Source of the DNA: SAR202 cluster bacterium Io17-Chloro-G6 | GTDB taxonomy: Bacteria; Chloroflexota; Dehalococcoidia; UBA3495 | Reading direction: 5' to 3' | Assembly: GCA_002816585.1 (NCBI GenBank) | Contig: MUCT01000003.1 | Span: 21,363 to 85,362 of the forward strand | DNA: 64,000 nt | In this document: positions 1 to 64,000 of the stretch, piece after piece | Numbering within the stretch: position 1 is the stretch's first letter | Layout of the letters: the number at the start of each line of letters is the position of its first letter | The notes under the pieces: generated by a model | Told to the model about the DNA's origin: nothing | What the model saw: the letters and a program-made list of their open reading frames with translations, nothing else | Database searches by the model: none | Made by a program: the position numbers and the translations under genes

Positions 1-1184
1 TGGTCTGAGCCATCAACGTCACCGAAGATAAACAAGTCCAACCCCACGATCGTTCGTACGCTCCCCATAGGGTCGATGTCCGCCGAGCGCACGGAACTGG
101 TCTCGCTATCAGCGAAGAACAATTTGACGCCATCAGTGGTGATACCGCAGGGCTGAGCCAACTCAGCCGTGCCCAATGGACCGTCGGTGAGGGACTCCCG
201 CCCGTTGCCGGCGAAGGGCCTGGCCATCCCCGTATCCAAATCGAGAGACCATAGTTGGTGGATGCCGGCCATGGCGATGTAGATAACCCCATCGTGGTGT
301 AACAGGTCGAATGGGGAGCAGAGTTCCATGGTCCGAGCGGGACGCCGGCCTTCTCTGGTGTGGCCCTGTTCACCGGTTCCCGCGATGGTCTCGACAGTGC
401 CGGCGGCCAGGTCCACCTTGCGGATAGCGTGGTTCCCCGTATCAGCCACATAGAGGGTTTCGCCATCCAGCGCGACGCCCTGAGGGTGGTTGAAGGCGCA
501 ATCCGCGAAGCCGCCATCGGCCAGATCCTCATCCCCGCTGCCTATCACCTCTTTTACGGCTCCGCTCAGCGAGGAAATCACGATGCGGTTGTGATTGGTG
601 TCGGCGATGAACAGGCGGTCTCCCGGACCATCGGCCAGCACTTTGCCTGGAAAGTTGAGTCCGGTGTCTTCAGTTTTCTGAAAAGTCGATGGGCGCGGTG
701 TATGGTCCAAAATACCCTGGGCGTCGAACTCGGTCACCATTTGGCTAATCAGCCCATCGAATGCCTCGAAGGTCATCTCTCCTTCGTGCTTACCGATGAC
801 ATTGCCCAGAGGGTCGATGAACATCAGCGTGGGCCAAGCCCGGCAGGAGTATTGCTGCCACACCTGGAATTCGGAATCGTTGATCACTGGGTGTTCTAGC
901 TGGTAGCGGCGGACGGCATTGTGCAGGTTGCCAGTGTCCTTCTCATTGGGGAACTTTGCCGAATGAACGCCGACCACGGCCAAATCCCTGGCGTACTTCT
1001 TTTCCAGTTTCCGCAACTGCGGAAATATATGGGCGCAGTTGATTCAACAGTAGGTCCAGAAGTCCAGTATCACGATCTTTCCTTTCAGGGCCTGCATTGT
1101 TGGTGGCAGGTCTGTATTGATCCACTCGAGGCCCTCGGGGAATTCGGGCGCGGCTAGCTTGCCGGCAAACGATTGGCTGCTCAT
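1..1184 (-). CDS. Thioredoxin-like/NHL-repeat protein (NHLRC2-like), candidate selenoprotein, 3' end outside the window
   Basis: Reading from an ATG at 1184, preceded by a GGAGG ribosome-binding site at 5-nt spacing, the frame runs open to the window edge (about 394 codons) except for one TGA at 1046-1044 (codon 47). Residues about 35-150 form a thioredoxin-like domain with LDFWTYC, then the TGA, then INCAH. Bacterial and animal NHLRC2 relatives have TYCCINC here, so the TGA sits exactly on the second redox cysteine. The fold continues with a [12 protein letters not shown] segment. From about residue 170 NHL beta-propeller repeats follow ([26 protein letters not shown], an AGTG repeat link). 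No frameshift or second stop occurs in nearly 1.2 kb. Family members are presumed thiol-disulfide oxidoreductases. I infer that UGA is read as selenocysteine. The alternative is a pseudogene with a single nonsense mutation or a base error. A conventional start-to-stop gene call would miss this gene. Confidence 0.85.
1008..1046 (-). promoter_or_regulatory. Candidate selenocysteine insertion site: in-frame UGA plus bacterial SECIS-like hairpin
   Basis: On the minus strand the UGA (1046-1044) is followed after 18 nt by the stem UUUCCGC (1025-1019), the apical loop AGUU (1018-1015) and GCGGAAA (1014-1008), a perfect 7-bp stem. Bacterial SECIS elements are generally expected to place a small apical loop about 16-37 nt after the UGA, with a G among the first loop bases. 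Here the loop begins 26 nt after the UGA and its second base is G, followed by U. A competing 8-bp hairpin (CAACUGCG with CGCAGUUG) begins only 2 nt after the UGA. It has no G in its loop and fits the rules less well. Whether SelB recognises this hairpin cannot be told from sequence. Confidence 0.65.
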
Positions 1185-1273
1185 GACGCCTCCGGAATGT
1201 TCAACCGGCCGGCGGCCCAATCATGAGACTACCGGCCGGAAATACGGGTCTAACGGTAATGAGGTTGGTTCGA

Positions 1274-1798
1274 TTATGCGCCTGGAGCCGGCTCAATTGC
1301 CAGCGTTGCGTAGCGCATGAATATGGATCCCACGGGTGCGCCTAGAGGAGCGTTGGCCACCAGAACGGCGATTACGTGCTCCGTGCCTGGCACCGCCGGG
1401 TCTTCGATCAGAATGCGCTTGGGTGTGTTGTTGCCGGTTACCACCCACTTGTCCCGGTCGATGTTACCGTCGACGTAAACTTCGCCGTAGTTGTCCACAT
1501 TGGTCTCGAACCAGACCCGGCCTCCGGCGACTTTCTCGCCCTTGACCTCGGCGGGAATGGTGATCTTGATGCGGTACCAGGCGAAAGTGAAACCAACGGA
1601 GCGGCGCTTCTGAATATCTGAGTCCTTCTCCCAGCCGGAATCATCGTAGTCGGCCAGCCGGGCCGGGCTATCCCCCATCTCGGCGACCAAGCCCTGATTG
1701 GACTCCCCGGGAACTATCCCAGGGGCGATCCTCCAGCCGGTGGTTTTAACGACCGCGAGGTCGGCGGGCACTTCCAGGTCCAATGCTACGCGGGGCAT
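1274..1798 (-). CDS. Beta-sandwich (galactose-binding-like) protein of unknown function
   Basis: The 174-residue protein has no signal peptide or membrane segment. Its centre (FAWYRIKITIPAEV, GGRVWFETNVDNYGEVYVDG) resembles the jelly-roll sugar-binding domain at the N-terminus of glycoside hydrolase family 2 enzymes, where a tryptophan-tyrosine-arginine strand precedes the strand carrying the DNYGEVYVDG turn. No catalytic glycosidase domain follows. The gene ends a minus-strand series with two dienelactone hydrolases, 25 bp downstream of the first of them, so co-transcription is likely. I see the fold resemblance only; substrate and role are unknown. Confidence 0.65.
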   Translation of the reverse strand: MPRVALDLEVPADLAVVKTTGWRIAPGIVPGESNQGLVAEMGDSPARLADYDDSGWEKDSDIQKRRSVGFTFAWYRIKITIPAEVKGEKVAGGRVWFETNVDNYGEVYVDGNIDRDKWVVTGNNTPKRILIEDPAVPGTEHVIAVLVANAPLGAPVGSIFMRYATLAIEPAPGA

Positions 1799-1823
1799 AT
1801 CAACTCCTACATTTCCGTTTCGT

Positions 1824-2576
1824 TCATATACAGGGCGGTTCGTCGGCGTTGGAAGTCAGCGCTCTCTTTAGGTGCTTATCGAAGAAGTCCAATGTGCGCG
1901 GCCAGGACATCTCCGCCGCCGCCCTCTGGTACCGTGGCGGATTGGCCGGGTTCATGAAAGCGTGATTGGCTCCCGGATAGGTGTAGAACTGGTGCGGAAC
2001 GCTGTTCTTGGACAACTCAGTATCCAGCGTCAACATGTCCTCTTGGGACGGGTTCTCGTCGATCTCCCCAAAGTGGAACAACACCGGGCACTTGATCCCT
2101 GATGTGAATGCGAAGGGAGCCTGGGTAGCGCTGCCCCAGGGGACCATAATGTTGCCACCGTAGTAGGGCACGGCGGCCTTGACCATGGGGTTGGTGGCGG
2201 CCGCCAGCCAGGTGACCCGGCCTCCCATGCAGAACCCGGTAACGCCAATGCGTTCAGAGTCCACAGAGGAGTGGCCGGTGAGGAAATCCACCGTTGCCGC
2301 GATGTCGTCGATGATCTCCGGGTCGCTCAATTGGTCCCGCTTGGACTTGCCGGAGCTCTCCACCATCTCGTCGGTGATCCGGTGAAACAAGTCGGGAGCC
2401 ACGGCGGCGTAGCCCGCGCCGGCCAATTTATCGGTAATGTCCTGGATGAACTTGTCCACGCCGCTGGCATGCTGGGCGACCACCACAGCCGGAAAGGGGC
2501 CGGAGCCGTCGGGAACACTGACGTAGACATCCATCTCGGACCCGTTCGCTGGCAATTTTTCCCAAAATGACGGCAT
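1824..2576 (-). CDS. Dienelactone hydrolase family protein (copy 1)
   Basis: This is an alpha/beta hydrolase of 250 residues, the usual length for the dienelactone hydrolase family, which opens lactone or ester bonds with a Cys-Asp-His triad. The nucleophile lies in GVTGFCMGGR (Cys116), the acid in FHFGEIDENPS (Asp173) and the histidine in PGANHAFMNP (His205). No signal peptide is present, so it should be cytoplasmic. An AGAGAGGGG-type purine-rich stretch precedes the ATG. A paralogue (2612-3340) lies 35 bp upstream on the same strand with the same motifs, indicating tandem duplication followed by divergence. The true substrate is unknown; carboxymethylenebutenolide turnover would be the textbook role, but most family members have other or unknown substrates. 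Confidence 0.9.
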   Translation of the reverse strand: MPSFWEKLPANGSEMDVYVSVPDGSGPFPAVVVAQHASGVDKFIQDITDKLAGAGYAAVAPDLFHRITDEMVESSGKSKRDQLSDPEIIDDIAATVDFLTGHSSVDSERIGVTGFCMGGRVTWLAAATNPMVKAAVPYYGGNIMVPWGSATQAPFAFTSGIKCPVLFHFGEIDENPSQEDMLTLDTELSKNSVPHQFYTYPGANHAFMNPANPPRYQRAAAEMSWPRTLDFFDKHLKRALTSNADEPPCI

Positions 2577-2611
2577 ATGGCCCCTCTCTGGTCTGATGTG
2601 AATAGGTAAGG

Positions 2612-3340
2612 TTAGGCAGAAACGGCGGCGCCCTTCAGGTGCTTGTCAAAGAAGTCGACAGTCCTGGGCCAGGCCTGGTTGGCCGACGCCTCATGGTGGC
2701 GTTCGGGGTTGGTAAAGTCCATGAACGCGTGGTTTGCGCCTTCGTAGGTGAAGAATTCATGGGGTTTACCCAGGCGGGTAAGCTCTGCGTCGAATTTGAC
2801 TTTGTCATCCGGGGAAGGATTGCCGTCCAAGGAGCCAAAGTGGAAGAGCATCGGGCAGTTGATGTTGGCGGCCATCGAGAAGGGTGTGTCTCCGGGACCC
2901 CAGTTGCCCATGATATTGCCGCCGTAGAAAGGCACGGTGCATTTGAAGATGGGGTTGGTGGCGGCCATCAACCAGGCGATGCGCCCGCCCATGCAAAAAC
3001 CGGTGACGCCGATACCGTCATTGTCGATGGCGGAGTTGGCGGTAAGAAAATCCACTGCGGCGTTCATGTCGGCGATGATATCGGCATCTCTCAGGTGCCC
3101 GAGGCGGTCCAATCGCGGCCCGTCCATCACTTCCTGGCTAAAGCGGTGGAACAAGTCCGGCACCACAGCCACGTATCCCGCTTCGGCCAATCGGTCGGCG
3201 ATAGCTTTATCAAAATCGTCCAGCCCGCCTACATGGAAAGCAATCACGACGGCTGGATGGGGCCCCGAGCCTGAGGGAAGAGCGGCGTACATGTCCATCT
3301 CGCTGCCGCCCACGGTCAGCTTGTCAGTGAAACTAGGCAT
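2612..3340 (-). CDS. Dienelactone hydrolase family protein (copy 2)
   Basis: The 242-residue protein is a paralogue of the downstream neighbour at 1824-2576. It starts with the same MPSF and keeps the triad: Cys116 in GVTGFCMGGR, Asp172 in FHFGSLDGNPS and His204 in EGANHAFMDF. An AGGTGA ribosome-binding site precedes the ATG. The copies share architecture across their whole length but differ in the loop around residues 65-85, which lines the active-site entrance in this family, so different substrates are plausible. It probably shares a transcript with the other hydrolase and the beta-sandwich protein. The link to the aminotransferase gene 77 bp upstream is weaker. Confidence 0.9.
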   Translation of the reverse strand: MPSFTDKLTVGGSEMDMYAALPSGSGPHPAVVIAFHVGGLDDFDKAIADRLAEAGYVAVVPDLFHRFSQEVMDGPRLDRLGHLRDADIIADMNAAVDFLTANSAIDNDGIGVTGFCMGGRIAWLMAATNPIFKCTVPFYGGNIMGNWGPGDTPFSMAANINCPMLFHFGSLDGNPSPDDKVKFDAELTRLGKPHEFFTYEGANHAFMDFTNPERHHEASANQAWPRTVDFFDKHLKGAAVSA

Positions 3341-3417
3341 GATGAATCACCTCATATTGCAGTTGGGTCTCGGATTGGAGAATTCTACCAGAATCAGAAG
3401 CGACAGGCATCAGTTAT

Positions 3418-4752
3418 TTAGATCAGACCGTCGGCCCGGACCGCCGCCATGGCTTCCTGGAAGGCGTTGAGGGTGTGGTCAATCTCTTTTTCGGTGTGGA
3501 CGCCGGACACAAGGAAGGCGTCCCGGCCCATGAAGTCCACACCCCGGTTCTGCATTCCGCGCTTCATGGCGGTGACCGCTGGGGATGCGGTAGTCTCAGA
3601 GATTTTTCCGTGGGACATGGTGCATATCTCCCGGTCGCAATCACAGTCGGCCAAGACCACGTGAATCATCGAGGCGATTCCGTGGGCGTGGCCCGGAATT
3701 TCCAATCGGCCCAGAACGTCGTTGAGACCAGCCTTGAGCTTGGCCGCCATGGCATCGGCCTGTTGATTGACCGGCTGGGTGGCAATCATCTCCAGGGCCA
3801 CGGCGCCGGCGGCAGCGGAGAGGGGGTTTCCGTTAAATGTGCCGGGATGGTAGACCCGGTGGGTGTTGTCCCATTCCGGGTCGTTGCGGTAGGCGATCAT
3901 ATCGATTATGTCAGCCTTGCCGCCGACGGCCCCTCCGGGCAATCCCCCAGCCACTATCTTGGCCATGGTCGTTAGGTCGGGCCGGATTCCGTAGCGCTCC
4001 TGAGTCCCGCCGGGAGAAGCCCGGAAGCCGGTTACGACTTCGTCAAATATCAACACCACCCCGTTTTGGGCAGTGATCTCCCGCAGTCCCTTAAGGTAGT
4101 TGGGTGTGTCGAATGGTAGTTGGCCATAGTGGGCGCCAGTGGGCTCGAGGATGACGCCGGCGATGTCCGGGTCGCGCTGGATAACGTCTTCCACGGCGGC
4201 CAAATCTCCGGACGGCACCACAACCATGGTTCCGAGATTGACCTCGGGGATGCCGGGGGCAGAGTGGTCGGAACCGGCCATCGCGTAGTCATGCCAGCCG
4301 TGAAAGTGGTCCTGTAGCTTGATGATCTTGTCCTTGCCGGTGAAGGCCCGCGCCAAGCGCATGGCCATCAGTGTGGCTTCGGTGCCGGAGCTATGGAACC
4401 GGAGTTTTTCGATGGAGGGCATGAGCGCTTTGATGGCGTTGGCCCAGCGAATCTCCTCCTCAGTGGAGGCGCCCAAGTGGGTGCCCCTCAGGATTTGCTT
4501 CGAGACTGCGTCGGCGATGGCGGGATGGGAATGGCCTAGCAATAACGCGCCGTGGCCCGAAACGTAGTCGATGTATTCGTTGCCGTCCACATCCCATTTG
4601 CGTGGGCCTTTGCCATGGGTCATGTACAGGGGGAAGGGCTGTGCGTAACGGGTGTCGTGTGTAACACCGCCGGGGAAGAGCTTGGAAGCTTCTATATACT
4701 TTTGGGCTGAGCCGGGGTGCTTGGCGATATAGTCCTCTAGTATCGTTGCCAT
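3418..4752 (-). CDS. Class III aminotransferase, glutamate-1-semialdehyde aminomutase-like
   Basis: This PLP-dependent fold-type I enzyme of 444 residues has the class III layout: a substrate and dimer segment (FPGGVTHDTRY), SSGTEATLMAMRLARA for phosphate binding, the cofactor aspartate in LIFDEVVTGFR (Asp237) and the Schiff-base lysine in MAKIVAGGLPGG (Lys265). FPGGV and the GGLPGGAVGG segment resemble HemL, which makes 5-aminolevulinate. A cysteine-rich insert (VLADCDCDREICTMSHGK) near residue 370 is not typical of HemL, and no other haem genes lie nearby. I therefore call it a HemL-like aminotransferase of unknown substrate. A GGAGG motif precedes the ATG. Confidence 0.85.
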   Translation of the reverse strand: MATILEDYIAKHPGSAQKYIEASKLFPGGVTHDTRYAQPFPLYMTHGKGPRKWDVDGNEYIDYVSGHGALLLGHSHPAIADAVSKQILRGTHLGASTEEEIRWANAIKALMPSIEKLRFHSSGTEATLMAMRLARAFTGKDKIIKLQDHFHGWHDYAMAGSDHSAPGIPEVNLGTMVVVPSGDLAAVEDVIQRDPDIAGVILEPTGAHYGQLPFDTPNYLKGLREITAQNGVVLIFDEVVTGFRASPGGTQERYGIRPDLTTMAKIVAGGLPGGAVGGKADIIDMIAYRNDPEWDNTHRVYHPGTFNGNPLSAAAGAVALEMIATQPVNQQADAMAAKLKAGLNDVLGRLEIPGHAHGIASMIHVVLADCDCDREICTMSHGKISETTASPAVTAMKRGMQNRGVDFMGRDAFLVSGVHTEKEIDHTLNAFQEAMAAVRADGLI

Positions 4753-4850
4753 CAGGCCTCCGTGGAACTAGTGTTTGCCGCTACGCCACGTAATCAGTCG
4801 AGGCGTATTGTATCCTGAACGGCTACCCCACGCCACGACTAGCGGAGTAT

Positions 4851-4884
4851 AAAAGAAGGCGTCCCGGCAAGTCGGGACGCCTTC
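4851..4884 (-). terminator. Rho-independent terminator after the MMPL gene
   Basis: A perfect 12-bp stem (GAAGGCGTCCCG at 4855-4866 with CGGGACGCCTTC at 4873-4884) with a 6-nt loop is followed on the minus strand by TTTT. It lies 27 bp beyond the MMPL stop codon at 4911 and upstream of the aminotransferase start, so it closes the TetR-MMPL transcript. Confidence 0.9.
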
Positions 4885-4910
4885 TCTGTAGCACTACAGA
4901 TTGGGAGATT

Positions 4911-7418
4911 CTAGTCGTCGTCGGCCGCGGGGGCTAGCGTCGGCAACTCGGGTTCAAACCGGACGTTGGGTATCCACCCCAGCCAACTGGGCAGGTACCA
5001 GTTCCATTCGCCCAAAAGCTTCATGGACGCGGGCACCATCACACACCGAACGATAGTCGCGTCCAACAGGATAGCCATGCCCAAGCCAAAGCCCATCTGC
5101 TGCAAGCCCACCAGAGAGCCGGTGGAGAATCCCCAGAACACGGCGACCATGATTAGGGCCGCTCCAGTGATCAGCCGTCCAGTGGACCGGATGCCGAATG
5201 CCACTGCTTCGTCGGTATCCTTGCTCGCGTCGTAATGCTCCCGGATGCGGGACAACAGGAAGACGTGATAGTCCATGGACAATCCGAAGAGGATGGTGAA
5301 CAGGAACAAGGGTATCCAAGCCTCGATTGTAAGCGACTCCTGCAGCCCGAAAAATCCGGCCAGGAATCCCTCTTGGAAGACCAGGACCAAAATTCCGTAG
5401 GCTGCTCCGACAGCCATCAAGTTGAGGATGATGGCCTTGATAGGCAGCACGATAGATCGGAACACCACCAACAGCAGCAGGAAGCTGATCCCCAAGACGA
5501 ATGGGAACACTATCCATGCTGAGGAGGACGATATGTTGAAGAACTCGATATTGAAAGCTGTCTCGCCGATAACGTAGATCTCAGTGTCGGTACCGGCGAA
5601 AGCCTCTTCTACATACAGTTCATCCAACCTTGTCACGGCCGCGATGGAGAATTCCCCTGAGGTATCGCCCGCCACTGGAACAGCCAGCAGCGCCAGTGTG
5701 CCCTCGTCGGAGACCTCCAATTCGCGCGGTTCTCCAAAGGCGCCAGCCTCATCCGTAGCCAATAGCTCCTTTAGGCGTTCAATACCAGCCTGGACGGGCG
5801 CCGACGCGATGTCGCCTCGAATCACAATCTCGGCTGGAGTTACCTCGCCGAAGGAAAACTTTTCGTCCAACGTCAAGAACGCTTGCTTAGATTCCAATTC
5901 ATCAGGGTAGGTGGATACACCTGCAAAACCAGTGTTGATGCTGAAGAAAGGAACGATCAGAGCTATGAGCAATCCACCGGTTATCAACAGGCTAATGATC
6001 GGTTGGGCCATCACGATACGGACCCATCTATCCCAGAAACCTTGGCTATTTGAATAAGTTGGCGCCCCGTCGAATTTCCCGACACCTATATCTGATATCC
6101 AGCGGAAATAATTCGTTTCTCCGAGCGATCTTCGAGTGAACAGCCTGTATAGCATGGTCAAGATATAAGGGATTACGAATGCCACAAGAGACAATGGGTA
6201 CAAGACTTTGGCCAGAATTCCTAGTCCAACCTGGCGAATCCACAAACATATCGACACGATGTAAGAAGTTGGTATCGATTCTCTTCTGACAGGAAACAAA
6301 AATGAGAATGATATAAGTGCCCGCCACCACATTCCTGACTCAGTCGCCATCCTTAAATACCAAGCCGAGAGCCGGTCAAAAAGGACAACCATCGAAGGTA
6401 AGAGGGTCATCGCCGCAGCCATCGCGGCAATTACCACGAAGATTGCGCCAAAACCAATGGAAATGAAGATGTTGAAGGGTATCAACAGCATCCCAATCAG
6501 TGCCAAGACCACGGTCATCCCACTGAATACAACTGCTCTGCCTGCGGTGGCTCCGGCCCGCCCGATAGCTTCGACTCTCTCCAATCCCAGACTCCGCTCT
6601 TCACGATAACGGGACAGTACGAACAAAGAATAGTCGATGCCCACAGCAAGCCCAATCATTGTGATTATGTTTGTAACAAAGAGGGACAACTCGAAAAAAG
6701 TGCCGACCAGGGCTGAAATACCTATGGCTAATGCAATTGAAACTATGGCCATGAACAATGGCACGAGAGCCACCGATAACGCACCCAACACCACGATCAA
6801 GATGATGAGGGCGATGGGTACTCCTAACGATTCACCTTTTTCCAGGTCTTCTTGGGTAAGTTCACGATTGTCCAAACCAATGGTGGCCTGCCCGGTGATT
6901 TTGATAATGAAATCGTCTTCATGCTCCGTCGCCGCTTCATGCACCACGTCGACCACGGCGTCGATGTTGTCGGCATTTTGGTCGAAGTCCCCGGCCATTA
7001 CGAAGGCGATGAGGGTCGAGGTTTGGTCTTCAGAGACCAAGAAAGGCGCCCCGTCAGTACTGTAGTAATTCGCCAACGTATCTGTGCGGATGATGTCGTC
7101 GCCCAATGCCTCCAATTTGGTGTCTAGAGCCTGTACTGCCTCCCTGTATTCAGCGTCTTCAACTGTGAATTTAGATGATTCGAATACCACTACTTCATTG
7201 GTCCCAGTGGGCCCTCGGGTCTCGTCTTCCAGGAGGTCTAGGCCCACTTTGACCTCAGAGTTGTTTGTAAAGACGAACTTGTTGGTTAAACCGTCTTCCA
7301 AGAATGACATGATGAAAATCATAGAAGCCACGATGACGACCAACCAGATCAAGACCACCCACCCTGGATATCTAGCGCTGGCTATTGCCAGTTTCTCTGT
7401 CGAGAGATTAAGTGCCAT
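4911..7418 (-). CDS. MMPL-family RND transporter
   Basis: The 835-residue inner-membrane protein has two RND half repeats. There is a first transmembrane helix at about residues 18-40, a large extracytoplasmic domain to about 200, five helices, a long cytoplasmic stretch with additional hydrophobic segments (about 365-440), a thirteenth-type re-entry helix near 475, a second extracytoplasmic domain and five more helices. The proton-relay aspartates characteristic of MMPL proteins are visible in GLAVGIDYSLFVLSRYREER and FGLSMDYHVFLLSRIREH. MMPL transporters export lipids, hydrophobic compounds or drugs. The TetR gene immediately upstream (36 bp) suggests ligand-induced export. An AGGAGG ribosome-binding site precedes the ATG. 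The substrate is unknown. Confidence 0.93.
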   Translation of the reverse strand: MALNLSTEKLAIASARYPGWVVLIWLVVIVASMIFIMSFLEDGLTNKFVFTNNSEVKVGLDLLEDETRGPTGTNEVVVFESSKFTVEDAEYREAVQALDTKLEALGDDIIRTDTLANYYSTDGAPFLVSEDQTSTLIAFVMAGDFDQNADNIDAVVDVVHEAATEHEDDFIIKITGQATIGLDNRELTQEDLEKGESLGVPIALIILIVVLGALSVALVPLFMAIVSIALAIGISALVGTFFELSLFVTNIITMIGLAVGIDYSLFVLSRYREERSLGLERVEAIGRAGATAGRAVVFSGMTVVLALIGMLLIPFNIFISIGFGAIFVVIAAMAAAMTLLPSMVVLFDRLSAWYLRMATESGMWWRALISFSFLFPVRRESIPTSYIVSICLWIRQVGLGILAKVLYPLSLVAFVIPYILTMLYRLFTRRSLGETNYFRWISDIGVGKFDGAPTYSNSQGFWDRWVRIVMAQPIISLLITGGLLIALIVPFFSINTGFAGVSTYPDELESKQAFLTLDEKFSFGEVTPAEIVIRGDIASAPVQAGIERLKELLATDEAGAFGEPRELEVSDEGTLALLAVPVAGDTSGEFSIAAVTRLDELYVEEAFAGTDTEIYVIGETAFNIEFFNISSSSAWIVFPFVLGISFLLLLVVFRSIVLPIKAIILNLMAVGAAYGILVLVFQEGFLAGFFGLQESLTIEAWIPLFLFTILFGLSMDYHVFLLSRIREHYDASKDTDEAVAFGIRSTGRLITGAALIMVAVFWGFSTGSLVGLQQMGFGLGMAILLDATIVRCVMVPASMKLLGEWNWYLPSWLGWIPNVRFEPELPTLAPAADDD

Positions 7419-7454
7419 TGATTAATTTCCTCCTATCTGCTTGTGCCGCGCTGC

Positions 7455-8081
7455 TTATGATGATTTTGCAGGGGGCGTCCGGAATAAACCTTGATATAGC
7501 ACCCGCATAGCATCCCCGCAGGCTGTCATGTCAATTGCAGAATCCAAAGATTTATGCAGCACCAAACCATGAAACATCCCCATCACTGTAATCCCTAAAG
7601 CCTGCGGATCGAGTTGCCGGTCGACTTCACCTCGTACTTGCGCTTCTTGAAAGAACTCGGCGAACGCCTGGCCCAAAGTGTCGAACGTTACCGCCAGGAG
7701 GGCTTCTTTGATCTCTTCGCTACGCATTGCCTCGGACCAGACTTGGACATTCATCATTGCGGGTTCGCGAAATGCCTCTCCACTCAGCATCTCCAGCCCG
7801 TGTCCTACAATGAAATCCAGTGATTCCAAAGGAGAGTTGCCTTGCGATTTCGCTAAGTTCACCAAATCGGCAATGCCCTGCTGACATTCGAGACACGAGG
7901 CGGCAATGATGTGATCTTTGCTCGAGAAATACTTGTACACCGCCCCCGGACTTAGGCTGGCATCCTGGCAGATATCTTGGATGCTGGTCTGGTGAAACCC
8001 CTGCCGGGAGAAACAGGCTTTGGCGGCATCCATAATCTGTTGCCTACGGGCCTCCACATGTGCGTCGGTTACTTTTGGCAT
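7455..8081 (-). CDS. TetR/AcrR-family transcriptional regulator
   Basis: The protein has 208 residues. Residues about 10-58 form the TetR DNA-binding domain (RRQQIMDAAKACFSRQGF, TSIQDICQDASLSPGAVYKY, FSSKDHIIAA), and the rest is a helical ligand-binding domain. It is transcribed first in a two-gene operon with the MMPL exporter 36 bp downstream, the common arrangement for autoregulated efflux. Upstream of its start are a 5-bp inverted repeat and a pair of direct repeats that could be its operator (see 8120-8160). Confidence 0.93.
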   Translation of the reverse strand: MPKVTDAHVEARRQQIMDAAKACFSRQGFHQTSIQDICQDASLSPGAVYKYFSSKDHIIAASCLECQQGIADLVNLAKSQGNSPLESLDFIVGHGLEMLSGEAFREPAMMNVQVWSEAMRSEEIKEALLAVTFDTLGQAFAEFFQEAQVRGEVDRQLDPQALGITVMGMFHGLVLHKSLDSAIDMTACGDAMRVLYQGLFRTPPAKSS

Positions 8082-8119
8082 AGGGTACCTATAAAAAACG
8101 GTGGCTCATTTTTAAAGAT

Positions 8120-8160
8120 GAATGTTCGTTCGGTTACATACCGATCCTCGAATGTTTGTC
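8120..8160. promoter_or_regulatory. Candidate TetR operator upstream of the TetR-MMPL operon
   Basis: An inverted repeat TCGGT-TACAT-ACCGA (8130-8144) lies 49 bp upstream of the regulator start. It is flanked by two copies of GAATGTTCGT/GAATGTTTGT (8120 and 8150) exactly 30 bp apart. Position and symmetry suit a TetR-family operator; binding is inferred. Confidence 0.4.
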
Positions 8161-8347
8161 AATATCCGATTAGAACGTCCTGACAAGGGAAAACCGTGCG
8201 GAATGTGAGAACATCGTGATAATTTCAATCGATAAGCCCACAACAACCTGAAAACGGCCGGCTGACTCGCGACGTCCGGCGCGGTAGAATAGGATATCGC
8301 GGTCTGAGTATTAGGCGCCTAAGGTTTGAGGAATCGAGGTCGTGGCC

Positions 8348-9652
8348 ATGCGGCACATAATACACGCGGACTTGGACGCCTTCTACGCCGCCGTCGAGCA
8401 GTTGGACAACCCGGAGTTGGCGGGAAAACCGGTGCTGGTCGGCGGGCGCCCGGAGAACCGGGGCGTGGTGGCCACCGCCTCCTACGAGGCCCGGGTTTTT
8501 GGCGTGCATTCGGCCATGCCCATGCGGACCGCCGCGCAGCGATGTCCCGAGGGAATAATCGTTCCTCCCAGGTTCACCCGATACCGGGAGATGTCGGGCA
8601 AGGTCATGGCGATCTTCCGGGACTTGACCGACCTTGTGGAACCTCTGTCGCTGGACGAAGCCTATCTGGATATAACAGTGGTTGTAGAAGGGGGCCAGCA
8701 GCCACTGGCCATCGCCTTAGACCTGAAACGCCGAATCTCTGAAGAGACCGGTTTGACCCTCTCAGTGGGCGTTGGCACCTGCAAATCAGTCACTAAGATT
8801 GGCTCCGATCTGGACAAGCCCGACGGTCTGGTGGTAATTCATCCCGGCGAAGAGGCGGAATTCTTGGCGCCCTTGGCCGTCAACAAGCTCTATGGCATCG
8901 GTCCCAAAACGGCTGAGCGGCTCCACCGGGAAGGCATTGAGACCATTGGGCAGTTGGCGACTCAATCTCTGGAATGGTTCGCCAAATTCTTTGGCCAGCG
9001 CGCCACAAGCCTGCGCGCCAAAACTTTGGGCCAAGACGACGAGCCGGTGCACACCGAACGCTCCGCCAAGTCGCTGTCCTCGGAATCCACCTTTGCCAAC
9101 GACATCGGAGACGAGACCGAATTGAGAGGCGTGGTTGAGGGGCAGGCCGTGGGAGTGGCTCACCAATTGGAGCGTAACAACCTCAAAGGCCGGACCGTCA
9201 CCGTGAAGATGCGGCTGGCCGACTTCACCACCTTCACTCGCCAGTCGACTCTTTCTTTCCACACCAACGCTGAAGAGCCGATCAAAGCGGCGGCCTGGAC
9301 CCTTTTGTCGGCGGAACTGGAGCCAGGGCGGACCTTTCGGCTATTGGGCGTCGGTGTTTCCAACTTTGGAGACACCTGGGAACACGGGGAGCCGGAGGAG
9401 CAACAGTTGCCCCTTTTCACCGGTTTTGATGCCTCAAATTTATGCTTGAAGAAAACCATGACCACAAAGGCTAAGTTTTGCCCTCACTGCGGTGAGGTCC
9501 TACCTGAATCCAACGATCCGTTTTGCAATCAATGTGGAGCGAACCTCATAGCGCTGGTGGCTGAGATCGAATGTTCCAGATGTCAGGGACCGATCCAAGA
9601 TACAGATATCTACTGTCGGCATTGTTGTCACTTCATCTCCTCTGACGCTTGA
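8348..9652 (+). CDS. dinB: DNA polymerase IV (Y family) with C-terminal double zinc ribbon
   Basis: This translesion DNA polymerase has metal-binding Asp8 (HADLDAFYAAVEQ) and the LSLDEAYLD motif near residue 103. A helix-hairpin-helix (LYGIGPKTAERL) and the little-finger domain follow. QLPLF near residue 355 matches the beta-clamp binding pentapeptide and is normally the end of the protein. Here about 70 residues continue with two zinc-ribbon-like units: CPHCGEVLP with CNQCGAN, then CSRCQGPI with CRHCC. The start is placed at the ATG at 8348, with GAGG 8 nt upstream. A GTG at 8342 is the alternative. The gene stands alone between divergent or convergent neighbours. No LexA box was recognised. 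Confidence 0.93.
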   Translation: MRHIIHADLDAFYAAVEQLDNPELAGKPVLVGGRPENRGVVATASYEARVFGVHSAMPMRTAAQRCPEGIIVPPRFTRYREMSGKVMAIFRDLTDLVEPLSLDEAYLDITVVVEGGQQPLAIALDLKRRISEETGLTLSVGVGTCKSVTKIGSDLDKPDGLVVIHPGEEAEFLAPLAVNKLYGIGPKTAERLHREGIETIGQLATQSLEWFAKFFGQRATSLRAKTLGQDDEPVHTERSAKSLSSESTFANDIGDETELRGVVEGQAVGVAHQLERNNLKGRTVTVKMRLADFTTFTRQSTLSFHTNAEEPIKAAAWTLLSAELEPGRTFRLLGVGVSNFGDTWEHGEPEEQQLPLFTGFDASNLCLKKTMTTKAKFCPHCGEVLPESNDPFCNQCGANLIALVAEIECSRCQGPIQDTDIYCRHCCHFISSDA

Positions 9653-9843
9653 CGTATCTGGCCCGTTTGGAATCTTATTGCTGACCAAGAATTCAAGGCC
9701 GAACACCAAGAATTACATCGCCAATAACCGGGTATAAAACCGAAACCGTCAATCAGATCGAAGCCCAACATGGGCCGAGCCGCAGAACCGTTCAGTGACC
9801 TGCCAGCATTGTGAGAGCGCCGGTTCACGTGGGAGCTCGTGCC

Positions 9844-10602
9844 TTAGCGGAACAGGTCTTTCTCCGACCCACGCAGGATGCGCTGGATGCTAGCGTCTTC
9901 CAAGCGGATGTAATCGTAACCGCGGATGATGCTAACCGGAACGCCGGCTACCTTGCCCCCCACCAACTCCCCAGCCGCGGCCAGTTCGTCGGCCACCGCG
10001 ATCTCAGTGGTGAACATCTCATGGCCGTGGCTGTCCATCTGGCCGACGTAGCTGTGGATGGGGTCCAATCCGGCGACCCCAATGGCAACGTCGGTGGCGC
10101 CGTTCCGCCAGGGCCGGCCAAATGTGTCCGACACGATTACCGCCACTTCCACGCCAAGCCGGTCCTTCACCGCTTTGCGGATACCCCGGGCTGAGGCGTC
10201 GGAGTCGTCGGGCAGCAGGGCTAGGGTATCGTCTCCGGGTATGTTGGACGCGTCTATCCCAGCGTTGGCGCAGTAGAAACCGTGCTTCGTCTCGCAGATG
10301 ATCACGCCACGGTCCATGCGCACAACGCGTTTGGATTCCCGAAGGATCCACTCGGTGTGCCGCGGGTCACGCCGGTGTCCTTCGGTGACGGCGATGGCAA
10401 GGGGCGAAGCCTCCACGTCACTGAACTTCACCACTTTTCCTTCGACTTTGGAGACCACCTTCTGGGTCACCACCAGCACGTCTCCATCCTCGATGGGCGT
10501 GCCTTGGGCCTGGGCGGCGTCCATCATCAGACCCGCCAAGTCGTCCCCGTTTGTCAACTCGGGCATACCCTCAACACCAATCACGCGGACTTCCGGCGGC
10601 AT
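9844..10602 (-). CDS. cofE: Coenzyme F420:L-glutamate ligase
   Basis: CofE adds glutamate residues to F420-0 using GTP, the last stage of F420 assembly. The 252-residue protein matches the family along its length: VTQKVVSKVEGK near the N-terminus, the metal and GTP segment around GIDASN and LLPDDSDASARGIR, and SDTFGRPWRNGATDVAIGVAG. It is the archaeal/Chloroflexota-length form without the C-terminal nitroreductase domain found in actinobacterial FbiB. It lies about 49 kb from the cofGHDC cluster in this window. The 244 bp between this start and the divergent adenosyltransferase gene hold no recognised riboswitch. Confidence 0.93.
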   Translation of the reverse strand: MPPEVRVIGVEGMPELTNGDDLAGLMMDAAQAQGTPIEDGDVLVVTQKVVSKVEGKVVKFSDVEASPLAIAVTEGHRRDPRHTEWILRESKRVVRMDRGVIICETKHGFYCANAGIDASNIPGDDTLALLPDDSDASARGIRKAVKDRLGVEVAVIVSDTFGRPWRNGATDVAIGVAGLDPIHSYVGQMDSHGHEMFTTEIAVADELAAAGELVGGKVAGVPVSIIRGYDYIRLEDASIQRILRGSEKDLFR

Positions 10603-10847
10603 ATCATCTCACCTCTAATGGAGTGCTAGTTAGTATACAGTCAGGTGCCTTTGTAGTCGTCATCACCATCCCTCTCACAAAATTGGTATCTTCGAATTGT
10701 ATCGACCATCGTCAAAGAGCCTGCCAACGCCGTTTTGTCATCGCAATCCCCTATGCTACAATCTGATTTGCCGATAGCCTGCTCTTACGCGCCATTTCAC
10801 GTCTAAGATTTGGCGGTTAGCGGGCCAATTATTCAGTTTTTTCGAAG

Positions 10848-11432
10848 GTGCCGCGCGTGTCTTCTGCTACATCAGACGATTACAGGAAAAGGGTCTATAC
10901 CAAGTTCGGCGACGCTGGCGAGACCAGCCTGCTCTACGGAGGCCGTATCTCCAAAAACAGCCCCAACACGGAAGCCTACGGCATCACCGACGAGGCCGTT
11001 TCCGTCATGGGGCTGGCCCGGGCCATGACCAGCGATCAACGGGTGAACGACTTGCTGCGCGACCTGCAACGGGAACTCTTCACCATCGCCGCCGAGCTTG
11101 CCACCGACCCGGACAAGTACGAATTGTTCCAGCAGCATTTCAAACCGGTAACTGAAGAGATGGTAACGAACCTGGAGAAGGCTATCGACTCCCTGGAAGA
11201 AGAGTTCGAGATGCCCAAGGTGTTCATCCTGCCCGGCGGCTCCCAGCCGTCGGCCGCCATCGATCTGGCCCGCTGCGTGATCCGCACTTCCGAGCGGCGG
11301 GTAGTGGCGATGAATGAACAGGGCCTGCTGACCAACGGCCTGATCATGACCTACTTGAACCGCCTGGGCGACCTGCTGTTCGTACTGGCCCGCTACGAAG
11401 ACCGGGAACTGCCCATCGAACGGGCGACATAG
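10848..11432 (+). CDS. PduO-type corrinoid (cob(I)alamin) adenosyltransferase
   Basis: The protein transfers the adenosyl group of ATP to cob(I)alamin to make coenzyme B12. It has 194 residues with the PduO/MMAB signatures: YTKFGDAGETSLLYGGRISK for ATP binding, ITDEAVSVMGLARA, the arginine-rich helix ARCVIRTSERRV and YLNRLGDLLFVLARYE near the end. The start is a GTG at 10848 with AAGG just upstream. It is followed after 15 bp by hisH and then hisA, so the three are probably one transcript even though corrinoid and histidine metabolism are not obviously linked. Confidence 0.92.
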   Translation: MPRVSSATSDDYRKRVYTKFGDAGETSLLYGGRISKNSPNTEAYGITDEAVSVMGLARAMTSDQRVNDLLRDLQRELFTIAAELATDPDKYELFQQHFKPVTEEMVTNLEKAIDSLEEEFEMPKVFILPGGSQPSAAIDLARCVIRTSERRVVAMNEQGLLTNGLIMTYLNRLGDLLFVLARYEDRELPIERAT

Positions 11433-11447
11433 CAGGGATATGCCGCC

Positions 11448-12101
11448 ATGAAACTAGTGGTCATCGATTACGATTCGGGCAACCTGCGCAGCGTCTCGCG
11501 AGCGCTGGAGTCCCAGGGAGTGACTCCTCAGGTCACCGGAGAGGCGTCAGAGTTTGATGGCGCCGACGCGGTGGTGCTGCCTGGGGTCGGCTCAGGGCCC
11601 GCCGCCATGGCCGCCCTTAACCAACGGGGTCTAGTAGGGCCAATTCGCGACTACATCGCCTCGGCTAGGCCCTTCTTGGGCATCTGCCTGGGCCTGCAAC
11701 TGCTGATGGACTGGACAGAAGAGGGCGACAAGCCCTGCTTGGGCGTGGTGCCGGGCAACGCCAAACATCTACCGCCGGGACTGAAGGTTCCCCACATGGG
11801 ATGGAACGGCGTCAAGTTCAGCGGTCAAAAATCGGAGCAACACCCGGTCTTGGCCGGCATTCCCCAGGATAGCTATTTCTACTTCGTGCACAGCTACTAT
11901 GCCGCGCCCGAAGACCAGTCCGGCGTCAGCGGCACAACGGACTATGGGATTCCCTTCTGTAGTGTCTACGCCAAGGACAACCTGGTCGCCACGCAGTTCC
12001 ACCCAGAGAAGAGCGGTCCGGCCGGGCTGCAGATTTACCAAAACTTCATTGGAATGGCGTCCCGTGGAATGGCGTCCCGTGTGCCTTCCAGCGCCGGCTG
12101 A
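11448..12101 (+). CDS. hisH: Imidazole glycerol phosphate synthase, glutamine amidotransferase subunit
   Basis: HisH releases ammonia from glutamine for HisF in histidine (and AICAR) synthesis. The class I amidotransferase triad is visible: the cysteine nucleophile in FLGICLGLQLLMD and His-Glu in TQFHPEKSG. The glycine-rich oxyanion segment LPGVGSGPAAM is also present. Length is 217 residues, slightly longer than usual because the C-terminus carries a duplicated GMASR pentapeptide from a 15-bp tandem repeat (12051-12080). hisA follows 31 bp downstream. hisF is not in this window. Confidence 0.95.
   Translation: MKLVVIDYDSGNLRSVSRALESQGVTPQVTGEASEFDGADAVVLPGVGSGPAAMAALNQRGLVGPIRDYIASARPFLGICLGLQLLMDWTEEGDKPCLGVVPGNAKHLPPGLKVPHMGWNGVKFSGQKSEQHPVLAGIPQDSYFYFVHSYYAAPEDQSGVSGTTDYGIPFCSVYAKDNLVATQFHPEKSGPAGLQIYQNFIGMASRGMASRVPSSAG
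12051..12080 (+). repeat. 15-bp tandem duplication in the 3' end of hisH
   Basis: Two identical 15-bp units (GGAATGGCGTCCCGT) follow one another in frame and add a second GMASR to the HisH C-terminus beyond the conserved fold, so they are probably neutral. Confidence 0.9.
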
Positions 12102-12132
12102 GTCTCATTCCGGCATTCGACTGGGGCAACTA

Positions 12133-12849
12133 ATGGAAATCATTCCCGCCATCGACCTGAGAGACGGCCGCTGCGTGCGCTTGTTTCAGGGCGACTTTGA
12201 TCAGGAGACTGTGTTCTCCGACGACCCCTTGGCCACGGCCCTCTCCTGGCAAGACCAGGGCGGTCACCGGCTGCACCTGGTCGACCTGGATGGAGCGGTC
12301 CAAGGAAAGCCCGTCCACTTGGATGTGATCTCATCCATTGTCCGGGGCCTGGACATCCCAGTACAAGTTGGAGGAGGCATAAGGGACCTGGCGGCGGCCG
12401 AGGCCTGGCTCCAGGCCGGCGTTGACCGGGTGGTGATTGGCACCGCCGCGGTGCGGGACCCGGACATGGTCCAAGAGGTCTGCCGGAGGCACGGCAGCCA
12501 ACGGGTGGTGGTTTCGGTGGACGCCAAAGACGGGTTGGTGGCGCTGCAGGGCTGGACGGAGGCTAGTACTGTTACGGTACTGGAATTGGCGCATCAGATG
12601 CACAATATAGGGGTTGTGCGGCTGCTCTACACCGATATATCACGAGACGGAGCGTTAACAGGCCCCGATTTGCGGACCAACGCCCAACTGACACAGGAAA
12701 CGGGTCTGGCTGTGCTGGCGTCGGGAGGCGTGGCCTCCATCGAGCACATCAAAGCTTTGCAGCCGACGGGGGTTGAAGGAGTGATTGTGGGGCGGGCCCT
12801 ATACACCGGTGCGGTCAGCCTGCCGGAGGCCGTGGCGGCCGTGGCTTAA
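12133..12849 (+). CDS. hisA: Phosphoribosylformimino-5-aminoimidazole carboxamide ribotide isomerase
   Basis: This (beta/alpha)8 enzyme of 238 residues catalyses the fourth step of histidine synthesis. IIPAIDLRDGRCVRLFQGDF gives the catalytic Asp8, VQVGGGIRD the first phosphate loop, LYTDISRDGALTGPD the second catalytic aspartate, and ASGGVASIEHI with VIVGRALY the phosphate-binding half. The start is the ATG at 12133, which aligns with HisA N-termini; an open frame extends further upstream but overlaps hisH and is not homologous. Its stop codon lies inside a local duplication (12819-12901). Confidence 0.96.
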   Translation: MEIIPAIDLRDGRCVRLFQGDFDQETVFSDDPLATALSWQDQGGHRLHLVDLDGAVQGKPVHLDVISSIVRGLDIPVQVGGGIRDLAAAEAWLQAGVDRVVIGTAAVRDPDMVQEVCRRHGSQRVVVSVDAKDGLVALQGWTEASTVTVLELAHQMHNIGVVRLLYTDISRDGALTGPDLRTNAQLTQETGLAVLASGGVASIEHIKALQPTGVEGVIVGRALYTGAVSLPEAVAAVA

Positions 12850-12901
12850 TCGGCCGTCGTTTGACCTGCCGGAGGCCGTGGCTTAATCGGCCGTCGTTTG
12901 A
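12819..12901. repeat. Imperfect tandem duplication across the hisA stop and the convergent GNAT stop
   Basis: CCTGCCGGAGGCCGTGG followed by CTTAATCGGCCGTCGTTTGA occurs twice (12819-12864 and 12865-12901), the first copy with an extra 9 bp. The CTTAA of copy 1 contains the hisA stop TAA (12847-12849). The CTTAA of copy 2 contains, on the other strand, the TAA that ends the acetyltransferase gene (12883-12885). Confidence 0.9.
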
Positions 12902-13512
12902 TTGGAAGGGAGGGTCCGTGAATCGGAGCTTCCCCCATATTGTTGGCGTGTGACCTGCCGTTCTTCGGCGCTGGCGTACCAATCGTCCCTGAGGACTTCC
13001 ATGCGTATGAAGTCATGGGCCATCCGGCGAACCGGCTTCATCGGCTTGAATCCACTCTTGGCGAAACTCCGCTGAGCGCGTATGTTCCATTCCAAGGTGT
13101 GGAGGTAGACTCTTTTCAGGTTCCTGGTATCAAAAAGGTGCTCTAGAAGCGTGGTAACCGCATCGTATCCATACCCATCGCTCCAGTAATCCCGGTCGCC
13201 GATGACGATTCCCAGTTCGGCCTCCATGTTGACCGTATCCAGGTCATAATACATACAGTTGCCGATGAAAGTGGCGTCAACGGTTTCGATTGAATAATGG
13301 TGGGAACCGGGCGTGGGATACTTCAACTGGTCTTCAAACAGCTTCATGTAGCGTTCAAAGGACATGGTAAGCGGGATTGCAGCGTCCAGGCGGGCCAATT
13401 CCGGATCGCTGCGCCAAGTGTAGTCTTTTTCAGCGTCTTCGGTCCGCTTGTCGCGCAAAATGATTCGCACGCCCTTTAGCTCGCTGTAGGGTCTCCCACT
13501 TGATTCCGTCAT
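12883..13512 (-). CDS. GNAT-family N-acetyltransferase
   Basis: The 209-residue protein has the GCN5-related acetyltransferase layout of the RimJ/RimL type. An N-terminal strand (VRIILRDKRTEDAEKDYTW) is followed by AELGIVIGDRDYWSDGYGYDA, which holds the degenerate acetyl-CoA loop, and LKRVYLHTLEWNIRAQRSFAKSGF, the typical motif B with the N-x-RA-x-S helix. The last 25 residues are polar and probably disordered. It starts 4 bp after the Nudix stop codon, so the two are translationally linked. The substrate is unknown. Confidence 0.88.
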   Translation of the reverse strand: MTESSGRPYSELKGVRIILRDKRTEDAEKDYTWRSDPELARLDAAIPLTMSFERYMKLFEDQLKYPTPGSHHYSIETVDATFIGNCMYYDLDTVNMEAELGIVIGDRDYWSDGYGYDAVTTLLEHLFDTRNLKRVYLHTLEWNIRAQRSFAKSGFKPMKPVRRMAHDFIRMEVLRDDWYASAEERQVTRQQYGGSSDSRTLPSNQTTAD

Positions 13513-13516
13513 GGAT

Positions 13517-13984
13517 TTAGACTAACTCTCCGGCCCCGGCGCCGTCTCTTTCGGCAATCAGGGTCAATGCCCGCTGCAGCACACTTACCTCATTGGGGTA
13601 AGCCAAGGTGTTGAGCGCGTCTTCAGTTTTGAACCACTGGACGACGTCGAACTCCGGGTCGTGTTCTTCAGTGCTGCCGCCCACCGGCACCATAAGATAG
13701 AAATGGACGGTCTTGTGGTAGCGGACGTCTTTGTCACGGTCAGCGAACCAATAGTCAATACTGCCAAGGGAGCCGTCGATCTCAACCTCCAGCCCGGTCT
13801 CTTCGCGTACTTCCCGCAAAGCGGTTTGTTCCAGCGTCTCGCCTGGGTCTGGCGTGCCCTTGGCCAAACTCCAACGAATGGGCTGGCTGCGGCCACAAAG
13901 CACAATCTCCAACTGGCCGCCGCTCTTCTGATACACGACGCCTCCAGCTGAAACCGGGGTTTCAACCCGGGATTTGGCTTTCAT
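13517..13984 (-). CDS. Nudix hydrolase (Ap4A-hydrolase-like)
   Basis: A single Nudix domain of 155 residues has the Nudix box running from GTPDPGETLEQTA into LREVREETGLEVE, which provides the REVREE metal-binding helix. SAGGVVYQ precedes it, and RWSLAKGTPDPGE resembles the diadenosine polyphosphate hydrolase subgroup (W-x-LPKG). It hydrolyses a nucleoside diphosphate-linked compound; the exact one cannot be read from sequence. It is co-oriented with the GNAT gene 4 bp downstream. Confidence 0.9.
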   Translation of the reverse strand: MKAKSRVETPVSAGGVVYQKSGGQLEIVLCGRSQPIRWSLAKGTPDPGETLEQTALREVREETGLEVEIDGSLGSIDYWFADRDKDVRYHKTVHFYLMVPVGGSTEEHDPEFDVVQWFKTEDALNTLAYPNEVSVLQRALTLIAERDGAGAGELV

Positions 13985-14094
13985 ATCAATCGATCCCTCG
14001 GTCTAACGAAACCCGCTGCACACCGTGGCAGACAGCAGGCACAACTAACGATTGTAAATGTCTGTAAACAGGCCAGTCAACGTAAATGCGCAAC

Positions 14095-14385
14095 CTAAAT
14101 TGACCGGAGGGGCGGTACTACACTCCCTCCAGCGATGGCCGGCACGAAGTGGACCTCGCTGTTCTCTCCCACCTTCTGGAGCAGGCCCATAATCGCCACA
14201 TCACCGTCGATGGCGACGGCTAGATTGGGCCGGATTTCGCCGTCTTCCACCAGACGGTCCTTGATTCCGGGATACAACTCTTCCAGCCGCTCAATGACCT
14301 GCCGGACGTTTCCGGCTTCCATGTCGACCCTCTTCGCCCCTCCCGTTAATGACTGGAGCATGGATGGGATGAATATCGTGGCCAA
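14095..14385 (-). CDS. MoaD/ThiS-family ubiquitin-like sulfur carrier, with a 9-residue tail after the Gly-Gly
   Basis: This beta-grasp protein of 96 residues has IFIPSMLQSLTGG at the start, LEELYPGIKDRLVEDG in the helix region and EVHFVPAIAGG near the end. MoaD and ThiS proteins act as sulfur donors through a thiocarboxylated C-terminal Gly-Gly. Here the Gly-Gly (residues 86-87) is followed by SVVPPLRSI, so the tail would have to be removed before adenylation, or the protein has another role. The start is a TTG at 14385 with AAGGA upstream. It lies downstream of the molybdenum hydroxylase operon on the same strand, which suits molybdopterin supply, but a terminator (14507-14544) lies between them. 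Confidence 0.85.
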   Translation of the reverse strand: MATIFIPSMLQSLTGGAKRVDMEAGNVRQVIERLEELYPGIKDRLVEDGEIRPNLAVAIDGDVAIMGLLQKVGENSEVHFVPAIAGGSVVPPLRSI

Positions 14386-14506
14386 TGTTCAGGTTCCTTA
14401 TCTAGATATGGCCGCCTTGGCTGGACACTACATTCAGGTTCTGATATGACGCTTGGCTTGTCAACCCCAGTCATGGCATTCCAAGACCATCAGGCAGGCA
14501 TGATAC

Positions 14507-14544
14507 AAAACCGTCCTTCCCGCCACTTATGACGGAAAGGACGG
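14507..14544 (-). terminator. Probable intrinsic terminator after the molybdenum hydroxylase large-subunit gene
   Basis: CCGTCCTTCC (14511-14520) pairs with GGAAAGGACGG (14534-14544) with one bulge. On the minus strand the stem is followed by TTTTGTAT. It sits 29 bp after the large-subunit stop. Confidence 0.75.
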
Positions 14545-14572
14545 CTGCGGTGACGTTGGTCCGATGGACTGG

Positions 14573-16852
14573 TCAGCTTTTGCCGTTCTCCCAGGTGGCC
14601 TCCAATATCTTTCCGGGAGTTATGGGTAGGCTACGCATGCGGTGCCCCGTCGCGGCGGTGACGGCGTTACCGACAGCGGCCATCGGCGGGACTATCGAGG
14701 CCTCGCCCACGCCACGCACTCCATACGGGTGGCCGGGATTGGCCACTTCGACGATCACGGTGTCAATCATCGGCAGGTCCAGAGTGGTCGGCATGCGGTA
14801 GTCCAGGAAGGACGAGTTCATCATCCTGCCCTGTTGGTCGAAGAAGTACTCTTCGTTCAGCGCCCAGCCGATGCCTTGGACCGCCCCGCCCTGCATCTGA
14901 CCCTCGACGTAGCTCGGATGGATCGCCTTGCCCGCGTCCTGAATCGCAGTGAATCGGATGACTTCGGTCTTGCCGGTATCCGGGTCCACCTCTACGTCTG
15001 CGAGATGCACGGCATATCCGTTGCCCTCTCCCGTCGGGTCCACGTTGGACCGGCCGGAGATGGATCCCCCGGTCGTGGCCAGTTGGCGCGCCAGGTCTTT
15101 GAAGGAGAATTTGAGTTCTTCATCCGACTTGTGGCTCACCGCGCCGTTAACATACTCGACGTCGTCCTCGGATGTGTCCCAGATCTTGGCCGCCCGGGAG
15201 ATCATCTGACTCTTGACGTCCTCGGCCGCATCAATGGCCGCCAAACCGGTGGCGAAGGATGTCCGGCTCCCGCCGGTAATGAAAGTGTAGCCGATGGAGT
15301 CAGTGTCCACCACCGTGGGTTTCACGTCTTCATAGGCTATGCCCAGGGTCTCGGCTGTCTGCTGGGCGATGGAGGCCCTGGTCCCGCCGATGTCCACCGA
15401 TCCCATGATCAGGCTGACGACCCCGTCGAAATTGACGGTCATGACGACGCTGGATTGGAAACCCCGGTTCGGCCAGTAACCGCAAGCCACACCCCTGCCG
15501 GAATTGCCATTCTCGAGCTTGGTCTTGTAATGGTCATGTTTGCGGGCTGCCTCAAGACATTCCACCAGGCCGATCCGCCGGGCCACCAATCCCTCAATGC
15601 GGCGGGTGCCTTCTTTGGCTGCGTTCAATAGCCGGAACTCAATGGGGTCCAGATTCAACTGTCCGCAGATCTCGTCGATCAATGACTCAACGGCGAAGGC
15701 CGCTTGAGGGGAACCGGGGGCCCGGTAAGCCGCGGTCTTGGGCTTGTTCACTACCACATCGTAGCCATCGACCTTTCCGTTCGCCACGTCGTAGCAGGCG
15801 AATGCACAGACGATGGCCTGCATCACCGGTGAACCAGGGTAGGCGCCGGCATCCATGGCCATTTCCGTTTTTACAGCCGTCATCTTCCCGTTGTTTTTGA
15901 CACCGATCTTGACCCGCATCCATGAAGCCGGGGCTGGGCCGGTTGCTTCGAATACCTCAGCACGGGTCATCAGAGCCCTGACAGGCACCCCCGTTTTCTT
16001 GGAAAGCAGTGCGGCGACGGCGTCCAGATAGGCGGTAATCTTGCCACCGAAACCTCCGCCAATCTCCATGGGCGTGACCTTGATCTGGGACGCTGGCAGA
16101 CGAAGGACGTTGGCCACGGATGCACGAACCGTGAACGTGCCCTGAGTGCTGGTCCAGATGTTTAATTGCCCGTCGGAGTTCCAAAAGGCGGTGGAGTTGT
16201 GTGGTTCTATATAACCTTGGTGCACCGTGGCGGTGGTGTATTCCCGCTCCAGCACCAGGTCGGCTTCGGCGAACCCTTGATCAACGTCGCCCGTTGAGTA
16301 GCTCATGTGAGTAGCTATGTTGCTGGGCTTGTCCCCGGTCTCGCCCATATCGTTGGTCCGCAGTTCTTCATGCACCAGAGGCGCGCCGTCCTTCATGGCC
16401 TCGCGGACGTCCACCACCGATTCTAATTCCTCATAGTCGACCTGGATCAATGCCAATGCCGACTCGGCCACGTGGGCATTCACAGCCGCCACTGCAGCTA
16501 CCGGATGCCCCTTGAAGAGTACTTTGTCGCTGGCCAGTAAGTGGTCCGAGGCGTATTTCAGCCCGGTGTATTCATTGCCCAACTCATCTTTGGTGAGAGT
16601 GGCAAAGGGCAAGTCTTTGGCCGTCAACACGGCCCGGATTCCCGGAAAGGCCTCAGCCTTGGTGGTGTCGATGGATTTGATCCGGGCGTGGGGGTAAGGA
16701 CTGCGTAGCACTTTGGCCTGCAGCGTTCCAGTCTGATTAGTGTCAGCGCCATACCGGGCGCGGCCGGTGACTTTGTCCACGCCATCGGGACGCACCGGTC
16801 GTTTGCCGACGACGTTATATTCGACTTCCGAGAGAACTTGGTTTGAGGTCAT
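14573..16852 (-). CDS. Molybdenum hydroxylase large subunit (xanthine dehydrogenase/CoxL family)
   Basis: This molybdopterin-cytosine-dinucleotide-type catalytic subunit has 759 residues. The N-terminal a/b hammerhead domain (RPVRPDGVDKVTGRARYGAD) precedes the Mo-binding domain. Seen are EIGGGFGGKI, the active-site loop AAYRAPGSPQAAFAVE, and GVRGVGEASIVPP with the catalytic glutamate at about 717. The AYxCSFR loop that marks true form I CO dehydrogenase is absent, so a hydroxylase acting on a purine, aldehyde or aromatic heterocycle is likelier than CO oxidation. FeS and FAD subunit genes lie upstream on the same strand. The 84 bp between the FeS gene and this one hold a terminator-like hairpin, so its expression may be attenuated. 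Confidence 0.95.
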   Translation of the reverse strand: MTSNQVLSEVEYNVVGKRPVRPDGVDKVTGRARYGADTNQTGTLQAKVLRSPYPHARIKSIDTTKAEAFPGIRAVLTAKDLPFATLTKDELGNEYTGLKYASDHLLASDKVLFKGHPVAAVAAVNAHVAESALALIQVDYEELESVVDVREAMKDGAPLVHEELRTNDMGETGDKPSNIATHMSYSTGDVDQGFAEADLVLEREYTTATVHQGYIEPHNSTAFWNSDGQLNIWTSTQGTFTVRASVANVLRLPASQIKVTPMEIGGGFGGKITAYLDAVAALLSKKTGVPVRALMTRAEVFEATGPAPASWMRVKIGVKNNGKMTAVKTEMAMDAGAYPGSPVMQAIVCAFACYDVANGKVDGYDVVVNKPKTAAYRAPGSPQAAFAVESLIDEICGQLNLDPIEFRLLNAAKEGTRRIEGLVARRIGLVECLEAARKHDHYKTKLENGNSGRGVACGYWPNRGFQSSVVMTVNFDGVVSLIMGSVDIGGTRASIAQQTAETLGIAYEDVKPTVVDTDSIGYTFITGGSRTSFATGLAAIDAAEDVKSQMISRAAKIWDTSEDDVEYVNGAVSHKSDEELKFSFKDLARQLATTGGSISGRSNVDPTGEGNGYAVHLADVEVDPDTGKTEVIRFTAIQDAGKAIHPSYVEGQMQGGAVQGIGWALNEEYFFDQQGRMMNSSFLDYRMPTTLDLPMIDTVIVEVANPGHPYGVRGVGEASIVPPMAAVGNAVTAATGHRMRSLPITPGKILEATWENGKS

Positions 16853-16867
16853 GTTTTAATTACCCCC

Positions 16868-16914
16868 ATAAATTAAAACCGGAGCCCCGATTTTGATTTA
16901 ATCGGGCTCCGGTT
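16868..16914 (-). terminator. Terminator-like hairpin between the FeS and Mo subunit genes
   Basis: AACCGGAGCCCCGAT (16877-16891) pairs with ATCGGGCTCCGGTT (16901-16914) with a single bulged C. On the minus strand the stem runs into TTTTAATTTATG. It looks like an intrinsic terminator but lies inside an operon whose three products form one enzyme, so partial read-through or a separate promoter is implied. Confidence 0.75.
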
Positions 16915-16936
16915 AAATGCCATAAATGAGTGCCGG

Positions 16937-17407
16937 TTATTTGGCCTTGCTTACCTGTAATACGGCACGGACGATCTTGTCGTAACCGGTGCAGCGGCAG
17001 AGGTTTCCCGCCAGCCAGTGGCGAATACGTCCCTCATCGGCATCCGGCTCCGCATCCAGCAGGGCCTTGGAGGCCAGCAAGAAACCAGGGGTGCAGATGC
17101 CGCACTGGAGGGCGGCGTTCTCCAGGAATGACTGCTGCAGCGGGTGCAGGCCCTCGGGAGAAGCCATACCCTCGATGGTGGTGATGTTTTTTCCCTGGGC
17201 TTCCACACCGAGGACCAAGCACGAATCAACGATCCGGCCGTCCAATATGATGGTGCAGGCGCCGCAGTTGCCGTCGTTGCAGCCTTCTTTCGTTCCGGTC
17301 ATTCCCAGGACGTCTCGCAGAACCTCCAATAGGCTCTGGCGAGGCTCACACAAGAAGTTGATGTCCTCGCCGTTTAAAGTGGTCTGTACGTGGGTTACTC
17401 CGGCCAT
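16937..17407 (-). CDS. Molybdenum hydroxylase small subunit, 2x[2Fe-2S] (CoxS-like)
   Basis: This 156-residue electron-transfer subunit has a plant-type ferredoxin cluster site (EGCNDGNCGACTIILDG) in the first half. The helical second cluster site follows (LQCGICTPGFLL and GNLCRCTGYDKIV). It links the FAD and molybdenum subunits. GGGGAGG precedes the ATG and overlaps the end of the FAD-subunit gene, whose stop lies 1 bp upstream of this start, so translation is coupled. Confidence 0.96.
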   Translation of the reverse strand: MAGVTHVQTTLNGEDINFLCEPRQSLLEVLRDVLGMTGTKEGCNDGNCGACTIILDGRIVDSCLVLGVEAQGKNITTIEGMASPEGLHPLQQSFLENAALQCGICTPGFLLASKALLDAEPDADEGRIRHWLAGNLCRCTGYDKIVRAVLQVSKAK

Positions 17408-17408
17408 G

Positions 17409-18284
17409 TTAACCTCCCCTGGCCCGTTCGATGGCGTTGTTCAAGGTGCGTCGGGTAAACACGCCAACCAGGTGGGTACGTTGGCGGATGGTCCCCCTCA
17501 TGTCGCTGATTGGTTTGGCGGCGGCCATGGCCAATTCCGAGGCTTGTTGAATTGCCTCTTCGGACACGGCCTTCCCGGCCAGGCTGTCGCCAGCTTCTTG
17601 GGCGAATACCGGAGTTGGCGCCACGGATGCCAGGGAGATGCGGGCCGAGACGAAGTTCTGTCCTGAGCCGTCTAGCACTACGCTGGAACCGACTCCCACA
17701 ACGGCGATGTCCATCTCGTTTCTGGGAATGAAGCGCTGGTAATTGGCGCCCGAATGAGGCACCGGCGCCGGCAAGAAGATCGAGACCAGCATCTCTCCGT
17801 TCTGCAGGGCGTTCCGACCGGGCGCGGTGCAAAATTCCTCGGCCGGCAGTTCCCGGGTCCCGTTGGGCCCGGCGATGTTGCAAACGCCGCCTAGAGCAAT
17901 CACGGCGGGTATGGAGTCGCCGCTGGGGGCTGCGTTGCAGATGTTCCCGCCGATGCTGGCACGGCCCTGGATCTGGATTCCGCCGATCAGCCAGGCGGTG
18001 TCAATCAGCCCGGGGTATGCCGCGGCCAGGGTCTTGTCTTGGTAGATCTTGTAACAGGGCACCGCCGCTCCCAATGTCAGCCCTTTGGAGGCGTCATAGG
18101 AAACAGCGTTCAATTCTGGGATGCTCTTGACATCAACCACGACGGTCGGGGTCCGGCGTCCGCCGCGCATCTGCACCAGAATATCAGTGCCCCCGGCAAT
18201 CATGCTTGCCTTGTCTCCGTTGGAAGCCAATAGCTTTACGGCTTCGTCGATACTACTTGGTGTTGCGAATTCAAACGGTTCCAA
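17409..18284 (-). CDS. Molybdenum hydroxylase FAD-binding subunit (CoxM-like)
   Basis: The 291-residue FAD subunit has the two family FAD motifs, MIAGGTDILVQMRGG and GRASIGGNICNAAPSGDSIP (family AGGH/TDL and TIGG), and a C-terminal CO-dehydrogenase-flavoprotein domain. It is the first gene of the operon FAD-FeS-Mo on the minus strand, with an AGGAGG site before the ATG at 18284. The subunit passes electrons from the FeS subunit to an acceptor. The 196 bp between this start and the divergent DUF1326 gene probably contain both promoters. Confidence 0.95.
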   Translation of the reverse strand: MEPFEFATPSSIDEAVKLLASNGDKASMIAGGTDILVQMRGGRRTPTVVVDVKSIPELNAVSYDASKGLTLGAAVPCYKIYQDKTLAAAYPGLIDTAWLIGGIQIQGRASIGGNICNAAPSGDSIPAVIALGGVCNIAGPNGTRELPAEEFCTAPGRNALQNGEMLVSIFLPAPVPHSGANYQRFIPRNEMDIAVVGVGSSVVLDGSGQNFVSARISLASVAPTPVFAQEAGDSLAGKAVSEEAIQQASELAMAAAKPISDMRGTIRQRTHLVGVFTRRTLNNAIERARGG

Positions 18285-18480
18285 TAGGACACCTCCTGCG
18301 CGGGGAATTATAGCATCACTAGACGCCCGGTCAAGCTGTGAAATATTATTTCGTCGAACGCACGGTTCACCCTCAATTATCTATGCCAAAGACATTGGAC
18401 GATTCAGTTCTCCGGTCCCGGTAGTTGGATCCACGGTTAACACATTTTAGTGCCCAATCTTGATTTAGGAGAATAATCAT

Positions 18481-19093
18481 ATGGTACAAACACAAACTCC
18501 CTACCGCGTCAAAGGCGTTTGGCTGGAAACCTGCAACTGCGACCCTGGTTGCAACTGCAACTTCGGGGGTTTTCCGGACCACGGTTCCTGTGAAGCCATC
18601 GTCGGGGTTTACGTGGACGAGGGGAACTACGGAGATCTCAGCCTAACCGGCATGAAAGCGGTTTTGGCCGTCAAATGGCCCAAGGCGATCCATGATGGCA
18701 ACGGGTCCGCAGCAGTGTTCGTCGACGAGTCCGCCAGCCCAGAGCAGGTGACCGCGCTGGCTACCATCCTAACGGGCCAGGCCGGGGGGATGCCTTGGGA
18801 ATTCCTAGCGACCACCTTAACTTCATTAGATGGTCCCAACTTAGTGCCCATCAAGATGGACGTGAACGGCCGCAACAGCGGGTTCAGTATCGACGGAGTC
18901 TTGGAGGTCAAGATAACCCCTCTGAAGAATCCGGTTACCGGCGACGAGAATGAGGTTCACGTCGTTTTCCCAAGCGGCGGAGCGATCTTTAATGACGGCG
19001 ACATCGGTGATGAAGATCGACTACAAAGACCATAAGTTCGAACACACCGGCCAGAGCGGCATCTTCGCGCCCGTCGATTGGACCAACAACTAG
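18481..19093 (+). CDS. DUF1326 protein, C-terminus frameshifted
   Basis: The cysteine-rich start (ETCNCDPGCNCNFGG) and the body match the DUF1326 family, whose role is unknown. The start ATG follows TTAGGAG at good spacing. The reading frame as given ends at 19035 with an unrelated tail (DEDRLQRP). The next frame, from 19010, encodes MKIDYKDHKFEHTGQSGIF and a final APVDWTNN ending at 19093, which is the expected family C-terminus. One extra base between about 19000 and 19010 explains this. It is either a sequencing error or a true mutation. DUF2182 follows 78 bp downstream, a pairing commonly seen for this family. Confidence 0.8.
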
Positions 19094-19131
19094 GCTAAAC
19101 ACATCGCTTCGGCTGTCTAGAATTGCAGCAT

Positions 19132-19163
19132 GGGGCTGTGACTTCTCACGGCCCCCTAATTTT
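19132..19163 (+). terminator. Hairpin between DUF1326 and DUF2182 genes, weak terminator
   Basis: GGGGCTGTG (19132-19140) and CACGGCCCC (19147-19155) form a 9-bp stem with one G-U pair and a 6-nt loop, followed by CTAATTTT. The T-run is short, so partial termination is the most it may cause. Confidence 0.5.
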
Positions 19164-19171
19164 CCAACCTG

Positions 19172-19963
19172 ATGCAGACCACTACTTCCATAGAATCGCT
19201 CGTCAAGCGCGACCGCGCCGTAGTTGTTGCCGGTGTGGTAGCCGTAGCTGCCATCGCTTGGGGCTACACGATCTACGTAGCCCAGAGCAATGCAGACATG
19301 GGCTCCGCCATGGGCATGGCCATGGGGAACACCCGGTCCTGGAGCGGTGTTGACTTCGGACTGATGTTCGTGATGTGGGCGGTGATGATGGTGGCCATGA
19401 TGGTTCCCAGCGCCGCTCCCATGATCCTGCTCTTCGCCACCGTTAACCGACGCCGCCGCGAACAGTCCCGACCCTTCGTCTCCACCGGCGTGTTCCTGTC
19501 GGGATACGTCGTCGTTTGGTCTGTATTTGCCCTTGGCGCCACACTGGGCAACTGGGGCCTGCACCAAGCGTCGCTACTGAGTTCCATGATGGGTGGAAGC
19601 TCCAGCGGCTATCTAGGAGGCGGCCTGCTCTTGACGGCGGGCATTTTCCAGTGGAGCCGCCTGAAGTACGTTTGCCTGACCCACTGCCGAAGCCCGCTAA
19701 GTTTCCTCATGTCGGATTGGCGGGAGGGCGCCGCCGGGGCGTTCAAGATGGGTTTGCAGCACGGCAGATATTGTTTGGGATGCTGCTGGGTCTTGATGGC
19801 GTTGCTCTTTGTGCTGGGGGTGATGAACCTGGTCTGGATCGCCGCTCTGGCCGCCTTCGTCCTGGCGGAGAAGGTCGCTCCGGCCGGAGAAAAAGTTAGC
19901 CGGATAACTGGAGTGCTGCTGATTGGTTGGGCGGCTTGGGCTATTCTGGCTGCCGCTTTCTAG
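19172..19963 (+). CDS. DUF2182 integral membrane protein
   Basis: The 263-residue multi-spanning membrane protein has the DUF2182 signature of methionine-rich helices (MFVMWAVMMVAMMVPSA). HCRSPLSFLM and the HGRYCLGCCWVLM helix follow further along. About seven hydrophobic segments are visible. The methionine and cysteine content has led to annotation as a putative metal-binding protein, which is a family guess and not shown here. Its partner, DUF1326, lies just upstream and is also cysteine-rich, so the two may handle a metal together; this is inference. Confidence 0.88.
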   Translation: MQTTTSIESLVKRDRAVVVAGVVAVAAIAWGYTIYVAQSNADMGSAMGMAMGNTRSWSGVDFGLMFVMWAVMMVAMMVPSAAPMILLFATVNRRRREQSRPFVSTGVFLSGYVVVWSVFALGATLGNWGLHQASLLSSMMGGSSSGYLGGGLLLTAGIFQWSRLKYVCLTHCRSPLSFLMSDWREGAAGAFKMGLQHGRYCLGCCWVLMALLFVLGVMNLVWIAALAAFVLAEKVAPAGEKVSRITGVLLIGWAAWAILAAAF

Positions 19964-19972
19964 TTCCCGATT

Positions 19973-20503
19973 TCAGGCCATCTCCACTTGCCGCTTCACC
20001 CGCCCCACTAATTCCGACAGCGGCCCTCCAGGAGATTCTCTTCGCTCCAGGCCGGTCACGCCGTCCAGCGAAAGCGATGTGCCTGCTTTGACCGCCTCTC
20101 TGACGGTTTCCAACGCTTTCTTCCAGGGAGCTTCAATATCTTCGGCGGACTGTCCCTCAGGCAACGCCCCAGGCGGGAGGAATGCGGTGTGGCAACAGGT
20201 CAGGGTCCCAGCGGTGATCAGCGCCAGCACCGGGATCTGGACACCGGAAAGGTTCAGGCTAGCAACCAGTCCGGCCGAGGTGCTGGAAGCGCCATGTTGC
20301 CCGAAAATAACCAGGTCATGGAACCCGGCGCCCATCTCCTCGAAAGCCGTCCGGTAGACCCGGAAGATGTCGTGGGCCCGAGTATCTTCCCTGGACGCCA
20401 AAAACAAAGCACAAACCGGGAATTCTTGATCGGCCGCCGAGGTCAGTCCGTCATGCCATTTGGTTAGTTTGTCCAAGTCGTGGCTGTCAGGCGTTTGTGC
20501 CAT
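19973..20503 (-). CDS. Conserved-looking protein of unknown function
   Basis: The soluble 176-residue protein is not one I recognise. It shows a Rossmann-like alternation (FPVCALFLASRED, FHDLVIFGQHGASSTSAGL, IPVLALITAGTLTCCHTAF) with a vicinal cysteine pair, then a helical C-terminus. It lies 20 bp downstream of the PanE-like reductase gene on the same strand and converges with DUF2182. Codon use and a plausible ribosome-binding site (GGAG before the ATG at 20503) support it as a real gene. Confidence 0.7.
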   Translation of the reverse strand: MAQTPDSHDLDKLTKWHDGLTSAADQEFPVCALFLASREDTRAHDIFRVYRTAFEEMGAGFHDLVIFGQHGASSTSAGLVASLNLSGVQIPVLALITAGTLTCCHTAFLPPGALPEGQSAEDIEAPWKKALETVREAVKAGTSLSLDGVTGLERRESPGGPLSELVGRVKRQVEMA

Positions 20504-20523
20504 TAACTCCGCTCCTTTTCCGG

Positions 20524-21438
20524 TTAAGCTCCGTTCTCCAGCGCCTTCAGCATGGCGTAAATCACGTCATTAATGGGGGTCGGGACACCCGCTACGTTTC
20601 CAGATCGCACCACCGCTCCGTTCAAAGCCTCAAGCTCAAGCGGGCGTCCGGCCACAAGATCGGTGTGCATCGATGCCTGTAAATCCGCGAGATGCTCTTC
20701 GATGTAACTCACCGTGTCGGCGACGATGTCTTTGGGCAGGTTGACCCCGCCGGCCCTGCCGACGGCGTCGATCTCGGCCAGGCAGCCAAGGACAACCCTA
20801 CGCCAATTAGGTTGGGGCATGAGTTCCGCCAAAGTCGCCCGCGCCATCGATGTGATGCCGGCCATCGTCGAGATGAACAGGAACTTCCCCCACAGTCCGG
20901 CCTTGATGTCTGCCACGACATCGGAGGGGACACCGGCTGCCAGAAATACGTCCCGGATGGCCCGGCAGCGCTCCGATTCAACACCATTGGTCTCGCCCAA
21001 GATGATCCGCACCAAGCTGCCTGTCTGGCGGACCGCCCCCGGCCCCAGCATGCCGGCCTCGATGAAGGCGGCCCCCGGAAGCACCGCAGAATGGCCCAAG
21101 CCCGCAGCCGCCATTTGGTAGCTGTCCACTCCGTTCTGGAGACACAGGACTGTGGTGCCGGGGCCTACCAGGGGTTTCATCAACGGGACGGCTTCCGCGC
21201 TTTGGTAGGTCTTAACGCAAAGGAGCGCCAAGTCTACGGGGCCAACCTGGGACGGGTCATCGGTGGCCTGGCAATGCACCAGAAACTCTTCTTCGTCCCG
21301 GACCACTTTAAGCCCGGTGGTCCTGATGGCTTCCAGATGTGCTCCCCGTGCGATCAGAGCCACGTCATTTCCACCGCGGGCCAACATTCCTCCGAAGTAA
21401 CCTCCAGTGCTTCCGGCCCCCATGACCGCAATCCGCAT
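20524..21438 (-). CDS. Ketopantoate reductase family (PanE/ApbA-like) protein
   Basis: This NADP-dependent reductase has 304 residues. The Rossmann motif is at the start (AVMGAGSTGGYFGGMLARGG), followed by LCVKTYQ and LQNGVDS, and by KAGLWGKFLFISTMAG with the catalytic lysine of the family. The C-terminal helix bundle includes MHTDLVAGRPLELEALNG. Ketopantoate reduction in pantothenate synthesis is the founding function, but many paralogues reduce other 2-keto acids and no pantothenate genes are nearby. Confidence 0.9.
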   Translation of the reverse strand: MRIAVMGAGSTGGYFGGMLARGGNDVALIARGAHLEAIRTTGLKVVRDEEEFLVHCQATDDPSQVGPVDLALLCVKTYQSAEAVPLMKPLVGPGTTVLCLQNGVDSYQMAAAGLGHSAVLPGAAFIEAGMLGPGAVRQTGSLVRIILGETNGVESERCRAIRDVFLAAGVPSDVVADIKAGLWGKFLFISTMAGITSMARATLAELMPQPNWRRVVLGCLAEIDAVGRAGGVNLPKDIVADTVSYIEEHLADLQASMHTDLVAGRPLELEALNGAVVRSGNVAGVPTPINDVIYAMLKALENGA

Positions 21439-21654
21439 GCTGGGAAACCTCCATCACTATCGATAGCCGGGCCTTCCATATCCCGTCCAGATTAATGAAG
21501 CAACGTTAACCGAAGGTCCAGGCAAGGCGCAACACTTTGGCGATGTCGCACGATTGCGCCTGGACTCCGTTCTTGACGCCTGTGGGATTTGTCCCTATCC
21601 TTTTGGAGGCATTGCTCCGGAGTCGCCTGGGTACCCGATTGACAGGAGTGGTAA

Positions 21655-22086
21655 ATGACCCAACAGCAACAGCCTTCACCCCCGATTCCAGCCCCCGAGC
21701 CACAGCCGGAATCGGACTATTACTGGGAAAAATGCAAGGAAGAAGAACTGTGGCTGCGCCATTGTAAGGCCTGCGATTCCTCCTACTTCTACCCCAGAGA
21801 TATCTGCCCCGAATGTTTCTCCAGGGATACCGATTGGATAAAGTGCAGCGGCAAGGGCATCATCCACACGTTTGCGATCGTCCACCGGGGACCCACTCCC
21901 CCCTTCCGGGACAAGGCGCCCTACGTGCCGGTGATTATTGAACTGGAGGAAGGGCCTCGCATGCCCAGCACCTTGGTGGGAGTCGACCCTGATCCGGCCA
22001 ACATCAAAATCGGCATGGCCGTGGAAGTTGTCTTCGAGCCGTTGGACGACAAGATCACGCTGCCTAAATTCCAACTGGTTTCTTAG
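21655..22086 (+). CDS. DUF35 zinc-ribbon/OB-fold protein
   Basis: The protein has 143 residues. A proline-rich N-terminus is followed by the amphipathic helix YYWEKCKEEELWLR, a rubredoxin-like zinc ribbon (CKACDSSYFYPRDICPEC) and an OB-fold ending in KFQLVS. Such proteins bind acyl-CoA and usually act as partners of thiolases or HMG-CoA synthases. Here no thiolase is adjacent; a short-chain dehydrogenase follows 65 bp downstream. Confidence 0.9.
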   Translation: MTQQQQPSPPIPAPEPQPESDYYWEKCKEEELWLRHCKACDSSYFYPRDICPECFSRDTDWIKCSGKGIIHTFAIVHRGPTPPFRDKAPYVPVIIELEEGPRMPSTLVGVDPDPANIKIGMAVEVVFEPLDDKITLPKFQLVS

Positions 22087-22151
22087 GTATTTGTCCTCAA
22101 AGCCACCAGCCTGGCGGGTGCACCCCCAACGGTCGGACCCAGGAATTGAGT

Positions 22152-22958
22152 ATGCCTGACACAGGAGAACTCCGAGGCAAAGTAGCTATCGTGACCGGCG
22201 GCAGCCGTGGCATCGGACGGGCCATGTCCCTCGCCTTCGCAGCTGCCGGCGCTCAGGTGGTGGTGGCCTCCAGAACCGAGAACGAACCTCCCCCAAACTC
22301 CCCGTTCTTAAAGTACGGCTCGGGCACAATCAACGAGACGGCCCGCCGCATCGCGGTGGCCGGTGGCGAAGCCCTGCCGGTCCCCTGCGACGTCACCAAG
22401 TCAGAGGACCTAAGGCGTCTGGCCGACCGAACTGTCAAACACTTTGGCCGGATTGATATCGTGGTCTCCAACGCCGGTGTGGACTGCGAATCTCCGGTAG
22501 TGAACCTGGAAGAAGACCTGCTGGACCGCTGCCTCACCGTAAATATCCGCGGGCCGATCTTGCTCTGCAAATACGTCCTGCCCGCCATGATAGAGCAGAA
22601 GGGCGGCGGGTCCATATTCTGCATCACCTCCGGAGCTTCGTTGGGTTACCGGGAGGGCCGCGTCGGCTATTCCATGAGCAAGGCAGCCTTGGACCGGGCC
22701 TTTCTCAGCCTTTCCGAAGAGGTCCGGGAACGCGATATCGCCGTCAACGTCCTCAGTCCCGGCCGGGTCGATACCTGGATGAACCGCAAGGGCGACTGGC
22801 CCGGCACCAGTCATATACCCATGGAGCAACCCGACTCCATCAACAGTGCCGCGGTGTGGCTGGCCGCCCAGAAAGCATCAACCTTCACTGGTCAAAGGGT
22901 GGAAAGGGCTGAATTCGGGGTCACCTGGGGCCCCGGCATACCCGTGCCTGCTCGTTAA
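22152..22958 (+). CDS. Short-chain dehydrogenase/reductase
   Basis: This classical SDR of 268 residues has the cofactor motif VTGGSRGIGRAMS, VSNAGV, a catalytic serine in CITSGAS and YSMSK (Tyr-x3-Lys). VVASRT at the end of strand 2 favours NADP(H). The ATG at 22152, preceded by AGGA, is preferred over an upstream TTG at 22146. It sits in a plus-strand run with the DUF35, CMD and TPP-enzyme genes. Confidence 0.92.
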   Translation: MPDTGELRGKVAIVTGGSRGIGRAMSLAFAAAGAQVVVASRTENEPPPNSPFLKYGSGTINETARRIAVAGGEALPVPCDVTKSEDLRRLADRTVKHFGRIDIVVSNAGVDCESPVVNLEEDLLDRCLTVNIRGPILLCKYVLPAMIEQKGGGSIFCITSGASLGYREGRVGYSMSKAALDRAFLSLSEEVRERDIAVNVLSPGRVDTWMNRKGDWPGTSHIPMEQPDSINSAAVWLAAQKASTFTGQRVERAEFGVTWGPGIPVPAR

Positions 22959-22993
22959 CAGAGACAACTCCAAAAATATCAGGAGGAGCCAAA

Positions 22994-23308
22994 ATGACAA
23001 CACCACGCAGCGCGATGCAAGAAACCTCACCCAAATTGGCGGAGATAGCCGCCGACGTTTTATTCGGCGACGTTTGGGAGCGCCCGGAGTTATCCAAGCG
23101 GGACCGGAGCTTGATCACGGTGGCCAACCTGATTGCCCTCTATCGGACCGACCAACTCCGAGGCAACATCGGCCGGGCGCTCGATAACGGCGTGACCAAG
23201 TCGGAGATTGGCGAAATCATACTCCACACAGCCTTCTACGCCGGTGTGCCAGTAGGCGCCAACGCATCCCGAGTCGCCAAAGAGGTCTTTGACGAGCGAG
23301 GCATCTAG
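22994..23308 (+). CDS. Carboxymuconolactone decarboxylase (CMD) family protein
   Basis: The helical protein of 104 residues matches the CMD domain (LSKRDRSLITVANLIALYR, GVTKSEIGEIILHTAFYAG, GANASRVAKEVF). The CxxC motif of the peroxidase-like AhpD branch is absent, so it resembles the lactone decarboxylase branch. The start follows AGGAGGAG 4 nt upstream. It lies 35 bp after the SDR gene and 60 bp before the TPP enzyme, consistent with a catabolic operon. Confidence 0.9.
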   Translation: MTTPRSAMQETSPKLAEIAADVLFGDVWERPELSKRDRSLITVANLIALYRTDQLRGNIGRALDNGVTKSEIGEIILHTAFYAGVPVGANASRVAKEVFDERGI

Positions 23309-23368
23309 CAGCCCGCCAACCTATTTCTGGCCCGATACCAATTTGTCGTATTAATGGGAGGGACAGGC

Positions 23369-25045
23369 ATGCCTAAGATGACCGGGGCCAAATACCTGGC
23401 CGACACACTTAAAGCCTACGGCGTCACCCACGTCTTCCTCGTTCCGGCCGTGCTCCGAAAATCCCTGGCCGAGATGGATATGGTTGGCATCAAGCGCGTA
23501 GTGACCCATGGCGAGAAGGCTGCCGCCTACATGGCCGACGGCTATGCCAGGGCTTCCAACCGTCCCGGGGTCTGCATGGCCCAATCGGTGGGCGCGGTTA
23601 ATCTGGCCGCAGGTCTACAAGACGCCTTCTTGGGCCTGTCTCCCGTGGTGGCCCTGACCGGACACAAATCCAACCTGCAACAGAATCGGAACGCCTATCA
23701 GGAACTTGAGCACTCAAAACCCTTCGCGTCGGTGACCAAATTCAGCGCCGTTGTCGACTCGGTCAACGATCTTCCAGGGTTGCTAAGGCAGGCCTTCCGC
23801 GAAGCAACCACCGGCGCCCCGGCCCCCGTGCATTTGGATTTTGAAGGCATCAGCGGCAATGTGGTGGAAGATGGAGAAGCCGACCTGGATATCTTGCTGG
23901 AAAATTCCTTCACCCAGCGGCCGGCATTCCGTCCCGAACCGGAGCCCGAGCGGGTGCGGGAAGCCGCCCAGGTGCTCGCCAACGCCAAGCGGCCGGTCAT
24001 CGTGGCCGGTGGCGGCGTCACGTCTTCTCAGGCCCAGAAAGAAGTGGTTGAATTGGCAGAGTTGCTGAACATCCCGGTGGCAACCTCGCTGAACGCCAAG
24101 GGCACGATTCCCGACGATCACCCTCTGGCCGTGGGGGTGGTGGGTTCGTACTCCCGTTGGTGCGCCAACCGGGTGGTCCACGAAGCCGACCTAGTGGTGT
24201 TCATCGGCAGCCACACCGGCAGCCAGGTGACCAACGAATGGCGCGTCCCAGCCATGGGTACGCCGGTCATCCAGATCGACATCGACCCCTCGGAATTGGG
24301 CCGCACCTATTCGGCCCAGGTGGCGTTGCAGGGCGATGCCAAGGCCAGCACCCAGCGTTTGATCGAGGCTTCGGAACCGGTCGGAGAGCGGACAGAGTGG
24401 GTGTCGCGCGCCCAGGAGTTGGTTCGGGAATGGCGGGATGAGGTTGCCCCGCTGGCCAATTCGGAGGCGGTGCCCATCATCCCCCAGCGCCTGTGCACCG
24501 AGATCACCAAGTGGCTCCCGTCCGATGCCATGTTGGTGGCTGATACTGGCCACGCGGGCATCTGGACCGGGTCAATGGTGGACATGAACGAGCCGGGACA
24601 GGGATTCATCCGCTGCGCCGGTTCTTTGGGTTGGGGACTCTCGGCGGCCATGGGCGCCAAGTGCGCTCTGCCCGACCGGCCGGTCCTCTGCTTCAGCGGC
24701 GACGGCGGGTTCTGGTACCACATCGCCGAATTGGAGACCGCTGTGCGGAACAACATCCCCGTGGTTACGGTTGTCAACGATAACCACGCCTTGTCACAAG
24801 ACAAGCGCGGCGACGAACGGGCTTATGAGGGAATGGAAGGCGGCAGTCCCGGAGATCTCTGGCAGTTCACCGACGTGGACCTTTCCAAGGTAGCCGAATC
24901 CATGGGCGCTTTTGGCATCCGGGTTGAGAAGCCTGGCGACATCCAAAGCGCCATTGAGCAGGCCATCGCCTCGGGCCGCCCAGCGGTCGTCGACGTGGTC
25001 ACGGACCAGTACAACAGCGAAGCGCCCATCCCCTGGGCCCCGTAG
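23369..25045 (+). CDS. Thiamine-diphosphate-dependent enzyme, acetolactate synthase-like
   Basis: The 558-residue protein has three TPP-enzyme domains. The catalytic glutamate is Glu49 in VTHGEKAAAYMADGYARA. The middle domain has RPVIVAGGGV and QIDIDPSELG. The cofactor site starts at SGDGGFWYHIAELETA and ends at VVNDN. The loop that reads PGG in true acetolactate synthases is VPAVLRK here, so the activity is probably a decarboxylase or lyase other than acetolactate synthase. The ATG at 23369 has GGGAGG 7 nt upstream and is preferred to the ATG at 23354, which has none. Confidence 0.9.
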   Translation: MPKMTGAKYLADTLKAYGVTHVFLVPAVLRKSLAEMDMVGIKRVVTHGEKAAAYMADGYARASNRPGVCMAQSVGAVNLAAGLQDAFLGLSPVVALTGHKSNLQQNRNAYQELEHSKPFASVTKFSAVVDSVNDLPGLLRQAFREATTGAPAPVHLDFEGISGNVVEDGEADLDILLENSFTQRPAFRPEPEPERVREAAQVLANAKRPVIVAGGGVTSSQAQKEVVELAELLNIPVATSLNAKGTIPDDHPLAVGVVGSYSRWCANRVVHEADLVVFIGSHTGSQVTNEWRVPAMGTPVIQIDIDPSELGRTYSAQVALQGDAKASTQRLIEASEPVGERTEWVSRAQELVREWRDEVAPLANSEAVPIIPQRLCTEITKWLPSDAMLVADTGHAGIWTGSMVDMNEPGQGFIRCAGSLGWGLSAAMGAKCALPDRPVLCFSGDGGFWYHIAELETAVRNNIPVVTVVNDNHALSQDKRGDERAYEGMEGGSPGDLWQFTDVDLSKVAESMGAFGIRVEKPGDIQSAIEQAIASGRPAVVDVVTDQYNSEAPIPWAP

Positions 25046-25117
25046 TAGCTGACCGCTAGATGTAGAAGAAGAGCCACCAAGAGTCTATCTCGAATTACGT
25101 CACTTGGTCGCCAATCT

Positions 25118-25267
25118 CGTCATTCCGGCGCACGCCGGAATCCAGGGAGGCCATCCGAAGCGAATCCGTTGAAGCCAACCAGGACGGCGTTCTAACCCAA
25201 GGAGACCTCTGCTAGAAAGTCGATTAAACGAGAGGTTTACTGGATTCCGGCTTTCGCCGGAATGACG
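25118..25267. repeat. MITE-like element with 28-bp terminal inverted repeats
   Basis: The left end (25118-25145) reads CGTCATTCCGGCG-CAC then GCCGGAATCCAG. The right end (25240-25267) is its inverse, differing at a few bases in the small centre loop. Each end is itself a palindrome with a CCGGC core. The 94 bp between have no coding signal. A diverged half copy lies at 54035-54059. This is the form of non-autonomous palindromic intergenic repeats. Confidence 0.8.
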
Positions 25268-25296
25268 TAGTTGCCCCCTCAGAACGGTCGATGGAG

Positions 25297-26160
25297 TTAG
25301 ATTTTCTTGGCGCTCGTCAGAAACTCTTTGGCGGCTCCGTAGTTGCGGGCGCCGCCGCGTTTGATGGGGGGCATGAGGTAGATGTTGTGTAGGCGGGCTT
25401 CTTGGAACTTCTGGTAAAGCTCTAGGGCGATGTCGACGCCGGAGCGGCCTCCTTCCAACTCGCTTCGCACCGAGTCGGGCACCGAACTGAACAGCACGCC
25501 GTCTTGCTCCAATATCTGCAAGCCAAAATAGATAGGCAGGGCGCCGCCTGCACCGGCGTGACCGCCGTAGGACTCCCTAAACCGGGCCACATGGTCCACG
25601 TGGAAAATGGGCTGGGTAATCAGGAACATTGCTCCGGCTTTGACCTTCCGCACCGCCAATTGGGCTTCATCTTCGATACCCCGGCCAAGGTCAACTGCCG
25701 CCCCGATGCAGAAATCGCTGGGCGTCCGCAGTTTCCCTTCCCTGAAATCCTGCCCCTCGTTCATCCGGGCGATGTCGGCGATCAGCCCGGTGGGGTGGTA
25801 ATCATTGACGGTCGCAACTATTGAACGGTCCCGCTCGTTGAAATTATCGCCCTGCACCACCACCACGTTTTGCACTCCCAACATCTGGGCGCCTAGTAAC
25901 TGGGACTGGACCGCCAGTTTGTTCATGTCTCTAGTGGCCAGGGTAAAGACAGTGTCTCTGCCGGACTGCTGGATGGCTGCGGCCAACATGGCTGAGTTGG
26001 CCCTGACGGCCCGCCCGGGGTTATACGCGACGGAGAGGAAATCGACGTCCAACCGGGCCTGATCGACGACACTTGGGTCTCCCGAACGGGGGGGTGAGAA
26101 GTCGCAGATGATGGACGTGCGCCCCGTGGACTCAAAGCATTTATCGGTTACTTTCACCAC
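25297..26160 (-). CDS. Methylenetetrahydrofolate reductase-like protein
   Basis: The protein has 287 residues in the MetF (beta/alpha)8 fold: ICDFSPPRSGD at the start, DFLSVAYNPGRAVRANS, VVVVQGDNFNERDRS, FCIGAAVDLGRG and AGAMFLITQPIFHVD with the QP motif that contacts the folate. It resembles MetF-like proteins of organisms with alternative C1 pathways more than E. coli MetF. No methionine synthase or other folate gene is adjacent. Reduction of methylene-tetrahydrofolate is likely but not certain. Confidence 0.85.
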   Translation of the reverse strand: MVKVTDKCFESTGRTSIICDFSPPRSGDPSVVDQARLDVDFLSVAYNPGRAVRANSAMLAAAIQQSGRDTVFTLATRDMNKLAVQSQLLGAQMLGVQNVVVVQGDNFNERDRSIVATVNDYHPTGLIADIARMNEGQDFREGKLRTPSDFCIGAAVDLGRGIEDEAQLAVRKVKAGAMFLITQPIFHVDHVARFRESYGGHAGAGGALPIYFGLQILEQDGVLFSSVPDSVRSELEGGRSGVDIALELYQKFQEARLHNIYLMPPIKRGGARNYGAAKEFLTSAKKI

Positions 26161-26236
26161 GGGGCGCCTCCAGCATCATGGGATGGATAACGGCGGTGGG
26201 ATTCTATACTGGAAACCGGCGGCGCACACTAACGCC

Positions 26237-26986
26237 CTAAGATGGCAGTTTAGCCAGATACTCTTTGAAAAGGTCGATGGACTTGCGTTCAGACAGTCCT
26301 ACGAAATACCGGTAACCGATTATGTAATCCACGATGTCCCTGGCCATCATCAACAGGTGGTCCTTGGGCTCAGACAGGTGAAACAGGCTATCGACCCCGT
26401 CTTCCAGGCCAACGTATAGAGTGTCCTCTACCAGCAGCATGTCGTCTTCGCTAATCTCTTTCCGGGCCATCCACCGGGCGAACACAAAGGGCAGGCCGGT
26501 CATGGCATGCCACTCTGCCCCCAAGTCGTACCGGTGACCATAGCCCCTTGCCCCCCGGCGGCGGCGCAAGGCATCGTCTCCCGAGATCACAAAGGCGTCA
26601 TGTTCATCGGGCATCGCCACAAAAGAATCTTGGCTCCCTGCGTGTTTCTGGGCCAACAGCACCTGGAATAGCTTGCGCGTCGTGGAGTCCGGAGTTGCCG
26701 CGGCGATTGTGGCGCCCGAGAGTTCTTCAATGGGCTTCTTGGAATACAAGAGATTGCTTCCGGCCCGGTCCGACGCCGCAAGGCAAAACCCGGCCACGGG
26801 AACGCAGACGTCTTCCAGATCAAAGCTATCCACCAAGCTCACCGGCCCGGCGTTAATGTCGCCTGCTCGCAACGCCCGGGGGACGTCGCTTAGCTTGGCG
26901 TCTTGGAGGACGATCCCACGGCGCTCCATGTCGATATAAAAAGGCTCAAAATTCAGATCCACGACCCGGCCTACAACGATTGCCAT
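26237..26986 (-). CDS. MqnA/MqnD-family protein (menaquinone futalosine pathway-like)
   Basis: This periplasmic-binding-protein fold of 249 residues has the MqnA-type features: LRAGDINAGPVSLVD, the serine-rich ligand site ATPDSTTRKLFQVLL, DAFVISGDDALR and YDLGAEWHAMTGLPFVFARWMAR. MqnA removes water from chorismate at the start of the futalosine route. No other mqn gene is in the window, so it may be MqnA itself or a paralogue with another small ligand. It lies 76 bp from the MetF-like gene on the same strand. Confidence 0.8.
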   Translation of the reverse strand: MAIVVGRVVDLNFEPFYIDMERRGIVLQDAKLSDVPRALRAGDINAGPVSLVDSFDLEDVCVPVAGFCLAASDRAGSNLLYSKKPIEELSGATIAAATPDSTTRKLFQVLLAQKHAGSQDSFVAMPDEHDAFVISGDDALRRRRGARGYGHRYDLGAEWHAMTGLPFVFARWMARKEISEDDMLLVEDTLYVGLEDGVDSLFHLSEPKDHLLMMARDIVDYIIGYRYFVGLSERKSIDLFKEYLAKLPS

Positions 26987-27080
26987 ATATGTTCACCACG
27001 TGATTACTGGCGATTTTGGAAGGTCCGCCCACGGACAAGAACAGTTCGAGCGACGAAGCCAGATGGACGGAGCCAAGAAG

Positions 27081-27146
27081 CCGCGCCTTGCGGGGCGCGG
27101 ATAAATACAGGCCTCAGCGGCTGCCGCCTGCCCGTGCCTGTAGGGT
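27081..27146. other. Hairpin-rich intergenic stretch
   Basis: Within the 248 bp between the MqnA-like gene and the metallopeptidase, CCGCGCC (27081-27087) pairs with GGCGCGG (27094-27100), and CAGGC with GCCTG follows about 8 bp later. The stretch could be a structured leader of the peptidase gene or a divergent regulatory region. No known RNA family was recognised. Confidence 0.3.
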
Positions 27147-27234
27147 TCGCATGATTGATTTTATGCGCATTGAAAATCACCGTCAAGACAGATAACACGT
27201 GCGCCGTGGAAGGCCGGTTTATCGACATTGCCGT

Positions 27235-28758
27235 ATGTCTAACGTAAACTTGTCTACAGAGGTAACCTTGCGAGCATTCGTATTCGTCACAATCGTGGTC
27301 TTATTCGTGGGCATGGCGTTTTCAGCGTCGTCGGTCACCCGAGCCGATGAAGGAAACATACAAGTGGTCGAGGCCAAGGCGGAGAGCCAATTCCCAGATG
27401 GGATAAGATTTTCCGTAACTGCCAATAGCGTCGATGTGATTGATGACATTCGGGTCTTTTTCAACAAGGTTGACCAGCAAGGCCGTAGCGCCTACCGGTC
27501 TGTGGATTTTGAGCCCGGCGATTCGGTGGCAGGGGAGTCCTTACTCCCCAGCGGCAGCGGTGGCGATTACTTCCCGCCCGGCACCAAGATCGAGTACTCG
27601 TTCGAGGTGCGCGATAAAGCCGGCGGAGTGGTGCGCACGGATACCCAAGAGTTTGTCTACCAGGACAACCGGTTTGAGTGGGAAACGGTGGTCGAGGACC
27701 TGATCACGGTCTACTATTATGGCGAATATGTCCGTGACCGCGCCGAAACGGTTCTTGAAGCGGCCAAAGAAAACTTGGAAAAGATGCTGCCCGTCCTGGG
27801 TATCGCACCCACCGAACCCCTGCGCATCGTCTCTTACAACAATTACCGCCACATGTCCACCGCCTTGCCCTTCCGGTCTCAAGCCGTAAGCGAAGGTTTG
27901 CAGACCCAGGGCATGGCCTTCAGCAACGAACGGGTATTGCTGGTCCACGGGTTCGACCCAACGGTCACGGGCACAGTCTCCCATGAGTTTACCCACCTGC
28001 TGGTGGGCGAAGCGGCCGGCAAGGCCATAGGCCAGGTGCCTTCGTGGCTCAATGAGGGCTTGGCTGAATATGGCAACATAGACCCAACTGACGATTATGA
28101 CGCCGCTTTGCGCTACGGTATATTCACCCGCCGCATCAAACCCCTGTGGTACCAGGGCGCCTTCGGAGGCACTCCTGAAGACATCATCATCGCCTACGGC
28201 CAGGCCCGCTCCGTGGTCGGGTACATGATCCGCACCTATGGCCCCGAACGAATGGCGGCCCTTTTCCCGGTGCTGCAGCGCACTTTGAGCATCGACCAAG
28301 CGCTGATGGAAGTGTACGGGATGGACCAATTTGGCCTTGACTCCGCTTGGCGAGTGTCTCTGGGCCTGGAACCGCTGCCGTCTCCGGAGGATCTGGAATC
28401 CCAGATCAAAGAGCAGGCCGCACAGGCTGAGGGTTCCCAAGACGAGGGTTCAAACGGCGAGGCTGATGCGGGCGCTGGGGACGACGTTGATCCAACCGTT
28501 GATCCAGCCGTGGCGCCAACCACCGTTCCTGAGTCTACTACCGAGCCCGAAGCTGATCCGGCCGGGGCCACGGGTGATAGTGAACAAGATTCCGAGGGCG
28601 GCACCAGTTCTCCGGGCTGCAACGCTCCCGCGGCTCATGCTTCAGCTAGCATTCCCACCGGGGTCGGAATGTTGCTGCTCCTGAGCGCTCCATTCGGTTT
28701 GGTGGCCCTGCCCAGGCTGCGCCGACGCTGGCCTTCCTCTAGTCAGGCTCCAAGGTAA
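27235..28758 (+). CDS. Surface-anchored metallopeptidase (peptidase MA-like)
   Basis: The 507-residue exported protein has a hydrophobic N-terminal signal segment (residues 11-31). A beta-sandwich-like region with an EYSFEVRDKAG strand follows. The zinc-protease core is VSHEFTHLLVG (His250, Glu251, His254) with the third ligand probably in the NEGLAEYG helix (Glu274 or 278). An acidic proline/threonine-rich linker (about 385-460) leads to a C-terminal transmembrane helix followed by basic residues (RLRRRW). That end looks like a wall- or membrane-sorting tail. The ATG at 27235 is chosen because it places the signal peptide at the N-terminus. Confidence 0.85.
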   Translation: MSNVNLSTEVTLRAFVFVTIVVLFVGMAFSASSVTRADEGNIQVVEAKAESQFPDGIRFSVTANSVDVIDDIRVFFNKVDQQGRSAYRSVDFEPGDSVAGESLLPSGSGGDYFPPGTKIEYSFEVRDKAGGVVRTDTQEFVYQDNRFEWETVVEDLITVYYYGEYVRDRAETVLEAAKENLEKMLPVLGIAPTEPLRIVSYNNYRHMSTALPFRSQAVSEGLQTQGMAFSNERVLLVHGFDPTVTGTVSHEFTHLLVGEAAGKAIGQVPSWLNEGLAEYGNIDPTDDYDAALRYGIFTRRIKPLWYQGAFGGTPEDIIIAYGQARSVVGYMIRTYGPERMAALFPVLQRTLSIDQALMEVYGMDQFGLDSAWRVSLGLEPLPSPEDLESQIKEQAAQAEGSQDEGSNGEADAGAGDDVDPTVDPAVAPTTVPESTTEPEADPAGATGDSEQDSEGGTSSPGCNAPAAHASASIPTGVGMLLLLSAPFGLVALPRLRRRWPSSSQAPR

Positions 28759-28834
28759 TATCCCGCTTTCAACTATTGAATCCCCGCCGATTTAGGCATG
28801 AGCAGGTTGGCATAGGACTTTTCGCGGACAGGGA

Positions 28835-29800
28835 TCAGCGGGCTCTGGGGTTGAAAGCGTCGTTAACGGCGTCACCCAGAAGATTGAAGGTGAACAAGAG
28901 CACCGACAGGGTGCCCACCGGGAAGAGTAGCAGGTGGGGATTTGACCGCAGCACCGAGATACTTCCGTTCTCGAAGATCATTAACCCCAGACTGGGCGTT
29001 GGCGGCTGTATCCCGATTCCCAGGAAGCTTAGGAATATCTCGGAGCCGGCCACTCCGGCCAGTCCCGCGGACACCATCACAATCACCGGCCCCATTACGT
29101 TGGGCAACACGTGCCTGGACAGAATTCTGGGCGTGGAACAACCGATGGAGCGCGCCGCTTCCACATATTGATCCTCGCGGACCTGGAGCACCTGACCACG
29201 CACCAATCTGGCCATGCCGAACCAAGAGAATATAGCGAGGGCCAGCGACAAGACGAGGTAGTCCACCACACCCAGACTAACGATCTCTATGCCCAGAGTG
29301 TTTTCTATCCCTCGGACCCATTCAGTAATCGGGGCCTTAAGCGTGGACACGATGATCAACACAAGGAATATTTCGGGAAAAGCTGAAGACACCTCCCCCA
29401 CCCGCATGATCAAGGTGTCGATAATTTTCCCAAAATAACCGGCCAGCAAGCCAAGGGTGATGCCAAGCGCCAGGCTGCCGGTGACCAGTGTCACGACAGT
29501 GATGATTACGGTGGTGCGCAGTCCGTAGATGATGCGAGTCAGGATATCCCGGCCTAAACGGTCAGTCCCAAAGGGGTGCGTGATACTCGGCCCCTGTTTG
29601 GTGATTGACAGGTCCTGATCGTTGTACCCGTAGGGGGTGACCAGAGGGGCCAATACCCCGGAGCCGTACATCAGCAAGATGATCGTTAGGCAGGCGACGC
29701 CGATCTTTTTACGCAGCAGACGACGGAGCGAGATCGCCCAATAGCTGCGGCTGCCCTGGCGCGGTGCTTCGGGTGCAGATTGGGCTTCTTCATGAAGCAT
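28835..29800 (-). CDS. Oligopeptide-type ABC transporter permease (OppC/DppC-like)
   Basis: The 321-residue permease has an N-terminal cytoplasmic segment, a first helix, the HPFGTDRLGRDILTRIIYG motif common to OppC proteins and the EAA loop (EAARSIGCSTPRILSRHVLPN) that contacts the ATPase. It overlaps the upstream OppB-type gene by 11 bp. No ATPase genes lie in the cluster, so the energising subunits must be encoded elsewhere. Confidence 0.95.
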   Translation of the reverse strand: MLHEEAQSAPEAPRQGSRSYWAISLRRLLRKKIGVACLTIILLMYGSGVLAPLVTPYGYNDQDLSITKQGPSITHPFGTDRLGRDILTRIIYGLRTTVIITVVTLVTGSLALGITLGLLAGYFGKIIDTLIMRVGEVSSAFPEIFLVLIIVSTLKAPITEWVRGIENTLGIEIVSLGVVDYLVLSLALAIFSWFGMARLVRGQVLQVREDQYVEAARSIGCSTPRILSRHVLPNVMGPVIVMVSAGLAGVAGSEIFLSFLGIGIQPPTPSLGLMIFENGSISVLRSNPHLLLFPVGTLSVLLFTFNLLGDAVNDAFNPRAR

Positions 29801-30734
29801 AGGCGCCTCCCAGTCTGATCCTTGGGTCCAGGAAAGGATATATTAGGTCAACGATCAGATTGGCCAACACGAACAAGGTGGTGCCGATGATTATCACGGC
29901 GTTGATGATGGGATAGTCCCGGGCGAATATGGACTCGATAAACAGGTTCCCAATGCCGGGGATACCGAAAAACCGCTCCACGATGAACGAGGTGAAAGCC
30001 AGCCCGGCCAAGGAGAAACCAAGCATGGTGATCACTGGAATCATGGAGTTCCGCAGGATGTGGCGTCTTTGAACTATCGACTCGGGCAAACCCTTGGCCC
30101 GGGCAGTGCGGACGTAGTCTTGGCTGATCACCTCAAGGGTGCTGGCACGGGTCAGCCTGGTGATAATAGCGATTCCGGGGACGCCCATAGCGACGGCTGG
30201 TAGGATGATGCGGGTGTCGAAAAAGCCACCCCAACCATGTGTTGGCAGGATGTCGAGCTTTAAGGCAAACACCAGCAGCAGGACCGGCGCCGTTAGAAAT
30301 ATGGGGATGGACTGCCCCAAGAGCGTCATAGATACAGCGGCGGTATCCCATAGTGTTCCCTGCTTGAGAGCGGCGAAAAGGCCCAGGGGGATGCCTATGG
30401 AAACGGAAAGGATCAGGGCCGCAATGTTAAGTTGGGCGGATACCCACATCTTCTTTTTGAGCAGTTCGGCCACAGTGCGGCCACGGTACTTGAAGCTTTC
30501 GCCAAAATCGCCGCGGACAACGTCCTTAACGTAACGGCCATACTGGACGAAGATATTGTCGTTGAGGCCCCGCTGCTCGCGGATGCGTTCGACGACCTGC
30601 TCATCGGCATATTGGCCCATGAGAATCTCGACAGGGTCGCCCGGCCCGAACCGGCCCAAGGCGAAGGTGATAAACGAGATAATCAGCAGGATTATCGGCA
30701 GCCAGACCAACCGGCGAACTATGTAGGTGCCCAC
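29790..30734 (-). CDS. Oligopeptide-type ABC transporter permease (OppB/DppB-like)
   Basis: The 314-residue permease begins with MGTYIVRRLVWLPIILLIIS, the usual OppB N-terminal helix, and has the FGPGDPVEILMG segment and the EAA loop (RTARAKGLPESIVQRRHILRN). Six helices are visible. It follows the binding-protein gene by 15 bp and overlaps the OppC-type gene, so the three are co-transcribed. Confidence 0.95.
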   Translation of the reverse strand: MGTYIVRRLVWLPIILLIISFITFALGRFGPGDPVEILMGQYADEQVVERIREQRGLNDNIFVQYGRYVKDVVRGDFGESFKYRGRTVAELLKKKMWVSAQLNIAALILSVSIGIPLGLFAALKQGTLWDTAAVSMTLLGQSIPIFLTAPVLLLVFALKLDILPTHGWGGFFDTRIILPAVAMGVPGIAIITRLTRASTLEVISQDYVRTARAKGLPESIVQRRHILRNSMIPVITMLGFSLAGLAFTSFIVERFFGIPGIGNLFIESIFARDYPIINAVIIIGTTLFVLANLIVDLIYPFLDPRIRLGGAYAS

Positions 30735-30749
30735 GCTGGCGCCGCGCTC

Positions 30750-32453
30750 CTAATTGTCCGTCAGGTAAACGTGCCTGAGCTTGGGGATGATCAGCGGGGT
30801 CTGCAGATAGTCGTGCACATTGGGCTTCACCAGCAGATAGCGCTCACCGCTGTACCACAGGGGGATCCAGGGCGCGTCGTCCAAGATCATCTGCTCTACC
30901 TGGTTGTATAGGTCGAATCGCAAAGTTTCGTCGGTCTCAACCCTAGCTTCTTCCAGGAGGGCGTCAACCTCAGGGTTGCTGTAATTGGTGTGATTATTGC
31001 TGCTATCGCTATAGAACAGGATGTCCAGGAAGTTCTCGGGGTCTGGGTAATCGGCGATCCATCCGATGTCGAACATCTGGAAGCGCCGCTTGTTCAGGTC
31101 CTTCAAGAAAGTGGCGAATTCAGTCTGCTGGAACTCTGTCCTGATACCAAGGTTCTTCTCCCACATCTGGAGTACCACTTCCATGTCCAGGCTCACATTG
31201 GCCCCGAAGCTCCCAGGAGTGGTGATTGTGATGGGAGGAATGTTTTCCAGATCGCCGCCGTATTTGGACTCCGACAATAGCTGTTTCGCACGTTCCGGGT
31301 CGAATCCGTAGCCGGTGACCGATGAATTAAATCCGGGAAAACCTGGAGGCAAGATCCCGCTGGCCGGCACAACTTGGTCGCCCAGCACAATGGTGGCGAT
31401 CTCTCTTTTGTCGATGGCTAGGTTCAGAGCTTGGCGCACCTTTATATCGTCCAACGGCGGCTCGTCCACGTTCAAACCGATGTACTGGATGCTGAACGAC
31501 GGTGGCGCCCTGAGGAGTTCCTCGTTGAGGCTGTGGGTAGGGTCCAGCAGCCGGTCGAGGTCTGCCAGACCAACGCCCGCGATGTCAATTTCGTCGTTTT
31601 CATACATGAGCATCGACGTTCCGCCGCTCAAGATCATCTCCACCTCAGCTAAATTAGGCGGGCCCAGATGGTAAGCCTCGTTGCGGCTGAGAATCAGTGT
31701 CTCCCCCACCTTGTACTCCGTCATCATGAAGGGACCGGTGCCGTTGGGCTTGCGGAACCAGTTCTTGGGGTTTGCTTCAATGTTTTCCCGGTCCAGAACA
31801 AACGCCGTTGGGTAGGTGAGTTTAGCCAAGAAGAACGACTTTGCTTGGTCAATGGTGATCTCTATGGTGCGTTCGTCAATAACGCGTACACCAGATATTT
31901 CTAGGGCGTCTCCAGCTATTTTCTCGTCCACGCCCACAATATCGCCCAGGTATTGGTCGACATTGGGCGCCTCGGTCAGGGGATTGGTAGCCCGTTCCAT
32001 TGACCAGCGAACATCTTCCGCGGTGACTGGTTTTCCGTCGTGGAACATCGCGTCCGGACGTATCCTAAAGGTGTAGACCCGTCCCTCTCCAGAAATGTCC
32101 CAACTTTCGGCCAGGTCGGCCACCACATCCAGGTTCTGGTCGATGGTCACGAGCCCGCCAAACACCTCGACGATTAGCGTGGCGGAGGTTGCGTCGGTGG
32201 TCAAATGCGGGTCGAGGGTAGGTGGGTCCACGAAGAGGCGGACGAAACGGCCTCCTTCCAATGGTTCCCCGGTTCCTGTGCCACCGTTTTCGTCGGGCTT
32301 TTCATCCGCGTTCCCGCTAGACGCTGGTGCGCTGGTGGCCGACGCTGCCTCGGGTGTCTCGCCGGCCGATCCGTTGCCATTGCCGTTGCCGCCTGAGCAA
32401 GCGGCCGTCAAGAAAAGCGCGCCGAAGATTAGCAAGAGTGTCTTCCAGCCCAT
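30750..32453 (-). CDS. ABC transporter substrate-binding lipoprotein (family 5, peptide type)
   Basis: The 567-residue protein has a lipoprotein signal with lipobox LTAAC near residue 19, then a glycine/asparagine and alanine/serine-rich linker to about residue 60. The family 5 solute-binding domain follows, with FVRLFVDPPTLDPHLTTDAT, DLAESWDISGEGRVYTFRIR and LGPPNLAEVEMILSGG. Such proteins deliver peptides, or sometimes glycosides or nickel complexes, to OppBC-type permeases. It is the first gene of the cluster. The 298 bp upstream up to tRNA-His hold no gene that I can see. Confidence 0.95.
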   Translation of the reverse strand: MGWKTLLLIFGALFLTAACSGGNGNGNGSAGETPEAASATSAPASSGNADEKPDENGGTGTGEPLEGGRFVRLFVDPPTLDPHLTTDATSATLIVEVFGGLVTIDQNLDVVADLAESWDISGEGRVYTFRIRPDAMFHDGKPVTAEDVRWSMERATNPLTEAPNVDQYLGDIVGVDEKIAGDALEISGVRVIDERTIEITIDQAKSFFLAKLTYPTAFVLDRENIEANPKNWFRKPNGTGPFMMTEYKVGETLILSRNEAYHLGPPNLAEVEMILSGGTSMLMYENDEIDIAGVGLADLDRLLDPTHSLNEELLRAPPSFSIQYIGLNVDEPPLDDIKVRQALNLAIDKREIATIVLGDQVVPASGILPPGFPGFNSSVTGYGFDPERAKQLLSESKYGGDLENIPPITITTPGSFGANVSLDMEVVLQMWEKNLGIRTEFQQTEFATFLKDLNKRRFQMFDIGWIADYPDPENFLDILFYSDSSNNHTNYSNPEVDALLEEARVETDETLRFDLYNQVEQMILDDAPWIPLWYSGERYLLVKPNVHDYLQTPLIIPKLRHVYLTDN

Positions 32454-32751
32454 GTTGATGTTCCTTTGTTACGGATACAGAGGTTGCTTGGGCCGGCGAG
32501 CGCCGGACCAGTACATTTTGCCCTAAACCTATTTTAGGTAGCCTCCGAGCACTATTACAATGGGACTCACTCAGGAACGCGCTGCATTATCCTAGATGTA
32601 TGACTCAAAGGGGAACTCCGCTTCTTGTAAGAGGCACGCCCATTTGCTAACATATTCAAGCCTATTTGCACCGGTGTCCGGCTGGGCCCAGCCTCCTGAG
32701 TTCGGCTGCCAACCTGGCCTCAACAGCCAGTTGCTCAAGGACTTCCACCGC

Positions 32752-32827
32752 GGCGAGCGTAGCCAAGAGGCCTAAGGCGCCTGTCTGTGGCACAGGAGAT
32801 CACGGGTTCGAATCCCGTCGCTCGCCC
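32752..32827 (+). tRNA. tRNA-His (GTG)
   Basis: The acceptor arm GGCGAGC pairs with GCTCGCC. The anticodon arm CCTGT-CTGTGGC-ACAGG gives anticodon GTG with U33 and G37, and the T arm is ACGGG-TTCGAAT-CCCGT. CCA is not fully encoded at the end. Confidence 0.95.
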
Positions 32828-32859
32828 CAACAGATTACTGCTAATTTCACCCATTAGAT

Positions 32860-32935
32860 GCGCCTGTAGCTCAACGGATAGAGTACTGGGCTTCGAACCC
32901 AGGGGTTGTGAGTTCGAATCTCGCCAGGCGCACCA
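32860..32935 (+). tRNA. tRNA-Arg (TCG), CCA encoded
   Basis: The acceptor GCGCCTG pairs with CAGGCGC, the anticodon arm CTGGG-CTTCGAA-CCCAG gives anticodon TCG, and an encoded CCA ends at 32935. It lies 32 bp after tRNA-His and is followed by a terminator and an integrase remnant, as expected for a tRNA used as an attachment site. Confidence 0.95.
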
Positions 32936-32952
32936 ATTTTAGGCACTAAAAT

Positions 32953-32987
32953 AGGCCTTCGAAATCAGCCGAAGGCCTTCTTTTTTC
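32953..32987 (+). terminator. Rho-independent terminator after the tRNA pair
   Basis: AGGCCTTCG (32953-32961) pairs perfectly with CGAAGGCCT (32970-32978), an 8-nt loop between, followed by TCTTTTTT. It closes the tRNA-His/tRNA-Arg transcript. Confidence 0.95.
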
Positions 32988-33031
32988 GGTTTTGCTAACA
33001 ATTTGCTAATAATGGAACCCCATGCGTCTTT

Positions 33032-33199
33032 CTACGCTCTGGTGACATGACCGGTTCCACCGTCGTCTGGCACGCGATCTAAGACCTTATCAAAACCAAG
33101 GGCGGCTGCCTGTTGCATGCCGGGATTCGCAGGGGCATACAGGCCCAATGTCATTAGCACGCTACCGTGGCCAAGTCTTTCGGAGATGATCTTACAGTT
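33032..33199 (-). pseudogene. Tyrosine recombinase/integrase, C-terminal remnant
   Basis: On the minus strand the last 55 residues (from about NCKIISERLGHGSV through LGLYAPANPGMQQAAALGF) match the end of phage-type integrases, which have a conserved SERLGHSS segment and then a YSHVLPGMQ segment carrying the catalytic tyrosine. Here the tyrosine is present in GLYAP. Upstream residues are unrelated and no catalytic R-H-R box precedes it. Lying 100 bp from tRNA-Arg, it is probably what is left after an integrated element decayed or was deleted. Confidence 0.8.
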
Positions 33200-33353
33200 A
33201 ACCCCTCCCGGCATTCCCCGTCGGGGCGATTTTCTCCCTTCTCCCGACTGGTCATTTGAGAGGAAGTGAGGCGGTCTTAGAACCACACAAATTAGTCTTA
33301 TTGGTATGATGAATTCGTTACCACCATCGGATATAGAACGAAGGAGTGTTTCC

Positions 33354-34418
33354 ATGGATGTCGGAATGATGTTGATCTTCTCGAGTTACGGCTGGGAAGG
33401 AGGGTCTGACGGTCAGATGTGGGAGGAGGAACTTCGCCTTGCGGAGATCGCCGCCGATGAGGGGTTCGATTGCCTCTGGTCGGCCGAGCATCACTTCAAC
33501 GACTATTCGTTCGTCCCGGACAATATCCACTTAATGACCCACCTGGCAGCGAAGTTTCCGAATATCGATGTTGGGACAGCCGCCGTGATCCTTCCTTGGC
33601 ATGACCCACTGCGCGTCGCGGAAAATGCTGCCGTTCTCGACTTGTTGAGCAATGGCCGCCTCCGGCTCGGATTCGGGCGCGGTCTCGCACGGCGGGAATT
33701 CGAGACCTTCCGCCTCAGCATGGACGAATCTCGGGAACGCTTCGACGAAGCCGCGCCGATGATTGTCGAGGCTCTTAAGACAGGGTTCATTGAAGGCAAT
33801 GGGCCTTACTACAAGCAGCCCCGCACCGAGATACGGCCTCGGCCGCAGCATTCATTCGACGGCCGTATCTACGCCGTCGCCGCCAGCGAGGAATCTGTTT
33901 TCTCCGCAGCCAAGCTCGGTGCGCATATCGTGATGTTCGCGGACCGTCCTTGGGAAATGCGGTTGCCGGGAATCGAGCGTGGCCGGGCTTTGCACCGGGA
34001 ATTTCACGGCACGGAGCCACCGAATGTAATGCTAACCGAGTTTGTTATCTGCGGTCCTGATATTGCCCAATGCGAGGCAGAAGCCCGCCAGTATCAAGGC
34101 AAATTCGTCGAGAGTAATTTCTATCACTATGAATTTCTCGGTGATCATTTCCGATCAGTGAAGGGTTACGACGCCTACCAACAGAAGGCCGAAATCGCAC
34201 GTTCCCTTGGACTCGAGGGGGCTGTCGAAGGATTCATGAAGGCGGCGAGTTGGGGCACGCCGGACAGGATTTTGCGGGGGCTTGAAGAACGACGGGAACT
34301 ACTCGGCGATTTTGAGTGGAACGTCTCCTTCCGCTTCGGCGGTACACCTTATGATGTCGCAGAACGAGGCCTGAAGCTCTTCGCCAAAGAGGTGTTGCCC
34401 GTCCTGAAGTCCTGGTAG
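33354..34418 (+). CDS. Luciferase-like (LLM class) flavin-dependent oxidoreductase
   Basis: The 354-residue (beta/alpha)8 protein of the bacterial-luciferase superfamily uses FMN or F420. GFDCLWSAEHHFNDYSFVPD, GTAAVILPWHDPLRVAENAA and LGFGRGLARREFE are the typical segments. HHF suits FMN-dependent alkanal monooxygenase-like relatives, while F420-using members cannot be excluded in a genome that makes F420. The ATG at 33354 has AAGGAG 7 nt upstream; an ATG at 33306 in the same frame has no such site. It is the first gene after the integrase scar and may have arrived with that element. Confidence 0.9.
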   Translation: MDVGMMLIFSSYGWEGGSDGQMWEEELRLAEIAADEGFDCLWSAEHHFNDYSFVPDNIHLMTHLAAKFPNIDVGTAAVILPWHDPLRVAENAAVLDLLSNGRLRLGFGRGLARREFETFRLSMDESRERFDEAAPMIVEALKTGFIEGNGPYYKQPRTEIRPRPQHSFDGRIYAVAASEESVFSAAKLGAHIVMFADRPWEMRLPGIERGRALHREFHGTEPPNVMLTEFVICGPDIAQCEAEARQYQGKFVESNFYHYEFLGDHFRSVKGYDAYQQKAEIARSLGLEGAVEGFMKAASWGTPDRILRGLEERRELLGDFEWNVSFRFGGTPYDVAERGLKLFAKEVLPVLKSW

Positions 34419-34593
34419 ATGAATAAATCCGTCAACGAGTCAGCCAGCTGGACACAACGATAGCGGCTCAGCCAGAACAGGTCACCCACAGGGCCATTCC
34501 ATCGAGAGGACATGGCCGACTCTATGGAATCCGGTTTTTTATTGGAACAACCGGGGTTCGGTTAGATAATCCAGAAAGGGAGCGTGAAGAGTT

Positions 34594-35082
34594 ATGCCTC
34601 CACCGGAGCGGTACAACAACGGATACAACGTTGGCGTAGGCGGCGCGGTCGTCCAAGACGGCCGTTTACTGTTGGTGCGCCGCGCGTCACGCCGAGGCCG
34701 AGGTAACTGGCAGGTGCCCGGTGGCTTTGTCGAGCAGAACGAGACCATGGAGCTAGCGGTCGTGCGTGAAGTGGAGGAGGAGGCTGGCGTCACTGCGCAG
34801 GTGGAGGGCGTGTTGGGAATCAGGAACCGTTATGACGAAGACGGCGGCAACAGCACCTATATAGTTATGTTGTTAAGCCCCGTGTCAGGCGAACCCCATC
34901 CCGACATGAAAGAAGTGGATAGAGCCGAATACTTTAGCTTGGAAGAAATACAAGCGCTGGAGCAGGTCCCACCGATCAACCTGGAGGTTGCCAAGCGGGC
35001 CCTGGCGCCAAACCACAGCGCATTGATCCCGCAGATAGTGAGTCAATTGAACCGAACGACCTACACTCTATTTCTCGGGTGA
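34594..35082 (+). CDS. Nudix hydrolase
   Basis: The 162-residue protein has a Nudix box running from GGFVEQNETMELA into VVREVEEEAGV and a preceding NWQVPGG. The start VGVGGAVVQDGRLLLVRRAS is typical of ADP-ribose or NADH pyrophosphatase-like members. Substrate not determinable. It is the second gene of a co-directional group with the luciferase-like and oligopeptidase genes, but gaps of 175 and 44 bp make operon membership uncertain. Confidence 0.9.
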   Translation: MPPPERYNNGYNVGVGGAVVQDGRLLLVRRASRRGRGNWQVPGGFVEQNETMELAVVREVEEEAGVTAQVEGVLGIRNRYDEDGGNSTYIVMLLSPVSGEPHPDMKEVDRAEYFSLEEIQALEQVPPINLEVAKRALAPNHSALIPQIVSQLNRTTYTLFLG

Positions 35083-35126
35083 AGGCGATTCCTCTTTAAC
35101 TCGGCATTCTCTCGCTGGAAAACAAT

Positions 35127-37184
35127 ATGACAAACCGGCGCCCTGCCGCCCCCAAAAGACCTCACCGGTTATTCACTCACGGCGATACTCGAATTGATCC
35201 TTGGTTCTGGCTGCGCGACGTAGACGATCCAGAAACCTTGGAATATCTTAGAGCCGAAAATGCTCATACCGAAGCAGTCATGGGGCCGGAAGCCGAACTC
35301 AGAGAACGCCTATTCCAGGAGATGCGAGGCCGAATCAAGGAGGACGATTCCACCGTCCCGGAAAGGGAGGGAGCTTATTTCTACTATACCCGGTTTGAAG
35401 AGGGCAATCAGTACCCGATTCACTGCCGCAAATACCGGTCCTTAGATGCCCCCGAAGAAATTCTTATCAACGTAAATGATTTGGCGAAAGACCGGGATTA
35501 TTGCCGGGTTGGCAGATGGGAGAACAGCCCTGACCACAAGTGGTTGGCTTATTCGGTGGATACTGACGGGTCGGAGGAATACACCATTTTCATCAAAAAT
35601 CTAGAAACTGGTGATCTGTTGGCGGAGACCATCCCCAATTCCTATTACTCCCTTGAATGGGCCAACGACAGCCAAACCATATTCTATGATGTCCTCGACG
35701 AAAATCACCGGCCAGTCAAGATATTCAAGCATCGACTGGGGGATGACCCTTCCGCAGATGAGCTGCTCTACCGGGAACTTGATGAGCGTTTCTTCGTCCA
35801 TGTGAGCAAATCTGCTAGCAACCGGTTTATATACATCGCCGCCACTGGCAATAACATGTCGGAATGGCATTTCATGGAGGCGGCTAATCCGGGAAGCGAG
35901 CTAACGCTGATCCAAGCACGGTACGAGAATTTTGAATACGATGTTGCCGACCATGGTGACCGTTTTCTGATTCGAAATAACGGGGATGGAGCCAGGGATT
36001 TCAAAATCTCAGAAACGCCAATATCGGTGCCTGCATGGGAAAATTGGCACGACCTGGTTCCCCACCTGCTCGGACGCCCTATCGGCGGAATCACAGTTGT
36101 TCAAGACTACCTGATTCTTTCGCAACGAACTAACGGGTTGCCTCAGATACAAATAATTGAGCACACCACAGGGACGGCGTTTGAAATTGCCTTCGAAGCA
36201 GAAGATTATTCTGTGACGATTCAAGAAGGCCGGGAATGGAACACTTCTATTTTGCGGTTTTCTTACACTTCTCTAACTACCCCTTTCACCGTATATGACT
36301 ACAACATCACTACCCGCGAGCGTGAGCTTAGGAAGCAGACTGAGGTCTTGGGCGAATTTTCCGAGGAGAAATACCAGACTGGAAGAATATTCGCCCCGGC
36401 CGAGGATGGCACACTAATCCCGATATCCCTTCTCTACGCAAAGGAGACTCCCCTCGATGGTTCAGCGCCCCTTTATCTTTACGGATACGGATCATACGGG
36501 ATAATAATTGATTCCAATTTTAGTTCCGCTAGGCTGAGCCTCGTGGACCGGGGATATATTTTCGCCGTCGCCCATGTCCGTGGAGGGATGGACTTGGGAT
36601 GGGATTGGTACGAAGATGGCAAACTTCTCAACAAGAGGAACACGTTTACCGATTTTATTGCCTGCGCGGAGCACTTGATCGCTGAAAACTTCACGGCAAA
36701 GGGTCGAATCGTCGCTTCAGGTGGCAGTGCCGGCGGGATGTTGGTTGGGGCAGTTGTAAATTTGCGTCCGGATTTGTTCAAGACGGTCATTGCCGACGTG
36801 CCATTTGTGGATGTGTTGAACACAATGCTGGATGACACCCTCCCTTTGACCACAATGGAGTATAACGAGTGGGGTAATCCCCAAGTTCAGCAATTCTATG
36901 ATTACATCAAGTCTTATTCTCCCTACGACAATGTAAAATGCCAGGATTACCCTCATATGCTGATCACCGGGGGCATCAGCGACCCGCGCGTGACGTATTG
37001 GGAACCAGCCAAATGGACCGCAAATCTCCAAGACTCGAAGACCGACGACAACCTGCTGCTGCTGAAGATTCACATGGATTCCGGACATGCCGGCACGTCA
37101 GGTAGGTTCAACCGCCTCAAGGAAGTAGCGCTGGAATACGCTTTCATCTTGAAAGTGTTCGGATTGAGCGATACGCTTCATTAA
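35127..37184 (+). CDS. Oligopeptidase B-like prolyl oligopeptidase (S9A)
   Basis: The 685-residue serine peptidase has a seven-bladed propeller (residues about 80-400) followed by an alpha/beta hydrolase domain. Catalytic Ser is in VASGGSAGGMLVG, Asp in ITGGISDPRVTYWEP and His in DSGHAGTSGR. The DPWFWLRD start is typical of the family. It has no signal peptide and should cleave short peptides after basic residues in the cytoplasm, if it is like oligopeptidase B. Its codons are visibly richer in A/T than those of the cofactor and helicase genes, which hints at separate acquisition. Confidence 0.93.
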   Translation: MTNRRPAAPKRPHRLFTHGDTRIDPWFWLRDVDDPETLEYLRAENAHTEAVMGPEAELRERLFQEMRGRIKEDDSTVPEREGAYFYYTRFEEGNQYPIHCRKYRSLDAPEEILINVNDLAKDRDYCRVGRWENSPDHKWLAYSVDTDGSEEYTIFIKNLETGDLLAETIPNSYYSLEWANDSQTIFYDVLDENHRPVKIFKHRLGDDPSADELLYRELDERFFVHVSKSASNRFIYIAATGNNMSEWHFMEAANPGSELTLIQARYENFEYDVADHGDRFLIRNNGDGARDFKISETPISVPAWENWHDLVPHLLGRPIGGITVVQDYLILSQRTNGLPQIQIIEHTTGTAFEIAFEAEDYSVTIQEGREWNTSILRFSYTSLTTPFTVYDYNITTRERELRKQTEVLGEFSEEKYQTGRIFAPAEDGTLIPISLLYAKETPLDGSAPLYLYGYGSYGIIIDSNFSSARLSLVDRGYIFAVAHVRGGMDLGWDWYEDGKLLNKRNTFTDFIACAEHLIAENFTAKGRIVASGGSAGGMLVGAVVNLRPDLFKTVIADVPFVDVLNTMLDDTLPLTTMEYNEWGNPQVQQFYDYIKSYSPYDNVKCQDYPHMLITGGISDPRVTYWEPAKWTANLQDSKTDDNLLLLKIHMDSGHAGTSGRFNRLKEVALEYAFILKVFGLSDTLH

Positions 37185-37233
37185 AAGTGACACACGGTAT
37201 GTGCGGAGCGCTATCCCGCTTGGAAAGCCTCCG

Positions 37234-37269
37234 TGGTGTGCTTCGTATCGTTGGTGTGCCTCGTACCGT
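37234..37269. repeat. Short imperfect tandem repeat in the gap before the PHP gene
   Basis: Two 18-bp units, TGGTGTGCTTCGTATCGT and TGGTGTGCCTCGTACCGT, follow each other with two differences. The remainder of the 313-bp gap 37185-37497 holds no gene that I can support. Confidence 0.6.
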
Positions 37270-37497
37270 TCGTTCGCTAAACGCTGATTCGGTGCACGTG
37301 GGTAACCCATGTCATAGATCAAATGCGCACCCGCCCGTGACAAATGTCCTTGGCACACAAGCCTGAAGCACGATATATGATGTTATAGACCGGGTCCACC
37401 GGAAAGTTGCTCTCGGAAATGGACCGGTCAGGCCGACCCGTTCGACACAGTAATCCAAATCGAGGGCCCAACCCACGCAGGAATTGGAGGTCACAAC

Positions 37498-38451
37498 TTG
37501 CCGGTACAAAAGTGGTACAAGGGAAACATCCACACCCACACCAACACCGGTGGGCCGCGAATAGGCTATCCCGACGGTGACCCGGCCGCCGACAGCGATC
37601 CAGAGACGGTTACGGGATGGTACCGGCGCCACGACTATGATTTTTTGGTTCTCACGGACCACAATCACCTAACCCTATTAGAATACGGTTCCAGTCGGCG
37701 GCGATTCCGAAAACCTCTCATGATCCCAGGCGTGGAGGTTTCCCTTCGAATCCAGAATGGGACCAAAGCTGTTCACCTGGGCGCCATCGGCATCAATAGG
37801 ATGGTAGAGCCTATTGACGCCGCCGAAGTGGTGGAGACCCTGCAGGTTAATGTGGACGCGATTCGGCGGGCTGGGGGAATTGCTGCTATCAATCATCCAA
37901 ACCTCACATGGGCCTTTAACCACAAGCACATATCCCAAGTTAGGGGAGCCAGTCTGCTTGAGATATACAACGGGCATCCTCGGGTTCACGTATACGGCGT
38001 CGGTGGCCGGCCGGGTTACGAGGAGATATGGGACAATGTCCTGAGCTCGGGGCTGGTGATTTGGGGGGTTGCGGTCGACGATTCCCATCAATTCAAAGGC
38101 GAGTTCGGTCCCAACAGGATCAATCCGGGCCGCGGCTGGGTCGTAGTCAAGGCAACCAAATTGGACCAGGAATCCATAATGGACGGACTACAATCTGGCC
38201 AGTTTTACTCCTCCACCGGAGTGAGCCTAGAAAGCCTGGATTCGGGTCCTGATGGCATATCGTTGCGGATTTCAACCGATGGAGATGCGCTCTATACGAC
38301 GCGGTTCGTCGGTCGCGGCGGGGTGACGTTGAAGGAGGTTTTCGGGCCAGAAGCCGTCTTTCGTGCACGCGGCGACGAGGGTTACTTCCGGGCCGCCGTC
38401 TCCTCCTCCAATGGCGCCCGAGCCTGGACCCAACCCGTATTTATAAACTGA
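37498..38451 (+). CDS. PHP-domain metallo-phosphoesterase-like protein
   Basis: The 317-residue protein has PHP-domain metal motifs: GNIHTHTNTGG at the N-terminus, LVLTDHNHLTLL, MIPGVEVSLR, AINHPNLTW and VAVDDSHQFKGE, which together supply the histidines and aspartates of a trinuclear site. A C-terminal beta-rich segment (residues about 230-317) follows, as in many stand-alone PHP proteins. The start is a TTG at 37498 with GGAGG 8 nt upstream. The substrate is unknown. Confidence 0.88.
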   Translation: MPVQKWYKGNIHTHTNTGGPRIGYPDGDPAADSDPETVTGWYRRHDYDFLVLTDHNHLTLLEYGSSRRRFRKPLMIPGVEVSLRIQNGTKAVHLGAIGINRMVEPIDAAEVVETLQVNVDAIRRAGGIAAINHPNLTWAFNHKHISQVRGASLLEIYNGHPRVHVYGVGGRPGYEEIWDNVLSSGLVIWGVAVDDSHQFKGEFGPNRINPGRGWVVVKATKLDQESIMDGLQSGQFYSSTGVSLESLDSGPDGISLRISTDGDALYTTRFVGRGGVTLKEVFGPEAVFRARGDEGYFRAAVSSSNGARAWTQPVFIN

Positions 38452-38493
38452 CGGGAATGCCAGGTGTTTCGGCGCATGTTGGGCGATGTAACG

Positions 38494-39786
38494 CTAAAGG
38501 AGATTCCAGCGCGGGTTGGACTCGGCCTCGGCTGTGAGCCGGTCCACGATCCAGTCCCTGACCGGCTCTGCGATGTAGAATGAGGGGTTAATCAAATCAT
38601 TCTCGTTGGCGATGATGCCTTCCTTAATGGCAGCTTCCGCTGTCGGCGTATCGGGCCTGATTCGAACTCCGACGCGTAGATTGGCCAAAGCCGGCTCAAT
38701 CTCGTTCAGGAAGTTGAGCTTCGCCTCCACGGTGTCCCTAGTCTCGCCAGGTTCCCCAAAATACTGGGAGATCACGTAGTGTATTCCGGCTCTGTCACAG
38801 CGCTGGCACACCTGGCGCAGGGGCTCCAAGCGGCTTTCTAGGGTTTGCCGCTCTGTGTCTTCTCTGGCTTTGTTTGTCACGATAACCAAACCAGACCCGG
38901 CTTCCCGCATCAGGTTCAACACTTCGTCGTCGCAGGCTTCCGGCACCGGAGCCAGATAACTGTTCCAGTGGACTTGCAGGTCGGCCTCCATGATGGAGCG
39001 GCAGAGGGCTTTGGCGTAGGTCAGAGGGACATTGAACCCGGAGTCGATGAAAAATATTTTGCGGAGGCCGAAGCGGCTTTTCAGGTCCTGGACTTCATCT
39101 ATGACCTCTTCGATTGGCCGGAGTACCCGCCACGAGGAGGTGTTGTTTTCAGCTATTATCGAGTTCGTGAAGGCGTCGCCCAGCTTGGTCACCACGCCGA
39201 TGCCGAAGCCCGCCTTCTCATATCGGGCCATGTCTAGTTGGTCGAGTCTCGGCGGTTTGGCAAATTGAGAATAAGCCATCCCTTGACGGACAACGTCGCC
39301 GGCGCCATTTCGATAGACCAAGCCGGGTAGGTTGTAATATGTCTCACCGCTTTCCAGGGCATCGGCCAACTGGGCAAAGCTCTCGCCTCCGTCGCCGGCC
39401 ACCCCCATGTCGGGTTCTAGATAGGCGAAGCAAGCTTCCGGTAGCAGGCTGAAGCCGGGACCCCCGCAGACAATGGGAGCTTCGGTGATGGAGCGCACTT
39501 TCTCGATGACCTCTTTGGTAGCCGGCAACGCCCACTGGGGGTCTATGTAGCTGACGTTGTCCAGGTTGCGGAGGGAAACGCCGACGAGGTCGGGCTGGAA
39601 TTCCCGCACCGTTCTTTCCGTTTCTTCCAGGAAATCATCGGAAAACATCAGATCTAAGAGCTTGACCTCGTGCCGGTCAGGATCTAGATGTCCCGCAATG
39701 TAGGCCAATCCAATGGGTGCAGGCTGGGCGTTCATGCGTCCCATCAATCGTTGTTGCCTGTTGGTTGCAATCAGCAAAATTCGCAT
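38494..39786 (-). CDS. B12-binding/radical-SAM-like protein lacking the iron-sulfur cysteines
   Basis: The 430-residue protein begins with a cobalamin-binding-like Rossmann domain (MRILLIATNRQ, PIGLAYIAGHL, LVGVSLRNLD, VCGGPGFSL). The radical-SAM-type barrel follows, with KIFFIDSGFNVPL and VISQYFGEPGETRDTVEAK. At the place where relatives carry GCxxxCxxC, this protein reads GIGVVTKLGDAFTNSIIAEN (about residues 195-213), and all three cysteines are absent in every frame. It probably cannot hold the SAM-binding [4Fe-4S] cluster. The start at 39786 is supported by GAGGAAG upstream; an open frame continuing upstream to 39969 is not homologous. Confidence 0.85.
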   Translation of the reverse strand: MRILLIATNRQQRLMGRMNAQPAPIGLAYIAGHLDPDRHEVKLLDLMFSDDFLEETERTVREFQPDLVGVSLRNLDNVSYIDPQWALPATKEVIEKVRSITEAPIVCGGPGFSLLPEACFAYLEPDMGVAGDGGESFAQLADALESGETYYNLPGLVYRNGAGDVVRQGMAYSQFAKPPRLDQLDMARYEKAGFGIGVVTKLGDAFTNSIIAENNTSSWRVLRPIEEVIDEVQDLKSRFGLRKIFFIDSGFNVPLTYAKALCRSIMEADLQVHWNSYLAPVPEACDDEVLNLMREAGSGLVIVTNKAREDTERQTLESRLEPLRQVCQRCDRAGIHYVISQYFGEPGETRDTVEAKLNFLNEIEPALANLRVGVRIRPDTPTAEAAIKEGIIANENDLINPSFYIAEPVRDWIVDRLTAEAESNPRWNLL

Positions 39787-40048
39787 AGTTAGATCTTCCT
39801 CGGCGTACTTATTGCTTCGGCGCACCCGGTTATTTTTTGTACGACGACACCAGGGTACCACCAATTGCCCGTGCGTTCGCCACCCACCGTTAATTAGGCC
39901 GGTGGTTGAAGCAATGCGGACGGCGCTTCTAACTGGCCCTCCGGATTTGGAGGTTGGCCTAAGACGCAACGGGACTGTCGTCCCGGCGTTTTAGGAGGTT
40001 GATCGAAAGAGTATCTGGTCGCGCCATTCCATGGGGAACCAAGACCCG

Positions 40049-43000
40049 CTATGCGATCTTTGCCAGCGTGTCTTCCAGATACATGGTGCGTAGCGTCTCA
40101 TCTTGGAACAATCAAGCAATTTCATTTACCATGGCGATCGCATTCTGTCTCTTGGCAGCGGCTGCTTCCGCTTGACCCGACGCCGCTAGCACACCGGCAG
40201 CTCCAGCGCTGGCCTGCCAGGCGAACCCGCGCATCCCCATGGCAACAGCCAGGGTTTCGGCACGGTTGAACAGCTCCAATGCTTTGGCCGAGTCATGCCG
40301 CGCCAGCTGACATGGCCTCAACAAAGGAAAGCAGCGGGTAAAAGTGCTTCATCGCCCGCTCTTCAGCAAACGATTTGGCGTCGTTGACCAATTGATCGGC
40401 TGATTCGGTATCTCCGCCGCCAAGAGCTAGGAAGGCGCTTCCTACCAACAGGAGTGGCCGGGCCAGGTACATGAACGCGGTGGACTCGTCCAGGCCCTTC
40501 TGGAACATTTCATTGGCCCGTTCTGAGTCTCCGGTCAACATGAAACAAAATCCCAAATCCGCCCAGGCCAGCCCTCCGGTAGCGCTACCCAAGGGTTTCT
40601 CTATCAGCTCCAAAGCTTCCGTGTGGGTATCTTTGATCCGGTCCATCAAACGCGGGCTGATATCCAGTAGAGCGGTGCCCATGCCGCAGAGTGCGGACAC
40701 CTGAGGGAACGGAAGACCGGAAGCGCGCCCCGTGGTCAAGGCCGACTCGTAGTGGCCAACTGCGGCCTCATAGTCTCCTTTGAACCAGGAGATAAGACCC
40801 AAGGATAGGTTGGCGTAGGTGTCTTGTTCTACAGCTCCAATGGGACCAGCCAATCCCGCTGCCTGAGTTGCCGGTTCCATGGCAGCGTCGAGGTCGCCAT
40901 TCCGCAGATGGTAGATCGGGGTAGAGAGACCCAATAGTTCGGCCTGCCATTTCAAGTTGCCCAGCCGTTCTGCTAAAGGCAACGCTTCAAGCACGACTTC
41001 TCTGGCTTCATCAAACTTGGTCATGTAGGTGAGCGTGTTTGCTATGTGGGTCAAGCCGAATAGCCTTGGTTCTTCCAATTCAAGGTTCTTGCCGATCTCG
41101 GCTGCTTCTTCTAGGTGGCTAACGGCTTCGTCAAACTGCCCGAAAGGCACGCGCATATAACAATAAGTCATATGCAGTTCCGCTAGACCCGAAAAATCGT
41201 CGCACTCCCGCGCCAGGCGGTCGGCTTCGGCCAGATGACTTTCGGCCTCTGGGAACTGACCCTGAATCAATCCGGTAACAAATCCCAGCTTGTTCAATGC
41301 AGAGACCTGCATGGGCAGATCGCCGAAATCTTGGGCCGAGTGATACATGTTGTGATAGTTTTCCGCCGCCTTGGGCACGTCGCCGATCAACGTCAACGCG
41401 CCTCCAAGTCCCTCATACGCCTTTCGCTCAAGACTGGCGTCTTTGGCATCGGCGAGTATCTCCAGCGCCTCGTTGAAATTCCCTATAGCTTCAGAGGTTG
41501 AATAAGCTCGGGCCGCCTGAGACCCTGCCTCCACCAGATAGGGGACGGACCGCACTGGTTCGCCAGCCTGTAGGAAGTGCCGGGCAATGTCGTAAACCTG
41601 ATCGGGGCTGATCCGTTCCAGGCATTCCGCTACCCGCAGATGGAGTTGCCTGCGGCGGCTTAGCAACAACGAGGAATAGGCTGCCACCTGGGTGAGAATG
41701 TGCTTGTAGATGTAATGAGGTTGGGGAACCCGGCCTTTTTCCCGGATCAACTCCCGCCGTTGCAGGTCGGAAAGAGACTCGCTCAGGATATAGGGGCCGT
41801 CGAAAATTTCTTCCAACGTTCCCAATGAGAATTCGCGGCCGATGACTGATGCAGTCTGCGCCACGCCCCTGGATTCCTCGCTGAGACGGTCGAGGCGGGC
41901 CGTGATCACTCCGGCCAATGCGTCCGGCAGAGCGATGTTTTCAATCTCCTTGGCGGCGCGCCAATGGGAGTTTTCCCGAACGACAAGTTCAGCGTCCAAA
42001 ATCGAACGAATCAACTCCTCAACGAAGAAGGGATTCCCCTCCGCTTTGTTCAGTATCAGCGCCCGGACGCGCTCCGGCAGGTCTTCAACATCGAGAAGGT
42101 GGCCGACCAAGGTCCTCGAGTCGCTTTCCCCCAAAGGCTCAATGGCGATCGAAGTGTACCGGTGAATGTGATCTCTGGTGGCTGTTTCATGATACCTCCA
42201 CGCGGCGTCCTTCCTAACCGGGCGGAAGACCGCCAGCAACATCAGCGCGCCGCGATCGGTGATAGGGAACAAGGATTCTAGCAAATCAAGAGACGTGGGA
42301 TCAGCCCAATGCAGGTCTTCGAACACCAGGACGAGAGCCCGATCTTGGATCTCTTTCGTGAGTAATCGACGGACCGCAAGAAATATCTTCGCCAGAACCT
42401 GCGGCGGCTGAAGATATTTGATCAATTCGGTATCTTCCTCGGGTATCGCCAGGCCCAACAAGGTGGCCAGGAAGGGGACCGCATCAGCGCCCTTAACGGA
42501 CAGCGAGGCGATCGTTGCCTGTTTTACTTTGAGGTATTTTTCTTCGTCCGATTCGTCGTCGCTAAGACCGAAGAATGAGTTGAAAAGACTGGCAAAGGCG
42601 GTATATGGGTTGGCCGTTTCGTACGAGCGAGACCGGCCATCGTGCCACTCCAGAGAAGTCGATGCGAAGCTCTCCGACAGAGATCCGTGGAGCTCCGATA
42701 TGATGCGGGATTTGCCTAGGCCTGCGTCTCCGATAAGGGATACGATCTGTCCACTGCCTCGCTGGAGGTCGTCAACCACGTTCTTCAGGGACGCCAATTC
42801 TTGGTCGCGGCCAATCATAGGACTTTCCAGCCCGATGATTCCCCGTTCGCGGTCGGGTTGTGCTTTGGGTCCAAGCACCTTAAACCTACGGACAGGCGCG
42901 CTCTTCCCTTTGACTTCGGTGTCGCCCAAGTCCTCGCAGTCGAAGAGACGAGCAATTAGGGCCTGGGTATCCGCGGATATCTGGACCGTGCCGGGTTGGG

Positions 43001-43630
43001 CGGTCTGCTCCATCCTGGCGGCTACGTTGATCGCGTCGCCCAGCGCAGTGTATTCCAGCCTTAGGTCGGATCCCACTTCCCCAACCACTACCAGACCAGT
43101 GTTGATGCCTACCCTGACTTCGAAATCAATTCCCCATTTCCGCCTGACTTCTTCCCGGTATGGTCCGATGGCCTCCAGGATATCCAGTCCGGCCAATACC
43201 GACCTCAGCGGATCGTCTTCATGGGCGATGGGCGCTCCAAAAAAGCCAAGATTGCGTCTCCCATCAGCCGTGCGAGGGTGCCTTCATATCGGTAGACGGG
43301 CTCGATCAGGTGGGAGAAGGCACCGTTCATTATCTCGGCCCATTCTTCTGGGTCAAACTTCTCGGCGGCGGAGGTGGAACCGGTCACGTCGCAAAAGAGC
43401 ATGGTCACCACGCGGCGCTCGCCCAGTTGACCTCCGCTGGAGCGGACCGACTCCAGTTTTGCCAGCAGTTCTCTGGCAATGTATTGCTCTAGAGTGGTAC
43501 GTGATGAGTCAAGCTGGACCTCCGTCAATTGATGTCGGCACTCGGGGCAAAATCGTGCCTGATCGGGCAAGGGCGAAGCACACTCGCGACAAGAAGCCTT
43601 TCTGAGGCGAATCCCATTCGTAGGGATCAA
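40049..43630 (-). pseudogene. Class III adenylate cyclase-AAA ATPase-TPR regulator, broken by two frameshifts and one stop
   Basis: The original protein would have had a zinc ribbon (CRECASPLPDQARFCPEC), a class III nucleotide cyclase domain (VTMLFCDVTGSTSAAEKFD, LMGDAILAF), an AAA-type ATPase (GDAGLGKSRI, LVFEDLHWADPTSL) and TPR repeats. Frame is lost at A6 (43239-43244, reading GCTTTTTTGG on the minus strand). Restoring one T gives FFGAPIAHEDD, matching the family. A second shift lies near 40296-40306 (AMSAGAA, then ARHDSAKALELF). An in-frame TGA (40112-40114) precedes a family-like tail LFQDETLRTMYLED that ends at 40049. The start near 43630 is uncertain. Three lesions point to a decayed gene or poor local sequence. 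Confidence 0.85.
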
Positions 43631-43649
43631 GGAGAAAATACCCGGTGGC

Positions 43650-44145
43650 TCCAAATGATCCTGAAACGCCCGAGCGCTGAATCTGAGGCTGCCACACCTG
43701 GCGCGTTCACAGTCATCAGCCGCCTGACGGACATCTTGTTCATTGAGGGCGTTCGAGTGTGGCTCAAGAGCGAAGCGGCCGAGGGGGTTGGTTGGCTCCG
43801 AGCTCTCAACGACCCAGTGGTTTGCGAAGCGTTGGGGCAGATCCATGGCGACCCCGGTCAGCAATGGACCGTGGCTTCCTTAGCGGCCGAGGTGGCCTTT
43901 CCCGATCTGCATTTGCCGCTCATTTCACCAGGCTAGTTGGTGAGGCGCCTCTGCGGTATGTCACATGCTGGCGAATGCAACTTGCTCAGGGTTGGTTGCG
44001 CGGCTCAACTTTGGGCCTCGGGGACATAGCGGAACGATTGGGGTATCAGTCAGAGGATGCGTTCAAGCGGGCGTTCCGGCGAGAGGTTGGGTCTGCCCCT
44101 GGGTCCTACCTTAGAGCAACTGGCGCTGACGTACTGGTGACCTAA
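43650..44145 (+). pseudogene. AraC-family regulator, N-terminally truncated and frameshifted
   Basis: The fragment encodes TVISRLTDILFIEGVRVWL and WTVASLAAEVA in one frame, then LSRSAFAAHFTRLVGEAPLR, LGDIAERLGYQSEDAFKRAF and the end at 44145 in the next. Together they are the last part of a cupin-type AraC activator with both helix-turn-helix units. One base is missing at about 43896-43899 (GTGGCCTTTCCC). The cupin domain is absent because the cyclase remnant occupies the opposite strand upstream. The fragment is divergent from that gene and probably non-functional. Confidence 0.8.
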
Positions 44146-44385
44146 TACGAAGTGGCGGCCACAAACCGACGAATTCAACACCTATCTTGTGTCCCATAGG
44201 TACGGAGCCATCAATCACGTTTCGCCAGCACCGTTCACCAGCAATGTTCTTCAGACAGGAGGTGAAGAAGGGACCAAAGCAGGAGGCGGGTTCAGGGAGA
44301 CCGGAGGGAGAAGACGCTTGTTACTAAAAAGCCGCTGAGGGAGGAGGCGGAAGGTGCTGCGAAGACGAAAGTGGGACTCCGGGGA

Positions 44386-44511
44386 TCAGAGTGGCAGGCG
44401 GATAAACACCAAGGCGGAAAAAACCGGGAGCAAACCTAGTAATATGCCAAATATGCTGTAATGCGCCAGGGATTCATCTCTTTTGGCCGTACTTGTTATC
44501 GAATTGTTCAT
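44386..44511 (-). CDS. Candidate 41-residue single-pass membrane protein
   Basis: A short frame from an ATG at 44511 begins MNNSITSTAKRDESLAHYS and continues as a hydrophobic helix (IFGILLGLLPVFSALVFI) ending in RLPL. A GGGATGA motif lies about 9 nt upstream. Nothing else in the 512-bp gap 44146-44657 looks coding. It is plausible as a small protein but has no known relatives that I recognise, and chance cannot be excluded. Confidence 0.4.
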   Translation of the reverse strand: MNNSITSTAKRDESLAHYSIFGILLGLLPVFSALVFIRLPL

Positions 44512-44657
44512 AACGCAATCATCCCTGATATGGGCAGGTGAGCCCAGTACGTTCCGTCCCACCAGAAAGGCCTAATCGGACCATCTGATTGAACTAATCG
44601 TACAGTGCCCAGTCGACCGAGAAGTGTGATATCGGTGTGCCTTTTGGGCCTAGATGC

Positions 44658-45470
44658 CTAAGATGGTAACGCAAAGTCCGCAGGGAAGGGCACGACTCCC
44701 GTGCCGTCGATCAAATGCCTGGGCATGAAATACTCACGGCTGTCGGGTCCGCCAAACCCTTCGATGAATGACTGGACCACGCCGTCGGATTCCAGCGCAG
44801 CGCGGACTATCTGCTTGTTGAAATTGCTGATGTCCTCGGACCCAATGAAGTCATCCACGGGCATCCAAAGGCACTCTTGGATCTCATCGGCCTGCATATT
44901 GATCTCTCGACTGAGCGGGCTCAGTTTGCCCACGAAGTAGATGTCCGACTTTCCGTACCTGTATCCATGCCATTGCCGGAAACAGGCGATGGACTCGAAC
45001 ACTGCCTTAACCCCGGTCTCCTCCAGCACCTCTCGCTCGACCGCTTGGCCCAAATGTTCTCCGGCCAGTAACGCACCGCCCGGCAGCTTCAATGTCGGCT
45101 GACGGCCACCGACTCCGTATTTCTCCCTAACCACCAACAGGTCTTTCTCCGGAGTTAATACCACTCCGCCGATACCGATGTAGTGAGTTGCGAAGGGAGG
45201 TATGTGGGCCCTCTGCACCAACCGGCACGTGAGCAGGATATAGTCGTCGCCGGTGTGGTGAAAGTCGAACCCGCGGTCGATGGCCTTCGGTATCAGCGCC
45301 GATTGGCTCTTGGGTATCTCCAGCCAGACGGCCAGGTACCCATCCGACGACCATTTTTCAATGGACGCGCCAAGCCTGGCGTCAAATTCATTGGGGTCAA
45401 AGGGTAGCTCCGATGGAATAACGACAATCCCATTGAATTGGTTGGGCTTGAACTCAAGTATCTCAGCCAT
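44658..45470 (-). CDS. Nudix hydrolase with N-terminal pre-Nudix domain (NUDT6-like)
   Basis: The protein has 270 residues. The first 100 form a pre-Nudix domain (VWLEIPKSQSALIPKAIDRG, GFDFHHTG) resembling that of NUDT6 and plant Nudix proteins. The Nudix domain follows with PTLKLPGGALLAGE and AVEREVLEETGV as its metal-binding box. Substrate is unknown. It is divergent from lhr with 202 bp between. Confidence 0.85.
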   Translation of the reverse strand: MAEILEFKPNQFNGIVVIPSELPFDPNEFDARLGASIEKWSSDGYLAVWLEIPKSQSALIPKAIDRGFDFHHTGDDYILLTCRLVQRAHIPPFATHYIGIGGVVLTPEKDLLVVREKYGVGGRQPTLKLPGGALLAGEHLGQAVEREVLEETGVKAVFESIACFRQWHGYRYGKSDIYFVGKLSPLSREINMQADEIQECLWMPVDDFIGSEDISNFNKQIVRAALESDGVVQSFIEGFGGPDSREYFMPRHLIDGTGVVPFPADFALPS

Positions 45471-45636
45471 CGGCGTATCGACTCACTTTTTGGCGGCCCG
45501 TTGGCGCGGCCACACCCGAATTCTAGGAGGCCGAAACATAGCATACCCCAATTGCGTCTCCAGAAAACACCCGGTCTGCCACGTTACGACTGACATTCGC
45601 CCCTGGCGAGATGGTCATTCAAAGCCGATTATGTAA

Positions 45637-45666
45637 AGGTTTACAAGGAAACCTCTGTGCTAAAAT
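45637..45666 (+). promoter_or_regulatory. Candidate lhr promoter with short leader and inverted repeat
   Basis: TTTACA (45640-45645) and an extended -10, TG-C-TAAAAT (45658-45666), lie 15 bp apart and only 6 bp before the lhr ATG, implying an almost leaderless mRNA. The inverted repeat AGGTTT-ACAAGG-AAACCT (45637-45654) covers the -35 region and could be an operator. All inference from pattern. Confidence 0.4.
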
Positions 45667-45672
45667 TTTGCC

Positions 45673-48600
45673 ATGCCTGTCTCTCATTTTCATCCGCTGG
45701 TCCAAGAGTGGTTCAAGAGCCGGTTCTCCGAGCCGACCGATGCCCAACTGCAGGGCTGGCCGGCCATCGCCCAGGGCCGCCACACCCTGGTTGCCGCCCC
45801 AACGGGGTCTGGCAAGACCTTGGCGGCGTTCCTAACTTGCATCGACAACTTGGTTCGCCAAGGCCTTTCAGGCGAGATACCCGACTCCACTCAGGTGGTC
45901 TACGTTTCGCCACTGAAGGCCCTTTCCAACGACATCCAGAAAAATCTGGCCACGCCGCTGGCGGAGATCGCAGATCTGGCCGAAGCCGCCGGCACCCCCT
46001 TGCCTGAAATCCGTGCTGGAGTGCGCACTGGCGACACCCGTGCCTCCGAAAGGGCCAAGATGGCCAAGAAACCGCCCCATATCTTGATAACCACACCTGA
46101 ATCTCTGTACATCCTGTTGACCTCCCGAAGCGGCCGCCAAGGGCTGACCGGCGTGCACACCGTCATCTTGGACGAGATCCACGCCGTTGCCGGCAACAAA
46201 CGCGGCTCCCATCTTTCCTTGTCGGTTGAGCGGCTCTGCACTTTGGCTGAGAAACCAATAGTGCGCATCGGGTTGTCCGCCACCCAGCGCCCCATCGAAG
46301 AAATCGGACGGCTTTTGGTCGGCAACGATAATCTCGAGCAAGACGGGACGCTGGACGGCAAACCCGATTGCTTGATTGTGGATACCGGGCATGCCCGGGC
46401 TATCGATCTAGCCATGCAATTGCCCCAGCGTGAGTTGGGACCAATAGCCTCCCACGAGCTGTGGGCCGAGGCTCTAGACTCCGTGACCGACCTGGTGCGC
46501 AGCCACGGAACAACCCTGGTCTTCGTCAACACTCGAAGGTTGGTGGAGCGAGTTTCCCACCAGCTATCGGATCGTTTGGGGGAGGATGCGGTCGTCGCCC
46601 ACCATGGCAGTCTATCTAGGACCACCCGCTTGGCCGCCGAGGAGAAACTGAAGGGCGGACAGGTAAAGGTATGTGTCGCCACTGCGTCCTTGGAATTAGG
46701 CATCGACATCGGAGTTGTCGACCTGGTCTGCCAGATCGGCTCTCCCCGGTCCATCGGCGTCCTGCTGCAGCGGGTGGGACGATCTGGGCACCAGGTCGGA
46801 GGCACTCCTAAAGGCCGCTTGTTCCCCCTAACCAGGGATGAATTGGCCGAGTGCGTCGCCCTGGCCCGGGCGATCAAGCACGGCAACCTGGACACCCTGA
46901 GTATTCCTCCTTGGCCGGTGGATGTTCTGGCCCAGCAAATAGTAGCCACTTGCGCGCAAGAAGAGTGGAACGAAGAGCAGCTATTTAACCTTTGCCGAAG
47001 AGCCTACCCATACCGGGAGCTTCCCCGAGATAAATTTGACCAGGTCGTGGACGTTTTGTCCAACGGGTTCGCCCTCCGCCAGGGGAGGCGCGGGGCCTAT
47101 CTCCACCGGGACGGCATCAACCTGAAGGTGAAGGGTAGACGCGGAGCGCCGATCGCGGCCATGACCAGCGGAGGCGCGATCCCGGATAATGCCGATTACG
47201 ACGTCATTCTTGAACCTGAGGAAACATTTGTTGGCACGGTCAATGAGGACTTTGCCATTGAGAGCCTGGCCGGCGACGTATTCCTTCTGGGAAACACCCC
47301 ATGGAAGATTCGCCGGGTTGAGAGCGGCAAGGTCCGGGTGGAGGACGCGCAAGGACAACCGCCGACCATCCCCTTCTGGCTGGGAGAGGCTCCCGGACGC
47401 ACTTGGGAGCTGTCCCAGGAGGTCTCCGACATTAGGGAGGGCATCGACCAGCGTCTGGACGATCACGCCAAGGCTCGGGACTGGGTGGTTGCCGAATCGG
47501 GTGTGGACCAGGAGTCCAGCCGTCAATTGGTCGCATACCTGGAGGAAGGCAAGCGGGTTTTGGGGGTGATACCCTCCAAGACCAAGGTAGTCGCCGAGCG
47601 GTTCTTCGATGAGAGCGGCGGGATGCAACTGGTGATTCACGCCCCCTTTGGAGCCAGGATTAACCGTGCCTGGGGAATGGCGTTGCGCAAGAAGATCTGC
47701 CGGACCTTCAATTTCGAATTACAGGCCACCGCCACCGACGACGGCCTGAATTTCGCATTGGGGCCCGGCCTGTCCATGCCAGTGGACGACGTCTTCACAT
47801 ACTTGAACGAACGCACCCTCCAAGACGTGCTTGAACAGGCCATCCTGCAAGCGCCTCTTTTCGGCACCCGCTGGCGTTGGAATGCGACTCGAGCCCTGGC
47901 GATCCTGCGGCACACAGGCGGGCGCAAGGTCCCGGCGCCCCTGATCCGGATGCGCTCCGACGATCTATTGGCGGCGGTGTTTCCAGCTCAGGCGGCCTGC
48001 CAGGACAACGCGATAACCGGCGACATAGAGGTCCCGGACCATCCCTTGGTGTTCGAAACCATGCGCGATTGCCTCACCGAAGCAATGGACGTGGAAGGCT
48101 GCAAAGAGCTGCTGGGCAGCATCTCCGATGGCAGCATTGAGATATTCGGGCGTGACACTGTGCAGCCGTCGGCCTTTTCCCACCAGATTTTGAACGCCGC
48201 ACCCTACGCCTTCTTGGACGACGCACCTCTGGAAGAACGCCGCGCCAGGGCGGTTTCCCTCAGGCGGGCGTTGCCCGAGGACTCCCGCGACCTGAGCGCC
48301 TTGGACCCTTCCGCCATCGAACGGGAAACGGCCAACGCGTGGCCCAGGATGCGCGACGCCGACGAATTGCACGACGCTCTCTTGGTGTTGGGGTTGCTGC
48401 CTGAATCCACCGCCCTGGCCAGGGCCGACTGGGATGGCATGGGCGACATACGCCAGATGTTTGATTTCCTGGTGGCCTCGAATCGTGCCTACCGTATGGT
48501 AACTGGTGAAGCCGCCTGCTGGGTCGCCGCTGAACGCCTTCCGCTCATATCGCCAATATATCCGGAGGCCAATTTCGCCCCTGCGCCGCCTCCGTTATTA

Positions 48601-50016
48601 TTGAAAGGGGACGGCGAAAGGGAAGACAACATCTATTCAGTGCTGCGGGGCTGGGTGGAGTGCTCCGGACCGTTGACCGTCACGGAGGTGGTCCAGTTAT
48701 TGGGCATTCCCAGTGACGACATCCACTATGCGTTTGGACGTCTGGAGAACGAGGGCGTCGTGCTTCGGGGGAATTTCAGGGCCGACGTGGAAGAAGAGGA
48801 ATTCTGCGACCGCCGCATCCTGGCCCGGATCCACCGGTCGACCATCGATACCTTGCGCCGGGAGGTCGAGCCGGTCCCTTCGGCCACCTTCATGCGCTTC
48901 CTGCTCCGGTGGCAACACGTAGACCCGTCGGCGCGGCTGCAGGGCGAGGGCGGCCTGCTGGCAGCGATCGAACAGCTGCAGGGATTCGAGTCGGCGGCAG
49001 GCGCCATTGAGGAAGAAGTTCTTCTCTCCCGTGTGTCCGATTACAGTCCCGCGATGCTGGACCGTCTGTGCCTGGGGGGAGAAGTGGTTTGGGGTCGCGT
49101 TTCGTTTCAGCAGACCCAGCAACAAAACGGCGCCCCCCAGTCCAAGGGCCATCCGTCCTTCTCCAGGGCCACACCAATAACGATGGTTCTACGCGATTCT
49201 CTGGATTGGGTTCTCGGTCCCGTCGGCCAAGACGCAGAGGGCCTGACCGGCGCGGTGAAAGCAGTCGTTGAAGTCCTCGGCAATCGAGGAGCGTCTTTTC
49301 TTTCCGATATCGTATCGGCCACCCAGCGGCTGCCGTCGGATGTGGAAGAGGCCCTCTGGACCTTGGCCGCCTCCGGCCGAGTGACCGTTGACGGGGTTGA
49401 ATCGCTGCGCCAACGGCTGGGTGGCGCTGTCCGGCGGCCCCGGCGCAATGGCCGCTATGGGCAACACCGGAGGCGCGGTTACAGCCGTTGGTCGCTCCTG
49501 GAGCCCCTTGACCCGGTGGACGACCGGAGCGAACCCATCGCCCGTCAACTCCTGGACCGTTACGGCGTGGTGTTCCCGGAGCTATTGGCCCGGGATGCCC
49601 TGTCTTACCGGTGGCGCGACCTGGTGCGGGTGCTGCGCCGACTGGAGGCCCGGGGTGAAATCAGAGGAGGGCGTTTCGTATCCGGCTTCGTAGGAGAGCA
49701 GTTTGCCCTGCCAGAAGCGGTAGAACTGCTGCGGAAGACCAAGAACGCCGAGCCCGAGGGCCGCTTTACCGCCATATCGGCATGCGACCCCCTAAATCTT
49801 GCCGGGATTATCTCGCCCGGTCCCAGGGTTTCAGCGGTGGTGCGCAACCGGTTGGCCTTCCGAGACGGCGTCGTCATCGGTTCGATGGAGCACGGTTCAT
49901 TTGTTCCGTTGGCCAATGTGAGCCCGGAAATTCTTGACCAGGCCAGAGCCGTGTTGAGCGTACCGATTTCCCATGCCGGCTATCCAATGGATCGCCCGGA
50001 CCTAGTAACAGCATAG
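45673..50016 (+). CDS. lhr: Lhr-type ATP-dependent DNA helicase (long form)
   Basis: The 1,447-residue superfamily 2 helicase has Walker A APTGSGKT (Lys48), LDEIHAV (167-172), SATQRPIEE and the second RecA domain with TTLVFVNTRRLVERVS, ELGIDIGVVDLV and LQRVGRSGHQ. A winged-helix/beta-barrel region to about residue 850 is followed by the long C-terminal extension found in bacterial Lhr, with WHQH-type winged helices (LLRWQHVDPSARLQGE) and a RGEIRGGRFVSGF segment. Lhr acts in DNA repair and replication restart. The gene has no Shine-Dalgarno motif and may be translated from a near-leaderless mRNA. Confidence 0.95.
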   Translation: MPVSHFHPLVQEWFKSRFSEPTDAQLQGWPAIAQGRHTLVAAPTGSGKTLAAFLTCIDNLVRQGLSGEIPDSTQVVYVSPLKALSNDIQKNLATPLAEIADLAEAAGTPLPEIRAGVRTGDTRASERAKMAKKPPHILITTPESLYILLTSRSGRQGLTGVHTVILDEIHAVAGNKRGSHLSLSVERLCTLAEKPIVRIGLSATQRPIEEIGRLLVGNDNLEQDGTLDGKPDCLIVDTGHARAIDLAMQLPQRELGPIASHELWAEALDSVTDLVRSHGTTLVFVNTRRLVERVSHQLSDRLGEDAVVAHHGSLSRTTRLAAEEKLKGGQVKVCVATASLELGIDIGVVDLVCQIGSPRSIGVLLQRVGRSGHQVGGTPKGRLFPLTRDELAECVALARAIKHGNLDTLSIPPWPVDVLAQQIVATCAQEEWNEEQLFNLCRRAYPYRELPRDKFDQVVDVLSNGFALRQGRRGAYLHRDGINLKVKGRRGAPIAAMTSGGAIPDNADYDVILEPEETFVGTVNEDFAIESLAGDVFLLGNTPWKIRRVESGKVRVEDAQGQPPTIPFWLGEAPGRTWELSQEVSDIREGIDQRLDDHAKARDWVVAESGVDQESSRQLVAYLEEGKRVLGVIPSKTKVVAERFFDESGGMQLVIHAPFGARINRAWGMALRKKICRTFNFELQATATDDGLNFALGPGLSMPVDDVFTYLNERTLQDVLEQAILQAPLFGTRWRWNATRALAILRHTGGRKVPAPLIRMRSDDLLAAVFPAQAACQDNAITGDIEVPDHPLVFETMRDCLTEAMDVEGCKELLGSISDGSIEIFGRDTVQPSAFSHQILNAAPYAFLDDAPLEERRARAVSLRRALPEDSRDLSALDPSAIERETANAWPRMRDADELHDALLVLGLLPESTALARADWDGMGDIRQMFDFLVASNRAYRMVTGEAACWVAAERLPLISPIYPEANFAPAPPPLLLKGDGEREDNIYSVLRGWVECSGPLTVTEVVQLLGIPSDDIHYAFGRLENEGVVLRGNFRADVEEEEFCDRRILARIHRSTIDTLRREVEPVPSATFMRFLLRWQHVDPSARLQGEGGLLAAIEQLQGFESAAGAIEEEVLLSRVSDYSPAMLDRLCLGGEVVWGRVSFQQTQQQNGAPQSKGHPSFSRATPITMVLRDSLDWVLGPVGQDAEGLTGAVKAVVEVLGNRGASFLSDIVSATQRLPSDVEEALWTLAASGRVTVDGVESLRQRLGGAVRRPRRNGRYGQHRRRGYSRWSLLEPLDPVDDRSEPIARQLLDRYGVVFPELLARDALSYRWRDLVRVLRRLEARGEIRGGRFVSGFVGEQFALPEAVELLRKTKNAEPEGRFTAISACDPLNLAGIISPGPRVSAVVRNRLAFRDGVVIGSMEHGSFVPLANVSPEILDQARAVLSVPISHAGYPMDRPDLVTA

Positions 50017-50272
50017 TTCGTATCAATTGTCTCCATGGACCGGCTCCCCACGCTAGGTATTCCCTAGTCTCTTCAGCGTATCCAATTGATAATCCGAGGG
50101 CGCTATGCTAACGTTAGGCACTGAATTCCAGCGGCGGACCGGCCACAAACCAAGGGCGGTCAGCCCACTGAATTAGATACACAACCGAGCACTTTTTAAG
50201 TCTCCCCACCTTCTTTCCCGGCCACATCTTATAGAGGCGGCGTGGAGAGGCGACACGATAAAGGCGGCCCCA

Positions 50273-52060
50273 TTGTCCGAGTTCCGTTATTCGCCTAATC
50301 CCAACCAGGCTCACCTGGTCAACTGGCAACCCTGGAGCCCCGCTACTTTCGCCAACGCTCAGGCGGAAGACAAACCAGTCCTGCTGTCAATCTCGGCGGT
50401 GTGGTGCTACTGGTGCCATGTGATGGACGAGACGAGCTATTCCGATCCTGAAGTCCAGGCGTTACTCAACGAGAACTTCGTAACCATTCGCGTGGATAAC
50501 GACCACCGGCCGGATATCAACTCCAGATACAACGTGGGCGGTTGGCCCACCACTGCCTTCTTGACCGGCCACGGTGGACTCATCGGCGGCGCGACCTACC
50601 TGCCTCCCGATCAATTCATCGCCATGATTTCCGAGTTCGTCGACGCCTATAAGAACGACCGCCCAACCCTCTATACCCAAGCCAGAGACCTGCTCAACCG
50701 TCGCAAGGAGCATGCCCGCCGGACTACCGCGGGACCCGAGCTTGATGATACGTTGGTTGACCGGGTCTCCCGCATCGTCGCCGGTTCTTACGACGCCGCC
50801 AACGGTGGGTTTGGCAGTGAGCCCAAGTTCCCAAACGCATCTATTTTGGCTTTTGTGAACCACCTGTACCGCACTAGCGGCGAAGATTTCTACGCCGCCA
50901 TGATCACCAAGACCCTGGACAATATGTCTGAGAGCCTGGTGGCGGATGAGCAGGACGGAGGGTTTTTCAGGCATTGCGCTCATGCCGATTGGTCCGAGCC
51001 GCAGCACGAGAAAATGCTGGAGGACAATCTGGGGCTGGCCCGGGAGTTTCTGAACGCAGGGATCGTCCTGAAGCGCCCTCAGTACCTGGCAACTGCGAAG
51101 AAAACAATAAAATACCTGTTCGATCACTTATACGAACCAGCAATACCCGGATTCCAGGGCAGCCAGGGGGCGCACTCGGATTATTTCTCAATGGACCAAA
51201 ACCGGCGGATGGACGAAAACCGGCCAACACCCGATCCATCGTGTTATGCCAGCAGTAACGCATTGGCGGTAACGGTGCTTTTGGATGCGGCTTGGAAGCT
51301 GGGCGACTCTTCCTTGCAGACGAGCGCCATCCAGGTCCTGGACAGACTGGACTCCATGGCCCAAGGCGGCTCTTTTAGTCACGTTTACTCCGGACAAGGG
51401 CCGTCCGGCGCGCCGGCGTTCTTTAGCGACTGGGCCTGGCTGTTGTCCGCATTGGTGCAGGCCCACGGCAATACCTCTTTGGAAGCCTACCTTGAGCGGG
51501 CCGTCGCTGTCGCTCAGGTCATGGTGGACCGTTTCTTCGACCAAGATGGCGGGGGGTTCTTCGACGTCGAAGATGACCCGGAGGCCATAGGGCATCTACA
51601 GGTCAGAGAAAAGACCTTGACCGACAACATGACCGCCGTCCAGGCGTTACTCCGCCTCTACCAATCCACCAGAAACGAAGACTACCGGCAGATAACCGAG
51701 GCCACGATTAGCGCCTTCTCCGAAACATTCAGAGATCACGGGGAATTTTCCGCCGAGTACGGACTTGCCGTACACCTGTTTACGAACGCCATGGTGGAAG
51801 TGACAGTCGAGGGCCGCCTCGAAGACCCCGGCTGTCAGGAACTCGTGGCGGCCGCCGCCCGCCTTCCCCAGCCCAATCTGGACATCAAGACCGTAACGGC
51901 CGCCGAGGGCGACACAATGGCCAGGGCACATGTCTGCCTGGACACGGTGTGTCTGCCCCCAGTGGACTCGCCCCAGGAACTGGCCGATGCCGTGGCGGGA
52001 CTGACCAAGCAGCAAGAAAGCCCATTCCAGGACATATTCCAGGTCTTTCCTGGCAATTAG
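50273..52060 (+). CDS. Thioredoxin-domain protein of the DUF255 (YyaL/SPATA20) family, shortened
   Basis: The 595-residue protein starts with a thioredoxin-like domain with the motif SAVWCYWCHVMDETSYSD (family: WCHWMA/CHVM), followed by a six-hairpin-glycosidase-like helical domain (SYDAANGGFGSEPKFPN, LEDNLGLAREFL, TLTDNMTAVQALLRLYQ). Family members are usually about 670-690 residues, so this one is shorter. Function is unproven; the fold suggests a redox domain joined to an epimerase-like toroid. The start is a TTG at 50273, which gives the usual short lead-in. Nothing recognisable lies in the 256 bp upstream. Confidence 0.88.
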   Translation: MSEFRYSPNPNQAHLVNWQPWSPATFANAQAEDKPVLLSISAVWCYWCHVMDETSYSDPEVQALLNENFVTIRVDNDHRPDINSRYNVGGWPTTAFLTGHGGLIGGATYLPPDQFIAMISEFVDAYKNDRPTLYTQARDLLNRRKEHARRTTAGPELDDTLVDRVSRIVAGSYDAANGGFGSEPKFPNASILAFVNHLYRTSGEDFYAAMITKTLDNMSESLVADEQDGGFFRHCAHADWSEPQHEKMLEDNLGLAREFLNAGIVLKRPQYLATAKKTIKYLFDHLYEPAIPGFQGSQGAHSDYFSMDQNRRMDENRPTPDPSCYASSNALAVTVLLDAAWKLGDSSLQTSAIQVLDRLDSMAQGGSFSHVYSGQGPSGAPAFFSDWAWLLSALVQAHGNTSLEAYLERAVAVAQVMVDRFFDQDGGGFFDVEDDPEAIGHLQVREKTLTDNMTAVQALLRLYQSTRNEDYRQITEATISAFSETFRDHGEFSAEYGLAVHLFTNAMVEVTVEGRLEDPGCQELVAAAARLPQPNLDIKTVTAAEGDTMARAHVCLDTVCLPPVDSPQELADAVAGLTKQQESPFQDIFQVFPGN

Positions 52061-52142
52061 AGGGGCCGTAAGCAGAGGCTCGTAAACTGGCCTCCCAGGG
52101 CCGATGGCGTATCATTTCAGTAACAATTTGTGGAGGAATCGC

Positions 52143-53942
52143 GTGCTGCGTAGCGCGAACTGTGGCTCCCTGAGAGCCGAAAACGACGGCGACCAAGTTA
52201 CCCTGGCCGGCTGGATCGGCCGGCGGCGCGACCACGGAGGAATCATCTTCTTGGATCTGCGCGACAGGTCGGGCATCGTTCAGGCGGTGTTCAATCCAGA
52301 GACGGCCGCCGATGCCACGCGGATCGCCGAAGAGGTCAGGCCGGAATGGGTGGTGCAGGTCAAAGGCACGGTTAACCGCCGGCCGGAAGGCAGCGAGAAC
52401 CCGGCCATCGTCACCGGCGATGTGGAAGTGATGGCCACCGACCTTACCGTTTTGAACCGATCCTTAACCCCCCCCTTCTATATCGAAGAAGATGCGGATG
52501 CCGATGAAAGCTTGCGCCTTCGCTACCGCTACCTCGACCTGCGGCGGCCTCCCATGCTGCGCAACCTCACGCTGCGGCACAAAGTGGTCAAATACATCCG
52601 GGACTTCCTGAGCCACCGGGACTTTCTTGAGATCGAGACTCCTATCTTGATCAAAAGCACCCCGGAAGGCGCCAGGGATTTCTTGGTTCCCAGCCGGATG
52701 CAACCCGGCAATTTCTACGCCCTGCCCCAGTCGCCCCAACAGATGAAGCAGTTGCTAATGGTCGCCGGTCTCGAGCGGTATTTCCAGATCGCACGCTGCT
52801 TTCGCGACGAGGACCTGCGCGCCGACCGGCAATTAGAGTTCACTCAGTTGGACTTGGAGATGAGCTTCGTCGAAGAAAACGACATTCTGGACCTGACGGA
52901 GGAGCTATACACCGGCATGATCGAGTCGGTAGCGCCTGAAAAAGAGCTCAGAAAGCCCTTCCCCAGGATCACCTATGACACCGCGATGGACCGCTACGCT
53001 TCGGACAAGCCCGACCTGCGTTTCGGTCTGGAGATGACCGACGTTTCCGATCTGGCCGGCGAGACCGAATTCAGAGTCTTTCTCTCCACCATCCAAGCTG
53101 GGGGGCGCATCAAGGGTTTCGTTGTGCCCGGCCAGGCCCACTTCACCACGTCTCAAGTCCGGGAATTAGAGGACGTCGCCAAGGAAGCCGGAGCCGGTGG
53201 GCTGGTATACATCCGGTACCGGGGGACCAACCCTGTGGGCCAGTTGACCGCGGAAGAAATCGTCCAGTCTGCCGGGCTCCGCATGCCCGCCGAATGGCAC
53301 CAACGCCTGGCGGACCAGATGGGCGCAGGCCCTGGAGATCTCGTCTTGCTGATGGCGGGACGCCAACCCCGGTTGAATTCCTGGCTCACTGTGATGCGGA
53401 CTCATATGGGTGAATTGCTGGAGCTGCCGGACCAGGAGGAATTGGCTTTTGCTTTTGTTACCCGCTTCCCGTTATTCGAGTGGAACGAGGACGCCAGGCG
53501 TTGGGACTCCTCCCACCATCCTTTCACCTCACCGGACGACGGGCAAGAAGGGGAGTTGAACGGCGAAGACCTGGGCGCAATTAAGTCGAAGGCCTATGAC
53601 CTGGTCTGCAACGGTTCGGAGCTGGCCAGCGGCAGCATCCGAATCCACAACCGGCAGCTTCAAGAGAAAATCTTCCAGATATTGGGTCACTCGAAGGAAG
53701 AGATCGAATCCCGATTCGGCCAGATTCTGGAGGCCTTCGAGTACGGCGCGCCGCCCCACGGAGGCATCGCGCCGGGAATAGACCGGCTGGTGGCTATCCT
53801 CAGCGGCAGCTCGTCGATCAGGGACGTGATCGCCTTTCCCAAGACCCAGAGCGGCGCCGACCTGTTGTTCGACGCCCCAACCACCGTATCCCAGTCCCAA
53901 CTCGATGAATTGGCCCTGCGGATTGTTGAACAACCCAAATAG
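52143..53942 (+). CDS. aspS: Aspartyl-tRNA synthetase, bacterial type
   Basis: The 599-residue class II synthetase has the anticodon-binding OB fold (VTLAGWIGRRRDHGGIIFLD), class II motif 1 to motif 3 (ending HGGIAPGIDRLVAIL) and a bacterial GAD insertion between motifs 2 and 3 (YIRYRGTNPVGQ and following). FRDEDLRADRQLEFTQLD is motif 2. The start is the GTG at 52143, six bases after a GGAGGA site; upstream in-frame ATG 52104 lacks such a site. It stands alone. Confidence 0.96.
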   Translation: MLRSANCGSLRAENDGDQVTLAGWIGRRRDHGGIIFLDLRDRSGIVQAVFNPETAADATRIAEEVRPEWVVQVKGTVNRRPEGSENPAIVTGDVEVMATDLTVLNRSLTPPFYIEEDADADESLRLRYRYLDLRRPPMLRNLTLRHKVVKYIRDFLSHRDFLEIETPILIKSTPEGARDFLVPSRMQPGNFYALPQSPQQMKQLLMVAGLERYFQIARCFRDEDLRADRQLEFTQLDLEMSFVEENDILDLTEELYTGMIESVAPEKELRKPFPRITYDTAMDRYASDKPDLRFGLEMTDVSDLAGETEFRVFLSTIQAGGRIKGFVVPGQAHFTTSQVRELEDVAKEAGAGGLVYIRYRGTNPVGQLTAEEIVQSAGLRMPAEWHQRLADQMGAGPGDLVLLMAGRQPRLNSWLTVMRTHMGELLELPDQEELAFAFVTRFPLFEWNEDARRWDSSHHPFTSPDDGQEGELNGEDLGAIKSKAYDLVCNGSELASGSIRIHNRQLQEKIFQILGHSKEEIESRFGQILEAFEYGAPPHGGIAPGIDRLVAILSGSSSIRDVIAFPKTQSGADLLFDAPTTVSQSQLDELALRIVEQPK

Positions 53943-54034
53943 CCGGATAGGTTTTCGCCAACACCGTGTTTCTGCCAAAAGCCTGAATTCAGAAGGGCTG
54001 CTTCGATCACCCGTTATCCTGGGGAGGAGTCCAA

Positions 54035-54059
54035 GATTCCAGCTTTCGCTGGAATGACG
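54035..54059. repeat. Half copy of the palindromic intergenic repeat
   Basis: GATTCCAGCTTTCGCTGGAATGACG matches the right end of the element at 25118-25267 with core substitutions that keep the palindrome. It sits between aspS and the aldolase gene, with no second half. Confidence 0.65.
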
Positions 54060-54105
54060 AAAGGGCTCCGGCCGACTTCATTGACGGCCCAGGTTGAACG
54101 GAATT

Positions 54106-54138
54106 AAAAAGGCCCCCGGATTACATCCGCAGGCCTTA
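54106..54138 (-). terminator. Terminator after the aldolase gene
   Basis: On the minus strand AAGGCC pairs with GGCCTT and, inside it, CGGAT pairs with ATCCG, followed by TTTTTAATT. It begins about 30 bp after the aldolase stop at 54169. Confidence 0.85.
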
Positions 54139-54168
54139 AAATGTTCCCTTGTTTCAAAGTTGCTCTGC

Positions 54169-55200
54169 TTAGACTGCGGACGCTTCCTTTTCAGGGACGT
54201 AGGCGCCCTCCCGTGCCGCGCTGGTGAGCCTGGCCCGCGTGTAGAAAGCCAACGCGGCAGCCTCGGTGTTTTCCACCTTCCCCGCCCAGGCCGCCAACGG
54301 GGCGCCCTGTAGGCTCCGGCCGAAGCTGAAAGTGAGCTCCCAAGGCGCGCCAAGGTCGTTCACTCGCTCGTTTAGGGCATTGAGATTGGCCGTTACTGAG
54401 CCGTCGGGCTCGCCACCGGAAAGAAAGACCACTCCGGGAACGGATGCCGGCAAAACGCGCTTGAAGCAGTCTATAGTTTTCTCCGCGACTTCTTGGGGAT
54501 CGGCTCGTTGGGCCGCAGAACCACCGGATATAACCATGCTGGGTTTGAGAAGTATTCCTTCTAGAAGAACCTTCTGTTGGGCCAATTGGTCGAACACCTC
54601 TCGCAGAACTTCTTCGGTGACGTCAAAACACCGGTCGATGCTGTGGTCGCCGTCCCGCAGAATTTCCGGTTCCACGATCGGCACCAACCCGGCTTCCTGG
54701 CTCAATGCCGCGAACCGGGCCAAAGCGTGGGCGTTGGCGCTCACCCCGTATGAAGTGGGGGTAGTTTCGGTGATGCCGATCACTCCCCGCCACTTGGTAA
54801 AGCCCGCGCCCAACTCAACGTATTCTTTCAGCCGGTCCCGCAAACCATCCAAGCCCTCTGTGACCAACTCGTCAGGCGCGGAGGGAAGGGGCACTGTGCC
54901 CTTGTCTACTTTTATCCCAGGGATGATACCTTGGTCCGACAATACCTTGACCAAAGAAGTACCGTCCGCGCCTTCCTGCCGTATCGTCTCGTCGAACAGA
55001 ATCACACCGCTGATGAACTCGTCGATTCCAGCGGTGCGAAACAGCATCTCGCGGTAGTTGCGCCGGTTCTCCTCGGTCGACTCCACATTGATACTGTCGA
55101 ACCGTCTTTTTATGGTGCCACCGCTTTCGTCGGCTGCCAGGATACCCTTCTTCTTGGCAACCAACGCCTGCGCGGTGTCAACTAGTCTCTGTTTATCCAT
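54169..55200 (-). CDS. Fructose-bisphosphate aldolase class I
   Basis: The 343-residue Schiff-base aldolase interconverts fructose-1,6-bisphosphate and two triose phosphates. It has KKGILAADESGGTIKRRF, KWRGVIGIT, IVEPEIL and the Schiff-base lysine in LLKPSMVISG, then VVFLSGGEPDGS and SFGRSLQGAPLAAW for phosphate binding. It is the eukaryote-like class I form. It lies 55 bp downstream of the FBPase gene on the same strand, so the two gluconeogenic enzymes are probably co-expressed, and it is followed by a clear terminator. Confidence 0.95.
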   Translation of the reverse strand: MDKQRLVDTAQALVAKKKGILAADESGGTIKRRFDSINVESTEENRRNYREMLFRTAGIDEFISGVILFDETIRQEGADGTSLVKVLSDQGIIPGIKVDKGTVPLPSAPDELVTEGLDGLRDRLKEYVELGAGFTKWRGVIGITETTPTSYGVSANAHALARFAALSQEAGLVPIVEPEILRDGDHSIDRCFDVTEEVLREVFDQLAQQKVLLEGILLKPSMVISGGSAAQRADPQEVAEKTIDCFKRVLPASVPGVVFLSGGEPDGSVTANLNALNERVNDLGAPWELTFSFGRSLQGAPLAAWAGKVENTEAAALAFYTRARLTSAAREGAYVPEKEASAV

Positions 55201-55255
55201 GGAGCACGCCTCCTTCCCACATTATCCTGGTTATGTTTGGTGCCATGCCAGGTTG

Positions 55256-56233
55256 TTAACCGCTATTTATCACCGATACCATCTCTTCAACAACGTCCTT
55301 GTTGCCCAAGATCAGCGGAGTTCGCTGATGCAGTTGCTCAGGGATGATATCCAGTATCCGGTGGTAGCCTGTTGAAGCGGCCCCACCAGCCTGTTCGGCA
55401 ACAAACCCCAGAGGGTTCGCCTCATACATCAACCGGAGGCGACCGTCCTTCCGGTTCAGATCGGCCGGATAAGCGAATATCCCGCCTTTCAAGAGGTTCC
55501 TGTGGAAATCGGCCACCAACGAACCCACGTACCGTTGGGAGTACTTGTTCCGGAGATTGGTAACGGCCCTTTGGGTGGGTCCGTCCAATACTTTGTTGTT
55601 GCCCTCATTGGTGCTGTAGTATGGGCATTCTTCTGGAATCTTGATGTCCGGGTGGGTCACCGCATAAGAGCCAAGCCCGCTGTCCAGCGTGAAGCCGCAG
55701 ACGTCGGTTTTGGTCGCCAACACCAACACGGTGCTCGAACCGTAGACCACGTAAGCCGCGGCGACCTGCTCATTACCCGGCCTCAGCAGGGAGTCCTCGT
55801 CCACCGCTTCGCCGGGGCGTTTCTTCCAGATTCCGAAGATCGAGCCGATGCTCACGGCAACGTCAATGTTCGACGACCCGTCCAGTGGGTCCATCAACAC
55901 GATATAGCCGTCTGCGACCTCGCCCTCGACGATGACCGGCTTTTCTATCTCTTCGCAGCCGATGGCGGCCACATGTCCGGATCCGGAGAGGGTCTTGACG
56001 AAGATGTCGGAACTGGCCTGGTCGAGACGTTGGACAATTTCACCTTGGACGTTGGTCTCGCCTGTGGAGCCCAGCACGTCGGCCAACGCAGCCTGCTGGA
56101 CCTGGTGTTGGACTTGGATGGAACCATCGGCGATGGCCATGATGACGGCGCCCAGCCCGTCACCATCTACTTGGTCTCGCCATTCCGAAGTTACGTATTC
56201 TTGAAGAGTAGTACGATGTCCAATTGCTGACAC
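55256..56233 (-). CDS. fbp: Fructose-1,6-bisphosphatase class I
   Basis: The 325-residue enzyme hydrolyses fructose-1,6-bisphosphate to fructose-6-phosphate. The metal site is VLMDPLDGSSNIDVAVSIGS and the substrate segment GGIFAYPADLNRKDGRLRLM. GFVAEQAGGAASTG near the end is typical of class I. It is the first gene of a two-gene unit with the class I aldolase. The start ATG at 56233 follows GGAGGTGAC. Confidence 0.96.
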   Translation of the reverse strand: MSAIGHRTTLQEYVTSEWRDQVDGDGLGAVIMAIADGSIQVQHQVQQAALADVLGSTGETNVQGEIVQRLDQASSDIFVKTLSGSGHVAAIGCEEIEKPVIVEGEVADGYIVLMDPLDGSSNIDVAVSIGSIFGIWKKRPGEAVDEDSLLRPGNEQVAAAYVVYGSSTVLVLATKTDVCGFTLDSGLGSYAVTHPDIKIPEECPYYSTNEGNNKVLDGPTQRAVTNLRNKYSQRYVGSLVADFHRNLLKGGIFAYPADLNRKDGRLRLMYEANPLGFVAEQAGGAASTGYHRILDIIPEQLHQRTPLILGNKDVVEEMVSVINSG

Positions 56234-56734
56234 GTGTCACCTCCGTCACCGAATAACCCGCCCCACTACAGCATCAGTCCGCGCCGGGCCTATCACTACT
56301 TAAATTATTTGAATAGACGATTCCGTAAATGAAAAACGGATTTTTTGTGGATAGAGTTTAACCTGAAGCAGTTTTCGGCAAGCTCGCGGTAGACGTGGTT
56401 AGCCTTGCGAGCATTGGCCGCGCCCAATTCTAGCAGTACGCATTTTTCCCTGTCAATTTTCGTCTCGCTTGCCGAGTCAAAAATACAGATTTGTCTATTT
56501 CCATCCACCGGCTAGCCCCCCGCGACTCCGTTGCTAACCGGCAAAAACTGTGGCGAATTGGGCCACGCCGATCCAAAACTGCTTCGCTCCCGGCGCTCAA
56601 GCCCGGATTCCAGCGTTGCCGAGTACTCTTTACGGGTGTATATTCAAAGAAGGAATACTAGCGATCTCCCGCTTTGTGGGCTGCTTCGGCCTATGTGGCC
56701 CCGGGTGACACGGAAATGACAGAGGACAAAGACC
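56234..56734. other. Non-coding gap between fbp and the zinc-ribbon/TPR gene
   Basis: The 501-bp gap has a 67-codon minus-strand frame (56305-56508) with no family features, a weak hairpin with T6 at 56322-56346 (TCCGT/ACGGA) on the plus strand, and no tRNA or riboswitch motif that I recognise. It probably holds the divergent promoters. Confidence 0.5.
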
Positions 56735-57595
56735 TTGGCTGACGTCTTCTTGTACCTGGTTCTCTTTGTGGTAGCTGTTTGGACCGCCCGTTTGTGTATT
56801 GCGAAGGGGCGGAATCCTTGGCCCTGGGGTGCCGCGGCGCTAATATTGGGCCTGGTCCACGTTCCCGAGTCGGCTCTTCTGGGAGTTATCCCCGTTTTGG
56901 TGCTGTTGTTTATCAAGAGCCCAGCCACTTCCACCGCAGACAGGACGGACCGGCTGACCTGCCCACGCTGCGCCAAGTCACATTCCGACGGTCAGCATTT
57001 CTGCACCGGATGCGGTTGGGACCTGAGCGTGTCTTACTCTCCAGAAGAACCCGATGGCGTCCAGCCTTCCTCATCCCAACCCCAAACTCAGACATCCATG
57101 CCTTCGACCGCCGTCGCGGAGCCGCCTGAAGCAACAGAAATTCCCAAACCGGCGGCGCCTGCAACACTACCTCAAGCGGCGGAAAATCAAGACGCAGAAG
57201 AACCTGCCCATGAACAAGAATCCGGGCCGGCCGCAGACGAACAACCTGCTGTCGAAAACGCCCAAGACTCGATCGACGATACGGAAACTCCCGCCGAGGC
57301 CGCACCCGCCGAAATGGAAGAGCAACCAGAGCCTGAGCACGTGCCCTGGGGCACCTATGACCCAGGAGTTGCCCCCACGGCCGCAGTTATGACGGCACGG
57401 GGGATTGAACGGTTCGATGAAGGCAAGTATCAAGAGGCCATTGACCAGTTCACCAAAGCAATAGCTTTGGACCCCAATTATGCCGACGCCTGGCAGCGCC
57501 GCGCAGAGGCCTACGCCCAACTGGGACGCTCCGAGCAAGCGGCTGAAGACCGGCGCCACCACCAGGGTCTCGACCCAAGTTCATCCCCGGGCTAA
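56735..57595 (+). CDS. Membrane-anchored zinc-ribbon protein with C-terminal TPR
   Basis: The 286-residue protein starts with two hydrophobic helices (about 3-20 and 30-60) separated by RLCIAKGRNPWPWG. A zinc ribbon follows (CPRCAKSHSDGQHFCTGCGW, about residues 75-95). The acidic proline/glutamine-rich region from about 105 to 205 is disordered. At the end is a tetratricopeptide repeat (IERFDEGKYQEAIDQFTKAI, LDPNYADAWQRRAEAYAQLG). The start is a TTG at 56735. The layout suggests a scaffold bound to the membrane. Function unknown. Confidence 0.85.
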   Translation: MADVFLYLVLFVVAVWTARLCIAKGRNPWPWGAAALILGLVHVPESALLGVIPVLVLLFIKSPATSTADRTDRLTCPRCAKSHSDGQHFCTGCGWDLSVSYSPEEPDGVQPSSSQPQTQTSMPSTAVAEPPEATEIPKPAAPATLPQAAENQDAEEPAHEQESGPAADEQPAVENAQDSIDDTETPAEAAPAEMEEQPEPEHVPWGTYDPGVAPTAAVMTARGIERFDEGKYQEAIDQFTKAIALDPNYADAWQRRAEAYAQLGRSEQAAEDRRHHQGLDPSSSPG

Positions 57596-57712
57596 ACCCG
57601 TCAGAAACCATGGGCCGATTCCATCGGGTCATGAATCCTAGGTCGATTCGATTCATCTACTGAATGACTTGTGTATTGATTCGCCGGGATTAGACTCGGC
57701 AGGCCCTATCTT

Positions 57713-58486
57713 CTAGACAGCCATGATATGGTATCCCGCGTCCACGGGAATGATGGTGCCCGTGATTCCGCTCGATAGTCCGCTGCAAAGGAATAGGGCG
57801 GTCTTGGCAACTTCATCCACGGTGATGTTCCGCTGCAACGGAGCTTTTTCAGCGGCGGCGTGACGCATGTCCCGGAACCCGCTGATCCCCCTGGCCGCCA
57901 GGGTTTCCAGAGGCCCCGCCGAGATGGCGTTGACTCTGATGTTCTGCTCACCGAATTCGAAGGCCAACTGGCGCACGCCATGCTCCAAGGCTGCCTTGGC
58001 GGTACCCATCACGTTGTAACCCGGGTAGACACGCTGGGAGGCGTCAAAGGTCATGGCTACCACGCTCCCGCCATCGCTCATAAGAGGCGCGGCGTGACGC
58101 ACCAGGGGCAGCAGGGAATAGGCGCTTACTTCCAGGGCGATCCGGTATCCCTCGCGCCCAGTGTCCACATACCTGCCGGAAAGGTCTTCCCGGTTGGCGA
58201 AGGCAATACTGTGCACTAGGAACGATATCTTGCCGAACTCCTGTTTCAGTGACTGGAACACCTGGGCGATCTGGTCGTCGTCGGTGGCGTCGCAGGGGAG
58301 AGTTATGGCATCTTGCATCTTGACAGCCAGGTCTTCGACACGTTCTTTAAGCCGGTCACCCTGGTAGGTCATGGCGATTCGCGCGCCAGCCTGGGAAAGG
58401 GTCTGGGTGATGCCCCAAGCGATGCTCCGGTCGTTGGCCACTCCGAATACGATTCCATTTTTGCCGGACAGGTCTATTGGAATCAC
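57713..58486 (-). CDS. fabI: Enoyl-[acyl-carrier-protein] reductase (NADH)
   Basis: FabI performs the last reduction of each fatty acid elongation cycle. The 257-residue SDR-type protein has GVANDRSIAWGITQTL near the N-terminus, the catalytic pair in the form Tyr-x6-Lys (YNVMGTAKAALEHGVRQLA) and NAISAGPLETLAARGI. It is the last gene of the minus-strand run cofG-cofH-cofD-cofC-LLM-fabI, 51 bp after the LLM oxidoreductase. Confidence 0.95.
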   Translation of the reverse strand: MIPIDLSGKNGIVFGVANDRSIAWGITQTLSQAGARIAMTYQGDRLKERVEDLAVKMQDAITLPCDATDDDQIAQVFQSLKQEFGKISFLVHSIAFANREDLSGRYVDTGREGYRIALEVSAYSLLPLVRHAAPLMSDGGSVVAMTFDASQRVYPGYNVMGTAKAALEHGVRQLAFEFGEQNIRVNAISAGPLETLAARGISGFRDMRHAAAEKAPLQRNITVDEVAKTALFLCSGLSSGITGTIIPVDAGYHIMAV

Positions 58487-58537
58487 CTGAATTACCTCCC
58501 TAACACTTCCTCACAAATCTTGCGTCCACGCTTTGGG

Positions 58538-59488
58538 TCAGGCGTAGGCTGGGGCCACCGCATCCAGGAATAACTCCAGCTGTTTCTCCGGCTGAAAACT
58601 GGCGAAGCGCACCACGACAGTCTCGGCTCCGGCAGCCACGTATTGGGCGATACGTCCGGCAACTCTTTCCGGGCCGCCGAATGGCCCCCAACGCGTGCCC
58701 CAGATATCGGAACCGTAGTATCCGGTCAGCCATTCGACTGCGTCGGCCTCAGCTTTGCGCAGATCAGGGTCCATATTGACTGTCAGGTAAAAGGTTTTTT
58801 CCAGGCTGGCGGGGTCTCGACCCAATTCGGCGGCTTTCTCTTCCACTTGCCGGACCACCTGGGAAAATTCCTCTGGGGTATCGGATATGGAAATTATCCC
58901 GGCGCCAAGACGGGCCGCTCGGCGAATCTGGGCCGGACTCTGAGCCCGGTAGTGGCTCGCGAGAAGAAAGGGGATGCCGCCCGGCCGCGTGGGAATTGGC
59001 CGCATGAGGGTCGAGTCCAGATCGAAGTCGCGCCCATGAAAATCATACGGATCGCCCGCGCCAAGACCTTGAACTATTTCAATGATCTCTTCAAATCGGC
59101 GTCCCCTGCCCCTGGCCGGAACTCCGGCTGCTTCCCACTCCCGTTTCTGGTCGTCGTTAAAGGCCCCGCCGACGCCGGCGCCGATGACCAACCGGCCACC
59201 TGAGATCAGGTCGACCGTTGCCAGAGTCTGGGCCAAGAGCACCGGATGGCGCAGGGCAGGCAGCAGGACCGCGGTCCCGAGCCTGACTCGACTGGTTCGG
59301 GCCGCTAGTGCAGCCAATACCGCCAGCGGTTCCATACGGGGTTTGGCCACCAGGCTATCTCCAACCCAGACCGAGTCCAAGCCCGCTCGTTCCACCATCT
59401 CCGCCAACGCGATTATGCGGTCCATGTTTGGTGGCTGCTCTTCCCGCAACAAAAGCCCTCGAGTGGGTAGCAGGATGCCCAGTTTCAC
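58538..59488 (-). CDS. Luciferase-like (LLM class) oxidoreductase, probably F420-dependent
   Basis: This (beta/alpha)8 protein of about 316 residues starts VKLGILLPTRGLLLREE and has VWVGDSLVAKPRMEPLAVLAAL, LGTAVLLPALRHPVLLAQTL and ISGGRLVIGAGVGGAFND. LLPxxxHP and the glycine-rich GAGVGG loop are typical of F420-dependent members. Its position 43 bp after cofC in the F420 operon supports F420 use. The start is placed at the GTG at 59488; a longer open frame upstream to 59668 overlaps cofC and lacks homology. Confidence 0.85.
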   Translation of the reverse strand: MKLGILLPTRGLLLREEQPPNMDRIIALAEMVERAGLDSVWVGDSLVAKPRMEPLAVLAALAARTSRVRLGTAVLLPALRHPVLLAQTLATVDLISGGRLVIGAGVGGAFNDDQKREWEAAGVPARGRGRRFEEIIEIVQGLGAGDPYDFHGRDFDLDSTLMRPIPTRPGGIPFLLASHYRAQSPAQIRRAARLGAGIISISDTPEEFSQVVRQVEEKAAELGRDPASLEKTFYLTVNMDPDLRKAEADAVEWLTGYYGSDIWGTRWGPFGGPERVAGRIAQYVAAGAETVVVRFASFQPEKQLELFLDAVAPAYA

Positions 59489-59531
59489 ATTGTTTTCAGC
59501 CAAAGTCAGGTCCCAAATCCAGCCGACAAGA

Positions 59532-60191
59532 TTACCCGTCTTCCCGGAGCCCTGACTCGGGGGCATTGGACAACCGCTCCAATAGTCCGGGTTCCATGTG
59601 TTGGAAAGTCTCCAACTCGTCAACGACGTCCAAATCAAACCCAAGCCCAGGGCTGGAGTTAATCGCAACTGAGGTCTCCAATCGGGCGGCTTGGTTCAGA
59701 TGCTTCATGAAGCTTCCCTGGCCCAACTCGGGTTGCAGCGGAACACCGTTAGGGACCAAGATTGCGTTGGTGCCGCCGTCCCGGCGGGCCGGGGCCAGCG
59801 TGACGTTCCTTTGGCGGCGGGAGGACTGGATCATGCTGATAATATCCGCCGCTTTCAAGAAAGGCAGATCGCCGGCGACGTAGAGGGCCGAACTCCCCTG
59901 TTCAAAGGCCAACTCAAATGCTTTTTTCAGCGTGTCATTCAAGTCTTCGCCCAGTTCCTCAATCAGATTGCCACCTAAGTTGCGAGTCAATCGGCGGACG
60001 CGCTCGTCGCCACCGACCACCCATATCGTCTCGACGGACGCAGCCTTGATGGCCAGCAAAACCCGGCGGAGCATGCCCAAAGCCAAGTCGGCCCGTTGTT
60101 CCGCGGACAGGGTCTTGCCCAACCGCGACTTCCCCTGGGAAAGGGGCTTCATCGGTATGATCGCTATTACATTTTCGGAATCGGTGACCAT
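59532..60191 (-). CDS. cofC: 2-phospho-L-lactate (or phosphoenolpyruvate) guanylyltransferase
   Basis: CofC activates 2-phospholactate or PEP with GTP to make the donor for CofD. The 219-residue nucleotidyltransferase-like protein has IAIIPMKPLSQGKSRLG for GTP binding, ALYVAGDLPFLKAADI with the metal aspartate and PARRDGGTNAILVPNG with FDLDVVDELE toward the end. It lies 18 bp downstream of cofD. Whether it uses PEP, as in mycobacteria, or phospholactate cannot be read from sequence. Confidence 0.93.
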   Translation of the reverse strand: MVTDSENVIAIIPMKPLSQGKSRLGKTLSAEQRADLALGMLRRVLLAIKAASVETIWVVGGDERVRRLTRNLGGNLIEELGEDLNDTLKKAFELAFEQGSSALYVAGDLPFLKAADIISMIQSSRRQRNVTLAPARRDGGTNAILVPNGVPLQPELGQGSFMKHLNQAARLETSVAINSSPGLGFDLDVVDELETFQHMEPGLLERLSNAPESGLREDG

Positions 60192-60209
60192 TGGATATTG
60201 ATCCGTGGG

Positions 60210-61166
60210 TTAATCCGCCAGCGCCAGAATCTCTCTAGCCAGGGCAATTTTATCCTCTTCGGTCTCCATGATAGTCGACGTTACCAGAGGAATTATGTCC
60301 ATTTCCTCGACCTCCGAGACCAGAGACTGGTCTTGAAGGTCCATCACGAACACATCACAGATGTCGCGGTATTCCTGGGCGATCTCAACACAGGACACCT
60401 GTTTGCCCAGCTCGGCCATGATCTTGCCAGCCGGACCCTTCACTGAATCTCCGCCAACAATCGGGCTGACGCAGACCTTCTTCCCTGGAAAAGCGCGTAA
60501 TTTCTGGCGCACTCCAGGCAGAGCCAATATCGGCCCCAGGCTCAGGTAAGGATTCGATGGGCACAGGACCAACATTCCAGCCTCGGCGATGGCTTTATCC
60601 AATCCGGGTGAGGAAGTCGCAGTGTCGGCGCCTACGTAGCGCACGCCGGTTACCCTAGGTTCAGCTCTGCGGCCAACAAAGTAACGCTGCATCGGCAGTT
60701 CGCCCTCGTCCGTGGCTAGGACGGTCTTGACCGGGTTGTCGCTCATCGGAGTCACGGAATGGGCGACACCCAGACTCCGGTTTAACTCACTTGTTACTTC
60801 GGACAGGCTCTTGCCCTCGGACAATAGCTGGGTCCGCCGGATGTGGGTGGCCAGGTCACGGTCACCGAGGTTGAACCAGGTGTCGACGCCGAATTTCCGC
60901 AGCATTTCTAAAGCAGTGAATGTATCGCCGGCCAATCCCCAGCCGGTCTCTTGGTTGGATAGTCCGGAGAGGGTGTACATCATCGTGTCTAGGTCGGGGG
61001 AAACGTGGAGACCATGGAACGTCTCGTCGTCACCGGTATTGACGCAAATAACCAAATCGTCCGGAGGCAAGCACCGGGCAAACCCGAGGGCCAACTTCGC
61101 TCCACCTACTCCTCCGGCAAGAGCCAGCACGGCCGGAGAATGGCTGAAACCTCCCGCCGCCACCAA
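60210..61166 (-). CDS. cofD: 2-phospho-L-lactate transferase
   Basis: CofD transfers the phospholactyl (or PEP) group to the deazaflavin Fo to make F420-0. The 318-residue protein matches the family: ALAGGVGGAKLALGF near the N-terminus, CVNTGDDETFHGLHVSPDLD, NLGDRDLATHI, PMSDNPVKTVL and CPSNPYLSLGPILALPG. The start is uncertain: a TTG at 61166 is taken, but a start a few codons later is possible because no clear ribosome-binding site is seen. Confidence 0.95.
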   Translation of the reverse strand: MVAAGGFSHSPAVLALAGGVGGAKLALGFARCLPPDDLVICVNTGDDETFHGLHVSPDLDTMMYTLSGLSNQETGWGLAGDTFTALEMLRKFGVDTWFNLGDRDLATHIRRTQLLSEGKSLSEVTSELNRSLGVAHSVTPMSDNPVKTVLATDEGELPMQRYFVGRRAEPRVTGVRYVGADTATSSPGLDKAIAEAGMLVLCPSNPYLSLGPILALPGVRQKLRAFPGKKVCVSPIVGGDSVKGPAGKIMAELGKQVSCVEIAQEYRDICDVFVMDLQDQSLVSEVEEMDIIPLVTSTIMETEEDKIALAREILALAD

Positions 61167-61237
61167 CTACATCCATGCCGGCTGGCGCGCCGACCATAGC
61201 TGACACCGGAACAGCGCCCAGGAAACGACGTCGTAGA

Positions 61238-62575
61238 TCAACCTTTGGCACTTTGGCTGTGGCGTGGATGCTCAAACCGGTAGGTATCCAGCTTGACCAG
61301 CCGGGCATAGGAACCAAACACTTCTTCCACGTTGTCGCCAACCAGGTCCAGCGGGTCCAATTCCTCGTCAGTATCGCTGAAAACCCGTCTGGTCTTGTAG
61401 GTGGTGTACCGCTCGGCAGGAATCCGGCCTGCTTGGCGTATCATCTGACGGAACTCCGATGGGCGCATGAGTTGCCCGTGTTGAGCGCCGGCCGCAGTGG
61501 AGATGCTCTCGTTGATTAGTGTGCCGCCAAGATCGTTGACTCCCGCAGTGAGCAGCAGTTGGGACATGCGCGTTCCCTCTTTCACCCAGGAGGCCTGTAT
61601 GTTTGGTATCCAGTTGTTGAGCATGATCCGGGCGACGGCGTGCATCTTGATAACGTCCATGCCGGATGGGCCGGGCCGCACGTTTTCCACCAGGCCCTTC
61701 ATGAACATGGGGGCCTCGGTGTGAACGAAGCTAAGGGGCACGAACTCGGTGATCCCTCCAGTCTCTTGTTGAATACCACGGATGAGTTCCAGGTGACGGG
61801 CCAGCTGGGTGGGCGTTTCGAGATACCCAAACATCACAGTGGAGGTGGTCGGGATACCCAGGCTATGAGCGGTGGTGATGACCTCCGTCCATTGGTCAAC
61901 GGTAATACGGCCAGGGGAGATCTGGTCCCGCAGTTCCTGGTCCAGAACTTCCGCGGAGGTTCCGGGAAGACTGCCGACTCCCGCAGTTTTGAGTCCGGTC
62001 AAGTATTCCTTGATGGTGCACTTGGACCGTATGGAACCATACAGGACTTCCTCCGGTGAGAAACCATGGATGTGCATATCCGGCAGCGCTTCCTTGATCG
62101 ATTCGCAGAGCCTGATATACAGGTCTCCCTCCATCTGGGGTGGCAGCCCGGCCTGGACGCAAACCTCGGTGGCGCCGTAGTCCCAGGCTTCTTTGGCCCG
62201 CCGGATAATCTCATCGACGGGAAGCAGGTAGCCTTCCTCTTGGCGAAAGTCGCGGCTGAAGGCGCAGAAGCCGCACCGCTTGATGCACACGTTGGTGAAG
62301 TTGATGTTACGGTTGACGACGTAGGTGACGATGTCTCCCACGGTACGTCTCCGAATTTCGTCCGCGGTCATCACAAGCGCGTTATATTCCTGCCCAACCG
62401 CGCCGAACAACACCACTGCTTCATCCGTTGTGATGTCGGCCCCAGAAAGCGCGCGGTCTAATATCGCCGCCGTTTCCGGTTTGACGGCCCCGATCATCGA
62501 TTCCAGATTCTTCATTGAATGTGGGTCCTGTGGCAATTGGTCCAGCGGAAGTTGTCCTTCAGTCTCTGCCGGCAT
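61238..62575 (-). CDS. cofH: FO synthase subunit 2 (5-amino-6-(hydroxybenzyl)-uracil synthase)
   Basis: CofH and CofG together build the deazaflavin chromophore Fo from tyrosine and a ribityl-diaminouracil. The 445-residue radical SAM enzyme holds its [4Fe-4S] in VCIKRCGFCAF (Cys97, 101, 104), followed by YLLPVDEI and YGATEVCVQAGLPPQ. The ATG at 62575, preceded by GAGGGA, is chosen; it overlaps the end of cofG by 17 bp, indicating coupled translation. Longer frames upstream are not homologous. Confidence 0.95.
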   Translation of the reverse strand: MPAETEGQLPLDQLPQDPHSMKNLESMIGAVKPETAAILDRALSGADITTDEAVVLFGAVGQEYNALVMTADEIRRRTVGDIVTYVVNRNINFTNVCIKRCGFCAFSRDFRQEEGYLLPVDEIIRRAKEAWDYGATEVCVQAGLPPQMEGDLYIRLCESIKEALPDMHIHGFSPEEVLYGSIRSKCTIKEYLTGLKTAGVGSLPGTSAEVLDQELRDQISPGRITVDQWTEVITTAHSLGIPTTSTVMFGYLETPTQLARHLELIRGIQQETGGITEFVPLSFVHTEAPMFMKGLVENVRPGPSGMDVIKMHAVARIMLNNWIPNIQASWVKEGTRMSQLLLTAGVNDLGGTLINESISTAAGAQHGQLMRPSEFRQMIRQAGRIPAERYTTYKTRRVFSDTDEELDPLDLVGDNVEEVFGSYARLVKLDTYRFEHPRHSQSAKG

Positions 62576-63803
62576 ATCTTTGCATTCCCTCTTGAACGTA
62601 ACCCTCCAAGTCGGCCATATTCGAGACCTTTTCATGAAGGGCATCGGGTAGGAATTCTTTCGTGTCCAGGAAGTACTCCGGGTACACAGGCAGCCTGGGA
62701 CGCAGTTGAAACCCGGCTGCCTCAGTTTTGTTACGTAAATCAGTTAGCGCCGGCCACGGGGCCTCGGGGTTGACGAAGTCGATGGTCAACGGGGAGACGC
62801 CACCCCAGTCGTTAATACCGGCATCGAGATAAATCTGATAGTTATCGGCGCTCAGGTTCGGTGGGACCTGGAGATTGGCCTCCGGCCCAAGGATCAGCCG
62901 GGCCACCGCCACCGTCCATAGGAACTCGGCCGTTCCCGCGTCAGGGAATTCCTCCATCGCCGTATCCGGCTTGGCCCGGAAGTTTTGCACGATCACTTCC
63001 TGCACGTGACCGAACTCGGCGTGGAGCTTGGCGATGGCCAACAAGGACTCGATGCGGTCTCGGCGGCTCTCGCCTATGCCGATGAGGATACCAGTGGTGA
63101 AGGGCACTCGCAACTGCCCGGCCAGTTCCAACGTGCGGAGACGCACTCTGGGCCGCTTGCTGGGAGCGAATTCGTGGGGCCCGCCTTGTGCGTACAACGC
63201 CTCGCTGGTGCTCTCAAGCATCAAGCCCATGGACGGGTTGAATGGTTGCAGGGCTGAAATCTCCCGGCGTGCCATGGTGCCTGGATTGGCGTGGGGAAGC
63301 AGGGAGGTTTCCTCCAACACCAGCCGGCAAACGTGGGTCAGGTATTCCAAGGTAGTGCGAAAGCCCCGATGCGCCAGCCATTCGCGGGCTTCGGGGTAGC
63401 GCTGTTCCGGTCTTTCGCCCAGAGTGAACAGGGCCTCGGTGCAACCCAAGGCGGCCCCGGCCTTGGCTATTCCCAAGACTTGTTCCGGGGTCATGAACAA
63501 ATCTTGACCCGCTTGTTTCGGGTCTTTCCTGAAGGTGCAGTAGCCGCAGAAGTCCCGGCAAAGGCGGGTCAGAGGGATGAATACCTTGGGGGAGAACGTG
63601 ATTGTTTTCCCTTTACCTTCGTCTCGCATGGCCGACGCAGCGGCGCAGATAGCCTCTGTGTCGTCGGCGCCTGCCGCCAGCAAAGACAGCGCGTCAGCAC
63701 CGGACAGGGCATTCCCCTCCGTTGCCTTGGCGATGACTTCGCTTAACGGCGGACCGTCTTCCCGAAGCTGTGCGGATTCGTCTAAATTGACGGAAACCCT
63801 CAA
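62559..63803 (-). CDS. cofG: FO synthase subunit 1 (7,8-didemethyl-8-hydroxy-5-deazariboflavin synthase)
   Basis: CofG closes the deazaflavin ring from the CofH product. The 414-residue radical SAM protein has the cluster motif LCRDFCGYCTF (Cys82, 86, 89), YLTHVCRLVLEETSLLPHAN, TTGILIGIGESRRDRIE and a VSPLTIDFVNPEAPWP end. CofG and CofH are separate proteins here, as in archaea and many Chloroflexota, not fused as in actinobacterial FbiC. It is the first gene of the minus-strand F420 run. Confidence 0.96.
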   Translation of the reverse strand: MRVSVNLDESAQLREDGPPLSEVIAKATEGNALSGADALSLLAAGADDTEAICAAASAMRDEGKGKTITFSPKVFIPLTRLCRDFCGYCTFRKDPKQAGQDLFMTPEQVLGIAKAGAALGCTEALFTLGERPEQRYPEAREWLAHRGFRTTLEYLTHVCRLVLEETSLLPHANPGTMARREISALQPFNPSMGLMLESTSEALYAQGGPHEFAPSKRPRVRLRTLELAGQLRVPFTTGILIGIGESRRDRIESLLAIAKLHAEFGHVQEVIVQNFRAKPDTAMEEFPDAGTAEFLWTVAVARLILGPEANLQVPPNLSADNYQIYLDAGINDWGGVSPLTIDFVNPEAPWPALTDLRNKTEAAGFQLRPRLPVYPEYFLDTKEFLPDALHEKVSNMADLEGYVQEGMQRYAGRD

Positions 63804-63982
63804 GAGAACTCCATCCAGCCCAAAGCCTATGCACCGGAAGGTAACAGATATCGGACTATTTTAGACTGTTGACACCCGGCGGGCAACACGCAAGGGAAAG
63901 GGAGCCAGGGCAATCGCATCTGATTGGAGGCGAGGTGGCAATAGTAGTATAGAAGTCATCTTAGGGGTGAGGAGGATGATTC

Positions 63983-64000
63983 ATGGAGGAAAGGCCGGCG
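63983..64000 (+). CDS. Start of a gene continuing beyond the window
   Basis: GAGGAGG (63969-63975) is followed 7 nt later by ATG (63983), then GAG GAA AGG CCG GCG to the window edge. An alternative ATG at 63976 has no room for the ribosome-binding site. It is divergent from cofG. Only six codons are visible, so no product can be named. Confidence 0.35.

Follow-up and report, generated by a model that had tools for sequence, protein, structure and literature searches.

A very probable selenocysteine-containing thioredoxin/NHL-propeller protein of the NHLRC2/SOQ1 type in SAR202 and other Chloroflexota

In this work, we present a gene at the edge of a 64,000-nucleotide stretch of DNA from the SAR202 cluster bacterium Io17-Chloro-G6 (the window, by which we mean the whole stretch analysed). 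In all likelihood it encodes a selenocysteine (Sec)-containing thioredoxin/NHL-propeller protein of the NHLRC2/SOQ1 type, in which Sec47 would be specified through a SECIS element and form part of a UxxC motif. The computational support comprises a conserved TGA, selection that continues across it, a covarying hairpin, co-occurrence of the Sec machinery in relatives, a Cys form without hairpin and SelA, and the fold; from these we infer that Sec is actually inserted. A Sec-containing protein of this type is very probable and, in the open-access literature searched, unreported.

Translation of the minus strand over 1-1184 gives 394 codons with a single stop, a TGA at codon 47, bearing out the preliminary description of this DNA, which had pointed to one in-frame TGA in an open frame of about 394 codons. 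The frame is open up to the window edge, and the 3′ end of the gene lies beyond it. The features of the gene are:

1..1184, minus strand: putative Sec-containing thioredoxin/NHL-propeller gene, 394 codons (translation, Pfam, solved relatives, fold of homologue L001)
1044..1046, minus strand (1046-1044): in-frame TGA, codon 47, taken as Sec (homologue alignment)
1035..1037, minus strand: Cys50 codon, specifying the last position of the UxxC motif (Cys in 111/111 Chloroflexota TGA genes; aligns with the second CxxC Cys of DipZ)
1189..1193, minus strand: GGAGG ribosome-binding site, preceding the ATG start at 1184-1182

Pfam matched the read-through protein to Thioredoxin_8 and NHL, and seven NCBIfam models matched it, none of the seven at its curated cut-off. 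The best solved relatives by sequence were plant SOQ1 (7djj, E 8.1e-108) and human NHLRC2 (6gc1, E 2.5e-95). Together with the fold of L001, the nearest full-length relative (506 aa), these indicate that the NHLRC2/SOQ1 arrangement is present, with a Thioredoxin_8-type domain followed by an NHL propeller. Relative to human NHLRC2 (PDB 6gc1) and the lumenal domains of plant SOQ1 (PDB 7djj, 7djk), the window protein would carry Sec for the second Cys of CCINC. Its residues 46-50 read CUINC, the CCINC motif with one Cys as Sec, and homologues indeed align Cys to codon 47, where the TGA had been proposed to take the place of the second Cys. Pro118 of a WPT motif, invariant in 26 aligned members, aligns with the active-site proline of NHLRC2, which is described as cis in the part of the structural report covered here (PMC6107167). 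The L001 homologue ends after the propeller, whereas NHLRC2 has a further C-terminal beta-stranded domain, which the same part of that report describes as non-conserved (PMC6107167).

A TGA at codon 47 was found in 117 rows in total, 111 from Chloroflexota (window included) and six from Planctomycetota. The first of these came from a scan of species genomes in which the best 80 loci were kept, with more existing: codon 47 was TGA in 14 and TGC or TGT in 66. All 14 TGA loci were from Chloroflexi/Chloroflexota, SAR202 or Dehalococcoidia, at 62-84% identity, and one of the 66 Cys loci (L072) was also a Chloroflexote. A draw of 393 genomes from the class of locus L010 contained the gene in 94, with one TGA in 44 and none in 50. 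Mapping these 44, the 49 without TGA whose match reached the site, and the first 14 loci gave 107 loci with TGA in 58, TGC in 47 and TGT in two at codon 47; L010 and L121 are one place, so the 58 TGA rows represent 57 further distinct loci. Among 400 genomes drawn from the whole phylum, the gene was present in 82, with one TGA in 58 and none in 24. Among these 24, the match in one genome (G615) stops short of codon 47, and the TGA form is the majority in this Chloroflexota draw, at 58 of the 81 copies whose match covers the codon. All 53 TGA loci that this draw newly contributed have their TGA at codon 47.

Outside this phylum, judged on the best match region per genome (E ≤1e-60), the gene was found in 39 of 396 genomes of Acidobacteriota (the phylum of L016), in none of them in the TGA form, and in one of 16 genomes of the phylum of L015, without TGA. 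Planctomycetota (the phylum of L027) had the gene in 101 of 392 genomes (102 matches), with one TGA in six, in each case at codon 47 (L299-L304). A further planctomycetotal locus, L305, has Ser (AGT) at residue 47, giving TYCSINC. Outside these, 65 loci from other or unnamed phyla encode Cys at the codon, consistent with the earlier statement that Cys is the usual residue in NHLRC2-like proteins. TGA and Cys codons thus alternate at codon 47. Over the aligned stretch the TGA is the single stop in each TGA row, so that no further stop was seen in the genes of relatives, where other lesions had been named as an outcome that would count against the proposal. Chance or a read error does not account for the TGA, as the same codon is TGA in 110 further Chloroflexota and six Planctomycetota loci.

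Comparison of the residues around codon 47 bears on how the putative Sec would work. The preliminary description had taken a vicinal Cys46-Sec47 pair as the hallmark of the protein, and this has to be amended. Residue 46 is Cys in the window and in 90 of the 111 Chloroflexota TGA proteins, as a vicinal catalytic pair would have it, but Ala in 19 and Gly in two, and among the 56 Chloroflexota Cys genes 44 have Gly there, whereas Cys50 is invariant in both the TGA proteins (111/111) and the Cys genes. Because Cys46 varies and Cys50 does not, the motif is best read as UxxC, in which Sec occupies the place of the first Cys in a thioredoxin CxxC. The C-terminal domain of DipZ (PDB 2hyx) and ResA/TlpA-like thioredoxins share the thioredoxin-like fold with CxxC. 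The SCINC of DipZ aligns to CUINC of the window, with the Ser of DipZ opposite Cys46, the first Cys of its CxxC opposite Sec47 and the second opposite Cys50. DipZ-type proteins differ in having Cys rather than Sec and no aligned NHL propeller. We therefore consider a selenoprotein whose catalytic pair is Cys46-Sec47 rather than Sec47-Cys50 to be unlikely; on this alignment Cys46 is dispensable, and where kept it could have a helper role.

Whether the codon is translated at all can be judged from the sequences on either side of it. In 16 hand-chosen pairs of TGA genes, the part ahead of the TGA showed 0.079 nonsynonymous and 0.486 synonymous differences per site, and the part behind it 0.080 and 0.512, respectively. 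Selection is equal on both sides, which indicates that the codon is read through. A pseudogene or read error is ruled out by this equality together with the TGA at one codon in 117 rows. An alternative in which the TGA is a true stop, with a propeller-bearing protein made from a downstream start and the first 46 codons as leader or remnant, finds some encouragement in the databases: the best 120 listed of 7999 proteins cover 82-88% of the query, all eight that were retrieved start downstream of the TGA, and a TTG start is available at 1016. Yet the codons ahead of the TGA experience the same purifying selection as those behind it, the Cys homologues read straight through, translation begun downstream of the TGA would truncate the thioredoxin domain ahead of its active-site helix (as judged from the fold of the L001 homologue), and the hairpin just downstream would be left unexplained. 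We regard this alternative as very improbable. Three proteins of the listed database set (P0026, P0028 and P0042, within P0002-P0121) carry the name alkyl hydroperoxide reductase.

If the codon is read as Sec, a SECIS element would be expected downstream, and a candidate is present:

1008..1025, minus strand: bacterial SECIS-like hairpin, stem 1025-1019 with 1014-1008, loop AGUU at 1018-1015 (fold, pairing, covariation, synonymous constraint)

The hairpin spans positions 22-39 counted from the U of UGA, has a 7-bp stem and lies inside the coding sequence, starting 18 nt after the UGA codon with its AGUU loop at 25 nt. In the window, the 51-nt fold has an energy of -10.9 kcal/mol (z -1.52), and 18 of 200 shuffles were as stable, so that fold stability alone is weak evidence for a SECIS. 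The published bSECIS model (PMC13188914) gives, in the part covered here, a loop of 3-9 nt with G in one of the first two places, a stem of 4-16 bp, a distance of 16-37 nt from the UGA and an energy ≤ -7.5 kcal/mol; with a stem of 7, a loop of AGUU, a distance of 25 nt and its fold energy, the window hairpin lies within all these limits. An energy of ≤ -7.5 kcal/mol was reached in 111/111 Chloroflexota TGA genes. The minimum-energy fold of the 51 nt lacked the stem in the expected register in 21 of the 111, a count that includes shifted registers of the same hairpin.

Conservation of the hairpin is visible in both codon choice and pairing. In the 58 TGA genes of the first mapping (window included), codons +8 to +11 (P, Q, L, R) are CCG, CAG, TTG and CGG wherever the residue is kept; Gln is kept in 57 of the 58 rows and replaced by Arg (CGG) in the other. 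TTG makes up 16% of the Leu codons in these genes, and elsewhere in the gene a single codon reaches 95% in none of the 119 columns scored. Across the 54 distinct rows among them, 98.7% of stem cells are paired, the lowest pair being C-G in 35, U-A in 17 and U-G in two. Pairing and the covariation score both exceeded all 500 shuffles, and neither the number of pairs with a change on both sides nor that of further pair types exceeded the shuffles in this set. In the larger set of 100 distinct rows from the 111 Chloroflexota TGA genes there are 22 distinct stems, with 673 of 700 cells paired and 44 double changes, against maxima of 643 and 22, respectively, in 2000 shuffles. The loop is AGUU in 95 rows, CGUU in four and GGUU in one, hence NGUU in 100/100.

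A hairpin scan that required at least seven pairs, tolerated a single mismatch and applied the loop rules from the literature matched 107/111 Chloroflexota TGA genes, as compared with 7/56 Chloroflexota non-TGA genes and 7/65 genes of other or unnamed phyla. Of the Planctomycetota TGA genes, two of six reached seven pairs (L303 and L304), the best-scoring hairpin of L304 being different from the AGTT-loop hairpin seen by eye; the other four (L299-L302) are without a clear strict hairpin. A competing pairing around the loop is possible, between the Asn-Cys codons (AACUGC) and GCAGUU (window 1008-1043), and might regulate the hairpin; no inference is drawn from it, as its 5′ half is fixed by the Asn-Cys codons, which the Cys genes share.

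The preliminary description had made its proposal depend on Sec machinery in the genome, and in relatives this expectation was largely but not wholly borne out. The window itself contains two tRNAs, neither of them tRNA-Sec. Of the 14 nearest TGA genomes from the first scan, SelD was over cut-off in 14/14, each with one in-frame TGA, SelB in 11/14, SelA in 10/14 and tRNA-Sec (above 60 bits) in 10/14; SelA was not found in four of them, and two (G002 and G003) had SelD only. The limit of 60 bits was set by us because the tRNA-Sec model RF01852 gave low-scoring matches in 14/14 control genomes, five of them over cut-off; SelB-like matches likewise occurred in all control genomes, two over cut-off. 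By eye, the SelD loci (L161-L174) show a hairpin GGACCT-GGTCC-AGGTCC, or close to it, after their TGA, with the loop about 26 nt downstream.

In the wider sample, 110 of the 116 TGA genomes had SelA, as did 55 of the 69 non-TGA genomes with a known codon. By sample, the TGA genomes with SelA comprised 44/44 of the class draw (counting one fragment below cut-off, in G378), 9/13 of the others of the first scan, 52/53 of the phylum draw and 5/6 Planctomycetota; G027 and G615, with matches short of codon 47, and the duplicates G010/L121 and L143 were left out. The association between SelA and TGA gave a Fisher p of 0.0025 pooled and 0.00027 in the class draw, values that ignore kinship and assembly completeness. 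Against the Sec reading stand the six of 116 TGA genomes in which SelA was not found and the two of the 14 nearest with SelD only. At the level of sequence, the reading is nonetheless strongly supported by the exchange of TGA and Cys, the machinery in relatives, the absence of any other stop and the covarying SECIS-like hairpin. The residue inserted cannot be named by computation alone, but that UGA is read as some other amino acid, through genome-wide recoding or a suppressor tRNA, is scarcely credible, given that TGA is exchanged for Cys codons among homologues, requires a hairpin of the SECIS kind, accompanies SelA, and is the ordinary end both of the neighbouring gene 1824-2576 and of 39/100 TGA-bearing genes with a complete end. 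The last count shows that UGA is not generally recoded and rules out genome-wide recoding.

Under the Sec reading, UGA at codon 47 would be decoded by SelA, SelB, SelD and tRNA-Sec, directed by the SECIS hairpin within the coding sequence. Sec would thereby stand where a thioredoxin CxxC has its first Cys, the nucleophile, giving U47-I-N-C50. An oxidised substrate may sit in the cleft between the thioredoxin domain and the propeller, where the selenolate would attack it, and Cys50 would then resolve the selenenyl-sulfide. Sec at this position would be expected to raise redox reactivity, as had been suggested. We count against this reading that human NHLRC2 is described as being without insulin-reductase activity in the part of its structural report covered here (PMC6107167).

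The distribution of the two forms suggests how they are related. A first tree of 127 proteins, built by a quick method with the codon-47 site excluded and with an outgroup that did not fall on one branch side (four rows lay on the wrong side), placed all 58 TGA rows within a single starred group, which has 64 members. The six with Cys comprise a four-row clade, L125 and the long-branched L237. L125 (genome G179) has TGC inside a TGA clade, broken hairpin pairs and no SelA match, and is likely a natural Sec-to-Cys revertant. The four-row clade (L072 and L144-L146; G022, G303, G358 and G242) is from genomes that keep SelA, so that loss of the machinery is not the sole route to Cys; here Sec was either replaced or never gained, with the machinery retained. 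A wider quick tree (177 rows, LG+G4, 70/174 inner branches weak) comprised the window, 29 of the 57 Chloroflexota TGA loci of the first mapping, 11 class Cys loci, all 66 of L015-L080 and all 70 of a later fetch, among them 53 Chloroflexota and six Planctomycetota TGA loci. Four Planctomycetota TGA genes grouped with 37 non-TGA rows in a starred set of 41 that was separate from the Chloroflexota TGA genes, whereas L303 and L304 fell among these Chloroflexota genes without strong support. This placement suggests a second gain of Sec and perhaps also a transfer between phyla.

With regard to previous work, the catalogue of May 2026 lists 119 prokaryotic selenoprotein families and subfamilies (PMC13188914, Table 1). 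Its UxxC selenoproteins of the thioredoxin fold (Trx, Prx-like thiol:disulfide oxidoreductase, thiol-disulfide isomerase-like and redoxin family) resemble the window protein in having Sec at the first CxxC position and a SECIS downstream. Neither these nor any other of the 119 entries bears the name of an NHL-propeller protein or is assigned to that architecture, a comparison by table entry in which a broadly named entry may overlap. The text of that paper is without the term 'NHL', as are PMC9312934 and PMC1088965. In the open-access literature we found no report of SAR202 selenoproteins or of selenoproteins with an NHL repeat, matches for the latter being on other subjects by title, and NHLRC2 and selenocysteine occurred together where both are only named as fold templates (portion of PMC7479077 covered). 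This agrees with the preliminary description, which knew of no established Sec-containing protein of the NHLRC2 type.

NHLRC2 is an essential human protein, associated with FINCA disease, and is suggested in the part of PMC6107167 covered not to perform thiol-disulfide exchange. For the thioredoxin-like domain of SOQ1, the corresponding part of PMC10173003 states in one place that redox activity 'remains to be determined' and cites redox transduction in its discussion. That nature has Sec in place of one Cys argues strongly for redox chemistry at this position and singles out the residue on which tests should focus. We lean towards, with rather less confidence than in the protein itself, a broader picture of a common, uncatalogued selenoprotein family with Sec as the majority form in Chloroflexota, reversions to Cys (one accompanied by the loss of both hairpin and SelA), an independent second gain in Planctomycetota, perhaps a transfer between the two phyla, and Cys90 of human NHLRC2 as the family's redox nucleophile, SOQ1 included. 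If true, this role of Cys90 would follow from evolution having put Sec in the first Cys position of that motif, CxxC. The findings add a putative two-domain selenoprotein family, which occurs in SAR202/Dehalococcoidia and other Chloroflexota and is represented in databases by truncated copies, and the natural series of Sec forms, Cys revertants and Ala46 or Gly46 forms offers a ready panel for mechanism.

The surroundings of the gene are partly conserved among the related loci:

1274..1798, minus strand: 174-aa gene with no Pfam family, directly upstream
1824..3340, minus strand: two dienelactone-hydrolase-family genes, 1824-2576 and 2612-3340 (Pfam DLH)

Of 14 related loci, all but L013 retain the 174-aa gene, and at least one of the dienelactone-hydrolase-family genes was matched in 11 of the 14.
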